A stretch of 64,000 nucleotides of DNA from Bifidobacterium cuniculi (GTDB taxonomy: Bacteria; Actinomycetota; Actinomycetes; Actinomycetales; Bifidobacteriaceae): contig NZ_JGYV01000002.1 in the NCBI RefSeq assembly GCF_000741575.1, forward strand, positions 1 through 64,000, read 5' to 3'. This document shows positions 1 to 64,000 of the stretch, piece after piece. The notes under the pieces are model-generated. The model had not been told where the DNA came from. It saw nothing but the letters and a program-made list of their open reading frames with translations, and made no database searches. Within the stretch, counting starts at the first letter, position 1; every line of letters starts with the position of its first letter. Position numbers and translations under genes: made by a program.

Positions 1-205
1 GGTTGCTTTGTCTGGCGCTGCGGGCATTTCCGGGGCGGGCGGGGATGGCACATGGGTCGTCGGGTCACTGAGATGAGCAAGCATAGTCATGGGCTTGTTG
101 TCGCGTCCGCTGTCCGGTTCCCTGACCGCTACGTATAGTTGGTTTCCTGTGCAAGACTGCCGGGATGCGTCCCCTGTGTGTGGGGTGTGTGTCGGGTCTT
201 TGTTG

Positions 206-325
206 GTTTTGCGGTGGCCTTGGCCCAGGGGAGACGCCCGGTCCCATTCCGAACCCGGTAGCTAAGCCCTGGCACGGCGATGGTACTGCACCTGGTAGGG
301 TGCGGGAGAGTAGCACGCTGCCGCT
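206..325 (+). rRNA. rrf: 5S ribosomal RNA
   Basis: The stretch carries the conserved 5S core CCCATTCCGAACCCGG near 243-258 and closing helix strands GCGGTGGC (211-218) and GCTGCCGC (317-324), which pair with two G-U wobbles. Its length of about 118-120 nt fits bacterial 5S rRNA. Exact ends are estimated. Positions 1-205 are probably the 23S-5S spacer of an rRNA operon that enters from the left; I see no gene or tRNA in it. Confidence 0.93.
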
Positions 326-335
326 TTCTTCTTTC

Positions 336-380
336 GAGGAGGGACACCCCTTGCGGGGGGTGCCCCTCCTCCTTTTATTT
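336..380 (+). terminator. Terminator of the rRNA operon
   Basis: A GC-rich hairpin (GAGGAGGGACACCCC pairing with GGGGTGCCCCTCCTC, short loop) is followed by TTTTATTT. It lies 11 nt after the 5S gene and is a typical intrinsic terminator. Positions 381-575 show no supportable gene. Confidence 0.85.
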
Positions 381-576
381 CCCGGGGCGGGATCGACCAC
401 ATCTCGCGGATCCACCCCAAACTCGGGTTTGTCGTGGTGTCTTGTCTTGCGGTAGTCGGGCCAACAACGGACACCCCACCCCAAGGTCGGGAAGGATGGC
501 CTGGCCGCAGAACCGGAATCAGTCGAAGAGCCTGAAAAGTGATGTGGAAGCATGGGCGGGTGTTTCCTTATATGCA

Positions 577-611
577 GCGTGCCCCTGCAATCCCGGATTG
601 CAGGGGCACGC
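577..611 (-). terminator. Hairpin terminator after the CHAP gene
   Basis: Perfect arms GCGTGCCCCTGCAATC and GATTGCAGGGGCACGC enclose a 3-nt loop. The hairpin lies just downstream of the stop codon of the minus-strand CHAP gene; upstream T/A runs are weak. Confidence 0.7.
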
Positions 612-628
612 CGTCAGGGGAAGTGGGC

Positions 629-1546
629 TCAGTGGATGAATTGCAGGGAGGGGACGACGGTGGCACCGATGGTGCGGGTGGATATGACGCCCACGCCCTT
701 GACGTTCATTTCGCTGATCTCGATGCTGCCGTCATCGTTCACTTTCTCCACGATGGCGACGTGGCCATACGTGGGATCGGCCCATTCCTGCCCCGGCTGG
801 AAGGAGACGATGTCACCCACTTGGGGACGGTTGTCCACCAGATAGCCGAGAGCAAGGGCGCTGGCACCCCACATGCCGCCGTTACCGAAGAAGGACCCGA
901 CCGGAAGGCCGAGTTCCTTGCGGCGTTCGTAGGCATACCAAGTGCACTGGCCGTAGGGGTAGGAATTGCCGGAATCGCCGGTGGATACGGGCTGGCTCAC
1001 CACGCGCTCTTCCGAGATGTCGTCGACCGTGGGCAGGGCATCAAGCGGGAGTGACTCCTGCTCGGTCGTGCCCCCTTCCGTCGTGGCATCGTCGGTCTTC
1101 GTGGCCAGCAAAGCGGCAAGCTGCTCATCGGTGATGATGGCAGGTTTGACGGCAGGCGGCGTCTCGGGATACTCCTCCTCCGGTTCGCTCACCAGCTCGT
1201 CCACGTCGATCTCCATGCTGTCTCCCAATCCCCATGTGCCATCGTTGTCCACGGAGAGGCTGGGGACGGCATCCTCGGCGCTGTCCCCGACGGCCGTGCC
1301 GGGGGATGCGTCCACACTGTCTTCCGGCACGGATACGCTGTCGGGGTCTTCCGCAACGGTTTCCGGGAAATCGGATTCCATGGGGGAGACAGGCGATGCA
1401 CTTGGCGCCGTCGGCGGCGCGGCGAATGCGGCAGGCACCCCGAGGCTGGCGAGCAACGAGGCGACCGTGGCCAGCGTCAGGCCGCGGCGCAGCAGCGGTC
1501 GGCGTCCAATGCCCTTGTCGGTCTTCTTGTATACAGGTCGAACCAT
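629..1546 (-). CDS. Secreted CHAP-domain cell-wall hydrolase
   Basis: Predicted 305-residue exported protein. A twin-Arg/Lys-rich N-terminus precedes a hydrophobic stretch ending in VPAAFA-AP, a likely signal peptidase I site. A long acidic, Pro/Ser/Thr-rich linker (about residues 45-185) leads to a C-terminal CHAP domain. That domain has the catalytic Cys in YPYGQCTWYA (about Cys201) and the His in YGHVAIV. CHAP enzymes are amidases or endopeptidases that cut peptidoglycan peptides, so a role in wall turnover or daughter-cell separation is inferred. The start at ATG 1546 is chosen with GGAGG 14 nt upstream; a TTG at 1567 is also open. It is monocistronic. Confidence 0.85.
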   Translation of the reverse strand: MVRPVYKKTDKGIGRRPLLRRGLTLATVASLLASLGVPAAFAAPPTAPSASPVSPMESDFPETVAEDPDSVSVPEDSVDASPGTAVGDSAEDAVPSLSVDNDGTWGLGDSMEIDVDELVSEPEEEYPETPPAVKPAIITDEQLAALLATKTDDATTEGGTTEQESLPLDALPTVDDISEERVVSQPVSTGDSGNSYPYGQCTWYAYERRKELGLPVGSFFGNGGMWGASALALGYLVDNRPQVGDIVSFQPGQEWADPTYGHVAIVEKVNDDGSIEISEMNVKGVGVISTRTIGATVVPSLQFIH

Positions 1547-1674
1547 GGTGCTGAGTCGTTCCTCCAAATGTCTTCGTTACACGGGAAAGCCATATGGAAT
1601 CCATGGTAGGAATGCATGGGGTGCGGGGAAAGAACCCGGCTGGAGGCCTTACGAATCCTCCACAAAAGCACTGC

Positions 1675-1736
1675 ACGCAAAAGGCGCGGGGGTGCATGCC
1701 GCATCTTCGCGGCATGCACCCCCGCGCCTTTTGCGT
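1675..1736. terminator. Long perfect palindrome, bidirectional terminator
   Basis: Arms of 28 bp (1675-1702 and 1709-1736) are perfectly complementary around the loop ATCTTC. Runs of A on the left and T on the right give a U-tract in both directions. It follows the 3' end of the minus-strand exonuclease gene and lies about 130 bp upstream of the CHAP gene start, so it mainly terminates the exonuclease transcript. Confidence 0.75.
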
Positions 1737-1744
1737 CGGGAACC

Positions 1745-2314
1745 TCAGTTGGCTGGGAGCAGCACGCTGTCGCAGGAGATGTACCTCCGCTGCCATTCCA
1801 GGCACTGATAGGTCTGGGTGGCATCCGAGAGCGCGCGGTGCTCTTCGGTATCCGCGATGCCGTAACGCTGGATCAGGTCCACCAGGCGATGGCGCTCGGA
1901 GGGAAACAGACGCTTGTCGATGAGCATCGTGTCCAACGTGGGGCGACGGAAATTGTCCGCGAATCCCATGAGACGATGCTCCGCTTCGGACAGGAAGCCC
2001 ATGTCGAAACGGATGTTATGCCCCACGATCATGTCGTTCTCGAGGAAATAGATGAAATCCTCCAGGATCTCGCCGATCGTGGGCTTGTCCGCCACCATTT
2101 CGTTGGTGATGCCGGTGAGCTGTGTGATGCGCGGCGTGATGACGGTGTCCGGATTGATGAGCTCGGCAAAGTGCCCCACCACCTTGCCGTCACGCACCTT
2201 CACCGCGCCGATCTCGGTGATGCGGTCACGCTGGGCGCTCAGTCCGGTGGTTTCCAGGTCGAGCGCCACGTAATCCTTGGGCAGGTGTTCCGCTGGTCGC
2301 TTGATTGTTGCCAT
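1745..2314 (-). CDS. DEDDh 3'-5' exonuclease (DnaQ/PolC-type)
   Basis: 189-residue protein consisting of a single RNase-T/DnaQ exonuclease fold. Visible metal-binding motifs are ExoI VALDLETTG (Asp and Glu), ExoII GHNIRFDMGF and ExoIII HRALSDATQT, which carries the DEDDh histidine. Proteins of this type proofread for DNA polymerase III or trim nucleic acid ends. With no polymerase domain and no polymerase gene nearby, the substrate is unknown. The ATG at 2314 has a strong GAGGAGGAAGG ribosome-binding site. The 260 bp upstream (2315-2574) hold its promoter region and nothing else I recognise. Confidence 0.85.
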   Translation of the reverse strand: MATIKRPAEHLPKDYVALDLETTGLSAQRDRITEIGAVKVRDGKVVGHFAELINPDTVITPRITQLTGITNEMVADKPTIGEILEDFIYFLENDMIVGHNIRFDMGFLSEAEHRLMGFADNFRRPTLDTMLIDKRLFPSERHRLVDLIQRYGIADTEEHRALSDATQTYQCLEWQRRYISCDSVLLPAN

Positions 2315-2574
2315 GTCCTATCCTTCCTCCTCTTCCGGCGGCCACATGGGGCGCCACTGCGTACGATGTCGACCATGATGCACGCAAGACGCCGATGTCA
2401 TCTGTCTCCATGTTGCAGTCTAGCGAACCGGGCAGAGACTCCGCTGCATCGGGACCGGTATGTTTACAAAGCGTCCCCAAGTCGCACGCACTATGGACGA
2501 TGCGGGGTGCACCATGTGGACATGACGGGCGCTGCGGTGGCCATGCCGCGTGCCCGTGCCACTGCGTCGCCCGG

Positions 2575-3246
2575 TCAGGAGATTGCCGGGAACTGGCCGG
2601 TGGTGGATTCATTGTCCATGTAATGCGTGGTCTCCTCCATGGCCAGACGGATGGTCTCGGCGGTGGTCCGGTGGGCGTCCACGAAACGCAGGGCATCCTC
2701 GGCATTGATCAGGCTGGAATCGAACACGAGGCGCATCTGGTGCCAGGAGGCGCCGCCATGGCTTGAAGGGCACACGCCCTCGTCCACGAAACCGAAGGAT
2801 TCATAGAAAGGCACCAGCTTCTCCTTGCAGGTGAGCACGATGCCGGCGCGGTGGTTGATGGCGCAGTCGAGGATGACCCTGCGCATCAGGTAGCCTGCGA
2901 AGCCGTGGTGCTGATAGAGGGGAGCGGTGTCCACCCCGAGGATCATCTGCCAGCAGCCGTTCTCGTTGTGGATGGTCGTATCCGAGAACATGGCATCCTC
3001 GAGGTTGGCGGTGTCGGTGGTCATTCCGTTGATGAAACTCACCAGCATGCCGTCCTCCAGCTGTGCCGGGAACGAACCCTGGGAGGGATCCACATCCGGG
3101 TTGATTAACAGCCAGAAATGCTCCGGGAACTTCTCGATCCTCGTGGCCAAACGTTCGCTATCCGCTGCTTCCTTCGGCGGGAAACAGGCCGCTTCCACGC
3201 TGGTGAGGGCATCGAGGTCATCCAAGGTCGCATGACGCACAAACAT
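2575..3246 (-). CDS. GNAT-family N-acetyltransferase
   Basis: About 223 residues. The N-terminus FVRHATLDDLDALTSVEAAC is the usual GNAT beta1-alpha1 start. The segment LGVDTAPLYQHHGFAGYLMR is the acetyl-CoA pyrophosphate-binding motif A in the AANAT-like form, and FYESFGFVDEG is motif B. The acceptor is unknown. The start is placed at ATG 3246 because AGAGAAG lies 9 nt upstream; ATG 3255 and a further upstream codon are alternatives. It is divergent from the APC permease gene to its right, so the 300-bp gap holds both promoters. Confidence 0.8.
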   Translation of the reverse strand: MFVRHATLDDLDALTSVEAACFPPKEAADSERLATRIEKFPEHFWLLINPDVDPSQGSFPAQLEDGMLVSFINGMTTDTANLEDAMFSDTTIHNENGCWQMILGVDTAPLYQHHGFAGYLMRRVILDCAINHRAGIVLTCKEKLVPFYESFGFVDEGVCPSSHGGASWHQMRLVFDSSLINAEDALRFVDAHRTTAETIRLAMEETTHYMDNESTTGQFPAIS

Positions 3247-3546
3247 GCGCACCATCTTCTCTCGAGGCGTGCCCAAAAAGGCGGGGACAGGCCCGATTCG
3301 GGGAAAATCCGCTCTTGGAGTAACCCTGCCATAGCGCGATACGGCGGAAAACGCTTCGACGCTGAGAGGGGAAAGCGCACGGTTCGTGCGTCGGGACCAG
3401 TCGGATTCGCGCTATATTGTGTCTCGAAAAGCTGTGGAAGGATTCCTGAGACTTGCCCGCAAGGGCTCCCGTTGGATGTATGCCAAGTAAAGAGGGCTGT
3501 GCTGGGTGCCATACAGGACCCTGATATTCAAAAGGAGCATGGCAAT

Positions 3547-4962
3547 ATGGTCACGAACCCGAAGCCGGCTGCTGCGGCCCAAGGCGCGTCCGCCGCATCG
3601 GCAGTCACCGCCGCATCGGCAGATACTGCGCTGAAACGCACCCTCACCACGAAGGACCTCATTGTCTTCGGCATGATCTTCATGGTGCCAATCGCCCCGT
3701 TCTCCATCCTCGCGTCGGTGGCCGCCGTCTCCAACGGCATGCCGGCCATCGCCTACCTGATCGCAATGGTCGCGATGCTGTTCACGGCCCTGTCCTTCGG
3801 CATGATGGTGCCGCTCTTCCCCTCCTCGGGCAGCATCTACGTGTATGCGTCCCATGAGATGAGCCACGGCATCGGATTCGTGGTCGGTTGGCTGATGATC
3901 CTGCAATACCTGATCACCCCGGCGATCATGCTCATCATGGCCGCGAACGCCCTGCACGAATACATTCCCGGCGTGCCTACCTGGGTGTGGTGCGTCATCT
4001 TCCTGGCGGTCATCACGGCCATCGCCCTGCGCGGGACCGGCGCCACCGTCCTGGTGGACAAGCTGGCGCTGGCGGCCGAACTGGTCGTGCTGGCCCTGTT
4101 TTTCGTCTTCGGCATCATCTACGTGTGCAAGCATCCCGAGACCGCGCACTTCTCGGGCACCGCCTTCTTCAACCCGTCGAAGTTCAACATGAGTGACATG
4201 ATGAGCGCCGTCTCGCTGTGCGCCCTGAGCTATGTGGGCTTCGGCTCGATCGTGACCCTGGACAACCAGTCGGTGCAGCCCAAGAAGGGGCCGCGCAAGG
4301 CCATGATCATCATCGTGCTCATCCTTGGCTTCCTGTACATGTCCATGAGTTTCCTGACGATGTGCATGGACCCGTCTGGCAACATCCTCGTGGCCAACCA
4401 GAACACCGGCTTCTACGAAGTCGCCGGCCTGGCCGGCAAGTGGCTCGGCGTGGTCTGCGCCGTCGCCAACGCGCTGGCGCTGGGCCTGTTCACCTCGCTG
4501 TCCGGCATGACGGCCATCTCCAGCCTGATGAACACCATGGCACAGGGTGACGCCCTGCCGAAGTTCCTGGCCAGGACCGGCAAGAAGAACGGCGTGCCGG
4601 TCGGGGCGACCCTGTTCACCGCTGGCGTCAGCCTGGTGCTGATCTTCGTGTTCGACTTCCTCGTCGGACAGAACGAGGCGGCGAAGCTGTCCAACTTCGG
4701 TGCGCTGTCCACGTACTTCATGCTCAACCTGGTGGTGATCTGGGGCCTGGGCATCAAGGGCCGCCAGTACACGGGCAGGACCTTCTGGCGCAGCGTGCTG
4801 TGCCCGCTCATCGGCGCGGCGGTCACCTTCTACATCTTCGTCTCGCTGGGCGTGAAGGTGTGGATCGTGGGCGTCATCTGGACGGTGCTGGGCATCGTCT
4901 ATTACCTGGTGTGGTCCAAGGGGCTGCATCACACCGTCGACCTCGAACAGTCGGCGTCGTGA
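3547..4962 (+). CDS. APC-family amino-acid permease
   Basis: 471-residue integral membrane protein. About 12 hydrophobic segments follow an Ala-rich 30-residue cytoplasmic N-terminus. The first helix, with MIFMVPIAPFSILASVA, and a downstream SGSIYVYASHEM are typical of APC (amino acid-polyamine-organocation) transporters. I infer proton-coupled uptake of an amino acid or polyamine. The start is ATG 3547, 9 nt after AAAGGAG (3531-3537). The open frame extends far upstream, but that part shows no family similarity. The ATG at 3539 is out of frame. It is monocistronic, followed by a terminator. Confidence 0.88.
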   Translation: MVTNPKPAAAAQGASAASAVTAASADTALKRTLTTKDLIVFGMIFMVPIAPFSILASVAAVSNGMPAIAYLIAMVAMLFTALSFGMMVPLFPSSGSIYVYASHEMSHGIGFVVGWLMILQYLITPAIMLIMAANALHEYIPGVPTWVWCVIFLAVITAIALRGTGATVLVDKLALAAELVVLALFFVFGIIYVCKHPETAHFSGTAFFNPSKFNMSDMMSAVSLCALSYVGFGSIVTLDNQSVQPKKGPRKAMIIIVLILGFLYMSMSFLTMCMDPSGNILVANQNTGFYEVAGLAGKWLGVVCAVANALALGLFTSLSGMTAISSLMNTMAQGDALPKFLARTGKKNGVPVGATLFTAGVSLVLIFVFDFLVGQNEAAKLSNFGALSTYFMLNLVVIWGLGIKGRQYTGRTFWRSVLCPLIGAAVTFYIFVSLGVKVWIVGVIWTVLGIVYYLVWSKGLHHTVDLEQSAS

Positions 4963-4990
4963 ACCGGTCATAGCCAACGGCTATGACGAT

Positions 4991-5029
4991 GGCCGCGTCC
5001 TGCGCATTGCCGCAGGACGCGGCCTTCTT
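4991..5029 (+). terminator. Terminator after the APC permease
   Basis: Perfect 14-bp arms GGCCGCGTCCTGCG and CGCAGGACGCGGCC with a 6-nt loop are followed by TTCTTGCGTTCTT. Confidence 0.85.
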
Positions 5030-5166
5030 GCGTTCTTGCGCCGCATATAGATTCTTCATATAGCCACGCCGCCGCGTTTCCCCGTCCTGCCGCATACATT
5101 GTGTCCTGGTGCGTGGCCCGCCCGCCGCGCACCGGGACAGTCGGACAGAGGAAACGAGGACACCAC

Positions 5167-6165
5167 ATGAAGTACACGGTCATCGGCGCAGGAGGCATGG
5201 GCATCCAGTTCGGTGTCCTGCTCCAGGAACTGGCAGGATGCGAGGTCGATTTCATCGACGGGTGGGCGTCCAACGTGGCCCGCATGCGCGAGCAGGGCGG
5301 CGCCTATGTCTCGCAGGACGGCCAGGACCGCCGCCTCGTGCCTGTCGACGTATGGTACCCGGAGGAATACCAAGGCGATCCCGACGTGTGGATTGTGTTC
5401 CTCAAGCAGCAGCAGCTGCCCGGCATGCTCGAACGCTGCGCGCACCTGTTCACGCCGAGGCAGTCCGTGTTCTGCGCCATGAACGGCTTCGGCCATTTCG
5501 AACGGCTGGCCGCGTATTTCGACCCTGCGCGCATCTACGGCGGTACGGCGCTCATCGGCGCCTACGTGTACGGACCGGGCGACTTCAACTTCACCGGCGA
5601 CGCCGACGCCAAGGCGCTCAACGTCTGCGCCTACGACGGGCACAGGTCCGACGTCGATCCGGTGGAAGGCCTCCTGATGGAGGACTTCCGCGCCGCGGGC
5701 CTCAACCCGAGCGTCGTGCCGGACTTCCTCGGCATGTGCCTGGTGAAGATCGTGTTCAACTCGGTGCTCAACACCCTGTGCACCATGTACCGGATCCGTT
5801 TCGGCGAGTTCGCCGCCCACCCCAGCGCCCGGCCGCTGACCGAACGCCTGGTGGACGAGGCCTACGGCGCAGCCGAGGCCGCCGGCATCACGCTGTTGGG
5901 CACGAGGGAAACGGAGGTGGAGACGATCATGCACACCGCCTCGGTGGCGCATCCGCTGCACTATCCCTCGATGTACCAGGACCTGACCCGATGCCGTCCC
6001 ACGGAAGTGGACTTCATCAACGGGTACATCGCCCGGCTCGGCAGGGAACACGGTGTCTCCTGTCCGCTGCACGAGCTGCTGGTCCACGAACTGCACCTAG
6101 CCGAGCACGCCTACGCCATCCACCATCCCGAACTCGCCCGGACCGGCGAGACGACCGCTGCCTGA
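5167..6165 (+). CDS. Ketopantoate reductase-like 2-oxoacid dehydrogenase (PanE/ApbA family)
   Basis: 332 residues with an N-terminal Rossmann motif YTVIGAGGMGIQFG for NADP(H) and a C-terminal ApbA-type helical domain (KIVFNSVLNTLCTM is the conserved Lys-Asn segment). The family converts 2-dehydropantoate to pantoate, but members also reduce branched-chain 2-oxo acids to hydroxy acids. Here it heads a cluster of amino-acid transporters and an aminotransferase rather than coenzyme A genes. I therefore favour 2-oxoacid reduction linked to transamination; this is inference. The start is ATG 5167, with GAGGA 7 nt upstream. It is spaced 22 bp from metQ and is probably the first gene of the operon. 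Confidence 0.8.
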   Translation: MKYTVIGAGGMGIQFGVLLQELAGCEVDFIDGWASNVARMREQGGAYVSQDGQDRRLVPVDVWYPEEYQGDPDVWIVFLKQQQLPGMLERCAHLFTPRQSVFCAMNGFGHFERLAAYFDPARIYGGTALIGAYVYGPGDFNFTGDADAKALNVCAYDGHRSDVDPVEGLLMEDFRAAGLNPSVVPDFLGMCLVKIVFNSVLNTLCTMYRIRFGEFAAHPSARPLTERLVDEAYGAAEAAGITLLGTRETEVETIMHTASVAHPLHYPSMYQDLTRCRPTEVDFINGYIARLGREHGVSCPLHELLVHELHLAEHAYAIHHPELARTGETTAA

Positions 6166-6187
6166 CACCACGAAAGGAACCACACCC

Positions 6188-7048
6188 ATGAAGCAGATCC
6201 GACGCGCCCTGGGCGCCATCGCCACCATCCTCCTCGCCGCGGGCAGCCTGTCCGCATGCGGCACGGCCAACACCGCATCCGCCGAACAGATCGCCGTCCC
6301 CACCGAAGGCAACCCCACGTCCATCGTCGTGGGCGTATGCGCCGGCCCCTACGGCGACATGGTCAAGGAAGTCATCGCGCCGCTGCTCTCCGACGACGGC
6401 TACGACCTGAGCGTCAAGGAGTTCAGCGACTACGTGCAGCCGGACAAGGCGCTGGCAGCCGGCAGCATCGACGCGAACCTGATGCAGCACGGCAACTACC
6501 TGAAGAAGTTCAGCGCAGACAACAACCTCGACCTGGTCTCCCTCGGACAGGTGCCGACGTTGGGCCTGGGCATCTACTCGAACACCTTCGACTCGATCGA
6601 CGACATCGCCGACGGCGCCACCGTGGGCATCGCGAACGACGCATCGAACCTCGCACGCAGCCTCGGCGTGCTCGAACAGCAGGGCCTCGTCACCCTCGAC
6701 GGCGATGTCGACGCCACCAAAGCCAGCGTCGACGACATCACCGAGAACCCCCGTCACCTGAACATCAAGACCATCGACGCCGCCCAGCTCGCCCGCTCCC
6801 TCGACACCGTGGACGTGGTGCTCGTGCCCGGCAACTACTCGTGGGCGGCCGGCCTCAAGACCGAGGACGCGCTCGCCTTCGAGGAGCAGACCGACGGCGT
6901 CATCAACGTTGTCGCTGTCGCCGGCGTGAACAAGGACTCGCACTTCGCCAGGACCGTCTCCGACCTGCTGGTGAGCGACGAGTTCAAGGACGCCATCGCC
7001 GCCAGCGAATTCAAGGACTTCGGCAAGCCCACGGCATGGAAGGAGTGA
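6188..7048 (+). CDS. metQ: MetQ-type substrate-binding lipoprotein
   Basis: 286 residues. A signal peptide ends in a lipobox LLAAGSLSAC, predicting lipidation at Cys24. The mature part matches the NlpA/MetQ family (segments VGVCAGPYGDMVKEVIAP, DYVQPDKALAAGSIDANLMQH and VGIANDASNLARSL). It delivers methionine or a related amino acid to the MetNI transporter on the outer face of the membrane. It is followed 6 bp later by metN. AAAGGAACC before the ATG is a good ribosome-binding site. Methionine specificity is inferred from the family only. Confidence 0.88.
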   Translation: MKQIRRALGAIATILLAAGSLSACGTANTASAEQIAVPTEGNPTSIVVGVCAGPYGDMVKEVIAPLLSDDGYDLSVKEFSDYVQPDKALAAGSIDANLMQHGNYLKKFSADNNLDLVSLGQVPTLGLGIYSNTFDSIDDIADGATVGIANDASNLARSLGVLEQQGLVTLDGDVDATKASVDDITENPRHLNIKTIDAAQLARSLDTVDVVLVPGNYSWAAGLKTEDALAFEEQTDGVINVVAVAGVNKDSHFARTVSDLLVSDEFKDAIAASEFKDFGKPTAWKE

Positions 7049-7054
7049 CCTGCC

Positions 7055-8155
7055 ATGGCAGCACCCATCATCGAACTCGATGACGTCTCGGTCACCTTCC
7101 GGGAGGGCGGCCGGACCGTCGACGCCGTACGGCACGTCAGCCTGAACGTGCAGCCGGGGGAGATCTTCGGCATCGTCGGCTTCTCCGGCGCCGGCAAAAG
7201 CACGCTGGTGCGCACCGTCAACCTGCTGGAACGCCCCACCGGCGGCCGCGTGGTGATCGACGGGCAGGACGTGACCCAGCTGCGCGGCCGGCAGCTGCGT
7301 GAACTGCGCAAGTCCATCGGCTTCGTCTTCCAGGGCTTCAACCTCATCGGTAACGTGACCGTCGGCGCCAACATCGACTTCGCGTTGCGCGCCGGCGGAG
7401 TACCGAAGGAACGCCGCCGTGCGCGCACCCGCGAACTGCTCGACCTGGTCGGCCTCGGCCAGAAGGCGGACAGCTACCCATCCAGCCTGTCGGGAGGCCA
7501 GCAGCAGCGCGTCTCCATCGCGCGTGCGCTGGCCAACGAGCCGCGCATCCTGCTGTGCGACGAGGCGACCAGCGCGCTGGACGTGGAGACGACCGAGGAG
7601 ATCCTGGCATTGCTGCGGCGCATCAACCGCGAGCTGGGCATCACCATCGTGTTCATCACCCACCAGCTGGAGGTGGCACAGCGTCTCTTCGACCGCGTGG
7701 CGGTCATGGAACACGGCGAGGTCATCGAACAGGGCACGACCTTCGACGTGTTCGCCGAACCGACGCACGAGACGACCAAGGCACTCGCCGAACGGTTCCT
7801 CGGGGTCGCCGTGCCGCGGCAACTCCTGCCCGAGCTGCCGGCGGGCAGGCTCATCGAACTGCGCTATCGCGGCGACGCCGCCTTCGAACCGATTATCAGC
7901 ACCGTCGCGCAGCACCATGCGGTGGCGGTCAACGTGCTGCACGGCACCATCGAATACTTCGGCACGCGACCCGTCGGCACCCTCGTGGTGCTCGTCACGG
8001 CGACGCAACCCGGACAGGACGGCGCGCGCGCCGTGGACGAGGCACTCGACGACCTGGCCGGCCGTGTGCTCGGCTTCCGCGAACTGACCTCGCGGACGGC
8101 GGACGGCATCGGCCTGGAAGTGGATGAAGTACTGGAACAGGAGGTGACCGCATGA
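7055..8155 (+). CDS. metN: Methionine-type ABC transporter ATPase
   Basis: 366 residues. It has Walker A GFSGAGKST (about residue 45), Q-loop VFQGFNL, signature LSGGQQQR, Walker B ILLCDEATSALD and switch His ITHQ. The region after about residue 255 fits the C-terminal NIL domain, which in MetN binds substrate and causes trans-inhibition. The stop overlaps the metI start by 4 bp (ATGA), showing translational coupling. With metQ and metI it makes a complete importer. Confidence 0.92.
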   Translation: MAAPIIELDDVSVTFREGGRTVDAVRHVSLNVQPGEIFGIVGFSGAGKSTLVRTVNLLERPTGGRVVIDGQDVTQLRGRQLRELRKSIGFVFQGFNLIGNVTVGANIDFALRAGGVPKERRRARTRELLDLVGLGQKADSYPSSLSGGQQQRVSIARALANEPRILLCDEATSALDVETTEEILALLRRINRELGITIVFITHQLEVAQRLFDRVAVMEHGEVIEQGTTFDVFAEPTHETTKALAERFLGVAVPRQLLPELPAGRLIELRYRGDAAFEPIISTVAQHHAVAVNVLHGTIEYFGTRPVGTLVVLVTATQPGQDGARAVDEALDDLAGRVLGFRELTSRTADGIGLEVDEVLEQEVTA

Positions 8156-8811
8156 ACGGGACCGTCGAGATACTGCGCGAACACTTGGGGCAGGCCTTGT
8201 GGGACACCTTCGTGATGGTCGGCATCGCCACCGTGGTGGGCGTCGTGCTGGGCACCGCCCTGGCACTGGTGCTGTACCTGACCGAGACGAGGCTGTTCAC
8301 GCCCAACCGCGTGGTCAACGCCGTGGTGGGCTTCGTGGTCAACGCCATCAGGTCCTTGCCGTTCCTCATCCTGCTGGTGGTGCTCATCCCGCTCATCGCC
8401 CTGCTCATCGGCGACCCGTACACGCCGACCGGCGGCGCCATCGCACTGTCCATCGCCGCAGTCCCGTTCTTCGCCCGCATCGCGCAGAGCGCCTTCGCCG
8501 AAGTGGATCCGGGCCTGCTGGAGGCGGCCATTGCCACCGGCGCCCCGCTGCGGCAGGTCATCGCCCGCGCGATCTTCCCGCAGGCACTGCCGTCGTTCAT
8601 CCGCGGCGTGGTGCTCACGGTGATCTCCCTGATCGGCTATTCGGCCATGGTGGGCACCATCGGCGCCGGCGGCATCGGTGACCTGGCGATCCAGTACGGC
8701 TACAACCGCTACGAGACCGGCGTGCTGGTGGCCATCGTCGTGCTGCTGGTCGTCCTCGTGCAGGCCATCCAATGGATCGGCGACCGGCTGGCCGCCCGCG
8801 TCACGCACTGA
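8152..8811 (+). CDS. metI: Methionine-type ABC transporter permease
   Basis: 219 residues with five likely membrane helices. The EAA-type coupling loop EAAIATGAPLRQVIARAIFPQ contacts the ATPase. Length and sequence (AIRSLPFLILLVVLIPL) are typical of MetI. It overlaps metN by 4 bp and is followed 18 bp later by the aminotransferase gene. Confidence 0.92.
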   Translation: MNGTVEILREHLGQALWDTFVMVGIATVVGVVLGTALALVLYLTETRLFTPNRVVNAVVGFVVNAIRSLPFLILLVVLIPLIALLIGDPYTPTGGAIALSIAAVPFFARIAQSAFAEVDPGLLEAAIATGAPLRQVIARAIFPQALPSFIRGVVLTVISLIGYSAMVGTIGAGGIGDLAIQYGYNRYETGVLVAIVVLLVVLVQAIQWIGDRLAARVTH

Positions 8812-8829
8812 GCGAGGGGAGGAACGACC

Positions 8830-10041
8830 ATGGCCATCGTACAGTTCTCACGGCAGGCCCGCGCGATCCCGCCCAACGTGTTCGAGCGCATGGACCGCAC
8901 CGTCGCCGCTGCCCGTGCGCGCAGCATCGATGTCATCGACCTGTCGAAGGGCAACCCCGACGGGTTCCCCGACGCCGCCGTGCGCCGCATCGCCCGCGAG
9001 GCGGTGGACGCCCCGGGCAACGCGCGCTACACGCCCTTCGACGGCAAGCCGGGATACCTGGCCGCCGCGGCCGCCTGGTACCGCCGCGAACACGGCGTCG
9101 TCCTCGACCCGGCACGCCAGCTGTTCGCCGTGGAAGGCGCGGTCGACGGACTGGCCTGCGCTTTCCAGGTGCTGCTCGATCCGGGCGACAGCGTGGCCAT
9201 GGTCGATCCCTACTATCCTTCCTATCACTGCATGGCGCGCATGCTGTCCGCACGGGAGGAGCTCCTGCCGGCGCGCGCCGACCTGGGCTGGCTGCCCGAC
9301 CTCGACGCAGTGTCCGGGGACACCTGGGACCGTACCAAGCTCCTCGTGCTCAACTACCCGAACAACCCCACCGGGGCGCAGGCGCCGCACGGGTTCCTGG
9401 CGAAAGCCGTCGAGCTGGCACACCGCCATCGCTTCGCCATCCTGCACGACTTCGCCTACGCCGGCCTGAGCGTGTCCGAACCGCAGCCCAGCCTGCTGTC
9501 CATCGACGGCGCGCAGGACGTGGCCCTGGAGATCGTGTCCCTGTCGAAGATGGGGTCGATGGCAGGCTGGCGCGCCGGTTTCGTCGCCGGCAACGAGGAA
9601 CTCGTGCACGCCGTGAAGCAGTACCACTACCAGATGGGTTCGATGGTCACCTCCTTCGTGCAGGACGCCGCCAGCTACGTGCTCGAGTCGGGAACCGAAG
9701 AGGTGCAGCGCCTCGCCCGCCGGTATGCCCGCCGCCGCGCCACGGTCACCACGGGGCTCGGCGCACTCGGCTACGACGTCTTCGACGCCCCCGGCGGCCT
9801 GTATGCGTGGATCGGCGCACCGCACGGCACGGACGGTGCCGGACTGTCCGCACAGTGGCTCGAGGAAGCCGGCGTGGCGGTCCTCGACGGTGCCTGCTTC
9901 GGCCGGGCCGGCCGCGGATACGTGCGCATGAGCCTGCTCCAGCCCAACAGTCGGCTCGCCGAAGCCGTCTCGCGCATCGCGACGTCGTGCAACACGCCAG
10001 CAGCGGCAGCCTTGTCAGCGGCATCAAGTACTACTTGGTAG
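8830..10041 (+). CDS. Class I/II PLP-dependent aminotransferase
   Basis: 403 residues of fold-type I aminotransferase. It shows the N-terminal LSKGNPDGFPD segment, the PLP-contacting NYPNNPTGAQ, the Asp-x-x-Tyr pair HDFAYAGL and the Schiff-base lysine in SLSKMGSMAGWRAGF. The C-terminal Arg that binds the substrate carboxylate is in YVRMSL. It moves amino groups between amino acids and 2-oxo acids in the cytosol. Its position between two amino-acid importers and close to a 2-oxoacid reductase suggests it processes the imported amino acid. Its stop codon lies 2 nt before the Cys-rich leader ORF. The last 15 residues (Ala/Ser-rich) look unconserved. Confidence 0.88.
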   Translation: MAIVQFSRQARAIPPNVFERMDRTVAAARARSIDVIDLSKGNPDGFPDAAVRRIAREAVDAPGNARYTPFDGKPGYLAAAAAWYRREHGVVLDPARQLFAVEGAVDGLACAFQVLLDPGDSVAMVDPYYPSYHCMARMLSAREELLPARADLGWLPDLDAVSGDTWDRTKLLVLNYPNNPTGAQAPHGFLAKAVELAHRHRFAILHDFAYAGLSVSEPQPSLLSIDGAQDVALEIVSLSKMGSMAGWRAGFVAGNEELVHAVKQYHYQMGSMVTSFVQDAASYVLESGTEEVQRLARRYARRRATVTTGLGALGYDVFDAPGGLYAWIGAPHGTDGAGLSAQWLEEAGVAVLDGACFGRAGRGYVRMSLLQPNSRLAEAVSRIATSCNTPAAAALSAASSTTW

Positions 10042-10043
10042 CC

Positions 10044-10148
10044 ATGAGCACTGCAAGGATCACCCTTCTCGACGGCATCGTCAACGCCGTCGGCGTGATG
10101 CTGCCTGCTCGCACGGCTGCATGCTGTGCTTCGTGTTGTTGTCGCTGA
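10044..10148 (+). CDS. Cysteine-rich leader peptide (putative attenuator uORF)
   Basis: A 34-codon ORF starts 2 nt after the aminotransferase stop codon and ends in CCASCCCR-stop, with five Cys among the last eight residues (TGC/TGT codons). It sits 160 bp before a polar amino-acid ABC operon. Short ORFs ending in polycysteine tracts are known in mycobacteria as cysteine-responsive attenuators; here the role is inferred from that parallel. Translation is probably by reinitiation from the preceding gene or from a local leaderless start. No strong ribosome-binding site is visible. Confidence 0.62.
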   Translation: MSTARITLLDGIVNAVGVMLPARTAACCASCCCR

Positions 10149-10156
10149 ATGGCTGA

Positions 10157-10195
10157 GCGACGCCGTGACGCCGGTGGGAACACCGCCGCCGTCGC
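10157..10195 (+). promoter_or_regulatory. Hairpin downstream of the Cys leader (attenuator candidate)
   Basis: GCGACG (10157) pairs with CGTCGC (10190), with an inner CGGTG/CACCG stem and GGAA loop. The hairpin starts 8 nt after the leader stop codon, where a stalled ribosome would affect folding. There is no U-tract, so a Rho-dependent or sequestration mechanism is more likely than intrinsic termination. Confidence 0.4.
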
Positions 10196-10308
10196 GCATG
10201 CTTCCCAGGCATATTCGCATACTTGTTCCCGCATCCTTCCCGGGACCCACTGTCCCCTCATGTCGATTCGACGTCTTTGTTCCCTAGCCATACCAGAGGA
10301 AACGCAGC

Positions 10309-10965
10309 ATGCTTGACTGGTCCATCATCGCCAGATACGCGCCGTTCTTCGTGACCGGCGCGTGGATGACGCTGTTCATCTCCGTCTTCGGCATCGCGCT
10401 CGCCCTGCTCACCGGACTGCTCTGCGCAGCCATCGAGACCGCGCATGTCCCCGTCCTGCGGCAGCTCGTGCGCGTCTATGTCGAGGTCAGCAGGAACACG
10501 CCGTTGCTGGTGCAGCTCTACTTCCTGTACTTCGGGCTTCCCAAGCTCGGCTTCGTATGGTCCGCCGAGGCCTGCGCCGTCATCGGCCTGGGCTTCCTCG
10601 GAGGTTCCTACATGGCGGAGGCCATGCGCGCCGGCCTGCAGGCAGTGCCCGAGGCGCAGCGCGAGAATGCCTACATGCTCGGCTTCACCAAGGCGCAGAC
10701 CATGACGCGCGTGGTGGTGCCCCAAGCCATCAGCTCCGCCGTGCCCGGCGTCATCGCCAACGTCATCTTCCTGGTCAAGGAGTCCAGCGTGGTGTCCGCC
10801 ATCGCGCTCGCCGACGTCATGTACATGACGAAGGACCTCATCGGCATGACCTACAGCACCTACGAGGCTCTGTTCCTGCTGATCGTGACCTACCTGGTCA
10901 TCCTGCTGCCGATATCGATCCTGGGAACATGGCTGGAAAGGAGGTTCGACCATGCAAGGCGCTGA
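10309..10965 (+). CDS. Polar amino-acid ABC transporter permease (1)
   Basis: 218 residues of the HisM/GlnP permease family. The N-terminal YAPFFVTGAWMTLFISVFGIA, the conserved RNTPLLVQLYFLYFGLP segment and the EAA loop EAQRENAYMLGFTKAQTM are all visible. About five membrane helices. It overlaps the second permease gene by 14 bp. AGAGGAAAC before the ATG is the ribosome-binding site. The Cys-rich leader upstream suggests cysteine or cystine as cargo. Confidence 0.88.
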   Translation: MLDWSIIARYAPFFVTGAWMTLFISVFGIALALLTGLLCAAIETAHVPVLRQLVRVYVEVSRNTPLLVQLYFLYFGLPKLGFVWSAEACAVIGLGFLGGSYMAEAMRAGLQAVPEAQRENAYMLGFTKAQTMTRVVVPQAISSAVPGVIANVIFLVKESSVVSAIALADVMYMTKDLIGMTYSTYEALFLLIVTYLVILLPISILGTWLERRFDHARR

Positions 10966-11626
10966 GATCCTGCTCGAACTGGGAGTGTTCCCGCGACTGC
11001 TGCAGGGACTGTGGGTGACCGTCTGGATCGCGGCGGTCAGCGTGGGGCTGAGCATTCCCGTCGGCCTGGTCGCGGGATGGCTGATGACCGTGCGCAACCC
11101 CGTGGTGCGTGCCGTCATGCGCGTCTACCTCGACTTCATCCGCATCATGCCGCAGCTGGCGCTCCTGTTCATCGCCTACTACGGTCTGGCGCGCGCCTGG
11201 AACTGGAACGTCGACGCGACCGGCGCCTGCGTGCTCGTCTTCGTGCTGTGGGGCGGCGCCGAACTCGGCGACCTCGTGCGCGGCGCGCTGCTGTCGATCC
11301 CGCAGGTGCAGGCGGAGACCGCCTACATGCTGGGCATGACCAGCTGGCAATCCTTCAGCCGGGTGATCCTGCCGCAGACGCTGCGCAGGCTGCTGCCCGC
11401 ATCCGTCAACCTGGCGACGCGCATCGTGAAGACCACGTCGCTGGCCGTACTGCTCGGCGTGGTCGAGGTAATCAAGGTGGGCCAGCAGATCATCGACGCG
11501 AACCGTTTCCAGTACCCGACCGGCACCCTGTGGGTATACGGCGTGATCTTCCTCATGTACTTCATCGTCTGCTGGCCGCTGTCCCTGGCGGCCCGCGCAC
11601 TCGAGAAAAGGTGGGCCAATGACTGA
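10952..11626 (+). CDS. Polar amino-acid ABC transporter permease (2)
   Basis: 224 residues, same family as the preceding gene. The TM1 region is LLQGLWVTVWIAAVSVGLSI and the EAA loop is QAETAYMLGMTSWQSFSRVI. It carries RIMPQLALLFIAYYGL in place of the family's RNTPLLVQL segment. Two non-identical permeases would form a heterodimeric channel. It overlaps both neighbours (14 bp and 8 bp). Confidence 0.88.
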   Translation: MQGAEILLELGVFPRLLQGLWVTVWIAAVSVGLSIPVGLVAGWLMTVRNPVVRAVMRVYLDFIRIMPQLALLFIAYYGLARAWNWNVDATGACVLVFVLWGGAELGDLVRGALLSIPQVQAETAYMLGMTSWQSFSRVILPQTLRRLLPASVNLATRIVKTTSLAVLLGVVEVIKVGQQIIDANRFQYPTGTLWVYGVIFLMYFIVCWPLSLAARALEKRWAND

Positions 11627-12431
11627 ACGGAACGAACGGATCGTGCTGCGCGTGGACGGCCTCGTCAAGCGCTACGCCGGCGCCGACCGCAACGTGTTCG
11701 ACGGGATCTCCTTCGAGGTGCCCCGCGGCAAGGTGCTGGTGATCGTCGGGCCCTCCGGGTCGGGCAAGTCCACGCTGCTGCGCGCCGTGGCCGGCCTGGA
11801 GCCGATCCAGGGCGGCACCATCGCACTGGACGGCGAGGTCATCGAGACCGGCCGGCCGGGCACCGAACGGCAGGGGAGGGCCAAGCGGTCCAGCGCCCTG
11901 CGCACGAAGATCGGCATGGTGTTCCAAAGCTACGACCTGTTCCCCAACCACACCGTGCTGGGCAACGTCACGCTGGCGCCGATCCTGGTGCAGAAACGCG
12001 ACAAGGCCGAAGTGGAGGCGGAGGCCCTGCGCCTCCTGGAACGCGTCGGACTGGCCGACCGGGCCGACGCGAAGCCGCATGAACTGTCCGGCGGCCAGCG
12101 CCAGCGCGTCGCCATCTGCCGTGCGCTCATCGAACATCCGCAGCTGCTGCTGCTCGACGAGATCACCGCGGCCCTCGACCCGGAAATGGTGCATGAGGTG
12201 CTCGACGTGGTGCTCGAACTGGCGGACCAAGGGCAGACGATGCTCATCGTCACCCACGAGATGCAGTTCGCGCGCGCCATCGCCGACCGCATCATCATGA
12301 TCGAGGGCGGCACCATCGTGGAGGAGTCGGACGACCCGGACGCCTTCTTCACGCATCCGCACACCGAGCGTGCCCGGGAATTCCTCCGCACCTTCGAATT
12401 CACGCGGCACCGCCATGACCATGGCGCGTGA
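11619..12431 (+). CDS. Polar amino-acid ABC transporter ATPase
   Basis: 270 residues with Walker A GPSGSGKST, Q-loop VFQSYDLFPNHTVLGN (the signature of the GlnQ/HisP group), LSGGQRQR, Walker B LLLLDEITAALDPE and ITVTHEM-like switch VTHEMQFA. The C-terminal GTIVEESDDPDAFFTHPH is also typical. It energises the two permeases encoded just upstream, which it overlaps by 8 bp. Confidence 0.9.
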   Translation: MTERNERIVLRVDGLVKRYAGADRNVFDGISFEVPRGKVLVIVGPSGSGKSTLLRAVAGLEPIQGGTIALDGEVIETGRPGTERQGRAKRSSALRTKIGMVFQSYDLFPNHTVLGNVTLAPILVQKRDKAEVEAEALRLLERVGLADRADAKPHELSGGQRQRVAICRALIEHPQLLLLDEITAALDPEMVHEVLDVVLELADQGQTMLIVTHEMQFARAIADRIIMIEGGTIVEESDDPDAFFTHPHTERAREFLRTFEFTRHRHDHGA

Positions 12432-12484
12432 CCGACCAGACGAATCCCAAGAAGAACACAACCAACCACAGAGAGGGGCTCATC

Positions 12485-13396
12485 ATGAGCACAACCACAG
12501 CCAGCAAACTGCGCACCGCACTGACCGCGATCGCCGCCAGCGTCGCCATGGTGGCAGGCATGGCCGCATGCGGCCCGAACGCCGCCACCCCCAGCGAGGC
12601 GGCCGCCAGCGGCGACACCACCGCCACCTCCGCCGCCAAGGCGCGGTCGCTGGACGAGATCAAGCAGTCCGGCGAACTGCGCGTGGCGGTGTTCTCCGAC
12701 AAGGCGCCGTTCGGCTACGTGGACAAGGACGGCAACTACGCCGGCTACGACGTGGTCTTCGCGGACCGTCTCGCCAAGGACCTCGGCGTCAAGGCATTGT
12801 ATACTTCCGTCGATCCCGCCGCGCGCGTGGACGTGCTCACCTCCAACAAGGTGGACGTGACGCTCGCCAACTTCACTGTGACCGAGGAACGTGCCGCGAA
12901 GGTCGACTTCAGCAAGCCATACATGAAGGTGTCCCTGGGCATCGTATCCCCGGAGGATGCGCCGATCAACGACGTGAAGGAACTCGAAGGCAAGAAGCTC
13001 ATCGTGGCCAAGGGCACGACCGCGGAAACCTATTTCGAGGAGAACTACCCGCAGATCGAACTGCTCAAGTTCGACCAGTACGCGGACGCCTACAATGCGC
13101 TGCTCGACGGCCGCGGCGCCGCGATGAGCACCGACAACACCGAGGTACTGGCCTGGGCGAAGGCGAACCCTGGCTACGTCGTGAACGTGACCGAGCTCGG
13201 CGACGTCGACGTCATCGCCGCGGCGGTGCAGAAGGGCAACACCGAGCTGCTCGACTACATCGACGGACAGATCGTGACGCTTGGCAAGGAGGACTTCTTC
13301 CACAAGGACTTCGAGGAGACCCTGGCACCCGTGTACGGCGACGAGGTCGACCCGGACGATATCGTGGTGGAAGGCGGCGTGGTGGACTCCCAGTGA
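12485..13396 (+). CDS. CjaA-like amino-acid-binding lipoprotein (probable cysteine/cystine)
   Basis: 303 residues. The lipobox VAGMAAC predicts lipidation at Cys29. The mature part is a family 3 solute-binding protein (GELRVAVFSDKAPFGYVD and DVTLANFTVTEERAAKVDFS). Its second half (VAKGTTAETYFEENYPQIEL and DEVDPDDIVVEGG) closely recalls Campylobacter CjaA, a cysteine-binding protein; this is from memory, not a search. The start is ATG 12485 with GAGAGGGG 9 nt upstream rather than the GTG at 12428. It completes the importer whose transcript carries the Cys-rich leader. Confidence 0.82.
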   Translation: MSTTTASKLRTALTAIAASVAMVAGMAACGPNAATPSEAAASGDTTATSAAKARSLDEIKQSGELRVAVFSDKAPFGYVDKDGNYAGYDVVFADRLAKDLGVKALYTSVDPAARVDVLTSNKVDVTLANFTVTEERAAKVDFSKPYMKVSLGIVSPEDAPINDVKELEGKKLIVAKGTTAETYFEENYPQIELLKFDQYADAYNALLDGRGAAMSTDNTEVLAWAKANPGYVVNVTELGDVDVIAAAVQKGNTELLDYIDGQIVTLGKEDFFHKDFEETLAPVYGDEVDPDDIVVEGGVVDSQ

Positions 13397-13508
13397 CGTC
13401 CGGCTCATGGGCATCCGGCCCCTTCGCGGACCATGGATTGCTACGATGGTCGCAACCTCGCGCGACCGTATGCATCATGGATGCGTTTGACAGAAGGAGT
13501 TGGATGCC

Positions 13509-14408
13509 ATGAGCGGCATTGCCATTACCATTATCGTCCTCATCGTTCTTGCGATCGTCGTCATTGCCTCGACCGCCTACATCGTGCCACAGCAGCAGGC
13601 CTACATCGTCGAACGGTTCGGCAAGTTCCACACCGTGACCTTTGCGGGCATCCATTTCAAGATCCCCTTCGTGGACCGCATCGCCATGAAGACGAACATG
13701 CGTGTCTCGCAGCTCAACGTGAAGCTGGAGACCAAGACGCTGGACAACGTCTTCGTGGAGATCGTGGCCTCCACCCAGTACCGGGTGAACCCCGACAACG
13801 TGGCGAAGGCATACTACGAGCTGCGCGACCCGCAGGGCCAGCTGCGCTCCTACATGGAGGACGCCCTGCGCTCCGCGATCCCGACCCTCACCCTCGACGA
13901 CGCCTTCGCCCGCAAGGACAACGTGGCGCTCGACGTGCAGGCAACCGTCGGCGCGGAGATGGCCCGCTTCGGCTTCAGCGTGGTCAAGACCCTGATCACC
14001 TCGATCGATCCGAGCCCGCAGGTCAAGAGCGCCATGGATTCCATCAACGCCGCCCAGCGCGAGAAGGAAGCCACCCGCCAGCGGGCCGAAGCCAGCCGCA
14101 TCCAGATCGAGACCCAGGCACAGGCCGAGGCCGAGAAGACCCGCCTGCAGGGCGAGGGCCAGGCGAACTACCGTCGCGAGATCGCCAACGGCATCGTCGA
14201 CCAAATCCGCAGCCTGCAGGAAGTCGGCATGGACATCTCCTCGGTGAACAACGTGGTCCTGTTCAACCAGTACCTCGACGTGCTGCGCAGCCTGTCCGAG
14301 TCGTCGAACGCGAAGACCGTCGTCCTGCCCGCCTCCACCCCAGGCGGTTACGGGGAGGTCTACAGCCAGATGACGCAGGCGATGATGACCAGTCAGGAAG
14401 CCGAGTAG
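13509..14408 (+). CDS. SPFH/Band 7 (stomatin-like) membrane protein
   Basis: 299 residues. One N-terminal membrane helix (IAITIIVLIVLAIVVIASTA) is followed by the Band 7 domain, with VPQQQAYIVERFGKFHTV and TKTLDNVFVEIVASTQYRV. An Ala/Glu/Gln-rich coiled coil of about 70 residues (QREKEATRQRAEASRIQIE) follows. Stomatin-like proteins oligomerise in membrane microdomains and often help proteases; the partner here is unknown. AGAAGGAG lies 9 nt before ATG 13509. Downstream is a convergent patatin gene only 14 bp away. Confidence 0.87.
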   Translation: MSGIAITIIVLIVLAIVVIASTAYIVPQQQAYIVERFGKFHTVTFAGIHFKIPFVDRIAMKTNMRVSQLNVKLETKTLDNVFVEIVASTQYRVNPDNVAKAYYELRDPQGQLRSYMEDALRSAIPTLTLDDAFARKDNVALDVQATVGAEMARFGFSVVKTLITSIDPSPQVKSAMDSINAAQREKEATRQRAEASRIQIETQAQAEAEKTRLQGEGQANYRREIANGIVDQIRSLQEVGMDISSVNNVVLFNQYLDVLRSLSESSNAKTVVLPASTPGGYGEVYSQMTQAMMTSQEAE

Positions 14409-14422
14409 GCCCGATTCCTGCA

Positions 14423-15274
14423 TCAGGCCCCGAGGAACTCCGGGATGCTGCCGGCGGCGGCATAGCCTGCCCGGTACATGCGTTCCAGTCCCTCGAAGTT
14501 CTTCGACAGGGTCGACAGGCCGTACAGTTCCTCGGGGGCGAGGATCAGCACCTTGCCTTCCGCCTCGTACCGCTTGGCGAGCGCCACCTGCCCGTTGTAG
14601 GTGGCATACCGGTTGAGGAGTCGCTCGGCGGCTGCGGGGTAGGAGTGGCGCAGGATCCTGGCGGGGGCACGGTCGTGGCCTTGTTCGCGCTGGTAGTCGC
14701 GGGGCCGGGTCAGGACGACGACCACGCGGTCGGCGCCGTCGTCCAGCGCCTTCTGCACCGGCACCGGGTCGACGATGCCGCCATCGTAGTACGGTACGCC
14801 ATCAATCTCCTGGGGCTGGCATGCCACGGGCACCGCCGAGCTCGCTTTCATGATGGCGAAGTCGTCATAGTGCACGTCGGCCTTGCCGAAATAGTGTGCC
14901 GAACCGTCGCGGGCGTCGCATGCCACGACGGTGAAGGCGGTCGGGTTCGCCGCGAAGGCCTCGTAGTCCACGGGATACTCGCCGTCGTGGTTGCTCAGGG
15001 TGCTGTAGACGTAGTCGAGGTTCGCGTAGTTGTGGTTGTGGATGAAGGAGTCGAGCCCTGCATACTCCTTGCGGAACGCGTACTGCGTGTAGAAGGTGTG
15101 GTTGCGGCCGTGCTGCCCGGCCAGGAATGACGTCAGGTTGGCGCTGCCGGCGGAGACGCCGTAGACGTGGTCGAATCCGACGCCGTCCTCCTCGCAGCGG
15201 TCGAGGACGCCGGCGCCGAAGATGGCGCGGAATCCGCCGCCGACGTCAATGAGTGCGGTCTTGTGTTCGTTCAT
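14423..15274 (-). CDS. Patatin-like phospholipase
   Basis: 283 residues with the oxyanion-hole loop DVGGGFRAIFGAG, nucleophile elbow GVSAGS (GxSxG) and catalytic dyad Asp in YYDGGIVDPVP (DGG). These are the three motifs of patatin hydrolases of the bacterial YjjU type, which cleave acyl esters of lipids. No signal peptide or membrane helix is seen, so it is cytosolic. The ATG at 15274 follows GAGAGGTG; GTG 15280 is an alternative. Confidence 0.85.
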   Translation of the reverse strand: MNEHKTALIDVGGGFRAIFGAGVLDRCEEDGVGFDHVYGVSAGSANLTSFLAGQHGRNHTFYTQYAFRKEYAGLDSFIHNHNYANLDYVYSTLSNHDGEYPVDYEAFAANPTAFTVVACDARDGSAHYFGKADVHYDDFAIMKASSAVPVACQPQEIDGVPYYDGGIVDPVPVQKALDDGADRVVVVLTRPRDYQREQGHDRAPARILRHSYPAAAERLLNRYATYNGQVALAKRYEAEGKVLILAPEELYGLSTLSKNFEGLERMYRAGYAAAGSIPEFLGA

Positions 15275-15363
15275 CGTCACCTCTCAGGACAACATGCATG
15301 GATGGGTCGGTACGTCGGGCATGGGTGGGGGCAGGGCGTGGAAGTGCGCGTGGGCGGCGGCCG

Positions 15364-16182
15364 TCAGTCGGCGCGCACGGTCACCGTGGGCGTGCCGTGC
15401 GCCCAGTCGCCGGCCAGCAGGCTGGCGGACAGGTCGGCGAACCGTTCGTCGTCGTCGGAGTTGGCCAGCGTGACCGAGCCGTCATGGTCCTCCGGCGCCA
15501 GCTGGCCCAGCGACTCCAGCACCACCTCGAGATGGTGGGCGGTGCCGGCGTTGCCGTCCACGATGACCACGTGGTCGGGCAGCAGTTCGCGGAAATAGTC
15601 GCGGTAGAACACGAAGTGGGTGCAGCCGAGCACCACCGCGTCCACGCTGTCCAGGTCGTAGCCGTCGAAGTAGCCGTGCAGGGTCTCCATGACCAGATCA
15701 TGGTCGTGGAGCTGCCCGTGCTCCACGACCTCCACCAGCTGTGGGCAGGGCTGCCGCTCGATGGTGTGCCGGGAGGAGAAGCGTTCCATGAGCGTCTCGA
15801 ACTTGCGTTCGCGCAGGGTCAGTTCGGTGGCGGCGACGATGACGTGCTGGCGTGTGCCGTGGCCGCGGTCGCAGGCGACCTTGAGCGCGGGCTCCATGCC
15901 GATGATGGGGATGTCGTAGCGTTCGCGCAGCGCGTTGACGGCGGCGCTGGTGGCGGTGTTGCACGCGATGACCACGGCCTTGGCACCTTGTTCCACGAAA
16001 TGTTCCACGATGGATTCGCTCAGGGCGCGCACTTCCTGCGGGGTCTTCATGCCGTAGGGGGCGTGCGCGGAGTCGCCGAGGAACAGGATGTCCTCGTGCG
16101 GCAGTTGCCGGTGGATCTCCCGTACCACCGAGATGCCGCCCATGCCGGAATCGAATACGCCGATGGGTGCCGTGGATGCCAT
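15364..16182 (-). CDS. murI: Glutamate racemase
   Basis: 272 residues. [15 protein letters not shown] holds the N-terminal Asp/Ser, [12 protein letters not shown] the first catalytic Cys and [12 protein letters not shown] the second. It makes D-glutamate for peptidoglycan in the cytosol. The start at ATG 16182 follows GAAGGAAG, and earlier codons in the open frame lack similarity. It is divergent from dapF, another wall-precursor gene, with about 95 bp between them. Confidence 0.93.
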
Positions 16183-16278
16183 GTCTACTTCCTTCGTCCG
16201 GATGTCCCCAATATTATAGGAGCACCGCCGCCCGGAGTGAAGGGCGCGACTTCCGTGCACCCCGTTACGATGGGAGCC

Positions 16279-17181
16279 ATGACCATTGCATCAACGCTGA
16301 CCAAGGCCCAGGCGACGGGCAACGACTTCCTGATGTTCGCGGATCCCGACGGGTCCCATGATCCGCAGCCGGGCGAGATCGCACGGATCTGCGACCGGCA
16401 TTTCGGCATCGGCGCCGACGGCATCATCCGCGTGACCCGTCCGCAGTACGTGCGCGACCTCGACGACGCCCGGCGCGACGCCTGCCGCAAGGCCGGCGCA
16501 GAGTGGTTCATGGACTACCGCAACGCCGACGGCTCGATCGCGCAGATGTGCGGCAACGGCGCGCGCGCCACCGCACTGTTCATCAAGACCCAGGGCCTGG
16601 CGGACATGCCCGAGGGCCAACCCCTTGCCCTCGGCACGCGCGCCGGCGTCAAGCTCCTCACCCCGCTCGCAGACGACCCGCAGCTCGGCGACCAGCTGTT
16701 CCGCGTGGACATGGGCAAGTGGACCATGGGGGAGGCCGACGCCTACGCCGTCTCGATCCCGGACCATGACGGCCAGGGCCGCGGCACCTTCGTGGACATG
16801 GGCAACCCGCACGTGGTGACCGTGGTGGAGGATGCCTTCTCCACGCTGCCCGTCCTTGACCAGCTCGACCTGACGGTGCAGCCGGACATGACGCCGCGCA
16901 TCGGCGAGGGACAGAACGTGGAGTTCGTGCGCGTCGACGACATCGACGCATCGAGCGACCTGGGCGAGGCCAGCATGCGCGTCCACGAGCGCGGCTGCGG
17001 CGAGACGCTGTCCTGCGGCTCCGGCCTGTGCGCCACGGCCGTCGTGCTGCGCGCGAAGACCGGCATCGACCACTGGGTGATCACCGTACGCGGCGGCGTC
17101 CTGCGCATCGACGTGACCGACGACTCCGTCATGCTGACCGGCGCAGCACATCTCGTCGCTGCCGTCACGCTGCTGCAGTAG
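16279..17181 (+). CDS. dapF: Diaminopimelate epimerase
   Basis: 300 residues. The first catalytic Cys is in [12 protein letters not shown] and the second in [14 protein letters not shown]; the N-terminal [12 protein letters not shown] is the usual start. It turns LL-DAP into meso-DAP for lysine and peptidoglycan. ATG 16279 lies 7 nt after a -10-like TACGAT (16266-16271), with no good Shine-Dalgarno site, so the message is probably leaderless; ATG 16270 is an alternative. Many bifidobacteria use Lys or Orn in their wall, so DapF may mainly feed lysine synthesis. Confidence 0.92.
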
Positions 17182-17184
17182 CGC

Positions 17185-17251
17185 AAGGCCCATGGATGCG
17201 GCGAGGGGCGGTCGGGAACCCCGACCGCCCCTCGCCGCATCCATGGGCCTT
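17185..17251. terminator. Perfect 32-bp-arm palindrome, bidirectional terminator
   Basis: Arms 17185-17216 and 17220-17251 are perfectly complementary around the 3-nt loop AAC. It lies exactly between the convergent dapF and VKOR genes, and its right arm includes the first base of the VKOR stop codon region. Confidence 0.75.
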
Positions 17252-17891
17252 ACGTGAAGAGATAGGCGCCGTCCTTGACCAGGATGAGGGTGGCCATCGC
17301 CAGCAGCCACACCACGTCGATCATCAGGTCGATGTTGAGGCGGTAGTAGCGGCGCAGCCCGCGCGCCCTGGCAGGCAGGCGCTGCACGGTGACCGTCGCG
17401 TGGCTCACGGCCATGAACTGGATGGTCGTCGCGAAGAACAGCGCCAGGCACCACGGGCACAGGGCGCGAATCACGAACAGCGACTGGGAGGTCAGCCAAT
17501 AGGAGTAGGCGAGCGCCGCCAGGGAACCGAGCCAAGTGCAGGCGGCGAACCAGCGCGGCATGCGCATGCGGGCCAGACCGATGACGGCGATGGTCACGAA
17601 CACCGCCTCGGCGGCGATGCCGAAGAAGGCGTTGGGGTAGCTCAGGCCGGCGAACTTGACGATCTCGGATTGCCAGGACTGTGCGACGGCGGTGCAGGAG
17701 AGCACGGAGTTGACGTCGCAGGAGAGGGCTTGGCCGGGTTGACGTGCCATCTGCAGGGTTTCCGCCGACAGCACGAAGGAGACGAGCAGGGCCGCCAGGG
17801 ATGCCGCCAGCATCACCAGGTACAGCCAGGTGGGGCCGTGCCTCCAGCCGCGGGGCTCCTCCTGTTCGAGCATGTCGTTGTCTGCGTCCAT
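17250..17891 (-). CDS. Vitamin K epoxide reductase family protein (VKOR)
   Basis: 213 residues with about five membrane helices. The first Cys pair is in LSCDVNSVLSCTAVA and the redox CxxC is in RALCPWCLALF, as in bacterial VKOR homologues that re-oxidise a DsbA-like thiol oxidase. The quinone-binding NAFFGIAAEA segment is also present. I infer a role in disulfide formation of exported proteins. There is no DsbA domain fused and no DsbA gene in the window. The start ATG 17891 follows GAGGAGG. Confidence 0.88.
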   Translation of the reverse strand: MDADNDMLEQEEPRGWRHGPTWLYLVMLAASLAALLVSFVLSAETLQMARQPGQALSCDVNSVLSCTAVAQSWQSEIVKFAGLSYPNAFFGIAAEAVFVTIAVIGLARMRMPRWFAACTWLGSLAALAYSYWLTSQSLFVIRALCPWCLALFFATTIQFMAVSHATVTVQRLPARARGLRRYYRLNIDLMIDVVWLLAMATLILVKDGAYLFT

Positions 17892-18020
17892 GGCCGCCTC
17901 CTCGTTTCCACGGTGGGTTGTCCTTCTGTAGCGTAGCGCAACCACCGGCCGCAGTCCGTGGCTGTCCCGCCAGGTGCGACGGTCTGTCCGTGCCTGCGGA
18001 TTGCGGCTACACTGGTGCAC

Positions 18021-18896
18021 ATGACTCTCGCGAATACACCACCGACGGTCGGCTGGGACCTGCACTGCCACACCGTGTTCTCCGATGGGACCGTCACTCC
18101 TGCGGGCATGATCCAGGAAGCGGGGCGCCTGGGGTTGCATGGCGTGGCCATCGCGGACCATGACACCACCGCCGGCTGGCAGGAGGCCCGACTGGCCGCC
18201 GAGGAGGCGGGAATGCCCCTGGTGCGCGGCTCGGAGATCACCTCGCATGACGACGGTGTGTCCGTGCACATGCTGGCGTATCAGTACGACCCGGACGATG
18301 CGATGCTTGCCGGCCTGTTCGCGAGGACGCGTGCGGCACGGCGGGAGCGTGCCCGGCAGATGGTGGAGCGTCTGGGCCGTGACTATCCCATCACCTGGGA
18401 GAGCGTCCTGGCGCAGATCAAGGAGGGGAGCCGCACCACGGTCGGCCGCCCGCACATCGCCGACGCGCTGGTGGCCGTCGGCGTCTATCCGACGCGTTCC
18501 GACGCCTTCGCCGGGGCGGTGAGCTCGCACTCGCCGTACTATATCCCCACGCCGTCGCCGTCCGCGGAGGAGGTCATCGCCGCCGTGCGCCATGCGGGCG
18601 GCGTGAGCGTGGTCGCCCATGCCGCCGACCCGAGCCGCAACCGCCGACTGCTGTCGCGCGAACGAATCGAGCACCTGGCGGGGGAGGGCCTGGACGGCCT
18701 GGAGGTCTGGCACCGCGGCAATCCGGTGGAGGGACGGCGGATGCTGCTCGACGTCGCCGAACGGTGCGGCCTGCTGGTCACCGGCGGCTCCGACTGGCAC
18801 GGCGCGGGCAAGCCGAATGTGATGGGCGAGTTCGTGACCGACGATGCCACGGTGCGTGAGATCGTCCGCCGCGGCACGCTGCCGTTGGTGCAGTGA
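18021..18896 (+). CDS. PHP-domain phosphoesterase
   Basis: 291 residues of a single PHP domain. Metal ligands are visible in DLHCHTVFSDG, AIADHDTTAG, VVAHAADPSRN and TGGSDWHG. It resembles the TrpH/YciV group, whose members hydrolyse 3',5'-nucleoside bisphosphates and trim RNA 5' ends; that role is family-based. ATG 18021 lies 7 nt after TACACT (18008-18013) with no ribosome-binding site, indicating a leaderless transcript. It is divergent from the VKOR gene. Confidence 0.85.
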   Translation: MTLANTPPTVGWDLHCHTVFSDGTVTPAGMIQEAGRLGLHGVAIADHDTTAGWQEARLAAEEAGMPLVRGSEITSHDDGVSVHMLAYQYDPDDAMLAGLFARTRAARRERARQMVERLGRDYPITWESVLAQIKEGSRTTVGRPHIADALVAVGVYPTRSDAFAGAVSSHSPYYIPTPSPSAEEVIAAVRHAGGVSVVAHAADPSRNRRLLSRERIEHLAGEGLDGLEVWHRGNPVEGRRMLLDVAERCGLLVTGGSDWHGAGKPNVMGEFVTDDATVREIVRRGTLPLVQ

Positions 18897-18897
18897 C

Positions 18898-18928
18898 CGG
18901 CCACTGGCGACGAAGGCGCCGGTGGCCG
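18898..18928. terminator. Hairpin between PHP and DUF3107 genes
   Basis: CGGCCACTGGCG pairs with CGCCGGTGGCCG (one G-U). It lies between the convergent stop codons of the two genes. Confidence 0.65.
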
Positions 18929-18934
18929 ATACGG

Positions 18935-19162
18935 TTACTGGATGCCGCCGAAGCCCACCGCGTGACGGGTCTCCGAGCCGATGATCGCATAGCCGAGTGC
19001 ATCCGCCGGGACCACGAACTGGCGGTCCTTGTTGTCCGTCAGGACGATGGGGCGGCCCTCCTGGAGGGCTTGGTCGATGGTGTCGCGCACCTGGGAGGCC
19101 GGTTCGTCGGTGTCGAAGGTGACTGCGCGGCCGACGTTGCGGATGCCGAGTTCGATTTCCAT
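18935..19162 (-). CDS. DUF3107 family protein
   Basis: 75 residues, beginning MEIELGIRNVGRAVTFDTDE and ending with VPADALGYAIIGSETRHAVGFG. This is the small actinobacterial DUF3107 family, of unknown function. No membrane segment or signal peptide is present. The start ATG 19162 follows GTGAGGAG. Residues upstream in the open frame are not conserved. Confidence 0.8.
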   Translation of the reverse strand: MEIELGIRNVGRAVTFDTDEPASQVRDTIDQALQEGRPIVLTDNKDRQFVVPADALGYAIIGSETRHAVGFGGIQ

Positions 19163-19246
19163 GGGTGTACTCCTCACTTGGTGATGTCACATGCCATACG
19201 ACTGTTCAACAGTGCCGATGGCCGGTTTATTCACGGATGTGCCGTC

Positions 19247-20740
19247 TCATGATTGCGTGTCGGGCGTGGCGCCGGTCAGCGCGGTGTCCGTCGTGGCCTG
19301 GACCAGTCCGGCGCGCGCATCGCGCATGGCCTGCTCCTCGCGCTCGAGCAGCGGGATGAGCACGGTCTGCGCTTCCGTCGAGGGGGCGGTGTGGGTGACG
19401 GTGGGCTGCTGCGCGGAGGAAGCAGGCTGCTCGGTACGTTCCACACCCAGGCTTTCCGCGTCGTTGATGCCGATGATCACGGTGCCCGCGGTCACGTCCT
19501 CCTCCACTGCTTGGACGTCAGCGAACGCGACCGATTCGATTGGGTGCGATGCGGTGGAGTCGTCCTGGGTGAGCGCCGCGGCTGCCTGGGTGCCAGTCTG
19601 GGGACGTGTGCCGATGATGGTGCGCTCGTCGGTGCTGTCGGGGTCCGGCGCGACGGGATACGTCCCGGCGGACGGGGAGGGCTGTGCGGGGGCCATGCGT
19701 TCGCGGCGCTCCCGTTCCGCCTCCAGCAGCGTGTTGACCGTCACGGTGTCGGGGGAGGGTTGCGGCGCATTGGCCTGGGCATGGGCCTGGCTGCGGTGCA
19801 GGGAGACGCCCAGCTGGTGCGCCAGCCGGTCGACCTGCGCCTTGAACTGGACGATGTGGACATTGTCGCCGCGGTTGAGGGCCTGGATGAAATCGCCGAC
19901 CTGCTCCATCTGCACCCACAGGTTGGCACGCAGCATGATCAGGTCGTCCAGCCGGCTGCCGAGGATGCGCCCGTAGGCGGCGATCACGGCATTGCGATGC
20001 GTCTCGTCCAGCTTGGAGAAGATCCATGCCAGGTCGCGGGCCGGGTCGTTGACTTGCATGCCCTGCCAATTGGTGATCGTCGTAATCGTGGAGTTCTGGA
20101 AGATGATGTCGCCGTCGGAGAAGCCGCCGTGCACTGGGCAGGTGGCGAAGGACCACAGGCCCTCCGTCTCCAGGATGCGCGACCAGCTGTCCGTAATCTC
20201 CTGGGGGATGTGGCCAGCCTGCTGCAGGCGTGTGATCCATGCCGTCAGCTGGGCGCGGATCTGCCCCGTGGTGAAGGCCGGGTATTGCGCCTCCACGAGG
20301 AAGTTGGGCCTCAGGCGGTGGATGGCGCCGATGGCGGTGCCGACGCTGGCGCAATCGTCGAGGGTGAAGAGCTCCAGGGCGCGGGTACGGCCCGAGGGAT
20401 GCAGGGTGATGAGCACGGCCGCGTCGTCGGGGTCGTCGTCCTTGCCCGGCTTGAAGGCCGCCGCGTTGTCCAACGCGAAACCCATTCCTGCCAGTTCGCG
20501 GGACTGGGACAGCACCTGCGCGGCCCGGGCGCGGCCGGCCAGCCGCTGCTTGCCCTGCGCGGTGTTCGAGGCGTAGACGTTGTACAGGGTGCCCCTCGCA
20601 TCCTGGATGACCGCCTGGTCGATTCCCGCACGTTGGTCGGTGTTGTTGTCCTGCTCGCTTGCCCGTACTCCTACCACCGGCGTATTGGGCATCGTCGCGG
20701 ATGCCAAGGCCGCCAACATCAGATTGCTTCGTTCCGTCAC
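19247..20740 (-). CDS. Kinase-fold (APH-like) protein with altered active site
   Basis: 497 residues. Residues about 100-300 resemble the aminoglycoside/macrolide phosphotransferase fold: a catalytic-loop-like HGGFSDGDIIF and a metal-loop-like TNWQGMQVNDPARDLAWIF. In active enzymes these read HGDxxxxN and xDWE; here the catalytic Asp is Gly, the Asn is Asp and the DFG-type Asp is Asn. It is therefore probably a pseudokinase or has another activity. The C-terminal 180 residues are low-complexity, rich in Thr, Gln, Ala and Pro. The start is GTG 20740 with AGGA upstream. It is divergent from the helicase gene. Confidence 0.65.
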   Translation of the reverse strand: MTERSNLMLAALASATMPNTPVVGVRASEQDNNTDQRAGIDQAVIQDARGTLYNVYASNTAQGKQRLAGRARAAQVLSQSRELAGMGFALDNAAAFKPGKDDDPDDAAVLITLHPSGRTRALELFTLDDCASVGTAIGAIHRLRPNFLVEAQYPAFTTGQIRAQLTAWITRLQQAGHIPQEITDSWSRILETEGLWSFATCPVHGGFSDGDIIFQNSTITTITNWQGMQVNDPARDLAWIFSKLDETHRNAVIAAYGRILGSRLDDLIMLRANLWVQMEQVGDFIQALNRGDNVHIVQFKAQVDRLAHQLGVSLHRSQAHAQANAPQPSPDTVTVNTLLEAERERRERMAPAQPSPSAGTYPVAPDPDSTDERTIIGTRPQTGTQAAAALTQDDSTASHPIESVAFADVQAVEEDVTAGTVIIGINDAESLGVERTEQPASSAQQPTVTHTAPSTEAQTVLIPLLEREEQAMRDARAGLVQATTDTALTGATPDTQS

Positions 20741-20834
20741 ATCGTCCTATTTTTCCATGCGGAGCAGACCGGGACAAGGTCTTGCGGCGCGTGGCGAATT
20801 CGACCATCCGGACGCCCCGTGGCACAATGGCCGC

Positions 20835-22331
20835 ATGGATGCACAAGCGGGAACAATGCTCGACGGGCTCGACGACGCCCAGCGCCAGGCCGCCTCCAGC
20901 ATCGAGGGGCCCGTGCGCATCATCGCATGCGCGGGCGCAGGCAAGACGCGCACCATCACCAGGCGCATCGCCTATGGCGTCGCCAGCGGCACGTGGGACC
21001 CCACCCGGGTGCTCGCCGTCACTTTCTCCGTCAAGGCCGCCGGGGAGATGCGGGATCGGCTCGACGCACTCCAAGTGCCCCGCGGCATGCGCATCGCGAC
21101 CTTCCATTCCGCCGCCCTGCGCCAGTGCCGCGAAGCCTGGAGGGCGATCTGCTCGGGCCCCTTCCCGGACCTCATCGCCGACGCCAAGCGCAAGCGCGAG
21201 GTGGTGGCCGCCGGCGTGTTCCGCGCCACCGCACGCCAGCCCGAACCCCAGGAGGTCGCCGACATCGAACGGGAGATCGACTGGTGCAAGGTGTCGCTCA
21301 TCGCCCCGCAGGACTACGACAAGGTGTGCGCCGCCACGCACCGCGAACCCCCCGCCGGGTGCGACCCCGGGCGCTTCGCGCGCATCTACGGCGAATACGA
21401 GGCCGAGAAGACCGCCAGGATGGGGATCGACTACAACGACATCCTGCTGCTGGCCTCGCATATCTGCGACGCGGACGACGAGGTCGGCCACGCCCTGCGC
21501 TCGCAGGTCGGCTGGCTCACGGTCGACGAATACCAGGACGTCTCGCCGCTGCAGCATCGGCTGATGCGCGCGTGGCTGGGGGAGAACCGCAACGTGTGCG
21601 TGGTGGGCGACCCGGCCCAGACCATCTATTCCTTCGCCGGCGCCACCAGCTACTACCTGGCGTCCTTCGGCAGGGAGTTCGCACCCTTGGGCGCGGACAT
21701 CGCCCTGCGTACCGACTACCGCTCCCTGCCGCCAATCGTGGCCCGCGCGAACCATGTACTGTCCCGTTCCCCGCAGCGCGGCGACTATGTGCGGCTGGAG
21801 CCGGCGCGGGAGGGAACGACCCGGGTGACCAGCGCCATCTACGGTACCGACGAGGAGGAGGCCGAGGCCGTCGCGCGGCGGATCGAACGCGTGATCGCCC
21901 GCGGCGGCAAGGCGGGGGACTGTGCGGTGCTGACGCGCCTGACGCGCCAGCAGCCGTGCATCGTGCAGGCGCTCAAGGCGCACGGCATCCCGTACCAGGT
22001 CCGGCGGGACGCCGGATGGCAGTCGTCCCCCCTCGTCCCGCCCCCCAACGCCTCGGCCGTGGACAGCTTGGAGGCACTGCAGGCAGGAAGGGTGACGGTC
22101 TCCACCATCCACGCCTCCAAGGGCCTGGAGTTCCCGCATGTGTACCTGGTGGGACTGTCCGACGGCATCCTGCCGTACCAGGGCATGGTCAGCCCGGACC
22201 ACCTCGAGGAGGAGCGTCGGCTGCTGTACGTCGGCATCACGCGTGCGGAAGACACGCTGCACCTGTCCTACGCCAGGAAACAGGACGACCAGTCGCCGGC
22301 GGTGCGGAGCCTGAGCCGGTTCCTGGCTTGA
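20835..22331 (+). CDS. UvrD/Rep-type superfamily 1 helicase, short form
   Basis: 498 residues with all SF1A motifs: I ACAGAGKTRT, Ia AVTFSVKAAGEM, II VDEYQDVS, III GDPAQTIYSFAGA, IV TDYRS, V VSTIHASKGLEF and VI LLYVGITRAED. It unwinds DNA 3'-5' using ATP, probably in repair. At about 500 residues it is much shorter than UvrD or PcrA (about 700), with reduced accessory domains and no C-terminal extension. ATG 20835 lies 6 nt after CACAAT, suggesting a leaderless message. A hairpin half and an IS3-family element follow directly after the stop. Confidence 0.85.
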   Translation: MDAQAGTMLDGLDDAQRQAASSIEGPVRIIACAGAGKTRTITRRIAYGVASGTWDPTRVLAVTFSVKAAGEMRDRLDALQVPRGMRIATFHSAALRQCREAWRAICSGPFPDLIADAKRKREVVAAGVFRATARQPEPQEVADIEREIDWCKVSLIAPQDYDKVCAATHREPPAGCDPGRFARIYGEYEAEKTARMGIDYNDILLLASHICDADDEVGHALRSQVGWLTVDEYQDVSPLQHRLMRAWLGENRNVCVVGDPAQTIYSFAGATSYYLASFGREFAPLGADIALRTDYRSLPPIVARANHVLSRSPQRGDYVRLEPAREGTTRVTSAIYGTDEEEAEAVARRIERVIARGGKAGDCAVLTRLTRQQPCIVQALKAHGIPYQVRRDAGWQSSPLVPPPNASAVDSLEALQAGRVTVSTIHASKGLEFPHVYLVGLSDGILPYQGMVSPDHLEEERRLLYVGITRAEDTLHLSYARKQDDQSPAVRSLSRFLA

Positions 22332-22431
22332 GAAATCTTACGTTTTTTGAACTGTCCCCCGTTTTCTGGACGGGGTTAATGAGTGTCACCCACCCTCATG
22401 GTGTGGGTGCTCAGTCTACCATGCCCCGGCC

Positions 22432-23310
22432 CTACCCGGCCAGGGCCAGTAACGCCTGCTCATAGCGGTCGGGGCTCATGCCCCCGACCGCTGCCTGGCA
22501 GCGTGTCGAGTTCCAGTAACGGATGTAGCCCTCCAGGTCACGCTTGAACGACTCATAGTCAGCCCATTGACGACCCCGGAAGAACTCGTCCTTGAGATGA
22601 CCGAACACCTGCTCGGTCGCGGCGTTGTCCAAGCAGTTGCCCTTGCGTGACATGCTGCGCACGATGCCCATGCGCGCGCACGCCCGCGCCCAGGCGGGCT
22701 GCTGGTACTGCCAGCCCTGGTCACTGTGCAGCAACGGCACCGCGCCCGCCGGCAGCGCATCGGCCAGGCCGGCCAACAAGTCAGCCTGTTGCGCCCAGTC
22801 CGGGTGACGCGAGATGCTGTACGCCACGATACGCTTGGTGCACCAGTCCACCACGGGCGCCAGGTACGCCTTGCCCCATGGCTGCTTGAACTCCGTGACG
22901 TCCGTGCCCAGCTTGACGAACGGCGCGGCCGCATGGAAGTCACGGCGCACCAGATCCGGGCACACACCACCCAGGTCGCCCCGGTACGAGTCATAGCGGC
23001 CGTGCCGGGCACGCCGGATCGTGCACCGCAACCCCAGCACGCCCATGATCTTGAGCACGGTCTTGCGCGTCACGCGTTCACCCCGCTCACGCAACTGCAT
23101 CCATACCTGCCGGTGCCCGCACCCATTGGGCCCGGGTCCATGGAAGATCTCACGCACCTGCCCGTGCAGGTCAGGGCGGGACACATGCGCCTCATGGGTC
23201 AACACGTAATGCCGGCTCGAACGCGACAGGGACAGGCATTCAAGCAGCAAGCCAAGCGGGAAACGCCCCGAGAGAGCCTCGCAGACGGCGACCTTGTCAC
23301 GGTTGCTCAT
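22432..23310 (-). CDS. IS3-family transposase OrfB (DDE integrase)
   Basis: 292 residues from ATG 23310. An HTH_21-type region (HGPGPNGCGHRQVWMQL) precedes the rve core, with catalytic Asp in GTDVTEF, Asp in LLHSDQGWQY and Glu in AATEQVFGHLK. The ATG overlaps the OrfA stop (ATGA). The OrfB frame is open upstream to 23361 and covers an A5 slippery run (plus-strand CTTTTTCC, 23335-23342), so a -1 frameshift OrfAB fusion is likely the active transposase. The frame is intact. Confidence 0.9.
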   Translation of the reverse strand: MSNRDKVAVCEALSGRFPLGLLLECLSLSRSSRHYVLTHEAHVSRPDLHGQVREIFHGPGPNGCGHRQVWMQLRERGERVTRKTVLKIMGVLGLRCTIRRARHGRYDSYRGDLGGVCPDLVRRDFHAAAPFVKLGTDVTEFKQPWGKAYLAPVVDWCTKRIVAYSISRHPDWAQQADLLAGLADALPAGAVPLLHSDQGWQYQQPAWARACARMGIVRSMSRKGNCLDNAATEQVFGHLKDEFFRGRQWADYESFKRDLEGYIRYWNSTRCQAAVGGMSPDRYEQALLALAG

Positions 23311-23783
23311 CCGCGCGAGTCCCTCAGGGCCCTCGCTTTTTCCAGGACGGCCAGCTTGCACTCCAACTCCAGGACACGCCGTTCGAGCTGCTGCTCGCGC
23401 GTGGGCTCGACCGGCTTGTTCACCGACCCCCTAGGCCGTCCCCGGGGCTTGGCGCGCAACGCATCGTCCCCGCCTTGCTTCCACGCGGCCCGCCACCGGG
23501 CCAGCACGCTCCTGGACGCGATATGCAACCCGGCCATCACCTGGCGCGGCGACTCACCCGCCTCCAGACGGCGTACCGCCTCGAGCTTGGTCTCGTACGC
23601 GTACGAACGATGCGTGCTTCCCATATCCAGCAAAGCCTCCTTGCCACAAGCCTCGTACAGGTCCTGCCAAGCACGTGCCACGCCCTGGCCTATGCCCAGT
23701 TTCGAGGAAACCGCACCATACTTGAACCCGTACTCGAACAGGACCAACGCCTGCTCACGTACCTCACGACGATACACAACCAA
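23307..23783 (-). CDS. IS3-family OrfA (helix-turn-helix)
   Basis: 158 residues. It has two HTH-like segments, EYGFKYGAVSSKLGIGQG and EAGESPRQVMAGLHIAS, and a C-terminal leucine-zipper-like coil (LERRVLELECKLAVLEKA). It binds the terminal repeats in IS3 elements and supplies the DNA-binding half of the OrfAB fusion. Confidence 0.87.
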   Translation of the reverse strand: MVVYRREVREQALVLFEYGFKYGAVSSKLGIGQGVARAWQDLYEACGKEALLDMGSTHRSYAYETKLEAVRRLEAGESPRQVMAGLHIASRSVLARWRAAWKQGGDDALRAKPRGRPRGSVNKPVEPTREQQLERRVLELECKLAVLEKARALRDSRG

Positions 23784-23837
23784 AAGAACCGTCCTCCTAT
23801 TTCCTGTGTCCAGAAAACGGGGGACGGATCATATTTT

Positions 23838-23862
23838 ATAGGATATATAAAATGGCGGCACG
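23838..23862 (+). promoter_or_regulatory. Promoter-like AT-rich segment before the Fic gene
   Basis: TATAGGATATATAAAATGG lies directly beside the IS right end and contains TATAAA as a -10 candidate. A -35 would fall inside the IS terminus, so the element may have reshaped this promoter. Confidence 0.35.
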
Positions 23863-23886
23863 AAAAAGATGCGCGGAGGTATATCG

Positions 23887-25125
23887 ATGGGTCAGTCATA
23901 CCGGATGCCAGCCAAGGTGTTTCATGCAGATACATCCACGAAGGCCATGGACAACCTTGACGACTTGGTGCGCAGGCGGCTCACGGCTGACTCCACGTAT
24001 CGCACCCATGTCACGATAGCGCAGGGCGAGCTGTTCGTCGCCGTGCCGCATCAGGTCAGCGGCCTGCTGGTGGAGGTCCTGTCAGCCGAACGCCGGGTGG
24101 AGCAGCTGTGGGGATCCATGAGCGGCGTCATGCGGTGGAACTACATCACGCAGTCCATCGGCAGGGAAATGCTGGCCACGAACGAGATGGAAGGCGTACG
24201 CAGTACGCGCAGGGAAATGCTGGACGCAGTGGAAGCCGCTGAGCGGAACGAGGGTGTCCAGGCCACCCGTTTCGGTGAGTTCGCGCGGCTGTACCTGAAC
24301 CTCACCGACCATGAGGCGCATGTGCCGACATCCCTCGAAGACTTGCGCGATATCTACGACAAAGTGGCATTGAACGAAATCGCGCCGGAAGACAGGCCCG
24401 ACGGTGAGCTGTTCCGGGCACGTGACGTGGAGATCATCGGAGGCCATGGGACGGTGGTGCATGCCGGTGTCAGCGGCGAGGCATACATCGTCCGACTGCT
24501 CACCCGTATGCTGGAATTGGGCAGGGACGACGGCATGCCAGGTATCTTCGCGGCGCTTGTCTCGCATTTCATCTTCGAATACGTGCACCCGTTCTACGAC
24601 GGCAACGGCCGAACGGGTCGCTATCTGCTTGCGCTGAGCTTCACCAGCGACCTGTCGCTGCCTACCGTCCTCTCGCTGTCCCAGGTCATCGCCGCGCACA
24701 AGAACAAGTACTACAAGGCGTTCACCGAGGCCGAGGATCCGCTCAACCGCGGCGAGCTTACAAATTTCGTCATGACCATGCTGGAGCTGATTGTCCAGGG
24801 TCAACAGCAACTCATCGAGGACCTCGCTGCGCGCAGCAGCCAGTTGGACCGTGCGCAGGCGCGGTGCGCGCGGGCAGTACGGGAGTATGCACTGTCCGAT
24901 CAAGCGGCCAGTATGCTGTTCATGCTGCTTCAGGAGGAACTGTTCGATACGCGGAAATCCGTGGGTTTGGCGTCCATCGCCAATGAGCTGGGACGCTCCA
25001 AGCAAAGCGTGCGCAAATACCTCGATGAGCTGGACCGGCATGGGCTGGTGGAGTTCGTCTCCCGCAAGCCGATCCGGGTCCGGGTGGCGTCGTCCCTGCG
25101 AACCGATGATCGGCAGGGCGACTGA
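23887..25125 (+). CDS. Fic-domain AMP-transferase with N-terminal inhibitory motif and C-terminal HTH
   Basis: 412 residues. The active-site loop HPFYDGNGRTGR is complete, so it can transfer AMP from ATP to a protein Tyr/Thr. An inhibitory helix TNEMEG, matching (S/T)xxxE(G/N), lies N-terminal to the Fic core, as in class II Fic proteins that are self-inhibited. The C-terminal 90 residues form a winged-helix-like segment (SIANELGRSKQSVRKYLDEL). ATG 23887 follows GGAGG by 7 nt. The gene begins 55 bp after the IS end. Confidence 0.88.
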   Translation: MGQSYRMPAKVFHADTSTKAMDNLDDLVRRRLTADSTYRTHVTIAQGELFVAVPHQVSGLLVEVLSAERRVEQLWGSMSGVMRWNYITQSIGREMLATNEMEGVRSTRREMLDAVEAAERNEGVQATRFGEFARLYLNLTDHEAHVPTSLEDLRDIYDKVALNEIAPEDRPDGELFRARDVEIIGGHGTVVHAGVSGEAYIVRLLTRMLELGRDDGMPGIFAALVSHFIFEYVHPFYDGNGRTGRYLLALSFTSDLSLPTVLSLSQVIAAHKNKYYKAFTEAEDPLNRGELTNFVMTMLELIVQGQQQLIEDLAARSSQLDRAQARCARAVREYALSDQAASMLFMLLQEELFDTRKSVGLASIANELGRSKQSVRKYLDELDRHGLVEFVSRKPIRVRVASSLRTDDRQGD

Positions 25126-25159
25126 CGGCAGCTGTCGTCGCTGTATGTCGCTGACAAAT

Positions 25160-25201
25160 ATATAGGGGGGCATCTCCAGTCCTGGAGATGCCCCCCTATA
25201 T
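25160..25201. terminator. Bidirectional terminator between Fic and vWA genes
   Basis: Arms ATATAGGGGGGCATCTCCAG and CTGGAGATGCCCCCCTATAT-like strands form a near-perfect 20-bp stem with a 2-nt apex between two convergent genes. Confidence 0.8.
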
Positions 25202-25224
25202 GGCTCTTGGTTTTCTCGACCCGC

Positions 25225-26676
25225 TCAGGCGCGGCGATTGACAGCGACCAGCGCGCCGGCGCCGGCGCCCAGCGCCAGCAGGGCGACGATGGCGACAACG
25301 GCGATGCTGCTGCCGGTGGAGGCGATCGGGGTGGAGATGGCCTCGGCCGCTGCTGCCGGCTCCTGCGGAGTGGCGTCATCGGCGGGTGTCTCCGGATCTG
25401 CCGGATCTGCCGGATCGGCAGGTTCGGCCGGGTCTTCGGGCTCCGGCTCGACCGGCGTGACGGCCTGCTCGACGGCGATCATCGGGCCATCCATGGTGAG
25501 CGTGTAGGGTTCGGAGAGTGCCTCGGTGCCGCCGGCCGTGGTGGCCAGGTGGTAGGTGACGGTGGCGCTGCCCGTGGGCACCTCATGGTTCTCGGCGGTG
25601 GCCGAGAAGTCGAGGGCCGCCTGGGTGGGGCGGATGCGCAGGCTCAGCGTGTAGGTGTCGAGCAGTTCGGCGTCCTCGGGAAAGACGACGTCGTAGGTGC
25701 CCTGCTCGGCGTTGTAGGCGATGGTGGCGCCGGCGTCGATGGCGTTCTGGCTCAGGGTGGCGGCTTCGACGGGGTCTGTGGCGTCCGCAGACAGCGCCGG
25801 CTCGACGTACTCGGAAAGCGACGCGGCCATGGAGACCTTCTTGAACCGCTTGAGCACTTCCTGGGCGACCGCGTCGAAGGCGGAGTTGAGGGAGGCCTGG
25901 TCGGTGCCGTTGAAGTACTCGGCGGGGTATACCGGGTTGGCGGCGTTGAGCTCGTTGACCAGGTCCTGCATCCTACCGACGCTGGACGTGTCCGTGGCGA
26001 TCGAGTAGATCTGGGTGTTCGGCAGTTCCTTGGCCGCAGCGACGGCGGCAGTGTAGGCCTTGGAAGTCCCGACTCCGGAGTTGTGGAGCTGGCAGTTGTT
26101 CTGGATGGGTTTGCAGTTGCTCGTGACGTTCGGTACGCCGTCGGAGACCAGCAGTACGTAGGTCTTGCGTGCCGGATTGTCGCCGATGAGGAACCTGGCG
26201 TCGATGAAGGCGCCTTCCCAGTTGGTGGAGCCGCTCAGGTTGAGCTCGTCCACCTTGTTGGCCACGGCGTCGGCGTCGGTGGTCCACGGCGAGCCGCCGA
26301 AGTCACGTGTCTCCGGAACATAGCCGAAAGACACCATGGCCATGCGCACATCGTTGCCTGGGGCCAGCAGGGTGGAGGCGAGGTTCTTGGTGGCATCCTT
26401 GGCAACCGCCCAAGGCTCCCCGTACATGCTGATGGACGTGTCCATCAGCACGATCACGTCGGAGGCGGCGCCGTCGATCGTCTCGTCCATGGGCTTGCCG
26501 CTGATGGAGTAGTCAAGGGTGTAAGTGCCGTCGTCGTTGGCGGTGACGGTGGTATCGTGGCCGATGGTCGGCGTCTCGTCGGCGAGTGCGGCGGGCACGC
26601 CGAACAGGCCGGCGGCGACCATGCCGAATGCGGCAAGCGCGGCCATGGCCGCCTTGCGCAGTGAGTGCTGGGTCAT
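25225..26676 (-). CDS. Sortase-anchored von Willebrand factor A surface protein
   Basis: 483 residues. A signal peptide ends at VPAALA-DE. The vWA domain (about residues 70-270) has a MIDAS-like DTSIS in VLMDTSISMYG and LLVSDGVPN. A beta-rich region follows, then a wall-spanning Pro/Glu/Asp repeat (EPADPADPADPETPAD). The C-terminus has an atypical sorting signal IASTG, a hydrophobic helix and a basic tail NRRA. I infer a covalently anchored adhesin or pilus-tip-like protein; no sortase or pilin gene is adjacent. It is convergent with the Fic gene. Confidence 0.83.
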   Translation of the reverse strand: MTQHSLRKAAMAALAAFGMVAAGLFGVPAALADETPTIGHDTTVTANDDGTYTLDYSISGKPMDETIDGAASDVIVLMDTSISMYGEPWAVAKDATKNLASTLLAPGNDVRMAMVSFGYVPETRDFGGSPWTTDADAVANKVDELNLSGSTNWEGAFIDARFLIGDNPARKTYVLLVSDGVPNVTSNCKPIQNNCQLHNSGVGTSKAYTAAVAAAKELPNTQIYSIATDTSSVGRMQDLVNELNAANPVYPAEYFNGTDQASLNSAFDAVAQEVLKRFKKVSMAASLSEYVEPALSADATDPVEAATLSQNAIDAGATIAYNAEQGTYDVVFPEDAELLDTYTLSLRIRPTQAALDFSATAENHEVPTGSATVTYHLATTAGGTEALSEPYTLTMDGPMIAVEQAVTPVEPEPEDPAEPADPADPADPETPADDATPQEPAAAAEAISTPIASTGSSIAVVAIVALLALGAGAGALVAVNRRA

Positions 26677-26823
26677 CAGGTTCCTTCTGTCGTGCTAACG
26701 GTTGTAGTGCCGTGCTGCCGCCAGGAAACCTCATGTGGGGCCATTCGCGGCGATAACTAGGCAGATTTCAGCACAATATACAGCATTTTCCGCTTACGGC
26801 ATGCAAACGTGGTCGCCAGATGG

Positions 26824-26988
26824 TCATGCCTGGGCGCCCTGTGCATCCAGAGCGGCATCGTTGAACGCGACGCCCATGGAGCTCGAGCCGCTACGCACGA
26901 GCACGTGGCCGTCCGCGGTGCCGTCCAAGGCCTCCATGGGGCCGAAGGCCGTGAAGCATGTCTCGGGAATGGCGGAGAGCCGGCTGCG
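26824..26988 (-). pseudogene. Remnant of an MDR-type (zinc alcohol dehydrogenase/quinone reductase) gene
   Basis: Read on the minus strand in the frame that ends with TGA at 26824-26826, this gives SAIPETCFTAFGPMEALDG and then HVLVRSGSSSMGVAF. That recalls the IPETxxTAY and LVRGGTSSVGLA segments around the nucleotide-binding motif of medium-chain dehydrogenases. Only about 50 codons remain, with the PAP2 stop immediately upstream in the same frame. Apart from this, 26677-26988 holds only the vWA promoter region. Confidence 0.45.
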
Positions 26989-27639
26989 CTAGCGGCGCGC
27001 GTGCTGCGGCCGGGGTCCCGGCTCCAGCAGGAACTCGCGTGCCGCCGGCACCGCCACGAGCAGCAGCCACGCCAGCGAAAAGAGGCAGCCGGCGAGCACG
27101 TCGCTCGCCCAATGTACGCCCAGGTAGACGCGCGTGAACAGGATGACGGGGATGATCGCCGCGCACGGCACGATGAGCGCCGTCCTGGCGGCGCGGTTGC
27201 CCACGTAGTGCCAGACCAGGAAGACGAGGAAGCCGTAGAAGGCGGTGGCGGCCATGGAGTGGCCCGACGGGAAGCTGAATCCGTGCTCGACCACCAGGTG
27301 CGTGACGTAGGGCCGCGGCCGCTGGATGCAACGCTTGATGACCTGGTTGAGCAGCGCGGCGAGCGCGAGGTTGAGCGCCACCGCCACGCCGATCCTGCGG
27401 TTCCTGACGAATACGAGGATGATGATGGTGAGCACGATGAGGACGACTGCGCTCGCCAGCTGCGTGACCACCTGGATGACGGGCGTCAGGCCGGGGGAGA
27501 TGAGATGGGCGGCGATCCACCCGTAGACGGCGGTATCCATGGGCAGCACGCCGTAGCGGGTGATGAGCGCCGTGAACGTGAGCGCCCCTGCCAGGCACAG
27601 CACGCCGAGGATGGGCTGGAGATAACGCTTGACAACCAT
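26989..27639 (-). CDS. PAP2-superfamily membrane phosphatase
   Basis: 216 residues, six membrane helices. The three phosphatase motifs are intact: KRCIQRPRP, FPSGHSMAATAF and TRVYLGVHWASD. The family removes phosphate from lipid or isoprenoid phosphates (for example undecaprenyl pyrophosphate or phosphatidate). The start is ATG 27639; the long upstream open frame is not conserved. No clear operon partner. Confidence 0.87.
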   Translation of the reverse strand: MVVKRYLQPILGVLCLAGALTFTALITRYGVLPMDTAVYGWIAAHLISPGLTPVIQVVTQLASAVVLIVLTIIILVFVRNRRIGVAVALNLALAALLNQVIKRCIQRPRPYVTHLVVEHGFSFPSGHSMAATAFYGFLVFLVWHYVGNRAARTALIVPCAAIIPVILFTRVYLGVHWASDVLAGCLFSLAWLLLVAVPAAREFLLEPGPRPQHARR

Positions 27640-27690
27640 GGGACCGAGTCTAGCCGTGCATGTGCGGATGTGGGGCTGTGGGCGAACGTC

Positions 27691-27745
27691 GGCGTGCCTC
27701 CTGAGAAATTGTTCATTTTTTGAACAAAACCTCAGGAGGCACGCC
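27691..27745. repeat. Nested palindrome (element 1), 3' end of AraC gene
   Basis: Outer 15-bp arms (GGCGTGCCTCCTGAG and its complement) enclose the inner TTGTTCA-T6-GAACAA unit shared with other elements of this window. The AraC-gene stop codon lies inside the right arm. Probably acts as a terminator. Confidence 0.75.
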
Positions 27746-28586
27746 GCCGGTACTGCGTGGGGGTGCAGCCGTAGTGGGCGCGGAAGACCTGGGTGAAGTA
27801 GCTGGCGCCGTGGAAGCCCGCGTCGCGGGCGATGGCGGCGACGGTGCGGTCGCTGCCGGTGAGGTCGTCGAGGCTGCGTTCCAGGCGCGTGCGGATCAGG
27901 AACTCGTTGGGCGGGCACTGCAGGAAGCGGGCGAAGAGGGCACAGCATTTGCTGGTGCCCACGGCACCGGCGCGCGCGATGTCCGCCAGGCGCAATGGCT
28001 GGTCGTAGTGTTCGTGCACGTAGCGCATCATCTGCTTCATCACCGCCAGATCCTGGTCGGAGGCGTCCGCGGGCTCCTCGGGCTGCAGGTGGCGCACCAG
28101 GTCGCGCCACAGCGGGAAGACGAGCGCCATGACGTCGAGCGCGTCGTCCGCGTCGGCCATGGCCACCATGGCCTTGAGCGCGCGTCGCTGCCAGCCGACG
28201 TCGTCGTGCAGCACGACGTACGGCAGGTTCGGTGCGCGCAGGATTGGCAGTACGAAGTCGTGCTCGAAGGTCGTGTCGATGCGCAGCATGCGCGGGTGCA
28301 CCAGCACGCAGGTGAATTCACATTCGCGCAGGTCGATGCTGTGGCCGAAGTGCAGCTGCCGGCTGTTGACGATCACGCCGTCGCCGCGGCCCAGCTCGAC
28401 GGTCTCGTCGTTGATGGTGTACAGCATCGTGCCCCCGGTCACCGCGATGAACTCGAGGTCGTCGTGCCAGTGCGGCGGCGCGGCGAAGCCCGGGTAGGTG
28501 CTCAGCAGCGCGTGGGCGGTCTTGACCGGGTAGTCGGCGCCGTCGTACTCTACGTGCTCGGATCGGTCGCTGTTGATGATAAACAT
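27732..28586 (-). CDS. AraC-family transcriptional regulator
   Basis: 284 residues. The N-terminal cupin-like sensing domain contains PPHWHDDLEFIAVTGG. The C-terminal double HTH of AraC type spans about residues 185-284 (LRLADIARAGAVGTSKCCALF and TVAAIARDAGFHGASYFTQVF). The cupin suggests binding of a sugar or small ligand. ATG 28586 is the conserved start. It is divergent from a truncated VOC-like ORF, which was probably its target and may have been lost. Confidence 0.88.
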   Translation of the reverse strand: MFIINSDRSEHVEYDGADYPVKTAHALLSTYPGFAAPPHWHDDLEFIAVTGGTMLYTINDETVELGRGDGVIVNSRQLHFGHSIDLRECEFTCVLVHPRMLRIDTTFEHDFVLPILRAPNLPYVVLHDDVGWQRRALKAMVAMADADDALDVMALVFPLWRDLVRHLQPEEPADASDQDLAVMKQMMRYVHEHYDQPLRLADIARAGAVGTSKCCALFARFLQCPPNEFLIRTRLERSLDDLTGSDRTVAAIARDAGFHGASYFTQVFRAHYGCTPTQYRRRAS

Positions 28587-28705
28587 GGCTCGCCTCGTGC
28601 AGGATAGTGACAGGATTGCGCAACGTTCTTGCATGATTCCGTTCATACGCGCAATATCATTATAGTTCAGAGGCGGCCAGTCAAAGCCGCCGGAAAGGAA
28701 CGACC

Positions 28706-28864
28706 ATGTACATCGGCCATGCAGCCCTCTACGTGAGCGTTCCGAACGCGGCGCGCCTTCCCGTCGATGCGCGCCGTGATTCAAAGGGGATTGCCACACG
28801 ATTCCCAGCCTGTTCCCAAGTTCGTGCGGTTATATATAAGTCATCAGCACAACAGCTGAGATAA
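28706..28864 (+). pseudogene. Truncated VOC/glyoxalase-like gene start
   Basis: A good ribosome-binding site (GGAAAGGAACG) and ATG open a 52-codon frame that begins MYIGHAALYVSVPNAAR. This resembles the first strand of VOC (glyoxalase/bleomycin-resistance) proteins. Similarity stops after about 17 codons, and the frame runs into the sRNA-like repeat at 28801. A -10-like ATTATAGT lies at about 28659-28666. The remainder of the gene seems deleted. Confidence 0.4.
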
Positions 28865-28940
28865 CTGAAAACCTTCTTTCTTCTCTTTCCTCTCTGTGGG
28901 GCCCGGCTTTTCCCCTTCTGGCCGGGCCCCTTCTCTTTTG
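28801..28940 (+). ncRNA. Putative small RNA, copy 1 (UC-rich, two hairpins)
   Basis: A promoter-like TTCGTGCGGTTATATA is followed by a small hairpin (TCAGC/GCTGA, 28844-28859). A 30-nt single-stranded UC-rich stretch ends at 28896. An intrinsic terminator follows (GGGGCCCGGC 28898-28907, GCCGGGCCCC 28921-28930, then TTCTCTTTT). A 42-nt block (28855-28896) is identical to copy 2. The UC-rich stretch resembles an anti-Shine-Dalgarno sequence. There is no ORF. The start of transcription, about 28845, is estimated. Confidence 0.6.
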
Positions 28941-28966
28941 CCCCTGGCCACGTTGCCGGGCCAGCT

Positions 28967-29380
28967 TCACCAGCGGCGGTGGCGGCGTCGCCTGGCGAAC
29001 CAGTAGCCCAGGAGCGCACCTCCCACGAACAGCAGGGTGGGGGCGAAGGATGACAGCGTGGCGGTCACGTCGCCGAGGAAGGATGGGCGCACCGCCATGT
29101 CGGTGCCGACGATGTTGTTGAAGTAGCCGATCAGCATGGGTCCCGTGGTGCCCAGCAGCATGGCGAATACGTACCAGCGCATCGCGCGGCGCGAACGCTG
29201 TCGGAGCATGAGCGCACCGCCCGCCAAGGGGCTGGCCAGCAGGGTGCTGGCGCCGCTGAAGGGCGTGAACATGGAGTCGGCGTCCGGCATGAGCGGCACG
29301 CGGCCCACCGCGACGAGCGCGATGAGGCCCACCGCGAGCGCGGTGACCAAGGTGCGGTGGCGGCGGTAGAACCTGCGCAT
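28967..29380 (-). CDS. LexA-box-controlled small membrane protein, unknown function
   Basis: 137 residues. A basic N-terminus (RRFYRRHR) is followed by three or four hydrophobic segments (TLVTALAVGLIALVAV, ASPLAGGALML, WYVFAMLLGTTGPMLIGYF and PTLLFVGGALLGYWFA), and it ends in RRRRHRRW. I do not recognise the family. ATG 29380 follows AGGAAGG; ATG 29416 is in frame but lacks a site. A perfect CGAAC-N4-GTTCG box sits just upstream, so expression is probably part of the SOS response. SOS-induced small membrane proteins in other bacteria block division; for this one that is only a hypothesis. Confidence 0.7.
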   Translation of the reverse strand: MRRFYRRHRTLVTALAVGLIALVAVGRVPLMPDADSMFTPFSGASTLLASPLAGGALMLRQRSRRAMRWYVFAMLLGTTGPMLIGYFNNIVGTDMAVRPSFLGDVTATLSSFAPTLLFVGGALLGYWFARRRRHRRW

Positions 29381-29398
29381 GGCTGCCTTCCTGGTGGT

Positions 29399-29412
29399 CG
29401 AACATCTGTTCG
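29399..29412. promoter_or_regulatory. LexA (SOS) operator
   Basis: The perfect palindrome CGAACATCTGTTCG matches the actinobacterial/Gram-positive SOS box CGAAC-N4-GTTCG. On the minus strand it directly follows a -10-like CATAAT (29415-29420), so LexA would cover the start of transcription of the small membrane protein gene. Confidence 0.75.
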
Positions 29413-29447
29413 CCATTATGCCCAAGCCCCTGCCCAGGGTGGTCCGG

Positions 29448-29554
29448 TGACACATTTTTCGGCCGGGAAAAATCGTGTAGGCCTGGGGACTGCACAATTG
29501 CTAATTGTGCAGTCCCCGGGCCTACACGATTTTTCCCGGCCGAAAAATGTGTCA
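29448..29554. repeat. Nested palindrome, T/A-rich class B (element 2)
   Basis: Near-perfect 107-bp inverted repeat with a GCT apex. Each arm contains a smaller palindrome, ATTTTTCGGCCGGGAAAAAT. It lies upstream of the SOS gene promoter and downstream of sRNA copy 2. A close relative is at 58600-58705. Confidence 0.8.
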
Positions 29555-29564
29555 GTGCCCAGAC

Positions 29565-29700
29565 AAAGAAAGAGGCCCGGCCGAAGGGAAGAAGCCGGGC
29601 CTCGCAGAGAGGAAAGAGAAGAAAGAAGGTTTTCAGTTATCTCAGCCGTGGTGGCTGATGGTTTTATATAACCGCACGAACTTGAAAATCAGCTGGGAAT
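29565..29700 (-). ncRNA. Putative small RNA, copy 2 (UC-rich, two hairpins)
   Basis: Inverted copy of 28801-28940. The promoter-like core (CAAGTTCGTGCGGTTATATA read on the minus strand) and a 42-nt block (29605-29646) are identical. The terminator is GAGGCCCGGC/GCCGGGCCTC: relative to copy 1 one G-C pair has become A-T on both sides, a covariation that preserves the stem. The 5' hairpin also differs with pairing kept (TCAGCC/GGCTGA). Together these changes argue for a structured RNA rather than a passive repeat. Confidence 0.6.
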
Positions 29701-29825
29701 TGCACCTCAATATCCTAGGAATTCATGAAGGGAAGGGTCTTCCTTGCGGCCCGGGGCAGTGGGAATAAGGACAAGGTCTGTCCTGGGCCGGGCATGGAAG
29801 GGGCCACTAGACACCCAACCACCAC

Positions 29826-30428
29826 CTACGCGAAGATGGCGGGCTCCAGCAGGGTGGCCATGCTCGTGGCCCACTGCTCGTCGTCGCCGCCCATGGCCTT
29901 GCAGGCAAGCATGGAGCCGAGCACCGTCTGGAAGACGAAGGGGCCGTCCACGTCCGGCCGCACTGGGTCGGGGCCGCCGGACGCCTGCAGGTAGTCGCAG
30001 AACCGCTGTTGGGCCGGGTCGATCACCTGGCGCGCCAGCTCCTGCACGCGCGGGTTGCTGGAGGAGAGCACGATGCCGATGGCGCGCAGGCCGAACCGCC
30101 GGTCGAAATTCGCCTGGATGCGCCGCAGGAGTTCGCGCAGGGTGGCGCGGCTGAGCGCGATCTGCGTGAAGTCGATCGGCGGGCCGACCATGGTGCTGAT
30201 GTGCCCCAGGAGGTCGTCGGCGTTGGCATAGCGCCGGTAGAGCGTCGTCTTGGCCACGCCGGAGGCGCGCGCCACCGCCTCCATGGTCAGCGCGCCGATG
30301 CCCTGGGTGGCGATGATGTCGAGCACCGCGCGCATGATCTTGCCGTCCGTGCGCTCGCGGATGCGCTCGCGCACACCGGATGCCGCCGCCTCGGTGCCCG
30401 CCGTTGGCATGCCCGTACTCATGGTCAT
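29826..30428 (-). CDS. TetR-family regulator of the YhgE operon
   Basis: 200 residues. The N-terminal HTH (IGALTMEAVARASGVAKTTLYRRYAN) is typical of TetR/AcrR. The C-terminal part resembles TetR_C domains of the AcrR group and probably binds a hydrophobic ligand. It starts 14 bp after the stop of the second YhgE gene, with AGGAGGG as ribosome-binding site, so it is the last gene of that operon. The operator pair at 35585-35622 is the likely binding site. ATG 30422 and GTG 30434 are alternative starts. Confidence 0.85.
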   Translation of the reverse strand: MTMSTGMPTAGTEAAASGVRERIRERTDGKIMRAVLDIIATQGIGALTMEAVARASGVAKTTLYRRYANADDLLGHISTMVGPPIDFTQIALSRATLRELLRRIQANFDRRFGLRAIGIVLSSSNPRVQELARQVIDPAQQRFCDYLQASGGPDPVRPDVDGPFVFQTVLGSMLACKAMGGDDEQWATSMATLLEPAIFA

Positions 30429-30441
30429 GGTCACGTCCCTC

Positions 30442-32640
30442 CTAGCCGATCAGCTTCGTGGTCTCCGCCTTCTCGGCGACCCAGTCGTTGAACTTGAGCA
30501 GCGGCGCGCGCAGCACCAGGCCCACGAACAGCAGCGGCACGATGAACAATGCCAGTTGGCCCATCGCCGCCCAGTACTGGTTGCCGTAGATCCCGCACAT
30601 CGCGGCACGCATGGCGCGGATGGCGTAGGTGGCGGGCAGGAAGGGGCTGACCGCGTTCACGTAGTGCGGCAGCACGACCAGCGGGTAGGCGCCGTCCGAG
30701 CCGGTGATCTGCATCACCAGGACGAGCACGCAGAGCGCCTTGCCCACGTTGCCGAAGGCGGCGACCATCGTGTAGGTGAACAGGGAGAACACGATTCCCG
30801 CCAGCCAGCCGGTGGCCATGAACAGGAGGGGGTGCACGGCGTGCACGCGGATGAACAGCAGCGTGCCGCCCAGGGAGAAGGTGCTCTGCATGAGCGAGAT
30901 CAGCCCGAAGACGCAGTAGTGGCCCAGGTACGACTGCCACGCCTTGGGATTGCCCAGGTCCTGCCGGCGCTGCTTGTCCATGGTCACCTTGAGGCCGACC
31001 ACCATGAGCGTGGCGCCCACGAACAGCGGGATGAAGGTGTAGAAGGGGGCGAGCGCCGCGCCGAAGCTCTCCACGGGGAAGATCGCCTTGTGGTCCAGCT
31101 GCACGGGTGCTGCGAGCGTGGCGGCCAGCGTGCCGGAGCCCGAGCCGAGCACTTCCTTGACGGTTTCCATGCTGCCGCTGGTCAGCGCCTTGTCCAGTCG
31201 GGTGCTGAAGTCGGACAGCTTGTCGGCGGCCGCGGACAGGTCGTCGGCGGAACCGTCGAGCATGTCGCGCACCGTATCGAGCTGCTTGCCGGCGTCGGCG
31301 GCGGTGTCGTCGAGGTCGCCCAAGGCGTCCTTGAGCGTCGCTGCCGCGCTGCCCAGCTGGGTGGCAGCCGAGGTGAAGGATTCGGCGACCTTGGACAGGC
31401 CCGGCTTGACGGTCGTGTCGAAGTCGTCGGACAGGCCGGTGATGGAGGATTTCGCCTGTGCGGCGAGGTCCTTCGTCTCCTGGCGGTCCTGGCTGTTGGC
31501 GTCGACCTTGGCGCGCACGTTGCCTGCCGTCTGGGTCAGCTGCGCGGCGAGCGCGTCGAGCGTGTCGCGCGTGCTGCCCAGCCGGTCGATGGCGTCCTGC
31601 AGCTGCGCGCGCAGGGTGCTGTCCGCCGGCAGCTGCGAAGAGTCGAGGATGGACTGCAGCTGGTCGTGCAACGTGCCGTAGCTCGACGCCTGCGTGCGCA
31701 CGTCGGCGGCGAGCTGGTCGAGGCCGCCGGCCGCGGTGGTCATCTGGTCGTCGACGTCGCCCATGAGGGTGTCGATGCGCGTGCCCAGGGCGGCAATGCC
31801 GGACGAGCTCGACTCCAGGGCGTCGCCGACGGCGCCGATGGAGGAGTCGACGGCGCCGGTCAGGTCGCTGACGGCGTCGGTGGCGCCGTCGAGCTTGCCG
31901 ATGGCGTCCTTGGCGTTGCCGTCGGCCTGGCCGACCAGCTGCTGCGAGGAGTCCAGCAGGGTCTGCGCGCTGTCCGTGAGCGAGCCGTAGGACCTGAGCA
32001 TGGTGGCGCTCTGCGTGAGTGTGCCCGCGAGCTCGGCGATGTTGTCGTTGAAGTTCCTGATGCGGTCCTGCGCCTCGGGTCGGTCGAGCTGGTCGACGAC
32101 CGTCTGCGCGATGCCCAGCGCGGCGTCGGTGAGGGTCTTGGCGAAGGTCTCGTTGATCTGCGCGCTCATCGTGTCGGCGCCCTGGTCGGTGACCTTCGGG
32201 GCGAGCGCGTTGAGCTTCTCGTTGTCGTAGTAGTCGAGGGTCGCGTGGTCGGCGTCCGAGGAGAAGAAGGTCATCATGGTCTTGCTGAAGTCCTTGGGGA
32301 TGACCACGGCGGCATAGAACTTGCCGGAGCGGGTGCCGTCGATGGCCTCCTCGGAGCTGGTGAAGGTCCAGTCGAGCTGCGAGTTGGCGCGTAGGCTGCT
32401 GACCACCTGGTCGCCGATGTTGACCTTCATCGGCAGCAGGGAGCCCTGGTAGCCCTCGTCGTCGTTCGCGATGGCGAACTGCAGGTCCTTGGTGTTGCCG
32501 AAGGGGTTCCAGCAGGCGGCCACGTTGAACCATGCGAAGAGCGCGGGGATCACCGTCAGCCCCAGGACGATGATGATGGCCGCGACGTTGGACGTCAGCC
32601 GTCGTACGTCGTCGGCGAAGATCCTGCCGATCATCCTCAT
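30442..32640 (-). CDS. YhgE/Pip-family membrane protein (2)
   Basis: 732 residues. A single N-terminal helix (VAAIIIVLGLTVIPALFAWFN) and the AIANDDEGYQG segment mark the YhgE/Pip N-terminal domain. A long extracellular coiled coil with repeated Leu/Asp/Ala heptads spans about residues 170-490. About six C-terminal membrane helices follow, as in ABC-2-type permeases. Relatives include phage-infection protein and type VII secretion EsaA-like proteins; transport substrate unknown. ATG 32640 overlaps the stop of the first YhgE gene (ATGA). Confidence 0.82.
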   Translation of the reverse strand: MRMIGRIFADDVRRLTSNVAAIIIVLGLTVIPALFAWFNVAACWNPFGNTKDLQFAIANDDEGYQGSLLPMKVNIGDQVVSSLRANSQLDWTFTSSEEAIDGTRSGKFYAAVVIPKDFSKTMMTFFSSDADHATLDYYDNEKLNALAPKVTDQGADTMSAQINETFAKTLTDAALGIAQTVVDQLDRPEAQDRIRNFNDNIAELAGTLTQSATMLRSYGSLTDSAQTLLDSSQQLVGQADGNAKDAIGKLDGATDAVSDLTGAVDSSIGAVGDALESSSSGIAALGTRIDTLMGDVDDQMTTAAGGLDQLAADVRTQASSYGTLHDQLQSILDSSQLPADSTLRAQLQDAIDRLGSTRDTLDALAAQLTQTAGNVRAKVDANSQDRQETKDLAAQAKSSITGLSDDFDTTVKPGLSKVAESFTSAATQLGSAAATLKDALGDLDDTAADAGKQLDTVRDMLDGSADDLSAAADKLSDFSTRLDKALTSGSMETVKEVLGSGSGTLAATLAAPVQLDHKAIFPVESFGAALAPFYTFIPLFVGATLMVVGLKVTMDKQRRQDLGNPKAWQSYLGHYCVFGLISLMQSTFSLGGTLLFIRVHAVHPLLFMATGWLAGIVFSLFTYTMVAAFGNVGKALCVLVLVMQITGSDGAYPLVVLPHYVNAVSPFLPATYAIRAMRAAMCGIYGNQYWAAMGQLALFIVPLLFVGLVLRAPLLKFNDWVAEKAETTKLIG

Positions 32641-35525
32641 GCCTGCTGCCCTCCTTCGTCGGTGGTGCCGGCGGCCGGGTCGATGGCGGCCGTCGGCGCA
32701 TCGTCCTCGTGCCGCCCGTGCTGCCGCTTGCCCCAGGACCAGCGATGCCCTTCGGGGCGGCTGCCGTCCTCGTGCCGGCCGTGGTGCGCCTGCGGCAGGT
32801 GCGAGCGGATGCCGCGCAAGTCCAGGGCGAGCGTGTCCTGCAGGTGGCGCAGGTGGGTCACGCTGGCCGCCTCCGGTGCCGACGTCTCGTCGTCGCCGTC
32901 CTCGTCGTCGTCCGTGTCGGATGCCGCGCCGGCCTGGCGGGCGGCGGTCGCCAGCCGCCCCGTCAGGCCGTGGCGTGCCGCGGCGCGTTGCACGCGGCCG
33001 TTGCTCAGCAGCATCTCGCGCAGCGAGTCGTCGGTGAGCGTGCCCAGCTGTGCCTGACGGCGCAGGCTGTCGCGGATGTACTCGACCACCATGAGGAAGA
33101 GGATGATCGCGAGGATCCAGACAATCCACGTGGCCAGCGCCACGAGCTTCGTGCCGTCGGTCAGCGAGAAGGTGATGGCCAGGGCGGCGGGCACGACGAT
33201 GCCGGCGATGACGGCGCCGCGCAGGAGCCTGGGGTAGAGGCGCGCGAAACGCTGGGCGCGCTCCTCGATCTGGCGGCGGTAGCCGCCCTTGTCGGCGAGC
33301 ACGTGCAGGATCTGCCCGAGGCTGGCGCGCCGCGACGTCGAGGAGACCGGTTCGCCGGCGAGCATGTCCGTCTCGGCCACCTCGCGCGCGAACAGCGAGT
33401 TGAGGTTCGCCATGAGCGGGCGAATCACCAGGCCGCAGAAGAAGGAGATCGCGGCGAACAAGGCGAGCATGAGGATCATCTTGATCCAGGTGCCGTCGCA
33501 GAAGCCGCCGATGGTCTCGCGGAAGGCGGTGATCGTGTAGGTGAAGGGGAAGAAGGGGTAGAGGACGCGGAAGAACTTCGGCATCATCTCGATCGGGTAG
33601 AGGCCCGAGGCGCCCGGGATCTGCACGATCACCAGCGCCACCACCAGGCCCTTGCCCACGTGCATGAACATCGTGGACAGCGCATAGCCGATTGACAGGT
33701 AGCTCCACGAGGCGAGGATCGCGGTGAGGATGAACATGAACCGGTTCACCGTCTGCACGCCGATCACCAGGTCGCCCACCGTCGCCGCGATCGCCTGGCA
33801 CGTCGCCACCATCGCCAGCAGCAGGAAACGCGCCACGTACTTCTGGCCCGGCGTGACCATGCGGCCCTCCAGGCCCTCGTCGTCCACCTCGAGGCGTATG
33901 AGGCACATGAGCATGAAGACGCCCACCCACAGCGCCATGCTGGTGAACAGCGGCGCCATGCCCGAGCCGTAGGTGGCGATTGGGTAGAGGGTGTGCGTGG
34001 TGAGCACCGTCGGCGAAAGCATGAACTTCGCGATCCGCTCCGCGTCCAGCGAGCCGTCCGAACCGGTCAGCTCCTTGAGCACGTTCGTGCTGGCCAGCGT
34101 CTTGACGTCCGTGTTCACGTCCTCGATCTTGTTCGCGAAGGTGTCCAGCAGGTCCTCGGTGGACGCGAGCGTGGACGAGGTGTCCTCGCTGATCTGCGCC
34201 ACCTGGTCGAGCACGAGCTTCGTCTGCGCCACCAGCTGCGACTGGCCGCTGACGGCCGCGCCCAGCGTGCCGCTGGTGGCCGCCAGCGAGTTCAGCCCGC
34301 TGTTGAGCTGCGGCAGCGAACCGGTGGAGATCTTCGAACGGGCCGCGTTGATCGCGTCCAGCGTCGTCGTCGAGGTCGTGCCGAACTGGCCGATCGTGTC
34401 CAGCGCGCCGTTCGCCGCCTTCGACGTGGCGTCGTTGAGCTGTGTCGCCGATGCCAGCGCGGCCGCCGTCTTCTGGTTGTCCTGCTCCAGGCTCGCCAGG
34501 AGCGCGGACAGGCGGTCGGAGTCGACGCCGCTCGCGTTGAGCGCCTTGAGCCGCTCGAGCAGCTGTGCGTTCGACTCGTTGACCATCTTGAGTTCGCTCA
34601 GCGCCTCGGAGGCGCTGCCGCTCGCCGTCAGCAGGCCGTTCGCCACGCGCGTCGCGTCGCTCGTCGCGCGCCCCGACGCGCGGCTGAACAGCGCGGCGCC
34701 GTCGTCGAACTGCTTGCCCGTCTCGTCGATGAAGCCGTTGAGCTTCGACTGGGTGTCGCCCAGCAGCGTACCCGCCTGCGTCAGTCCGCTGCCGGCGCTC
34801 TCGGCCGCGGACTGCGCTTGGTCGAGCGCCGCCTTGGCGGCGTCGGTCTTCGTCGAGGTCTGCGCCAGCGTGTCCTTGAGTTCGTCGATCATCGAACGCG
34901 TCTTGGCCAGGTTCGCCTCCGTCTTGTCGAGCTGCGCGCCGACCTGGTCGACCGTGGTGTTCGACTGCGCGCTGATCTGGTCGTTCGCCTTGTTGACGGT
35001 GTCGGCGACGACCGAGCTGACCGTGGAGACGAAGGTGCTGTTGACCTGCCGGTCGAGGGTGTCGGCGCCGGTGTCCGAGATCTTCGCGCCCACCGGGGTG
35101 AGCTCTTCGTTGACGAAGTACTCGAGGGTGGGGCGGTCGCCGGTGCCGGTGACGACGTTCGCCATGTCCTTGCTGAAGTCCCTGGGAATGACGACGGCGC
35201 TGTAGCAGTCGCCGGATTCCACGCATTCCATTGCCGCCGCGCGGTTCAGGAAGGTCCAGCCGAGCTGGTCGTTCTTCCTGAGCTCGTCCACCAGCTGGCT
35301 GCCCAGGTCGAGCTTGCCCATGACGGCGCTGTCGGCGCCCTCGTCCTCGTTGGCCACGGCGACCTTGATGTTGCGCGTGTTCTGGTAGGGGTCCCAGAAG
35401 CCCGCTATGTTGAACCACGCGTACAGGCAGGGGATGAAGATGAGGCCCACCACCACGATGAGCGCGGTGGGCACGCGCAGCAGGCGCTTGATGTCGCGCT
35501 TGAGAATGAACCAGATGTTGCCCAT
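32637..35525 (-). CDS. YhgE/Pip-family membrane protein (1)
   Basis: 962 residues, same architecture as its partner. The N-terminal helix is VPTALIVVVGLIFIPCLYAWF, followed by KVAVANEDEGADSAVMG, an extracellular coiled-coil region up to about residue 520, and six or more C-terminal membrane helices. An extra cytoplasmic tail contains DTDDDEDGDDET and a His-rich stretch (HHGRHEDG). Two adjacent, different copies suggest a heteromeric complex. It is the first gene of the operon, with GGGAGAG before ATG 35525. Confidence 0.82.
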   Translation of the reverse strand: MGNIWFILKRDIKRLLRVPTALIVVVGLIFIPCLYAWFNIAGFWDPYQNTRNIKVAVANEDEGADSAVMGKLDLGSQLVDELRKNDQLGWTFLNRAAAMECVESGDCYSAVVIPRDFSKDMANVVTGTGDRPTLEYFVNEELTPVGAKISDTGADTLDRQVNSTFVSTVSSVVADTVNKANDQISAQSNTTVDQVGAQLDKTEANLAKTRSMIDELKDTLAQTSTKTDAAKAALDQAQSAAESAGSGLTQAGTLLGDTQSKLNGFIDETGKQFDDGAALFSRASGRATSDATRVANGLLTASGSASEALSELKMVNESNAQLLERLKALNASGVDSDRLSALLASLEQDNQKTAAALASATQLNDATSKAANGALDTIGQFGTTSTTTLDAINAARSKISTGSLPQLNSGLNSLAATSGTLGAAVSGQSQLVAQTKLVLDQVAQISEDTSSTLASTEDLLDTFANKIEDVNTDVKTLASTNVLKELTGSDGSLDAERIAKFMLSPTVLTTHTLYPIATYGSGMAPLFTSMALWVGVFMLMCLIRLEVDDEGLEGRMVTPGQKYVARFLLLAMVATCQAIAATVGDLVIGVQTVNRFMFILTAILASWSYLSIGYALSTMFMHVGKGLVVALVIVQIPGASGLYPIEMMPKFFRVLYPFFPFTYTITAFRETIGGFCDGTWIKMILMLALFAAISFFCGLVIRPLMANLNSLFAREVAETDMLAGEPVSSTSRRASLGQILHVLADKGGYRRQIEERAQRFARLYPRLLRGAVIAGIVVPAALAITFSLTDGTKLVALATWIVWILAIILFLMVVEYIRDSLRRQAQLGTLTDDSLREMLLSNGRVQRAAARHGLTGRLATAARQAGAASDTDDDEDGDDETSAPEAASVTHLRHLQDTLALDLRGIRSHLPQAHHGRHEDGSRPEGHRWSWGKRQHGRHEDDAPTAAIDPAAGTTDEGGQQA

Positions 35526-35584
35526 CGCTCTCCCTGTCCCTCTGTCCTTCGTGTGTCCTTCGTGACGGCCGGTGTGCCATACTA

Positions 35585-35622
35585 AGCGCTACGGTGTACG
35601 TAGCGCTACGAATATCGTAGCG
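35585..35622. promoter_or_regulatory. Double TetR-type operator
   Basis: Two interlocked dyads occur: AGCGCTACG-N5-CGTAGCGCT (35585-35607) and CGCTACG-N5-CGTAGCG (35604-35622), with centres 17 bp apart. They lie 60-100 bp upstream of the first YhgE gene, as expected for cooperative binding of two TetR dimers. Confidence 0.65.
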
Positions 35623-35923
35623 GTGAGGTGCCTGGCGGGTGCGGTTGTGCGCTGGAAGGGGAATGGATAAGTGGTGTCAGGCGGCGTGGTGCCGTGCGGG
35701 GCGTGCGAGGAGGCGTGCCGTATGGGCCACGCAGGGAGGCAGACGTGAGGTGCGGCTGTCGGTATGGCTGGGATGAGTTCCTGTGAGGCGGCCAGCCAGG
35801 TGTCCATACGGCGTCCGAAATGTGGAATTTTGGAGGATTCTTGGTTCGCAACCCTTGTGCGGCGCCGCCTCGCTCCCGTAGATTGTGGAGGTACGAAGCG
35901 CAGGGCACCTCCTACGTGCCTGT

Positions 35924-36002
35924 GCGCTCCTGTGTGCGTGCCTCTCCTGGAAATCTCTCGTTTTTCGTGAGAAATCTAGGAGAGGCACGCACGCAGGAGC
36001 GC
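35924..36002. repeat. Nested palindrome (element 3)
   Basis: Outer 25-bp arms (one mismatch) enclose an inner CTCTCG-T5-CGTGAG unit flanked by GAAAT and AAATC. It lies just before the ECF S-component gene in an otherwise gene-free stretch (35623-36039). Confidence 0.72.
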
Positions 36003-36039
36003 GGCGCTACAGACCCGCCACAGACCACAAGGAGTTGCC

Positions 36040-36660
36040 ATGACCCAGGAGATGGCCGCGGGCAGGACCCGCGCCAAGTTGTCCGTATCAGACATGATTA
36101 CCGTCGGCGTGTTTTCGGCGCTGTATTTCTGCATCTGTGGCGTGGCCATGCTCATCGTCAACCTCTGCTTCGGGCTGCCGGGCACCATCCTGCTGCCGGC
36201 GGTCACCGCGCTGCTGGCGGGTCCCGTGTTCATGCTGCTCGCCGCGCGCGTGCGCCGCTTCGGCGCCATCACCGTGATGGGAGTCGTCCTGGGCTTCGTG
36301 CTCTTCCTTGCCGGCCACTTCGCCACCTCGTTGGTCACCGCCATCGTCTTCCCGCTGCTCGCGGACTGCATCGCGCAGGTCGGGCGGCACCGCAACAGGA
36401 TCGCGCTCATGGCCAGCTACGCCGTCTTCTCCTTCGGCTGCGCGGGCCCCATCGTACCCATGTGGATGATGCGCGGCGCCTACGTCGCCAGCCTGCAGCG
36501 CAAGGGCAAGGACACCGCCACCATCGACGCCATCATGGCCAACGTCAACGGTACGTCGCTCGTCGTCGTCATCGTGGCGACCATCGCCTGTGCACTGGTC
36601 GGCGGCTGGCTCGGCCTGCGCATGAACAGGCGCCACTTTGCCAAGGCGGGGGTGGCCTGA
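36040..36660 (+). CDS. ECF transporter substrate-binding (S) component, MptD/Trep_Strep type
   Basis: 206 residues with five or six membrane helices (ITVGVFSALYFCICGVAMLIV and VTALLAGPVFMLLAARV). The MITVGVFSALYF start resembles S components of energy-coupling-factor transporters in the MptD-like group. It would capture a vitamin or other micronutrient, not identifiable from sequence. AAGGAG precedes the ATG. Genes for the T and A components follow. Confidence 0.78.
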   Translation: MTQEMAAGRTRAKLSVSDMITVGVFSALYFCICGVAMLIVNLCFGLPGTILLPAVTALLAGPVFMLLAARVRRFGAITVMGVVLGFVLFLAGHFATSLVTAIVFPLLADCIAQVGRHRNRIALMASYAVFSFGCAGPIVPMWMMRGAYVASLQRKGKDTATIDAIMANVNGTSLVVVIVATIACALVGGWLGLRMNRRHFAKAGVA

Positions 36661-36816
36661 TGGCCGACGCCATGCTGCGGGCCGCCGTGCGGCCGGCATG
36701 GCCGGGGGACGCGGCGGCCGGCGGGCCGTCGGCCGACCTCGCCGGGGAGCCGTCCGCGTCGCGGCATGGCGCGGTCGCCGCCAAGCTGACCGCCGCGCAA
36801 CGCGCCGCCTGTCCGG

Positions 36817-37500
36817 GTGCTGGCGTCGCGCGGGCCGCTCTACCTCGACCCGCGCACCAAGCTGGCCATGGTCGTCAGCTCCAACCTCCTCATGTTCCTG
36901 CACGCGCCGGCCTCCATCGAGGCAGTCGCCGCCGTGCTCTTCGCCGTGCCGCTGCTTGCCGGCCCCAGGCGCGGGACCGGCGTGCGCATGCTCGGCCTGT
37001 ACTTCGGGCTCGTCGCCGTGCAGTTCGCGGTCGCGCCCCTCGTCGGTGCGCTGCCGTGGCTGCACCTGCTTGGCGCCACTGCGGCGGCCCTGTGCATGAT
37101 GCTGCCCTGCATGATCGCCGGCCTGTCCGCGGTGTTGACCACCCGGCCCGGCGACTTCGTGTGCGCCATGCGCCGCATGCACGTGCCCACGGTCGTCGTG
37201 GTGCCCATCGTCGTGCTCATGCGCTTCTTCCCGACCATCCGCCACGACTGGCGGCAGATCCGCCACGCGCAGCGCCTGCGTGGCGGCACCCGCAACCCGC
37301 TGGATGCACTCGACCGCACCCTGGTGCCGCTGCTCATGAACGCCGTCACCGTGGCGCAGGACCTCACCGTCGCCGCCCTGACCAAGGGACTGGGCGCCGA
37401 CGGCCCCGTCACCAGCCTCGCCCAGCTGCGCCTGCGCCTGCGCGACGCCGTCGCGATGGCGCTGTGCGCCGTGCCCGTCGTGCTGGCGCTTTTCCTCTAG
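36817..37500 (+). CDS. ECF transporter transmembrane (T) component, CbiQ family
   Basis: 227 residues from GTG 36817. It begins at LYLDPRTKLAMVVSSNLLMF, the usual first conserved block, and carries the coupling helix motifs RRMHVPTVVVVPIVVLMRFFP and RHAQRLRGG (an ARG-like motif). About five membrane helices. A different frame opens with ATG 36660, overlapping the S-gene stop, and runs to about 36810. The original start may thus have been 36660 with a one-base frameshift. The stop codon is within the following palindrome. Confidence 0.75.
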   Translation: MLASRGPLYLDPRTKLAMVVSSNLLMFLHAPASIEAVAAVLFAVPLLAGPRRGTGVRMLGLYFGLVAVQFAVAPLVGALPWLHLLGATAAALCMMLPCMIAGLSAVLTTRPGDFVCAMRRMHVPTVVVVPIVVLMRFFPTIRHDWRQIRHAQRLRGGTRNPLDALDRTLVPLLMNAVTVAQDLTVAALTKGLGADGPVTSLAQLRLRLRDAVAMALCAVPVVLALFL

Positions 37501-37590
37501 AAATTGTTCATTTTTCTGAACAAAATCTAGGGGCAGGACGCATGCGCGGCCCGCATCCTAGATTTTGTTCAGAAAAATGAACAATTTCTA
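37498..37590. repeat. Nested palindrome (element 4) inside the ECF operon
   Basis: Arms 37498-37530 and 37558-37590 are perfectly complementary. Each contains the mini-palindrome TTGTTCA-T4C-TGAACAA. The centre is a 27-bp GC-rich segment. It begins at the T-gene stop codon TAG and ends about 45 bp before the ATPase gene. Confidence 0.85.
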
Positions 37591-37637
37591 AGGCCAGAAG
37601 GGCAGCGCCACCGCACTCACTTACTTAAGGAGCTGAC

Positions 37638-39083
37638 TTGCCCACCGCCTCGCTCACCGACGTCACCTTCGCCTACGACGGCCGGCCGCCCGCGCTCACG
37701 GACGTCACCGCGACCTTCGCACCCGGCGAATGCGTCATGGTCACGGGACGCTCCGGCTGCGGCAAGACGACCGTCACGCGCCTGCTCAACGGGCTGGCGC
37801 CCGAGCATTTCGCCGGGCGGCTGGACGGCGAGGCGCGCGTCGGCGGGCTCGTCGCGGGGCAGTCGTCGGTCCAGGACTACAACGGCACCGTCGGCTCCGT
37901 CTTCCAGAACCCCAAGACGCAATACTTCCACGCGAACTCCACGGACGAGCTGTCCTTCCCCTGCGAGAACGCGGGACTGCCCTCCGGCGAGATCCACGGT
38001 CGCGTGCGCCGTGCCATCATGCGCTTCGGCATCCCGCACCTGCTTGACCGCAACGTCATGGAACTCTCCGGCGGCCAGCAGCAACAGCTGGCCGTGGCCG
38101 CCGCCACCGTGCTCGACCCGGGCGTGCTCGTCCTCGACGAGCCGACCGGCAACCTCGACGCCGACGCCATGGTGCGCCTGCACGACATGCTCGCCGAACT
38201 CAAGCGCGACGGCGTCACCATCGTCATCGCCGAACACCGGCTCGCCTGGTGCGCCGACCTCGTCGACCGGTATGTGCTCGTGGAGGACGGCCGCATCGCC
38301 GGTTCGTGGGACGCGTGCGAGTTCGCCGCGCTGCCGGCCGAGCGGCGTCGCGAATGGGGATTGCGCGCCCTCGACGTCACGTCGGCGCGCGAGGCGACGG
38401 CACGCCTCGTGGAGCGCGGACTGCCGGGCGGGGAGGGGACGCCGGTGCTGGCCACGCACGACCTCGTCGTCGGCTACGGCCGGCGCGGGCTGCTGCGCCG
38501 GCGCGTCGGCGGCTTCGCGAAGGCGGTGCCCGACCTGCAGCTGTTCGCGGGCCAGATGGTGGGTCTCATGGGCCGCAACGGCGCCGGCAAGTCGACGCTC
38601 GTGCGCACCCTGTGCGGACTGCAGCCGGCGTGCGAAGGGCGGATCGAGCTCGACGGCCGGCCGGCGTCGCGGCGTGCGCTGACGCGGGGCGCCGCGCTCG
38701 TCATGCAGGACGTGCACTACCAGCTCTTCGCCGACAGCGTGCGCGGCGAGCTCATGGCGGAGGTGCGTGACGGTGACGACGGTGACGAGGCGCGTGCGAA
38801 GTGCGACGGGTTGCTGCGCGACCTCGACCTGCTCGACCTGGCGGACCGTCACCCCATGAGCCTGTCCGGCGGCCAGCAGCAGCGGCTGGCGATTGCGACC
38901 GCCCTCATGGCAGGCAAGCGTTTCGTGGTGCTCGACGAACCCACCAGCGGCCTCGACCACGCCCACATGATGCAGGTCGGCCGCCTGCTGCGCCGCCTCG
39001 CCGACCGCAGCGTGGCTGTGCTGGTCGTCACGCATGACGACGAGCTGGTGGCGCAGTGGTGTGACGGGGTGGTCGCCCTCTGA
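37638..39083 (+). CDS. ECF transporter ATPase, two fused A domains
   Basis: 481 residues holding two ABC ATPase domains. The first has Walker A GRSGCGKTT, LSGGQQQQ and Walker B VLVLDEPTGNLD; the second has GRNGAGKST, LSGGQQQR and VVLDEPTSGLD. Each has a switch His (IAEHR, VTHDD). Q-loops VFQNPKTQYF and VMQDVHYQLF are of ECF type. It powers the S and T components just upstream. The start is TTG 37638, 7 nt after AAGGAG. The fused form replaces EcfA1 plus EcfA2. Confidence 0.85.
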   Translation: MPTASLTDVTFAYDGRPPALTDVTATFAPGECVMVTGRSGCGKTTVTRLLNGLAPEHFAGRLDGEARVGGLVAGQSSVQDYNGTVGSVFQNPKTQYFHANSTDELSFPCENAGLPSGEIHGRVRRAIMRFGIPHLLDRNVMELSGGQQQQLAVAAATVLDPGVLVLDEPTGNLDADAMVRLHDMLAELKRDGVTIVIAEHRLAWCADLVDRYVLVEDGRIAGSWDACEFAALPAERRREWGLRALDVTSAREATARLVERGLPGGEGTPVLATHDLVVGYGRRGLLRRRVGGFAKAVPDLQLFAGQMVGLMGRNGAGKSTLVRTLCGLQPACEGRIELDGRPASRRALTRGAALVMQDVHYQLFADSVRGELMAEVRDGDDGDEARAKCDGLLRDLDLLDLADRHPMSLSGGQQQRLAIATALMAGKRFVVLDEPTSGLDHAHMMQVGRLLRRLADRSVAVLVVTHDDELVAQWCDGVVAL

Positions 39084-39115
39084 AGAAATTGTTCATTTTT
39101 TGAACAAAATCTTCA
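39081..39115. repeat. Single-arm hairpin of the TTGTTCA family (element 5)
   Basis: TGAAGAAATTGTTCA pairs with TGAACAAAATCTTCA around T4. It begins at the ATPase stop and ends at the stop of the convergent pseudogene, so it is shared as terminator by both. Confidence 0.8.
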
Positions 39116-39607
39116 CTCGGCAAGTTCGTCCAGGAAGGCGCCCGTTGCCGGGTCGCGTCCGTCGCGGGCGATGGGTTGCGGGTCTGCTGACGTCTCGCCG
39201 GTGCTGGGGTCCAGGGCCACCGAGCCGGGGTCGGGCACCAAGCGGAGGTGCCCCCAGGTCGACGCTCACCTGGCAGCGGTGCACCAGCGCGCCGACGATG
39301 CCCTCGACGGCGGTCTCCAAGCGGTTCACGGGCAGGTCGAGTCCGTGGGCGAAATCGTTGCCCCAGCCCATCGCCACCACGCCGAGCGGCTTGTCCGTGC
39401 CGCCCACCACCACGAGGCAGTCGCAGTCGTTCCAGCGGTCGCGTGCGATGCGCAGTGAGTCGTCGTAGCTGGTTCGATTGCGGTGAAGCCATGGTCGTGG
39501 CCGGCCTGCCCGAGCAGTTCGAATACGCGGGTGCCGTACTTCGCACCGGCGCCTTTCGCGGCAGAGGGGTTGCCGATCACGGCAACGGTCAGGTCCTCGC
39601 TCTTCAT
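39113..39607 (-). pseudogene. Decayed diacylglycerol/lipid kinase (YegS/DagK-like)
   Basis: ATG 39607 opens MKSEDLTVAVIGNPSAAKGAG, the nucleotide-binding start of DAGK-type kinases. Similarity continues in another frame with DCLVVVGGTDKPLG, WGNDFAHGLDLP and VSVDLG, then in a third frame with LVPDPGSVALDPSTGET to the stop. At least two frameshifts occur, the GGDG loop and following region are shortened, and only about 165 codons remain of 300 or more. Confidence 0.7.
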
Positions 39608-39676
39608 GGTTGGTTAGGGTAGTCGGATTGGCGGCCCGACGCACATGCCGGGTGCCCAAATTCAGCTGCGGGGTGG

Positions 39677-40447
39677 TCAGTCGAGGACGAACTCGACGGG
39701 GACGCCAGCGGCTTGCTCGAAGTGCAGCATCGCCACGCCCGTGTTGACCTTCGCCAACAGGCCGCCGACGTCCGTCACGCGGACGGTGTGCGTTTCGGCA
39801 GGGCCTGCCGTCGGGGCGAAGCGCACGTTCTGGCGGTTGAGGGCGGACGGCGCCAGCTGCACACCCTCCATGCCGGCCGCGAACCAGTCGGGGAGGGCAT
39901 CCGGGTCGGTGCCGTCGGCCAGCAGGTCGGCGATGGGCTTGGACCGGTGCGGATGGCCGGGACGAAGGGCGTGGCCGAGGGTGATGGCGATGTGGAAGCG
40001 TGCGGCGGCGTCGGTAAGGGCATCCACGTCGACGGGCTCCGCGGAGTGTTCGACGAAGGCGTCGAACTCCTCGCTTTCCGCGCCGATTGTCCTGTCGGCG
40101 GTTTCGATGACGCCGCCCGCCCAGCACGTATCCAGGCCGTGCCCGGTCAAGGCAAGCACCAGCGTCTCGCCCGCATGGCCGGTCGCGCGCAGGCCTTCGG
40201 GGGTGGCCGGCGAGGCCAGGATCACGCAGGCGGGCACATCCTTGAAACGGCCGTAGTAGCTCACCTTGTCGAACCGGGCGTCGAAGGCGGTGCCGTCGGC
40301 AGCCGCGAACTGCATGGAGACCTGCGTCTCGCCCGCGACGGCTTCTGCGACGAGTGCCTCCACGGTCGCACGTTCCGCGGCCGTCAGGGCCTCGCCCGTG
40401 TATGCGCGCGTGGAGTGGCGCCGTTTCATGGCATCAAGGGTATCCAT
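39677..40447 (-). CDS. Nitroreductase-family protein
   Basis: 256 residues, beginning MDTLDAMKRRHSTRAYTGEALT, the FMN-binding RRSxRxY start of nitroreductases. Later segments (GHGLDTCWAGG and AARFHIAITLGHA) match the usual central motifs. Its substrate is unknown. AGGAAGG lies 6 nt before ATG 40447. A perfect 18-bp palindrome sits just upstream, suggesting a dedicated repressor. Confidence 0.8.
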   Translation of the reverse strand: MDTLDAMKRRHSTRAYTGEALTAAERATVEALVAEAVAGETQVSMQFAAADGTAFDARFDKVSYYGRFKDVPACVILASPATPEGLRATGHAGETLVLALTGHGLDTCWAGGVIETADRTIGAESEEFDAFVEHSAEPVDVDALTDAAARFHIAITLGHALRPGHPHRSKPIADLLADGTDPDALPDWFAAGMEGVQLAPSALNRQNVRFAPTAGPAETHTVRVTDVGGLLAKVNTGVAMLHFEQAAGVPVEFVLD

Positions 40448-40470
40448 GTTTTTCCTTCCTGTACGATTTC

Positions 40471-40488
40471 GCATGATGTGCATCATGC
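40471..40488. promoter_or_regulatory. Operator-like palindrome upstream of the nitroreductase
   Basis: GCATGATG-TG-CATCATGC is a perfect 8-bp dyad, 24-41 bp upstream of ATG 40447. The rest of 40489-40688 shows no gene that I can support. Confidence 0.45.
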
Positions 40489-40688
40489 GCATCGCAAGAA
40501 CGTCGCGGCATGTGTGAGGCCTTCATATTGTAGCTTGGGCGGCGGTGGGATGCATGCGCACGCCCGGCAGGGGCCTGAACGCCGCCGATGATTCACGGGA
40601 AGGCATCCACGCGGTGGCGTACCGCAGCATGGTCATCTTTCCGGCAGGTGGCGCATCGTGCCGTCGGCCGGATGGCGCTTACGGAAAA

Positions 40689-40718
40689 ACCGGCTTCCCG
40701 AATCATCGGGAAGCCGGT
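40689..40718 (-). terminator. Terminator of the acidic membrane protein gene
   Basis: 13-bp perfect arms (ACCGGCTTCCCGA) with a 4-nt loop. On the minus strand they are followed by a T5 run. Confidence 0.82.
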
Positions 40719-40749
40719 CCAAGATGGTCGTCCGTCAGGCCATGACGCC

Positions 40750-41427
40750 CTACAGCGCCAGGAAGCTGGAGGTGGCGGTGTCGGAGGAGTCCTTGTCCGA
40801 GCCGGAGGAATCCTTGTCGGTGGTGTCGTCGCCGTCGGATTGCTCGCCATCCTGCGGGGCCTGCTGGTCCGGGGCGATCATGCCGCGCTTGCCGCGCATG
40901 CCGCCGCGGCCGCCCATGTCATCGAAATCCATGTCGCCGAAGCCCATCTCGCCATCCGCGTCCGAGCCGTCCTGGCCCAGCTGGCCTTGCATGTCCTCCG
41001 GCAGGGAAGGCCTGGAATCGGAGTCGCCTTCGGCCATGTGCCAAGAGTGGGTGCGGTCGTTCGAGCCGTTGACGGCGTTCGCGATCGCGGTGCCCGCCAC
41101 GCCGGCGGCCAGGCCGCAGGCCAGGGAGATGCCGACCACGAAGGCGATCATCTTGTTGCTCAGCTTGTCGTGCACGCGGGTCGCGGCCGTCGCGCCGTCG
41201 CCCGCAGGGGGTTCCGGGGCGGCGTACTGCGGTTGCTCGGCCTGCTGCGCGTACTGCTGGCCGGCGTTCCGGCCTGCCTCCTGGGCGAAGACGTAGGGAC
41301 GCTCGTAGCCCTGCGCGCCTGTCGGCTGCGCAGTCGTCTCGATGCGCTTGGTCGCCGGCGCCATGGTCTCGGTCGGCTGCTCGTCGTTGGTGAAGTTGTT
41401 CAGGTTGCTGTTGTTCTGGTTGGCCAT
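40750..41427 (-). CDS. Single-pass membrane protein with acidic exterior, unknown function
   Basis: 225 residues. A Gln/Asn/Thr-rich cytoplasmic part (about 90 residues) precedes one membrane helix (MIAFVVGISLACGLAAGVAG). An acidic exterior domain follows, with Met/Gly/Asp-rich EMGFGDMDFDDMGG and a C-terminal Ser/Asp-rich tail. No family is recognised. The start ATG 41427 has GAAGGAG upstream. The Asp/Met pattern could bind a metal, but no defined motif is present. Confidence 0.7.
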   Translation of the reverse strand: MANQNNSNLNNFTNDEQPTETMAPATKRIETTAQPTGAQGYERPYVFAQEAGRNAGQQYAQQAEQPQYAAPEPPAGDGATAATRVHDKLSNKMIAFVVGISLACGLAAGVAGTAIANAVNGSNDRTHSWHMAEGDSDSRPSLPEDMQGQLGQDGSDADGEMGFGDMDFDDMGGRGGMRGKRGMIAPDQQAPQDGEQSDGDDTTDKDSSGSDKDSSDTATSSFLAL

Positions 41428-41646
41428 TGCCACTCCTTCAAGACTCTCGGAACTCTCAGTTCCCCGTTCGTGATGGATACCAGTACACCAAGCGAGCATG
41501 CAATCCGGCTGCAAGGCAACCAAAAGGTAGCTGCCGGCTCGCTGAGAACAGGCTGGCAACCAGGTGAAGGAGTTGTGCGCAAGGTACGAAGACGACTCTC
41601 CGAAGCCAATCTCGCCGAAAAAGGGGGATTCAGGCGCCGCCTGACC

Positions 41647-43815
41647 TCACCGCAGCTCGCCCTCGTGCCTTGTGGCGGACAGGAACACCGGTGCACCATC
41701 CTCGTCGCGCACGAAATGCAGCCGGTACTGCCCATGGATCGTGGCACGGAAGATGGGTCGCCCTTGCTCATCGCGCCGCTGCGGGTTGTCGCCGCCCGGA
41801 CCCGTGCGCAGGGCGTGCAGTTCCAGGCCCCGCAAGTCGTCGTCCAGCCGGCACGCCACCGCCAGCATGGTGCGCAGCAGCGAGTTGCGGGCCATGTCCG
41901 GGCAGGCATCCACCGAGTCGAAGAACCCGCCGCCGTAGCCCCAGGAATCGGGCAGCGGATGGCGCCGGCGGTCCTCGGGACTCATCTGCAGGATTGCCGT
42001 CGCGCGCAGTTCCCAGTCCATGCGGTCGGCAGGCGTGGCGAAGCGCTCCCGGAACGGCGCCAGCACATCGCTGGCCTCGACCGTACGTGCATAGTCGCGG
42101 TTGTGCTGCCGCAGCCGCTGGTTGGTCTCCTCGAGTTCGCGGTTCGTGCGGGCCAGCCGGTCCGCACGGCTGCGCGCATCCCGCAACTGCGCATGCAACC
42201 GCCCGATGGCGCTCCGCGCATCCTCCACGCTGCCGACGGACTCGAGCAGTCGTTCGACGGGCAGCTCGGCGAGGGTATGCGGACCCTGCAGACGCTCCAC
42301 CCAGTCGAAGGCCCCGGCCGGCCCGAGCCAGGAGGGGCCGCCGTCGAGTATGGACGGCGCCGGCACGACGGGCATTGCCGGGTCGGGCACGGCAAACTGC
42401 CAGCCGTCGGCGCCGTGGTTACGGATATGCAAGGCGACCGTGGCCCCCTCGGGCACGACCGGCCGCAGGTCGGTGTCCGCGGAGTGCGGCGTGCCGTCGA
42501 GCAGTTCGGCGGCGGTCACGGCGACGCTGACGGCATCCTGGCCTGCGGCGGCGGGGAACAGTTCGACGCGCATGCGGTCGTCGAAGACACGCACCGCGCG
42601 GCCGAGCACGGTGCTGCCCGGCGCGTAGGCGGCGACGGCGCTGCGGCCGTCGCGCCAGCGCAGTTCGGGCGTGAAGTCGGTGCTGCCGGTCCGCACGGTG
42701 CCATGCAGCCGCTGGCCGACGGCGAACAGCCGCACGGTCGGCAGCTGCGCCTCCTCGACGATGGCGCGGCTGTCGAAAGCCAAGGTGTGCCGCGCATCGT
42801 CCTGCAGCACGACGCGCGAGCCGACGATCTGGCGGACGGTCGCCTTGGCCGGCCGGGCGGCGGGCGCGGCAGCCGCAGTGCCGGCCGCTGTATAGCCGCC
42901 GGCGTAGATGAAGCCGAGCAGTGTCTCGATGACCTGCTCCGTGGCGTGACGGCCGTCGGCTTGCGACCGCGGGAAGATGCGCGGGTGACGGTCGCCGGCG
43001 ACCACGCGCACGGCGCCGTTCCACGCGCGCAGTTCCGGCGGCAGGGCGGTGGTGACGGTGCGGGTGACGGTAGGGTCGTCGATCTCGATGATATCCGCGC
43101 GGCCGTCGGTGGCTTCCAGGATGGCGTCGACGTCGACGATCGGCACGCCGGTGGCATTGGGGGCGGTGACGAGGACCAGGGGGCGGCGATGGGACCTGAT
43201 GTGGTCGATGGCGGCCTGGGCATGGGCGGCGTCGACGGTGACGTGCGGATGGTCGGGGCCGAGCTGCAGGGCAGGGGGTGCGGATCTGGTTGGGGACATG
43301 GCCAGCGGGGTGCGCTGCGGATCGGCGGGGGAGCGGGATTGCCCGGGTGGCATGGCCGGCGTGGTGCGGGAGGCGAACCGGCGTAGGGCGTGGGCGATGT
43401 CCTGCACCAGTTGCTGCGGATCGTCCTGCCATCTGACGATCCGGGTGGCGCTGGGGTGGTCGATCCAGCGATCGTCGGTGGGGAAGATTCGCGCGGCGCC
43501 GCCGTAGGGGGCGACGGTGCCGAGGGAGCCGGTCTGACGGAGCGATTGGATGGCATCGCCTGCGATGAGCGTGACGTCGGCTTCGTCGCCGATCTCGTTC
43601 AGGACGGCAGGCAGCGGGTTGGGTGAGTTGGGCCGTCGTGTGAGCAGGACGGTCGGCAGCGGACGCTGGGAACGGTTGAGCCAGATGACGAGCTGGGATG
43701 CGTCCAGGCCGTTGCGCAGGGTCTGTCCGTGGAAGGGGGAGTGCCGGGGTACCGGGCGTGCGGGGGTGGCGGGGTCGGTGCTGGCATCGGTGCGTGTGCG
43801 GTGTCGTTTGGCCAT
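41647..43815 (-). CDS. Large protein of unknown function with coiled coil and RelE-like end
   Basis: 722 residues, no signal peptide or membrane helix. The N-terminal third recalls uncharacterised actinobacterial proteins with VAPYGGAARIFP. The middle contains a beta-rich stretch (RLFAVGQRLHGTVRTG) that could be an OB/S1-like fold. A coiled coil follows (LRDARSRADRLARTNRELEE). The last 100 residues end GQYRLHFVRDEDGAPVFLSA, resembling the core strands of RelE/ParE-type folds, but catalytic residues cannot be assigned. ATG 43815 is preceded by GAGGCG. Function unknown. Confidence 0.6.
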   Translation of the reverse strand: MAKRHRTRTDASTDPATPARPVPRHSPFHGQTLRNGLDASQLVIWLNRSQRPLPTVLLTRRPNSPNPLPAVLNEIGDEADVTLIAGDAIQSLRQTGSLGTVAPYGGAARIFPTDDRWIDHPSATRIVRWQDDPQQLVQDIAHALRRFASRTTPAMPPGQSRSPADPQRTPLAMSPTRSAPPALQLGPDHPHVTVDAAHAQAAIDHIRSHRRPLVLVTAPNATGVPIVDVDAILEATDGRADIIEIDDPTVTRTVTTALPPELRAWNGAVRVVAGDRHPRIFPRSQADGRHATEQVIETLLGFIYAGGYTAAGTAAAAPAARPAKATVRQIVGSRVVLQDDARHTLAFDSRAIVEEAQLPTVRLFAVGQRLHGTVRTGSTDFTPELRWRDGRSAVAAYAPGSTVLGRAVRVFDDRMRVELFPAAAGQDAVSVAVTAAELLDGTPHSADTDLRPVVPEGATVALHIRNHGADGWQFAVPDPAMPVVPAPSILDGGPSWLGPAGAFDWVERLQGPHTLAELPVERLLESVGSVEDARSAIGRLHAQLRDARSRADRLARTNRELEETNQRLRQHNRDYARTVEASDVLAPFRERFATPADRMDWELRATAILQMSPEDRRRHPLPDSWGYGGGFFDSVDACPDMARNSLLRTMLAVACRLDDDLRGLELHALRTGPGGDNPQRRDEQGRPIFRATIHGQYRLHFVRDEDGAPVFLSATRHEGELR

Positions 43816-43871
43816 GGCTCGCCTCCTCGTGTGCCAATGGTCGTCGTTGGTGGGTTCCCATTGTACCGGAT

Positions 43872-43909
43872 GCAAAAAGCCCTTGGAGCCATTGGTTCCA
43901 AGGGCTTGC
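43872..43909 (-). terminator. Terminator of tRNA-Lys
   Basis: AAGCCCTTGGAACC pairs with GGCTCCAAGGGCTT on the minus strand and is followed by TTTTTGC. It starts 3 nt after the tRNA. Confidence 0.8.
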
Positions 43910-43911
43910 GG

Positions 43912-43984
43912 TACCCCCCGTGGGATTCGAACCCACAACCCACGACTTAAAAGGACGCTGCTCTAACCGTTGAGCTAGAGGGGC
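43912..43984 (-). tRNA. tRNA-Lys (anticodon TTT)
   Basis: 73-nt cloverleaf on the minus strand: acceptor GCCCCTC/GGGGGGT, D stem GCTC/GAGC, anticodon loop CTTTTAA, T arm GTGGG-TTCGAAT-CCCAC, discriminator A. CCA is not encoded. The anticodon stem (GCGTC/GTCGT) has one T-T mismatch and one G-T pair. Confidence 0.92.
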
Positions 43985-44130
43985 ATACGAGGCGTCATTA
44001 TACAACAACCCTACCCACCCGTGCAACCGGACGCGCCGATGTCGCGCTGCCCGGCGATTGGTCCGTCGAGGCGGCAGCGCCGTAGAATGTGACCGGACCA
44101 TCCGTCACATTGGACGCAAAGGGGCGCATC

Positions 44131-45081
44131 ATGACGAAGCAACTGGAAGACATCACGCGCGTGGCCAACATCGGCGCGGGCACCATGGGGCATGCGACGG
44201 CCTTGCAGTTCGCCATGCACGGCTACCCGGTGGCACTCGTCGAGCCCGGCCCGCTCGACCTGGACACGGCGATGGCGCGCATCCGCGCCGACGCGGAGGA
44301 ACTCGCCGCGCACGGCCTGCTGCCGGGCGGCGACGTCGACGCCGTCCTGGCGCGCATCACGCCGACGCATGACATCGCCGAAGGCGTCGCCGATGCGGAC
44401 TTCGTCATTGAGTCCATCGTCGAGGACCTGCCCACGAAGCAGCGTGTCTGGGCGCAGGTCGAGGAGGCGTCACCGGCGGACGCCATCTTCGCGACGAACA
44501 CGTCGGGCCTGTCGCCCACCGCCATCCAAGGCGCGCTCAGGCATCCCGAACGTCTCGTCGTCGCGCATTTCTGGAATCCCGCGCAGCTCATGCCGCTCGT
44601 GGAGGTCGTGCCCGGCGAGGCGACCGACCCCGAGGTTGCGGCCACCACCACCGCGCTCATGGCCGCGATCGGCAAGAAGCCGGCACGGCTGAGCCGCGAG
44701 GCGCTCGGCTTCGTCGGCAACCGGCTGCAGTGCGCGGTGTTGCGCGAGGCCACGTCCATCGTGCGCGAGGGCATCGCCGACGCGGCCACCGTGGACACGG
44801 TCATGGAGAACAGCCTGGGCCTGCGCTGGAGCATCCTCGGCCCGCTCGCGAGCGCGGACCTCGGCGGCCTCGACACCTTCGACCACGTGGCCGCGTACCT
44901 GTATGCGGACATCTGCTCGGACACCGACGGCGACCCCACACTCGCCGCGATGGTCGCGCGCGGCGACCTCGGCCAGAAGACCGGCCGCGGCTTCTACGAC
45001 TGGACCGGCGACGACGCGCAGGAGCGCATCGCGATGCGCGACCGCCGGCTGATGGAGGCGATGGAGGCCGACGCCAAGTAA
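44131..45081 (+). CDS. 3-hydroxyacyl-CoA dehydrogenase-family oxidoreductase
   Basis: 316 residues. The N-terminal Rossmann motif VANIGAGTMGHATA binds NAD(H). FATNTSGLSPTAI and VAHFWNPAQLMPLVEVVPG hold the catalytic Ser/His region. The C-terminal domain has GFVGNRLQCAV and GRGFYDW. Family members oxidise 3-hydroxyacyl-CoA, L-gulonate or carnitine. No beta-oxidation genes are visible here, so a non-fatty-acid 3-hydroxy acid is more likely. A -10 TAGAAT lies at 44083-44088 and AAAGGGGCG precedes ATG 44131. It is followed 24 bp later by a dipeptidase gene with its own promoter. Confidence 0.8.
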   Translation: MTKQLEDITRVANIGAGTMGHATALQFAMHGYPVALVEPGPLDLDTAMARIRADAEELAAHGLLPGGDVDAVLARITPTHDIAEGVADADFVIESIVEDLPTKQRVWAQVEEASPADAIFATNTSGLSPTAIQGALRHPERLVVAHFWNPAQLMPLVEVVPGEATDPEVAATTTALMAAIGKKPARLSREALGFVGNRLQCAVLREATSIVREGIADAATVDTVMENSLGLRWSILGPLASADLGGLDTFDHVAAYLYADICSDTDGDPTLAAMVARGDLGQKTGRGFYDWTGDDAQERIAMRDRRLMEAMEADAK

Positions 45082-45105
45082 ACGCCACGCACTACGCTGG
45101 AGCGC

Positions 45106-46635
45106 ATGTCATGCACCACGCTCATCGTAGGAAAGGCCGCCAGCTACGACGGCTCCACCATCATCGCCCGCAACGACGACTCGGGCAGCGGCAAGTACGA
45201 TCCCAAGCATTTCGTGGTCATCGCGCCCGCCGACCAACCGCGTGAATACCACAGCGTCATCAGCCACATGACGCTCGACCTGCCCGACGACCCCTGCCGG
45301 TACTCCATCGTGCCGGACGTGCTGCCCAATCGCGGCGTGCTCGCCGAATCCGGCGTCAACGAGCACAACGTGGCCATGAGCGCCACCGAGACGATCGCCG
45401 TCAACCCGCGCGTGCTCGCCGCCGACCCCTTCGTCGCCTACGACGAGGCCACGGGCACGCCCGGCGGCATCGGCGAGGAGGACATCATCACCATCGTGCT
45501 GCCCTACGTGCGTACGGCGCGCGAGGGCGTCGAACGGCTCGGCGCGCTGCTCGCCGAGGTCGGCACCTACGAGTCGAACGGCATCATCTTCTCCGACGCC
45601 GACGAAGTCTGGTACATGGAGACCATCGGCGGCCACCACTGGATGGCGCGCCGCCTGCCCGACGACTGCTACGCGGCGATCCCCAACCAGCTGGGCATCG
45701 ACGGCCTCGACCTCGACGACGCCTACAGCGAGCGCCGCAACTCGATGTGCAGCCCCGACCTGCGCGATTTCATCGACGAACACCACCTCGACCGCACGCT
45801 GAGCTACAACGACCACAGCCCTTCGCACTTCGACCCGCGCGCCTCCTTCGGCACGGCCACGCCGAAGGACGAGATCTACAACACGCCGCGCGCCTGGTTC
45901 ATGCAGCGCCACCTCAATCCCAGCGAGGACTGGGATTCGCCGGATGCGCCGTACGGGCCGAACTCGCAGGACCTGCCGTGGGCGCGCCAGCCGGAATACA
46001 AGGTGACCATCGAGGACGTCGCCTTCCTCATGGGCTCGCACTTCCAGGGCACCGACTTCGACCCGTACGGCACCACCGGAACCGCGGAAAGCCGCCACCG
46101 CTACCGTCCGATCGGCGTGAACCGCACCGGCCAGATGACCTGCATGCAGATTCGCCCCTGGCTGCCCGAGGCGTACCGCTCCGTGATGTGGATCTCCTTC
46201 GGCTGCGGCACCTTCACCGCCCCGGCGCCCTTCTACGCGAACGTGACGGATACGCCCGCCTACCTGCGCGACACCCCCGGCAAGGACGCGTCGACCGATT
46301 CCCTGTACTGGACGAACCGCATGGTCGCCGTCATGGCCGACGCCCACTGGTTCGACACGGACCCGCTGGTCGAGCAGTACATCGAGGACGTGCAGGTGCG
46401 CGGCCACGAGCTGGTGGAGCACACCGACCGTTCGCTGGCCGAGGACGCCGACGCGCTCGCCGACGACGCGCAGCCCGTGGCGCTCGACGCCGTGCGCGTG
46501 GCGCTGGGCGAGGCGAACCAGGAGATGGCGACGTGGCTGCAGCGCCGCACCCAGGACTTGCTCAACGAGGTGCTGCTGACCGCCAGCAACGGCATGAACA
46601 ACGCGTTCAGGATGTCGGATCACTGGACGAAGTAG
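45106..46635 (+). CDS. pepD: C69-family dipeptidase
   Basis: 509 residues. It starts MSCTTLIVGKAASYDGSTIIARNDD, with the N-terminal nucleophile Cys3 and the characteristic SYDGSxxxARNxD of peptidase family C69 (dipeptidase A). YMETIGGHHWMARRLPDDCYA is another family block. It cleaves dipeptides in the cytosol. ATG 45106 lies 7 nt after TACGCT (45093-45098), with no ribosome-binding site, so it is probably leaderless. Confidence 0.9.
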   Translation: MSCTTLIVGKAASYDGSTIIARNDDSGSGKYDPKHFVVIAPADQPREYHSVISHMTLDLPDDPCRYSIVPDVLPNRGVLAESGVNEHNVAMSATETIAVNPRVLAADPFVAYDEATGTPGGIGEEDIITIVLPYVRTAREGVERLGALLAEVGTYESNGIIFSDADEVWYMETIGGHHWMARRLPDDCYAAIPNQLGIDGLDLDDAYSERRNSMCSPDLRDFIDEHHLDRTLSYNDHSPSHFDPRASFGTATPKDEIYNTPRAWFMQRHLNPSEDWDSPDAPYGPNSQDLPWARQPEYKVTIEDVAFLMGSHFQGTDFDPYGTTGTAESRHRYRPIGVNRTGQMTCMQIRPWLPEAYRSVMWISFGCGTFTAPAPFYANVTDTPAYLRDTPGKDASTDSLYWTNRMVAVMADAHWFDTDPLVEQYIEDVQVRGHELVEHTDRSLAEDADALADDAQPVALDAVRVALGEANQEMATWLQRRTQDLLNEVLLTASNGMNNAFRMSDHWTK

Positions 46636-46678
46636 CTCCCCTAGATTTTGTTCAAAAAATGAACAATTTCTCGGGGGC
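46636..46678. repeat. Hairpin of the TTGTTCA family (element 6)
   Basis: CCCCTAGATTTTGTTCA and TGAACAATTTCTCGGGG form a stem around A5. It lies directly after the dipeptidase stop and 9 bp before the stop of the convergent TetR gene. Confidence 0.78.
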
Positions 46679-46686
46679 GCATGCTG

Positions 46687-47355
46687 TCAGTCGTCGGACT
46701 GGGTGGGGCTTCCTGCGGCTTCCTGCGGCTTCCTGCCGTCTTCGAAGCGCAGGGTGGGCTTGGCTTCCATGCCGCGCAGGCCGTTCCAGGCGAGGTTCAC
46801 GATGAGGGCGGCCAGCTGTTCCTTGCTGAGCTTGCGCTGGTCGGCCCAGTACTGGCCGGTGTACACGGTCATGCCCACGAGCATCTGCGCATAGTACGGA
46901 GCGTTCTTTGCGGGCAGTTTCTGGCGCCTGAACCATTCCTCGAGGATTTCGCCGACGCGGGTGGAGACGTCGCCGAGCAGGGAGGAGAAGGAGCTGTTCG
47001 GATCGGTGGTGGGCGAGTCGCGCACGAGGACCTGGAAACCCTCCGCGTTCTCCTCGATGTAGGTCAGGAGGGCGAGGGTGGTGCGTTCCACGATCTGGCG
47101 CGGGTGGGCGTCGGGCTTGGCAAGCGCGGCGAGCAGCGTGTCGTTGAGGGCGCGCATCTCACGGTCCACGACCACGGCATAGAGCCCCTCCTTGCCTCCG
47201 AAATGCTCGTAGACGATCGGCTTGCTCACCTTGGCGGTCGCGGCGATCTCCTCGACGCTGACCGCCTCGAACCCCTTGGAGGCGAACAGGGAACGCCCGA
47301 TGCGGATGAGTTGTTCACGACGTTGGTAGGAAGACATTCTCGAAGCAGTGGCCAT
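46687..47355 (-). CDS. TetR-family transcriptional regulator
   Basis: 222 residues. The HTH (FEAVSVEEIAATAKVSKPIVYEHFGGKEGLY) is typical of TetR. The ligand domain resembles the TetR_C group found in actinobacteria (FQVLVRDSPTTDPNSSFSSLL). It is divergent from ftsY with 65 bp between the start codons. On its own strand GACACT precedes the ATG by 6 nt, so the message may be leaderless. Target unknown. Confidence 0.85.
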   Translation of the reverse strand: MATASRMSSYQRREQLIRIGRSLFASKGFEAVSVEEIAATAKVSKPIVYEHFGGKEGLYAVVVDREMRALNDTLLAALAKPDAHPRQIVERTTLALLTYIEENAEGFQVLVRDSPTTDPNSSFSSLLGDVSTRVGEILEEWFRRQKLPAKNAPYYAQMLVGMTVYTGQYWADQRKLSKEQLAALIVNLAWNGLRGMEAKPTLRFEDGRKPQEAAGSPTQSDD

Positions 47356-47420
47356 GCCCCCAGTGTCCCACGAGGTTGAGAAATCGGTGGTTTTCTGGAA
47401 GGTGGCCTAGGCTGGGAGGC

Positions 47421-48695
47421 ATGGATACCAACATGGTGTACGGCATCATTGCCGTCGTGGTCATCGCGGTGCTGCTCATCGCCGGCGGCATCTGGATGGA
47501 CCGGTCTCGCAAGAAGGCCATCAGGAATTCACAGGAAGAGGCGAAGGCGAAGGCGGATGCCCGCCTCGCCGCGGAACGCGCGGCGGCCAAGCCGGCCGTG
47601 GCCCCGCAGGCCGCCAAGGAGCAGGAGGAGACGGAACGGCGCAAGGCCGAGACCGCTCCCAAGGCCGCTCCCGGCGCCGAAGCCCAGGAGGAAGCCGTGC
47701 TGGCGCAGGCTCCGGTCGAAGTCGTCGAGACCGAAGAGCCGGCCGCACCCGCAACGGAGAAGCCCGTCGGCAAGGTCGGCCGCCTGCACCGCCTGCGCGA
47801 ACGGCTCTCCACGTCAAGCAATCCCTTCGGCAAGGCGCTGTTCAACATCCTCGCCAAGGACCACCTCTCGGAGGACGACTGGGAGGAGGTCGAGGACACG
47901 CTGCTCATGGCCGACGTCGGCGCCGAGGCCAGCGAGGAGCTCGTCAACAAGCTGCGCACCGACGCGCGCGTCACCGGCCAGAGCGACCCGACGCAGCTGC
48001 GCGCCGCGCTCAAGTCGGAACTGCTGGGCCTCGTCGGCCCCGATGCGGACCGTCGCCTCGAGGCGGAGAAACCGGACGCACTCACGCCGAGCGTCATCAT
48101 CATGGTCGGCGTCAACGGCACCGGCAAGACCACCACCGCCGGCAAGCTCGCGCGCCTGTTCGTCTCCGAGGACAAGTCGGTCATCCTGGGCGCGGCGGAC
48201 ACCTTCCGCGCGGCTGCGGCGGACCAGCTCGAGACGTGGGGCGCCAAGGTCGGCGTACCTGTCGTGCGCTCCGACAGGGAGGGCGCCGACCCTGCGTCGG
48301 TCGCCTTCGAAGCCAGCGCCAAGGCCAAGGAAGAGCAGAGCGACGTGCTCATCATCGACACCGCCGGACGCCTGCAGAACAAGGCGAACCTCATGGACGA
48401 GCTGGGCAAGATCCGTCGCGTCACCGAGAAGAACCTGCCCGTCGAGGAGGTCCTCCTGGTGCTGGACGCCACCACCGGCCAGAACGGCATGGCCCAGGCG
48501 AAGGTGTTCGCCCAGGCCATCGGCATCACCGGCGTGGTGCTCACCAAGCTGGATGGCTCCGCCAAGGGAGGCATCGTCATCTCCGTGCAGAAGGAGCTCG
48601 GCGTGCCCGTCAAGCTGGTCGGCGTGGGCGAAGGCCCCGACGACCTCGCGCCCTTCGACCCGGAATCCTTCGTGGAGGGCATCCTGGGCGAATGA
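47421..48695 (+). CDS. ftsY: Signal recognition particle receptor FtsY
   Basis: 424 residues. An N-terminal membrane anchor (MVYGIIAVVVIAVLLIAGGIW) is followed by an Ala/Glu-rich acidic A domain, then the N and G domains. GTPase motifs are G1 GVNGTGKTTTAGK, G2 DTFRAAAADQL, G3 DTAGRL and G4 TKLDG. It docks SRP-ribosome complexes at the membrane. ATG 47421 lies 7 nt after TAGGCT (47408-47413), a likely leaderless start; GGGAGG is too close for normal spacing. Confidence 0.94.
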   Translation: MDTNMVYGIIAVVVIAVLLIAGGIWMDRSRKKAIRNSQEEAKAKADARLAAERAAAKPAVAPQAAKEQEETERRKAETAPKAAPGAEAQEEAVLAQAPVEVVETEEPAAPATEKPVGKVGRLHRLRERLSTSSNPFGKALFNILAKDHLSEDDWEEVEDTLLMADVGAEASEELVNKLRTDARVTGQSDPTQLRAALKSELLGLVGPDADRRLEAEKPDALTPSVIIMVGVNGTGKTTTAGKLARLFVSEDKSVILGAADTFRAAAADQLETWGAKVGVPVVRSDREGADPASVAFEASAKAKEEQSDVLIIDTAGRLQNKANLMDELGKIRRVTEKNLPVEEVLLVLDATTGQNGMAQAKVFAQAIGITGVVLTKLDGSAKGGIVISVQKELGVPVKLVGVGEGPDDLAPFDPESFVEGILGE

Positions 48696-48740
48696 TGCAT
48701 GTCGCACGCAACGCCGACCCCGACATCGTGTGCGACGTGA

Positions 48741-48766
48741 AACCTCACCGTAACCTGCCGTAACCT
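48741..48766. promoter_or_regulatory. Direct repeats upstream of amtB (regulator site candidate)
   Basis: AACCT occurs three times at 11- and 10-bp spacing (48741, 48752, 48762), the last two within CCGTAACCTG repeats. Helical-turn spacing suggests a protein binding array, possibly for a nitrogen regulator. Confidence 0.4.
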
Positions 48767-48878
48767 GATCAAAACGTCGGGGGCGTTCCATGACCCATGT
48801 GCGCCCCGCCGGGGCGGCAGAGAGAACCATAACTGTCACGAGACAACAAGAACAAGAAATAGATTGAAGGAGGTGGCC

Positions 48879-50532
<1,654 letters not shown>

Positions 50533-50544
50533 CGCCAACCTGAC

Positions 50545-50580
50545 GGTCGCCCGGCCGGCTGCGACGCCGACCGGGCGACC
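50545..50580 (+). terminator. Hairpin after glnK
   Basis: GGTCGCCCGG pairs with CCGGGCGACC across a 16-nt loop, 13 nt after the stop. It has no T-run. Confidence 0.55.
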
Positions 50581-50608
50581 CCGGCAAGACCAACCATGTG
50601 AACATACG

Positions 50609-50648
50609 CCCCGCACAGGTTTCCCCTTCCCTGCGCGGGGCCTTTCGT
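50609..50648 (+). terminator. Intrinsic terminator between glnK and glnD
   Basis: GCCCCGC-A-CAGG pairs with CCTG-CGCGGGGC and is followed by CTTTC. It may attenuate glnD relative to amtB-glnK. Confidence 0.65.
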
Positions 50649-50750
50649 ATCCGCACGGCGGCCGTCGTGCACCGGCGACGTCGCTGCGGCGATGTCGTGG
50701 CACGGACGGCGGCGACGGCCGGCCGCGACCGACGACAAGGAGGACTGCCC

Positions 50751-52607
50751 ATGGCCACGGCGGTGGATGGACTCAAGGCGCGCATGTTCACGCTGGGCGC
50801 GCCCGACAAGGACGGCGTGATGCGCGGCGGCGCCGCCAAGCGCGCCGCGCGCACACGCCTGGCGATGGAGGCGCTGGCGGAACTGTGGGACGAGGCCTGC
50901 GCTGCCGTCCCCTTCGACGTGCCCCCGCGCGGCATTGGACTGGCCGCGGTCGGCTCGCTGGCGCGCGGCCAGCTCGGCCCCGCCAGCGACCTCGACCTGG
51001 TGCTCATCCACGACGGCCACGCACTCGGCGAGGCGGACCTCAACGCCTTCGCCAACAAGCTGTGGTACCCGCTGTGGGACGCCGGGCTCGACCTCGACCA
51101 CTCCGTGCGTACCCGTGCACAGTGCGAGGCGGTGACCGACCACGACCTACCCGCCGCGATGGGCTGGCTGGACGTGGTGCCGGTCGCCGGCGACAGCGAA
51201 CTCGTCGCCGCGACCGCCACCTCCATCCTGGAACGCTGGCGCAAGGCGGCGCGCAAGCGGCTGCCGGAGCTGCTCGACTCCGCGCAGGTACGCCTGGAAC
51301 GCTTCGCGCGCCTGCCCTATGTGAACCAGCCCGACGTCAAGGAGGCGCGCGGCGGCCTGCGCGACACCGTGCTCACCGCGGCGCTCGCGGCCAGCTGGCT
51401 GGCGGACCGGCCGCACGGCCGCTACGACGACGCGGTGGAGCGGCTGCTCGACGTGCGCGACTGCATCCACCTGGCGTCGGGGCGCGACACGAACCTGCTG
51501 GCCACCCGCTGGCAGGCGCCGGTGGCCGCGATGCTGGGCCTGGCCGACCCGACGCTCCCCGCAGGGGAGCGGGAGGCGAAGTCGATCGACGACCTGGCCA
51601 CGCTGCTCGCCCGCCTGGGCCGCACCATTGCCTTCTCGCTGGACGCGACGGCGTCGCGCGCCCAGCGCACGCTGGTGCACGACAAGCCGCGCTTCTCCTT
51701 CTTCCAGATCCGTTCGCCGCGTGCGGGCGGCCGTCGCGAGGCGCCGACCTTCGAGTTGCTCGACGAGGGCGTCGCCGTGCACGAGGGCGAGGTGGTGCTC
51801 GCACCGGGCGTCGACGTGGCGGCCGACGCGAGCCTGCCGTTGCGTGTGGCCGTCGCCGCCGCCGAGCACGGGCTGCCGATCAACACGTCGACGCTGGTGA
51901 ACCTCACGCACGCCCCGGTGCATGACTATGCGTGGGACGACGCCTCGCGCGCCCTGTTCCTGCGTCTGCTGGCCGGCGGAGAACACCTCGCGCGCACCTG
52001 GGAAGAGCTCGACTTCGTGGGACTGCCGGCGCGCTGGATGCCCGAATGGTCCGCGATCCGCAACCGGCCGAGCGCCTCCGCCGCGCACCGCTACACCATC
52101 GACCGCCACATGGTGGAGGTGACTTCGCAGCTGGGCCGTGAGCGGCCCGGCTGCGCCGTGTCAGGCGCCAGGGCCCGTTCGGGGGAGCGCTATGACGACG
52201 ACCACTTCGCGGCGCTCTTGCTGGCGGGCATCCTGCACGACATCGGCAAGCGCCCCGGCGTGGGCGACCATGCGGCGGAAGGCGCGCGGCATGCGCAGGC
52301 GATCGTGCGGCGCATGGGCTTCTCCCGGCAGGTGGAGCGCTGGGTGACCTTGCTGGTGCGCGAGCATCTGACCCTGTCCGAGTTCGCCAGTTCGCGCAAC
52401 CCGCGCGACCCGCAGGCCGGCCGCGAACTGGCGCAGTGCGTGGACCGCGACGGCATCGTGCTCGACATGCTCTTCGACCTGACCCGTGCCGACATGTGCT
52501 CCCTGGGCGCCACCCCCGGCGAGACCCTCTCCGGCCAGGCCGGCTGGAGCAAATGGCGTGCCCAGTTGGTGACGCAGATGACCGCGGCGGCGATGTATCA
52601 TCTGTGA
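50751..52607 (+). CDS. glnD: PII uridylyl/adenylyltransferase GlnD, short form
   Basis: 618 residues. The nucleotidyltransferase motif is GSLARGQLGPASDLDLVLIHD. The GlnD-type middle (YVNQPDVKEARGGLRD and HDKPRFSFFQIRSPR-like segments) is followed by the HD domain with GILHDIGKRPGVGDHA and an HLTLSEF stretch. It should modify GlnK and remove the group. The protein ends after the HD region and lacks the two C-terminal ACT domains that sense glutamine in enteric GlnD (about 890 residues). ATG 50751 follows AAGGAGG. Confidence 0.88.
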   Translation: MATAVDGLKARMFTLGAPDKDGVMRGGAAKRAARTRLAMEALAELWDEACAAVPFDVPPRGIGLAAVGSLARGQLGPASDLDLVLIHDGHALGEADLNAFANKLWYPLWDAGLDLDHSVRTRAQCEAVTDHDLPAAMGWLDVVPVAGDSELVAATATSILERWRKAARKRLPELLDSAQVRLERFARLPYVNQPDVKEARGGLRDTVLTAALAASWLADRPHGRYDDAVERLLDVRDCIHLASGRDTNLLATRWQAPVAAMLGLADPTLPAGEREAKSIDDLATLLARLGRTIAFSLDATASRAQRTLVHDKPRFSFFQIRSPRAGGRREAPTFELLDEGVAVHEGEVVLAPGVDVAADASLPLRVAVAAAEHGLPINTSTLVNLTHAPVHDYAWDDASRALFLRLLAGGEHLARTWEELDFVGLPARWMPEWSAIRNRPSASAAHRYTIDRHMVEVTSQLGRERPGCAVSGARARSGERYDDDHFAALLLAGILHDIGKRPGVGDHAAEGARHAQAIVRRMGFSRQVERWVTLLVREHLTLSEFASSRNPRDPQAGRELAQCVDRDGIVLDMLFDLTRADMCSLGATPGETLSGQAGWSKWRAQLVTQMTAAAMYHL

Positions 52608-52766
52608 TTCCCTGAGTCTCTCGTTGTCCTGTGGTTTGTACGGGGCCTTTGGCGTCGGGGCGGCCGCCGGGAATGGGGTGTTTTGGCCGGGATTGGCTTC
52701 GGCGAGTCGTTTTTGCCGCAGCCGAACCAAGGACTGTCCAAAAGTGCATCCAGCGATTCGTCGTGG

Positions 52767-52860
52767 CATGGTTCCGGGGGTGCCGGGCGTGGCGCCTGCG
52801 ACGCATCGTCCGTGACCGCCATCGACGGTTGTCGATCTGTCGCCAGCCCCGGAACCATGC
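52767..52860. repeat. Inverted-repeat-bounded intergenic segment
   Basis: GCATGGTTCCGGGG (52767-52780) and CCCCGGAACCATGC (52847-52860) are perfect 14-bp arms around 66 bp. No ORF. It lies between glnD and a larger palindrome. Confidence 0.6.
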
Positions 52861-52890
52861 GGATACAACGGCGTCTTAAGCCCTCTTTTC

Positions 52891-53008
52891 GTTGGGAGAT
52901 ATCAAATTCGGGCCCATGCCCCGGTATCCGCATTCGCAAAAGGGCGGAATGCCGCCCTTTTGCGAATGCGGATACCGGGGCATGGGCCCGAATTTGATAT
53001 CTCCCAAC
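52891..53008. repeat. Perfect 57-bp-arm palindrome
   Basis: Arms 52891-52947 and 52952-53008 are fully complementary, with the loop AATG. It contains neither the TTGTTCA unit nor a T-run at its ends. It lies in the glnD/alpha-galactosidase-remnant interval, which is otherwise free of genes (52608-53140). Confidence 0.9.
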
Positions 53009-53064
53009 GCCATGGGGCACCGTTGCCGTTGCCATGGGGTTCCCAGAGATATCTCAGATGGCAC

Positions 53065-53089
53065 TGTATAGTTTTGTTAGCGCTCACTA
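53065..53089 (+). promoter_or_regulatory. Promoter with LacI-type operator
   Basis: TGTATAGTT, a -10-like segment, is followed by TGTTAGCGCTCACT (53075-53088), close to the LacI/GalR-family dyad TGTTAGCGCTAACA. It precedes the decayed alpha-galactosidase gene. Confidence 0.5.
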
Positions 53090-53147
53090 TCCGGCGGGTG
53101 GACGCGATGGTACGGTGGCCATCCCCAGCCTGAAGGGGTCTTGAACA

Positions 53148-53776
53148 TGCCAAGGAACGGTACCTTCTTCTGGGATGGCGGCAGCGTCATCCTGCATTTC
53201 TCCTACGGCGACGACGAGCCGGTCTGCTTGGTCGGCTGCGAATCGGCGGCCACCGGCACCTGGCCGACGGGCCGGTATGCGCCGCTGTTCCTGCTCACCC
53301 ACCGCGTCACGGGGCAGACGCTGCTCGCGCAGGCCGAACACAACGGCTCGTGGCGCTGTCCGGGCCGACCGAGGTCAACCGCGGCTGGCACGTCGTGCTG
53401 CATCCCGGCGAGGAGTTCACCACCGTGCCCCGCGTCCTTCGTCGTCACGTCGTCGCCGGCGGACGCCATCGAGGAACTCACGGCGTACCGGCGCGCGTGG
53501 CGGGTGGCTCGCCCCGCCAATGCGCGGCCGGCGGGTGAGTGGAAGGACTCGCTGGTGTCCGTGTGGGTGCGCGGGGACGGGGCGGCGGCGGACGGCGTGG
53601 CGCTCTCGTTGCCGCAGCTGGCCGGGCATGACGTGTGCGTGGAGCAGGTGCATCCGGCGGCATCGCGCGGCGTCTGGGAAGCCTCATGGGATGGTGACGG
53701 CGGGGTGCTGCGCGTGATGCCCCCGCGCGGCGGGTTCCAGGTCGTCGTGCTGCGGGTCGGTGCGCCAAGGGAGTGA
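53148..53776 (+). pseudogene. Decayed GH36 alpha-galactosidase
   Basis: The first frame gives FWDGGSVILHFSYGDDEP and TGQTLLAQAEHNGSWR, typical of the N-terminal domain of GH36 alpha-galactosidases. Similarity jumps to another frame for ALSGPTEVNRGWHVVLHPGE, then back to the first frame for IEELTAYRRAWR. After that the sequence passes directly to a C-terminal beta domain (VALSLPQLAGHDV and GGFQVVVLRV). The catalytic barrel is missing entirely. So there are two frameshifts plus a large internal deletion. Confidence 0.72.
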
Positions 53777-53817
53777 GCCCGGCTGGTGGATTCCGTGCCA
53801 TCTGCGTATGGATCCTG

Positions 53818-53908
53818 AGAAATCTCTCGTTTTTCGTGATATTTCTAGGACGCGGTCCGCACGGGCGGCCCGCCCCAGAAATGTCACGAAAAACGAGAGA
53901 TTTCTTAT
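53818..53908. repeat. Nested palindrome (element 7)
   Basis: Two inverted copies of a GAAATCTCTCG-T5-CGTGA unit (left 53818-53850, right 53876-53908) flank a GC-rich centre. Right and left copies differ at two or three bases. It lies after the alpha-galactosidase remnant. Confidence 0.8.
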
Positions 53909-53989
53909 AGGTCGCAAGGGAATGTGCTTATATCACAAACTGATCCTCTTGGCAAATTAGAGATGCGGAAATATGGACAGATCGTGAAG

Positions 53990-54105
53990 TTATCCCCAAG
54001 TTATCCACATGGTTGCCCACAGAATGTGGATGATATGCGCCTCTATCCACATAGTTATCCCCATCGTGTGGATAACTCAGGTTTTTCTTGCCCAAGTTAT
54101 CCACA
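53990..54105. other. DnaA-box cluster A
   Basis: Seven DnaA-box-like 9-mers in 116 bp. TTATCCACA or its complement is perfect at 54001, 54067 and 54097. One-mismatch forms occur at 53990, 54025, 54043 and 54055. Orientations are mixed. It lies 120 bp downstream of the first UDG-like gene; 53909-53989 shows no other feature. Confidence 0.7.
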
Positions 54106-54226
54106 TCAGCGTGTCGCGGAGTGGGTAGCGTCACGGCGGGAAGGCACTCATGCGGAAAGACAATCCCCCGACGAAGGCATGTCAAGGAGGCCTTCACTGG
54201 GGGGCGCCGACAGGCATGTGGCTGCC

Positions 54227-54808
54227 TTACGCGAGGATCTCCCTGACCTGCGCCTGCAGGGCGGGGATGACCTTGGCGTCGAACCACGGATGCTCGGCGA
54301 TCCAGATGTTGTTGCGGCCCGAGGGGTGGATGATGGGGAAGTACTGCGGCAGGTACTCCTCGTAATGCTCCACCACGTCGGTGATGGTGTCCTTGGACTT
54401 GAGGTCCAGGAAGTGGTGGATGGCGGAACTGCCGGCCAGGACGGTCAGCTGGATGTCGGGCATCGTGTCCAGGATCTGCGGGAACCACTTGTCCGCGAAG
54501 GCCTTGCGCGGGGCAAGGTCGCCGTGGGCGGACTTGCCGGGGAAGTAGAAGTCCATCGGCAGCAAGGCGAACATGCCCGAGTCATAGAAGGTCGCGCGGT
54601 CCACGCCGAGCCATGCGCGCAGTCGGTCGCCGGACTCGTCGCCCCACACGATGCCCGCCTCCTCGGCCTTGGCGCCCGGCGCCTGTCCGACGATGTTGAT
54701 GCGCGCGGTCGGCGGCGCCTGGAAGAGCGGCTTCTGCCCCTCCGCCTCGAATGCCGCATTGGCCGGATCCTCCTCGATCCGCTTGGTGATTTCCTCGATG
54801 GTGGCCAT
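54227..54808 (-). CDS. Uracil-DNA glycosylase-superfamily protein (paralogue 1)
   Basis: 193 residues. Motif A is INIVGQAPGAKAEEAG and motif B is IIHPSGRNNIW; the middle has FYDSGMFALLPMDFYFPG. These fit single-domain UDG-like proteins that look for damaged bases, though the exact family and base are unclear. ATG 54808 follows AAGGAG. It is a tandem paralogue of the next gene, 415 bp away. Confidence 0.78.
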   Translation of the reverse strand: MATIEEITKRIEEDPANAAFEAEGQKPLFQAPPTARINIVGQAPGAKAEEAGIVWGDESGDRLRAWLGVDRATFYDSGMFALLPMDFYFPGKSAHGDLAPRKAFADKWFPQILDTMPDIQLTVLAGSSAIHHFLDLKSKDTITDVVEHYEEYLPQYFPIIHPSGRNNIWIAEHPWFDAKVIPALQAQVREILA

Positions 54809-54921
54809 ATGCACTCCTTGCTGATGCTCGGTTGGCCTCGATTCTAGGCCGGCCAGTCGGGGAAAGGAGCCGGATGCGCCTCTCGGAGAACGTGGCGTTG
54901 CGCACATTTTCCGGGCGTGTG

Positions 54922-55007
54922 GAATTGTGCGCTCGCAGGGGGCGCAGAATTCGAGTTGTGCGCCCCCGGTGAGCGCACAACTCGCGACGGACGAGAATTG
55001 TGCGCTG
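54922..55007. repeat. Repeats of TTGTGCGC with an internal dyad
   Basis: TTGTGCGC occurs at about 54923, 54954 and 54996, with an inverted copy at 54971. The perfect 12-bp dyad CGAGTTGTGCGC (54950) / GCGCACAACTCG (54971) lies in the middle. It lies between the two UDG-like genes, upstream of paralogue 1. Confidence 0.6.
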
Positions 55008-55092
55008 CGCCCCCGTGTGGGAGGGCTCGGGAGAAGGCGGGGATGCGTAGGCAGTGACGCGGCAGGGGAATCACATGGAAGAGGGCTCGGGC

Positions 55093-55181
55093 GAGAAATG
55101 TCTCGTTTTTGTGACAAATCTAGGGCGGGGCCGCGCAGGCGGCCCCCGCCCTAGATTTGTCACAAAAACGAGACATTTCTC
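55093..55181. repeat. Nested palindrome (element 8)
   Basis: 89-bp near-perfect hairpin. Arms contain GTCTCG-T5-GTGAC and continue into GGGGCCGC/GCGGCCCC with loop GCAG; a single extra C is on the right. It is 42 bp after the second UDG-like gene and probably terminates it. Confidence 0.85.
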
Positions 55182-55223
55182 AAGGGGCTTGCTTGCTTCC
55201 GGGGGGAGGAGAAGACGCTTGGC

Positions 55224-55814
55224 CTACGCCAGGATCCTTTCCACGCGCTCTCTCAGGTCCGGCACGGCCTGCTGTTCGAACCATGGATTCCGCCTCAGCC
55301 ACAGCTTGTTCCTGGGGGAGGGGTGCACGGTGGGGAAGTACCCGGGCAGGAAATCCTCGTAATGCTCCACCGTCTCGGTCAGCGTCTGCCGCGGCGGCAC
55401 GCCCAGGTAGAAGCGCTGGGCGTAGGCACCGACGAGTACCGTCAGCTGCATGTCGGGCAGTTCGTCCAGGATCCGCCGGTGCCACTTGTCCGCGAAGCCC
55501 GGCCGCGGCGGCAGGTCCCCCGACCTGCCCTTGCCGGGGAAGTAGAAGTCCATCGGCAGCACCGCGAACAGTCCCGACTCGTAGAAGGTCCCGCGGTCCA
55601 CGCCGAGCCATGCGCGCAGCCGGTCGCCGCTGACGTCGTTCCAGTACAGGCGCGTCGCCTCGGCGCGCCTGCCCGGCGCCTGTCCGACGATGTTGATGCG
55701 CGCGGTCGGCGGTGCCGCGAACAACGGCGGCACGCCGCGCGCCGTGTACTGTGCGTTCTGCGGGTCGTCCATGATCTGCCGGCGGATGTGCTCGACGGAG
55801 TCGCTGTGTCCCAT
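55224..55814 (-). CDS. Uracil-DNA glycosylase-superfamily protein (paralogue 2)
   Basis: 196 residues, clearly related to paralogue 1: INIVGQAPGRRAEATR, GDRLRAWLGVDRGTFYESG and VHPSPRNKLW. The motif-B Ser-Gly-Arg of paralogue 1 is Ser-Pro-Arg here. ATG 55814 lies 8 nt after TATTGT with no clear ribosome-binding site, so a leaderless start is possible; ATG 55820 is an alternative. It is divergent from the Cys-cluster gene across DnaA-box cluster B. Confidence 0.76.
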   Translation of the reverse strand: MGHSDSVEHIRRQIMDDPQNAQYTARGVPPLFAAPPTARINIVGQAPGRRAEATRLYWNDVSGDRLRAWLGVDRGTFYESGLFAVLPMDFYFPGKGRSGDLPPRPGFADKWHRRILDELPDMQLTVLVGAYAQRFYLGVPPRQTLTETVEHYEDFLPGYFPTVHPSPRNKLWLRRNPWFEQQAVPDLRERVERILA

Positions 55815-55816
55815 GC

Positions 55817-55873
55817 CCATCCACAATAGACGCGCGCGATGTGGATAGCCGGTGTGTCATCCACATATCCACA
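55817..55873. other. DnaA-box cluster B
   Basis: DnaA-box-like 9-mers at 55817 (CCATCCACA, two mismatches), 55840 (TGTGGATAG), 55857 (TCATCCACA) and 55865 (ATATCCACA). The last three have one mismatch each. It covers the divergent promoter region of UDG paralogue 2 and the next gene. Confidence 0.5.
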
Positions 55874-55950
55874 TTTTCCGGCCTGTCCATTGGCGCAGAC
55901 GCCGCGATGCTGCTTGGCTGGGAGCGTATCGCCGTCACGAAAGGAGCACC

Positions 55951-57306
55951 ATGACCGACCTTCCCCTCGACCAGCTCACCCTGGACACTGCCGACTACCT
56001 GGAGGCGCTCGACGGACTCATCGACGCCTTCGAGCACGACCGCGCCACCGCCGCGGCAGCGCACCGGCTCTTCGGGCCCAGCAGCTGGTGCCGCGTCCTG
56101 GCCATGGCCCAGGAACGCGGCGACCGCCTGCTGCGCGAACACGGCCTGCGCTTCCTGCACCGCTGCCGGCGCACCGTCACCGAGCGCGGACTGGCCGCGT
56201 GGCTGCTCTTCCTGGTCAACGACGCCGACGCCGTGCTCAACGGCCAGCGCAATGTGGAGTGGGTGCCGTCGGCCATCTGCACGACGCGCGCCTCCCGCGC
56301 CGAACAGCGGCTGCGCAAGGATCCCCGGCACCGCTTCGGTGGCCGGCGCGAACGCGACGTCATCCTCGTGGAGCACTCCATGGAGTGCTACCGGGTGGCC
56401 GCCGTCGCCGTCGCGAACTGGGGGTCGCCGGCACGCGCGGCGACACGCACCGCCTACCGCCTGCTGACCATGCCCTTCCTGGGCCGCGACCTGCTCGAAT
56501 GCGCGGCCCGCACCTGCGCGGACTGCTCCTTCGAGGAACGCTGTGCGCACTGCCGCAGCCGACAGCCGGTCTTCGCGCAGCTGGTCACCACGCTGGAGGG
56601 GCTGCGGCTGCAGGCCGACGCCGAATACGTGCAGGCGGAGGCGCGCGGCGAAGTGACCGCCGAACTCGGCGACCTGCCTCGCACCACCACCGAACGCGCG
56701 CTCGACACGCGTTTCCTCTATGACCAGCGCATGCTGCTCGACGCCTACGAGGCGCTCTGGGAGGAGGAGACGCCGACGCGCAACGACATGCTCCTGTCCT
56801 ACGACTACCCCGACAACCTCAAGGAGTACGAGGACCTGCCGCTGTGGCGCAACCCCCTGTACCTCTACGAAGTCGGCGCCTCGGTGATGGGCGGCCCGAT
56901 GCGCCAGCAGCTGGTCAACGCCTTCGACGCGCGTGACCGTCGCGTCTTCGACATGACCGTCGCCAGTGTGCGCACCTTCGGCTGCCTGGCGCGCGACATG
57001 GGTGCGCTGGTGCTGCCTGCCGCCCTGATCAACGCCACCATGCGCGGCGGATCCAAGGCGCGCAAGGACGAGACGATGATGGTGCGCACCGCCTCCATGT
57101 TCCGCGACGCCGCCACGATCATGGCGCTGGAACGCACCCCCTTCGGCGAGGGCATCGGCTTCGCGGACACCCTCAACTGCTTTGCCGCGATGGACGCGGA
57201 CGGCTACCTGCGCCTGGTCGAGCCCGTCTGCGCCCGCCCCTTCGAGCTGCTCCAGCAGATGGGCTCTGGCAAGTACGGCGGCCTGAACTGGTCCCTGGCG
57301 AGTTGA
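55951..57306 (+). CDS. Unknown protein with a four-to-five-Cys cluster
   Basis: 451 residues, cytosolic. A Cys cluster CAARTCADCSFEERCAHC at about residues 188-205 could bind zinc or an iron-sulfur centre. The rest is mainly helical, with a hydrophobic segment near residues 350-365 (GALVLPAALINATM). AAAGGAG lies 5 nt before ATG 55951. I do not recognise a family. Neighbours (UDG-like genes, dnaB) hint at DNA metabolism but prove nothing. Confidence 0.6.
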   Translation: MTDLPLDQLTLDTADYLEALDGLIDAFEHDRATAAAAHRLFGPSSWCRVLAMAQERGDRLLREHGLRFLHRCRRTVTERGLAAWLLFLVNDADAVLNGQRNVEWVPSAICTTRASRAEQRLRKDPRHRFGGRRERDVILVEHSMECYRVAAVAVANWGSPARAATRTAYRLLTMPFLGRDLLECAARTCADCSFEERCAHCRSRQPVFAQLVTTLEGLRLQADAEYVQAEARGEVTAELGDLPRTTTERALDTRFLYDQRMLLDAYEALWEEETPTRNDMLLSYDYPDNLKEYEDLPLWRNPLYLYEVGASVMGGPMRQQLVNAFDARDRRVFDMTVASVRTFGCLARDMGALVLPAALINATMRGGSKARKDETMMVRTASMFRDAATIMALERTPFGEGIGFADTLNCFAAMDADGYLRLVEPVCARPFELLQQMGSGKYGGLNWSLAS

Positions 57307-57414
57307 GGGCGGGGGCTGGGTGGGCTGTCCTTCACCTGATGAAGCCGGATCGGTCTAGCTTCCGTATGGTAAAGCTGTATGGTTCAGCATCCACATGATA
57401 AAGCTAAGAAATCT

Positions 57415-57430
57415 TTCGTGATATTTCTTA
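57415..57430. repeat. Deleted remnant of a nested-palindrome unit (element 9)
   Basis: TAAGAAATCTTTCGTGATAT followed by TTCTTA matches element 7 except that about eight bases (the first half of the inner stem and part of its T run) are missing. The AAGAAAT/ATTTCTT ends can still pair. Confidence 0.45.
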
Positions 57431-57462
57431 AAGGCCTTGTTCGACTCCTCCCCGCCTATGCC

Positions 57463-58516
57463 CTAGCCCTTAAAGGCCCGAACAACCACCCCCATCTCCG
57501 CCATCGCCCCATCCCGCACCCACTCATCCTCGGCCTCCCGTACGCGGAACACGCCATCGCCGAACCCCGCATACTGCATCAGGACATCCTGGCTGACCAA
57601 CGTCTCGAACCGTCGCAAATCCTCATACCGGCGGCTGTACACACAGTCGCCATACGTCCCGAACAGGAACGGTGCGGTGGTGAACATCCTCATCGAGACG
57701 CGCTTGTCGAGTGCGGCCAGCGTCATCGGCACCGTCCCGCAGTAGCCGGACTCGACCACCACGATCCGGTCCTGCGGAATGCCGTCCAGCAAGCCGCGCA
57801 GCCGACCATGTTGGTCCAGCACACCGCGTATCCGCTCCCCGCAGAACCGGCTGAACCCGGCATAGTCGGCGTGCCCCTGCTCCAGCGCCTCGTAGATCGG
57901 CAGCCGGAGGGCGTCGTCGACGCCGTCGGCTCCGGCCAGGTCGGCCAGCGACCGCCGGCTGAGCAGCCACGGGTGGATGTCGCGTCGCCCGCACGCCAGG
58001 AGATACAGGTACGGCAGCATCGCGTCGCGCAGCAGGAAGACGTACGCGGTGCCCTCCTCGTAGCCGATCCACTCGCTGAACGCCAGCAGGTCGTCGAGGA
58101 AGTCGTTGCCCGCGGGCTGCATGCACTCCCGCGCCTGCTCCGCCAGCCGGCGCAGCTCGACCTGCCGGTCGCCGTACCGCACGGTCGGCAGTGCCGCGTG
58201 GCCGGCCGCGAACGGCGTCGCGCCTGCCCGGCGGATGAAGCCACGCAGCCGCGTCAGGCAGTCGAAGTCCCGTTCCATGCGCTCGCCGAGCTGTGGGGTC
58301 AGCCAGGTCGTCGAGCACCTTGAGCAGCTGCCGGGCGTGGTAGACGTCGGGCCGGCGCTCCAATGCGTCGAGCTCACGGCGGAAGTAACGTTCGTTGAAG
58401 CTGGCGAAACCATGAGGCCAGCCTACCGACGGTCGGCACAAAACGTCATGTCGTGTCAAAACAGTTCTTTTGAAGTCGCCATTTCGTGCTGACCACACCA
58501 GCCGGGCTTCAGTCAA
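57463..58516 (-). pseudogene. Frameshifted gene of unknown function
   Basis: The N-terminal part (FNERYFRRELDALERRPD and HARQLLKVLDDLAD) is in one frame. From about 58300 the coding potential moves to another frame (LGERMERDFDCLTRLRGFIR) and stays there to the stop with regions such as IVVVESGYCGTVPMTLAAL and FLFGTYGDCVYSRRYEDL. A one-base change near 58295-58310 would explain this. Total about 340 codons. The true start is uncertain (TTG 58516 or a later codon). No family recognised. Confidence 0.55.
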
Positions 58517-58599
58517 GCAGCTTGACAGTGCGAAACTCGAGGTGCCCTATCCATGTGATTTTCCTCCCTACCCTTCATCAAACATCAGGCGGAGTCGTC

Positions 58600-58705
58600 T
58601 ACACATTTTTCGGCGTGGAAAAATCGTGTAGGCCTCTGGCCCGCACAAATTCAAATTGTGCGGGCCAGAGGCCTACACAATTTCCAGGCCCCCGAAAAAT
58701 GTGTA
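58600..58705. repeat. Nested palindrome, T/A-rich class B (element 10)
   Basis: TACACATTTTTCGGCGTGG begins the left arm; the complementary right arm ends at 58705. The central 30 bp on each side are perfect around a single C; the outer third has several mismatches. It is homologous to 29448-29554 and lies just before the dnaB promoter. Confidence 0.78.
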
Positions 58706-58751
58706 ACTGGCCACCTTCACCAGGTGAGCCCGGACTCCTATAATCAACCCC

Positions 58752-60116
58752 ATGAGTGACGAATTCCCCACCAACAGCTCCCTCTTCGACCGCGTCCCGC
58801 CGCACGACGACGACGCGGAGATGGCCACCCTCGGCGGCATGCTGCTGAGCAAGGACGCCATCGGCGAGGTTTCGCAGACCATCGAGGTTGCGGACTTCTA
58901 CCAGCCCAAGCACCAGACCATCTACGAGGCGATCATCGACCTGTTCGCCGCCAGCCTGCCGGTGGACGCCGTCACCGTGGCGAACAAGCTCAACGACGAA
59001 GGCAACCTGGAGAAGGTCGGCGGCCCCGACTACCTGCACAGCCTCATCGCCAGCGTGCCCACCGCCGCCAACGCCATCTACTACGCCGAGATCGTGCATC
59101 AGCGCGCACTGCTGCGCCAGGTGATCGTCGCGGGCACGAAGATCACTCAGCTCGGCTACAGCGCCGAGGGCTCCCAGGCACAGGACGTCATCAACCTCGC
59201 CCAGGCTGAGGTCTACGAGATGAGCATGGGCAGGGTCCGCCAGGACTACACGCCCATCAAGGCGGCCGTCGAAGCCGCCCTCGACCAGCTCGACCGCATC
59301 CAGAAAGGCGAAATCGAAACCGGCATCATGACCGGCTTCCGCGACATCGACGCCGTCACCAAGGGCCTGCAGCCGGGCCAGATGGTCGTCGTCGCCGGGC
59401 GCCCCGCCATGGGCAAGTCCACGCTCGGCGTCGACTTCGCGCGCGCCGCCGCCCTCCACCAGGGCCTCACCTCCGTCATCTTCAGCCTGGAGATGAGCAA
59501 GATGGAACTCGCCCAGCGCATCATCTCTGCGGAGACCAACATCCCGCTCGCCGCCATGCGCAACCCCGAGGACATCGACCCCGGCCGTTGGAACACCCTC
59601 AACAACTTCTTCGGAAAGCTGGAGAACGCGCCCCTGTTCATCGACGACTCGCCCAACATGAGCCTCATGGAGATCCGCGCCAAGTGCCGCCGTCTCAAGC
59701 AGACCAACGACTTGAAGCTCGTCGTCATCGACTACCTGCAGCTCATGAGCTCCGGCAAGCAGGTCGAGTCCCGCCAGCAGGAGGTCTCCGAGTTCTCCCG
59801 CGCCCTCAAGCTCCTGGCGAAGGAGCTCGAGGTGCCGGTGGTCGCCCTGAGCCAGCTCAACCGAAGCTCGGAGATGCGCAACGACAAGAAGCCGCAGCTG
59901 TCCGACCTGCGCGAATCCGGCTCCATCGAGCAGGACGCCGACGTCGTCTTCCTTGTCCACCGACCCGATGCGTATGATAAGGAGGACCGCCCGGGCGAAG
60001 CCGACATCATCATGGCCAAGCACCGCAACGGCCCCACCGACACCTTCAACCTGGCGTTCCGCGGCCAGTACTCGAAGTTCCAGGACATGCCGCAGGACTA
60101 CCAGCAAGGAGTATGA
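58752..60116 (+). CDS. dnaB: Replicative DNA helicase
   Basis: 454 residues. The N-terminal DnaB domain (PPHDDDAEMATLGGMLLSKDAIGEV) and the RecA-like C-terminal ATPase with Walker A GRPAMGKST and Walker B LVVIDYLQLMSSG are complete. No intein. It unwinds DNA at the fork. A perfect TATAAT (58739-58744) ends 7 nt before ATG 58752, so this is a clear leaderless start. It is followed 7 bp later by murT. Confidence 0.95.
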   Translation: MSDEFPTNSSLFDRVPPHDDDAEMATLGGMLLSKDAIGEVSQTIEVADFYQPKHQTIYEAIIDLFAASLPVDAVTVANKLNDEGNLEKVGGPDYLHSLIASVPTAANAIYYAEIVHQRALLRQVIVAGTKITQLGYSAEGSQAQDVINLAQAEVYEMSMGRVRQDYTPIKAAVEAALDQLDRIQKGEIETGIMTGFRDIDAVTKGLQPGQMVVVAGRPAMGKSTLGVDFARAAALHQGLTSVIFSLEMSKMELAQRIISAETNIPLAAMRNPEDIDPGRWNTLNNFFGKLENAPLFIDDSPNMSLMEIRAKCRRLKQTNDLKLVVIDYLQLMSSGKQVESRQQEVSEFSRALKLLAKELEVPVVALSQLNRSSEMRNDKKPQLSDLRESGSIEQDADVVFLVHRPDAYDKEDRPGEADIIMAKHRNGPTDTFNLAFRGQYSKFQDMPQDYQQGV

Positions 60117-60123
60117 CAGCCAC

Positions 60124-61536
60124 ATGACAGCCATGAGCGAAACACCCCGCAAGCCGTGGTACGCCTTCGCCACGCCCGCGCTCGGCAAGGGCGTGCGCTG
60201 GGCGTCGCGCATCACCCGCCACGGCGGATCCGCCTTTCCCGGCAAGGTCATCGAAACCACCGACCCCGGCTTCCTCGCCCGCACCCTCGGCCGGCTGCCG
60301 CTGGGCACCGTCCTCGTCTCCGGCACCAACGGCAAGACCACCACCACCCGCATGGTCGCCAGCATGCTCGAAACGCTCGGCCTGCGCGTCTTCACCAACC
60401 CCACCGGATCGAACTTCACGCGCGGCGTCGTCTCCGCGCTCCTCGACCAGGTCGACCTGGCCGGCCGCCTCGACGCCGACATCGCCGTCCTCGAACTCGA
60501 CGAAGCCTACGCCGTGCACTTCGTCGAACAGGTCCGCCCACGCCATGCGCTGCTGCTCAACGTCATGCGCGACCAGCTCGACCGCTTCGGCGAGATCGAC
60601 AACACCGCGCGACTGCTGGGCAAGGTCGCCGCGCACACCGACGGCACCGTCGTGCTCAACCGCGAGGACCCGCGCATCGCCGCCCTCGCGCAGGAGGCGC
60701 CGGCCGGCACCGCCGTCTCCTGGTTCGGCCTGTCCGCGCCGCTGCGCCGCTTCTTCCCGACCGACGACGAGATGACCGCCGCCGCCCTTGACCTGGCCGC
60801 CGGCGCCGTCGCCGTGCCCGAAGACGGCCGCCCCGACGCCGACGTGCTGCTCACCGAGGTCGGCGACCACCACGCCCGCCTGCTCGTCGACGGCGAGGAA
60901 CACGCCACCGACGTCAAGCTCGAAGGCGTCTACAACCTGTACAACGCGGCGGCCGCGCTCGCCGTGGTACGCGCCGTCCAGCAGGACGTGCGCGCCACGC
61001 TGGAGACGCGCCGTCCGCGTGGCGCCTTCGCCGACCGCGTCACGCGCTTCGCCGGCGCGGGCACCGACGAGCTGATCGGCGCGCTCGCCCAGGTGACGCC
61101 CGCCTTCGGCCGCGGCGAGGTCATCGACCTCGACGGCACGCCCGTCGAGCTGCTGCTGGTGAAGAACCCGATGGGCTTCCGCCTCTCGCTGGGCTCCTTC
61201 CCGCCGGATGGCTGCGACACGATGATCTGCATCAACGACGAATACGCCGACGGCCGCGACATGAGCTGGCTGTGGGACGTCGACTTCACGAGCCTGCGCG
61301 AGACCGGCGTGCAGGCCGTCTCCGGCGTGCGCGCCTGGGACATGGCGCTGCGCCTGTCCTACGACGACGTGCCCGTCGGCGACGTCTCCACCGACCTGGC
61401 CGCCGCGGTGCGCGCCTTCGTCACCGCCGATCCGGGCCGCACCAAGCACATCTACTGCACGTACACGGCGATGCTCGCCGTGCGCGCACAGCTCGCCACC
61501 ATGACCGACGTCGCCGACGCCGGCGTGGGCAAGTAG
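60124..61536 (+). CDS. murT: Lipid II isoglutaminyl synthase, MurT subunit
   Basis: 470 residues. The Mur-ligase ATP loop is VSGTNGKTTTTRMVAS, with GSNFTRG and LNVMRDQLDRFGEID typical of MurT. The C-terminal DUF1727 domain ends in TKHIYCTYTAMLAVRAQL. With GatD it amidates D-Glu of lipid II at the membrane. The usual four-Cys zinc ribbon of Gram-positive MurT is not seen; the middle (residues about 180-230) has no Cys cluster. ATG 60124 has AAGGAG 12 nt upstream; ATG 60133 is possible. Confidence 0.9.
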   Translation: MTAMSETPRKPWYAFATPALGKGVRWASRITRHGGSAFPGKVIETTDPGFLARTLGRLPLGTVLVSGTNGKTTTTRMVASMLETLGLRVFTNPTGSNFTRGVVSALLDQVDLAGRLDADIAVLELDEAYAVHFVEQVRPRHALLLNVMRDQLDRFGEIDNTARLLGKVAAHTDGTVVLNREDPRIAALAQEAPAGTAVSWFGLSAPLRRFFPTDDEMTAAALDLAAGAVAVPEDGRPDADVLLTEVGDHHARLLVDGEEHATDVKLEGVYNLYNAAAALAVVRAVQQDVRATLETRRPRGAFADRVTRFAGAGTDELIGALAQVTPAFGRGEVIDLDGTPVELLLVKNPMGFRLSLGSFPPDGCDTMICINDEYADGRDMSWLWDVDFTSLRETGVQAVSGVRAWDMALRLSYDDVPVGDVSTDLAAAVRAFVTADPGRTKHIYCTYTAMLAVRAQLATMTDVADAGVGK

Positions 61537-61547
61537 GGGGATTTACC

Positions 61548-62297
61548 GTGGGCAAACCAATCGACGTCATTTCGCTCTACCCGAAGGACATGAACATCTA
61601 CGGCGACACGGGCAACGTGCTCACCGTGCAGCGCCGGCTCGCGCTCTACGGCTACGAGCCGCGCGTGCATGCCGTCAACCAGAACGACCCGTGGCCGGAG
61701 CATGCCGACATCATCCTCGGCGGCGGCGGCCAGGACACGGGGCAGAAGAAGATCATCGAGGACCTGTTCCGCCGCGCCGACCTGCTGCACCGGCTGGCCG
61801 ACGCCGGCGTGCCGATGCTCATGATCTGCGGCCTCTACCAGCTCTTCGGCGAGTACTTCGATACGATCGACGGCACGAAACTCGAGGGCATTTCCGTGTT
61901 CAAGGCGTACACGGTGGGCCGTGACGTGCGCATGATCGGCAACCTGGTGGAGTCCAGCGACGAGTTCGGCGACATCATCGGCTACGAGAACCACTCCGGG
62001 CAGACCTTCCTGCGCGAGGGCGCCCGTCCGCTGGGCCGCGTGGCCGCCGACGGCTGCGGCAACAACGGCCAAGACCACACCGAGGGCGCCCGCGCGCACA
62101 ACGTGATCGGCACCTACATGCACGGTTCGCTGCTGCCGAAGAACCCGGCGATTGCCGACTTCCTCATCCGCGCGGGCGTGGAGCGCCGCTACGGCGGCTT
62201 CGAGGACCTGGGCGACGAAGCGGCGCGGCGCGAACGCGCGCACATCGACGGCCTCGCCGCGCGGGCGCGCGAGGTTGCCGGCGCGCGGCCGCGCTGA
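61548..62297 (+). CDS. gatD: Lipid II isoglutaminyl synthase, GatD glutaminase subunit
   Basis: 249 residues of a class I glutamine amidotransferase of the CobB/CobQ-like group. The nucleophile Cys is in MLMICGLYQLFG and the catalytic His in NVIGTYMHGSLLPKNP. It releases ammonia from glutamine for MurT. GTG 61548 lies 11 bp after the murT stop with GGGGGA upstream. Confidence 0.9.
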   Translation: MGKPIDVISLYPKDMNIYGDTGNVLTVQRRLALYGYEPRVHAVNQNDPWPEHADIILGGGGQDTGQKKIIEDLFRRADLLHRLADAGVPMLMICGLYQLFGEYFDTIDGTKLEGISVFKAYTVGRDVRMIGNLVESSDEFGDIIGYENHSGQTFLREGARPLGRVAADGCGNNGQDHTEGARAHNVIGTYMHGSLLPKNPAIADFLIRAGVERRYGGFEDLGDEAARRERAHIDGLAARAREVAGARPR

Positions 62298-62488
62298 GCA
62301 GCGGCCATCTACGACAGGTCCCCGGCACCGACACGCGCGGCGTGCCGAAGCACCGGCCAGCTGCGGCGCGGGGCCGTGTGGATCGGCCTTGGTGAGGGCG
62401 AAATGCCGTGCTTCCACGGGAACGGGCGTGTAGAGTAGGAACCAGTGCCCGCATTGCGGACGCATGAACGTACTGCCAGGAGGTAGCA

Positions 62489-62812
62489 ATGACCGACAAC
62501 GAGAACACCAACACCACCAACAACAGCGCGATGCCGGACTTCGGCGAAGGACTGCGCAAGGTCTTCCTGGCCGGCGTGGGCGCCCTGGCGACCACCGCCG
62601 AGAAGGGCCAGGAACTGGTCAACAAGCTCGTCGAGCGCGGCGAACTGACCGTCGACCAAGGCAAGAAGCTCAACTCCGAGCTCGCCCACAAGGCCGGCAC
62701 TGCCAAGGACAGCATCAAGGAGCAGGCGCAGGCCGCCACGCAGACCGTGCGCGACGCCGCCGCCGGCCTGAAGGCCCAGGCCACGGCCGATGCGGCCGAC
62801 GACGCCGAGTAA
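62489..62812 (+). CDS. Phasin-like small helical protein
   Basis: 107 residues. After a disordered Asn/Thr-rich start, FGEGLRKVFLAGVGALATTAEKG and ELVNKLVERGELTVDQGKKL resemble phasin-family/PHA granule-associated proteins. The rest is an Ala/Gln/Lys helix (KDSIKEQAQAATQTVRD). Such proteins coat lipid or polymer granules, but no polyhydroxyalkanoate genes are seen here. AGGAGG precedes the ATG. It is followed by a nested palindrome and a UbiB-type kinase. Confidence 0.75.
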   Translation: MTDNENTNTTNNSAMPDFGEGLRKVFLAGVGALATTAEKGQELVNKLVERGELTVDQGKKLNSELAHKAGTAKDSIKEQAQAATQTVRDAAAGLKAQATADAADDAE

Positions 62813-62839
62813 ACAGGGAGGGGCTGTGCAGCCCCGGTA

Positions 62840-62932
62840 GAGAAATTGTTCATTTTTTCGAACAAAGTCTAGGAAGCGGACCGCGTGAGCGGCCCGCCCC
62901 CTAGATTTTCTTCGAAAAAATGAACAATTTCT
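62840..62932. repeat. Nested palindrome (element 11)
   Basis: Left arm 62840-62872 and right arm 62900-62932 match with two mismatches. Each carries TTGTTCA-T5-CGAACAA or its complement, with a GC-rich centre. It lies between the phasin-like gene and the kinase gene. Confidence 0.83.
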
Positions 62933-62948
62933 TTGGTGAGAGGGTTCC

Positions 62949-64000
62949 ATGAGCAGACGACACGAGCACGACGACGACCTACGCGACTTCGAACGTCAGG
63001 AGGCACGCCAGGAACGCCGGGACGCCGAGGCGCGCCGCCGGCAGGACCGGACGGCGCGGCGCGACGAACGTCATCTCGAGCACGAACAGGACCGCGAAAC
63101 CACGGCCATCGTCAAGCTCGACGACGCCTTGCAGGACCAGGAGGCGGACGGCGACTCGCCGGCGGCGCGCACCGCCGCGGAACGCGCGGTACACGACAAG
63201 GCGGAGACCGAGGAGGCGCAGCGTATCCTCAAGCTGGAAGACGACGTGTCCGCCCAGGCCGCCCGCGAGGCGCAGGACGCGACCGGCAAGCCGCTGCCGC
63301 CGTCCGCGGCGGAACTGCGCCGCCGCGACCTCGCGGACAGCGAGACGATCGGCCTGTTCGGCACCCACCGCAAGTCCTTCTCCGAGCAGTACCACCTGAC
63401 GCGCCGCAGCAAGGCGCGCCGCCTGACGCAGATCGGCAAGATCGCCATGCAGTTCGACGCGCTGCAGGGCCTCACGCCGGTCAAGATGCGTCTCATGTTC
63501 GAGGCGCTCGGTCCCACCTTCGTCAAGGTCGGGCAGATCCTGTCGATGCGCTCCGAGATCCTGCCGCAGGCTTTCTGCGACGAGCTCGGCAAGCTGCGCG
63601 CCGACGCCGACCCCATGCCCTACTCGGTCGTGCTCTCCACGCTGGAGAACGAATACAAGCGGCCTGTCGAGGAGATCTTCAGCCACATCGACACCACGCC
63701 GCTGGGCTCCGCGTCGCTCGCCCAGGTGCACCGCGCCACGCTGCTCACCGGCGAGGACGTCGCCGTCAAGGTGCAGCGGCCGGGCGTGCGCGTCACCATG
63801 GCCGAGGACATCTCCATCCTGCGTTCCCTGGCCCGCGGTGCCACGCGCGTCATGCGCAACTCGCAGGTCGTCGACTTCCAGGGGGTCGTCGAGGAACTCT
63901 GGGACACCTTTGACGAGGAGACGAACTTCCTCAACGAGGCGCGCAATTTGGTCGAGTTCAAGCGGTTCTGCGACCACTACGCGTACATGGACTGCCCGAC
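62949..64000 (+). CDS. UbiB/ABC1/AarF-family atypical kinase (cut by window end)
   Basis: The frame is open from ATG 62949 (GAGAGGG upstream) to the window end, about 350 codons. A very charged N-terminal extension of about 110 residues (Arg/Glu/Asp/Gln-rich coil) precedes the ABC1 domain. Visible motifs are the KxGQ helix in FVKVGQILSMRSEILP, the Ala-rich loop in PLGSASLAQVHRA, and the ATP-binding Lys in VAVKVQRPGV. Bacterial UbiB works in quinone biosynthesis or lipid homeostasis. The catalytic loop lies beyond the window. Confidence 0.85.
   Translation, partial: MSRRHEHDDDLRDFERQEARQERRDAEARRRQDRTARRDERHLEHEQDRETTAIVKLDDALQDQEADGDSPAARTAAERAVHDKAETEEAQRILKLEDDVSAQAAREAQDATGKPLPPSAAELRRRDLADSETIGLFGTHRKSFSEQYHLTRRSKARRLTQIGKIAMQFDALQGLTPVKMRLMFEALGPTFVKVGQILSMRSEILPQAFCDELGKLRADADPMPYSVVLSTLENEYKRPVEEIFSHIDTTPLGSASLAQVHRATLLTGEDVAVKVQRPGVRVTMAEDISILRSLARGATRVMRNSQVVDFQGVVEELWDTFDEETNFLNEARNLVEFKRFCDHYAYMDCP

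Follow-up and report, generated by a model that had tools for sequence, protein, structure and literature searches.

Introduction

The csRNAs of streptococci and the LhrC RNAs of Listeria are the described small RNAs nearest in layout to the RNA genes considered here. According to the available excerpts of PMC8186281, the csRNAs are controlled by CiaR, occur several to a genome, are 87-151 nt long and can face ribosome-binding sites, and in those of PMC4132741 LhrC1-5 of Listeria are controlled by LisRK and have three redundant UCCC sites and a promoter element upstream of about -53. A third RNA, Mcr7 of M. tuberculosis, is PhoP-dependent and is proposed to cover the tatC ribosome-binding site (PMC4038636, in excerpt). 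Bifidobacterial regulatory RNA is nearly blank: the B. breve transcriptome, as excerpted, has an RNA table of housekeeping RNAs (RNase P, tmRNA, 4.5S RNA) and three leaders (PMC5746004), and 11 small RNA candidates are reported for B. animalis (PMC4338058). A description of the family treated here was not found in the literature searched.

The two facing copies reported below lie in a 64,000-nt stretch of Bifidobacterium cuniculi DNA (the window, meaning the whole stretch analysed), and both are predicted to encode a noncoding RNA, about 95 nt long, that is multicopy across bifidobacteria. They have in common with the csRNAs several similar RNAs, direct-repeat promoters and a putative single two-component regulator, whereas the csRNA promoters carry the CiaR box TTTAAG-N5-TTTAAG in place of TTCYCAG-N4 repeats, the phylum is another one and CCUCC is avoided in the bifidobacterial RNA (excerpts of PMC8186281). 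The CiaR box, at up to 2 mismatches, is found 0 times in the window. Common to LhrC and the present RNA are the multicopy state, pyrimidine-rich target-binding sites and one two-component system (both candidate ones here) and an upstream promoter element, but LhrC has three UCCC sites and the bifidobacterial RNA one long U/C tract (PMC4132741, same excerpts). UCCC occurs in 46 of 67 transcripts and within the longest C/T run in 22 of them; the window copies have a single UCCC, located in the terminator loop. Since one defining feature of each group was looked for in this way and not found, the RNA is classed as neither csRNA nor LhrC. Mcr7, of about 350 nt and encoded by one gene in the M. tuberculosis complex only, differs from an RNA of about 95 nt with several genes family-wide, and the regulator alone, here a presumptive one, would be shared (PMC4038636, as excerpted). 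By analogy, the RNA is likely to resemble the csRNAs and LhrC in its way of working, with several RNAs, one two-component regulator and a pyrimidine-rich surface.

Two facing copies in the window

A sequence-only reading of this DNA had described two copies in opposite orientation that face each other and share an identical 42-nt block and a promoter-like core, with changes that preserve pairing in the terminator and an extra pair in the 5' hairpin, and each of these points is borne out (Table 1). The block (GCTGAG...CTCTG) is exact in both copies, and the core has GTTATAT at a fixed place in 69 related promoters. The terminator arms are GGGGCCCGGC/GCCGGGCCCC in copy 1 and GAGGCCCGGC/GCCGGGCCTC in copy 2, with pairing preserved despite the differences, the swapped pairs being GGGG/CCCC against GAGG/CCTC. 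The conserved part starts farther upstream than described, at 28780 and 29721. The twin inverted layout is likewise real in the window, but it is a local detail, as the number of matches per genome ranges from 1 to 11 across the genus.

Table 1. Positions of the two copies and their parts, with the gene between them, in window coordinates
Feature	Position	Strand	Basis
Copy 1, first half-site to U-rich tail	28780-28939	+	sequence reading
Copy 1 half-sites, 11-nt steps	TTCAAAG 28780-28786, TTGCCAC 28791-28797	+	sequence; lattice from 69 related promoters
Copy 1 half-sites, best-matching two	TTCCCAG 28802-28808, TTCCCAA 28813-28819	+	sequence; lattice from 69 related promoters
Copy 1 putative -10 region GTTATATATAAG	28829-28840	+	GTTATAT conserved here in 69 promoters; function inferred
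Copy 1 5' hairpin TCAGC/GCTGA, near predicted RNA start	28844-28859	+	single fold; covariation on fitted alignment
Copy 1 42-nt block, contains U/C tract 28872-28895	28855-28896	+	sequence
Copy 1 terminator hairpin (28898-28907 with 28921-28930) and U-rich tail	28898-28939	+	sequence, covariation
Copy 2, pointing towards copy 1	29721 to 29563	-	sequence reading
Copy 2 half-sites, outer two	TTCCTAG 29721-29715, TTGAGGT 29710-29704	-	sequence; lattice from related promoters
Copy 2 half-sites, inner two	TTCCCAG 29699-29693, TTTTCAA 29688-29682	-	sequence; lattice from related promoters
Copy 2 putative -10 region GTTATATAAAAC	29661-29672	-	sequence, related promoters; function inferred
Copy 2 5' hairpin TCAGCC/GGCTGA, one pair more than copy 1	29642-29658	-	sequence, single fold
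Copy 2 42-nt block, contains U/C tract 29606-29629	29605-29646	-	sequence
Copy 2 terminator hairpin (29603-29594 with 29581-29572) and U-rich tail	29563-29603	-	sequence, covariation
Gene between the copies (context, outside the RNA), hypothetical protein of about 137 aa, hydrophobic by eye	28967-29380	-	ORF

A 21-nt core, at up to 3 mismatches, is present 2 times in the window against 0.00 in shuffles. BLASTN with copy 1 as query recovered copy 2 at E 4e-39 from its own 2.53-Mb genome and no third site at E <= 0.001; a covariance model built from 17 copies (R1) added a diverged third copy on contig C5 (135705-135821, E 4e-7), and the source genome has three copies in total by this model at E <= 0.01. 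The protein of the small gene between the copies has no Pfam or NCBIfam match.

The window also contains 13 long near-perfect inverted repeats with short loops and arms of at least 28 nt (among them 29448-29554, 52890-53009, 55093-55181, 17182-17254, 58621-58683 and 62841-62932), several of which have the common cores AGAAAT(T)GTTCATTTTT or GTGTAGGCC. One of the window's long inverted repeats separates copy 2 from the small gene; another such repeat directly follows the third copy (L104).

RNA structure and family spread

Seven of the 11 terminator pairs vary on both sides in a structure-free alignment of 17 sequences, where the terminator scores 0.357 for covariation; shuffles give 0.162, with 0 of 500 reaching the real value, and sliding the pairing partners gives 0.16 or less. 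When 69 distinct rows are fitted to the model, which biases the alignment towards the structure, 15 of 16 pairs vary on both sides, including all five of the 5' hairpin. The covariation suggested earlier for the two hairpins is real. Single folds of 58 transcripts leave the U/C tract unpaired at 88%, against 59% overall, and the predicted length, about 95 nt for the window copies, has a mean of 105 nt over these 58. A complete 10-codon ORF is missing from 59 of 67 transcripts. Both transcript sets (58 or 67) consist of distinct rows, and the larger omits L105 and L106, which are weak and promoterless.

The covariance-model search proposed with the first description was run with R1 and returned more copies with compensatory changes across bifidobacteria: all 112 genomes of the genus have matches (1 to 11 each), as do 129 of 151 family genomes, in 9 of 16 genera, and 1 of 197 genomes of a class sample, this one being the window's own. 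The threshold was E <= 0.01 per genome with stricter filters, by which weak matches may be lost, and the counts include the weakest matches, at E 1e-3 to 1e-5, taken without individual reading; two of the 22 family genomes without a match were assigned as G162 and G165 by elimination. Genome G042 has 11 copies and G036 has 10. BLASTN with copy 1 reaches just 18 of the 112 genus genomes. A looser pattern scan gave 27 loci, 14 of them in Bifidobacterium (including B. pseudolongum, B. thermophilum, B. callitrichos and B. ramosum) and 13 dispersed over unrelated groups; an exact 26-nt word of the window copies had no match in the pattern scan of the genome contig collection.

In line with the first description, no Rfam family matches: at gathering score over the whole window Rfam 15 gave only 5S rRNA and a tRNA, with nothing on the copies, and in a relaxed search (E <= 5) of nine related loci the sole match on a copy was rnk_pseudo on one of them (L008), which at 24.6 bits against the 55 needed, and E 3, is at chance level. 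Four R1 matches fall in genome G007, which we take to be B. animalis. The 11 candidates reported for that species lie at other coordinates than these four, but the strains differ and the comparison was by coordinate, so the two sets may still overlap (PMC4338058, as excerpted). Overall, it is very probable that the copies belong to a real RNA gene family.

The U/C tract

The tract has a marked vocabulary. UUCUUCU is present in 53 of 55 distinct pure C/T tracts (9.9 in shuffles), CCUCC in none (21.7 in shuffles) and UUUU in 3 (41.2 in shuffles), and CCC is partly avoided (28, against 46.7 in shuffles). When only 15 dissimilar tracts are counted, UUCUUCU occurs in 13 against 2.8, CCUCC in 0 against 6.3, UUUU in 2 against 11.3 and CCC in 7 against 13.1. 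In the whole transcript, CCUCC is found anywhere in 3 of 67.

Such a constant word, with CCUCC and UUUU avoided and CCC partly so, would suit a site for a protein that recurs along the RNAs, and the main rival to base pairing is that the polypyrimidine tract is a decoy which titrates an RNA-binding protein, with PhoP setting the dose. CsrB and RsmY titrate CsrA in this manner. The 1 to 11 copies per genome would suit a decoy, and so would the absence of target enrichment: a search of 464 kb for targets, using duplex energy and the word AGAAGAA, gave nothing beyond composition, this word having 3 occurrences ahead of starts, fourth of 21 permutations. The csRNAs and LhrC, nearest in layout, work by pairing, however, as stated in the excerpts of PMC8186281 and PMC4132741, and titration seems to us the less probable account, at about a one-in-four chance. 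Base pairing near starts is preferred because the csRNAs, LhrC and the PhoP-dependent Mcr7 are all held to pair; granted the RNA family and PhoP control, analogy with these systems gives pairing of the tract with mRNAs somewhat better than even standing.

A promoter lattice of half-sites

The sequence-only reading recognised the promoter region, but overlooked that half-sites recur upstream at 11-nt steps, a lattice pointing to PhoP. The alignment input of 70 loci gave 78 aligned matches, 4 of them without a promoter anchor, and after removal of repeats and short ends 69 promoters were left; 54 came under the identity limit and 50 entered the profile, L011, L013, L024 and L094 being omitted for a doubtful anchor. 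Over the 69 promoters TTCYCAG stands at -49 and -38 relative to GTTATAT at 0, so that TTCYCAG-N4-TTCYCAG forms an 11-nt lattice ahead of GTTATAT, and 50 promoters align gap-free. A matrix whose training used no half-site but that at -49 scored 6.1 at -49 and 5.7 at -38 over 53 clusters, was next best at -16 (-1.5) and -27 (-2.5), and had a mean of -5.8 at other places; all four positions fall on one 11-nt lattice. With one promoter left out at a time, the fixed box came out best in 42 of 53. Both window copies are among the other 11; they have weak outer half-sites, and their best-looking half-site pair lies at -27/-16, still on the lattice.

Outside the training set, the box was equalled by at most 3 of 300 single-base shuffles in 8 of 10 loci from five genera, and, when all 20 fetched extra-genus loci are taken, in 15, with 5 above. 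These 20 are a part of the R1 matches outside the genus; L260 and L266 are near-identical, and ten of the 20 are from genus g8, which we take to include the training-set species B. simiarum and B. primatium. In the source genome, a 62-nt promoter profile placed the three RNA promoters on top, followed by two weak matches (E 0.03 and 0.23).

Three further observations concern similar words. Promoters L023, L014 and L025 have an inverted repeat such as CCGCACGTTGC..GCAACGTGCGG over half-sites 3 and 4, in some promoters possibly the site of a second regulator. At window positions 53029-53057 (+), TTGCCAT, TTCCCAG and ATCTCAG follow each other at 11-nt steps and are succeeded by TATAGT, upstream of an ORF. 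Locus L140 has three tandem half-site-like words and then TACAAT near 1490-1518 (G000:C1:147066-147094), and the ORF downstream resembles a membrane protein.

PhoP as candidate regulator

Three proteins of the source genome have an OmpR-type DNA-binding domain: one GlnR-like, one MtrA-like and a single close PhoP homologue. Comparison with the PDB gave the last of these 277 bits to M. tuberculosis PhoP, the next other protein having 151, and gave the MtrA-like regulator MtrA as best match (177 bits). A regulator of the phosphate PhoB type and then one of the MprA type, both earlier candidates, were dropped when this comparison revealed the PhoP homologue. PhoP of M. tuberculosis binds as a tandem dimer to TCACAGC repeats whose spacer is strictly 4 bp, with higher affinity for three or four repeats, and the bifidobacterial TTCYCAG-N4 repeats agree with this site as it is defined in the excerpts of PMC4832192, being 7-bp direct repeats, with a 4-bp spacer, and TCACAG-like. 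Four of the six base-contacting residues are the same by alignment (Glu215, Ser216, Tyr217, Tyr220), while Val213 is replaced by Ile and Asn212 by Ala. Asn212 contacts the first A of the motif via water and also touches further bases (PMC4832192, in excerpt). In the bifidobacterial boxes C or T usually replaces that first A, which would fit the change of Asn212 to Ala, though other bases contacted by Asn212 are kept.

All 30 genomes examined share an identical PhoP helix (two of the loci, L139 and L174, being a single gene), and the half-site matrix finds a box upstream of phoP itself, equalled by at most 3 of 300 shuffles in 26 genomes and by at most 11 in all 30, at a constant distance of 55 nt ahead of the VDDE codons in 20; these are the best 30 phoP loci by score, which all come from the genus of the window and share descent. 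Strict box patterns had overlooked this box and are superseded by the matrix test. Across the family, the RNA is present in 129 of 133 genomes with a close PhoP and in 0 of 18 without, where close means 75% identity or more (over 176 residues for G163) and the two-by-two table was tallied by hand. The 18 genomes are of other genera and mostly small, so this co-occurrence could come from descent alone. Genomes G121, G128, G134 and G145 have a close PhoP and no R1 match, their RNA genes being either lost or diverged.

On the strength of these sequence correspondences, PhoP probably controls the RNA genes, by inferred binding and activation. The half-sites of real RNA genes might instead be read by another regulator, such as the MtrA-like one, as the source genome also encodes, besides PhoP, another OmpR-type response regulator that falls in the same structural class; this is improbable, since a box is absent ahead of the MtrA-like gene in that one genome (164 of 300 shuffles equal) and present ahead of phoP, motif and spacer agree with the published PhoP site (PMC4832192, as excerpted), and the third OmpR-type protein is GlnR-like.

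A similar box, TTCACAG-N4-TTCACAG, stands ahead of a ClgR-like gene a few nt before a possible -10 (L122 near 1501, G000:C1:156446), and boxes of this type are also seen at L110, L117, L120, L124, L126 and L129. The gene product matches NF041677 below its cut-off. The clgR gene may share the PhoP-type box regulon; the scores of its boxes are circular, because most clgR promoters were found by that same pattern.

Start regions and genomic context

The tract had been likened to the 3' end of 16S rRNA and thought able to pair with ribosome-binding sites. Its pure U/C composition stands, and by duplex energy over 370 predicted starts it favours start regions (-11.1 kcal/mol) over gene interiors (-7.1 kcal/mol), as an anti-Shine-Dalgarno copy binding ribosome-binding sites generally, like the 16S rRNA tail, should do. 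Seven shuffled tracts, however, pair with starts at -11.4 to -13.3 kcal/mol, 7 of 7 at least as well as the real one with its mean of -11.1, so the claimed pairing does not go beyond shuffles, and the CCUCC core of the likeness is the very word that the 55 tracts, and the 15 left after thinning, lack. With UUCUUCU retained and CCUCC avoided, the tract is not an anti-Shine-Dalgarno copy in our reading, which leaves that explanation a very low probability.

Least probable of all is a cis-acting leader or attenuator, or a mobile repeat, in place of an independent RNA gene: copy 2 is directed at the small gene between the copies, genomes have several copies and the next predicted gene is on the same strand in 39 of 70 copies by crude gene calls, but copy 1 is tail to tail with the small gene, the next gene is on the opposite strand in 28 of the 70 by the same crude calls, scanned neighbours are AraC, TetR, ABC2-membrane and PAP2 proteins with no transposase, and covariation of the hairpins with fixed promoter spacing is conserved, unlike in the repeat moving without conserved pairing that had been named as the refuting case.

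Proposed mechanism and significance

The genes, the covarying hairpins, the family spread, the 11-nt lattice and the box before phoP are given by the sequence alone. In the mechanism that we favour, the genes would be transcribed under PhoP, which would bind and likely activate them through the tandem TTCYCAG half-sites, and the unpaired U/C tract would silence mRNAs by pairing with purine-rich segments close to where these begin. With several gene copies, the dose of one RNA would be both strong and graded, and the signal may be envelope or acid stress, a guess by analogy with LhrC and mycobacterial PhoPR. We put the probability that all steps of a PhoP-activated multicopy small RNA silencing mRNAs through its U/C tract hold jointly at about 0.5.

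In the tubercle bacillus, the PhoP system is a virulence regulator. More tentatively, and with odds that we would place a little against it, bifidobacterial PhoP might have an RNA arm as a main output, with 1 to 11 genes per genome throughout the family, each with a PhoP lattice, and a UUCUUCU tract kept free of CCUCC by selection, which would read a separate purine code or hold a pyrimidine-binding protein. On that reading, bifidobacteria would have here their first RNA regulon under a two-component system.

If the PhoP-activated silencing RNA is true, a single regulator drives a multicopy RNA throughout an entire family that includes gut and probiotic bacteria, in an arrangement that would parallel those of streptococci and Listeria in a different phylum. 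What is gained is a named candidate regulator, a code for the promoters and a word rule, with UUCUUCU retained and CCUCC shut out, all directly testable.
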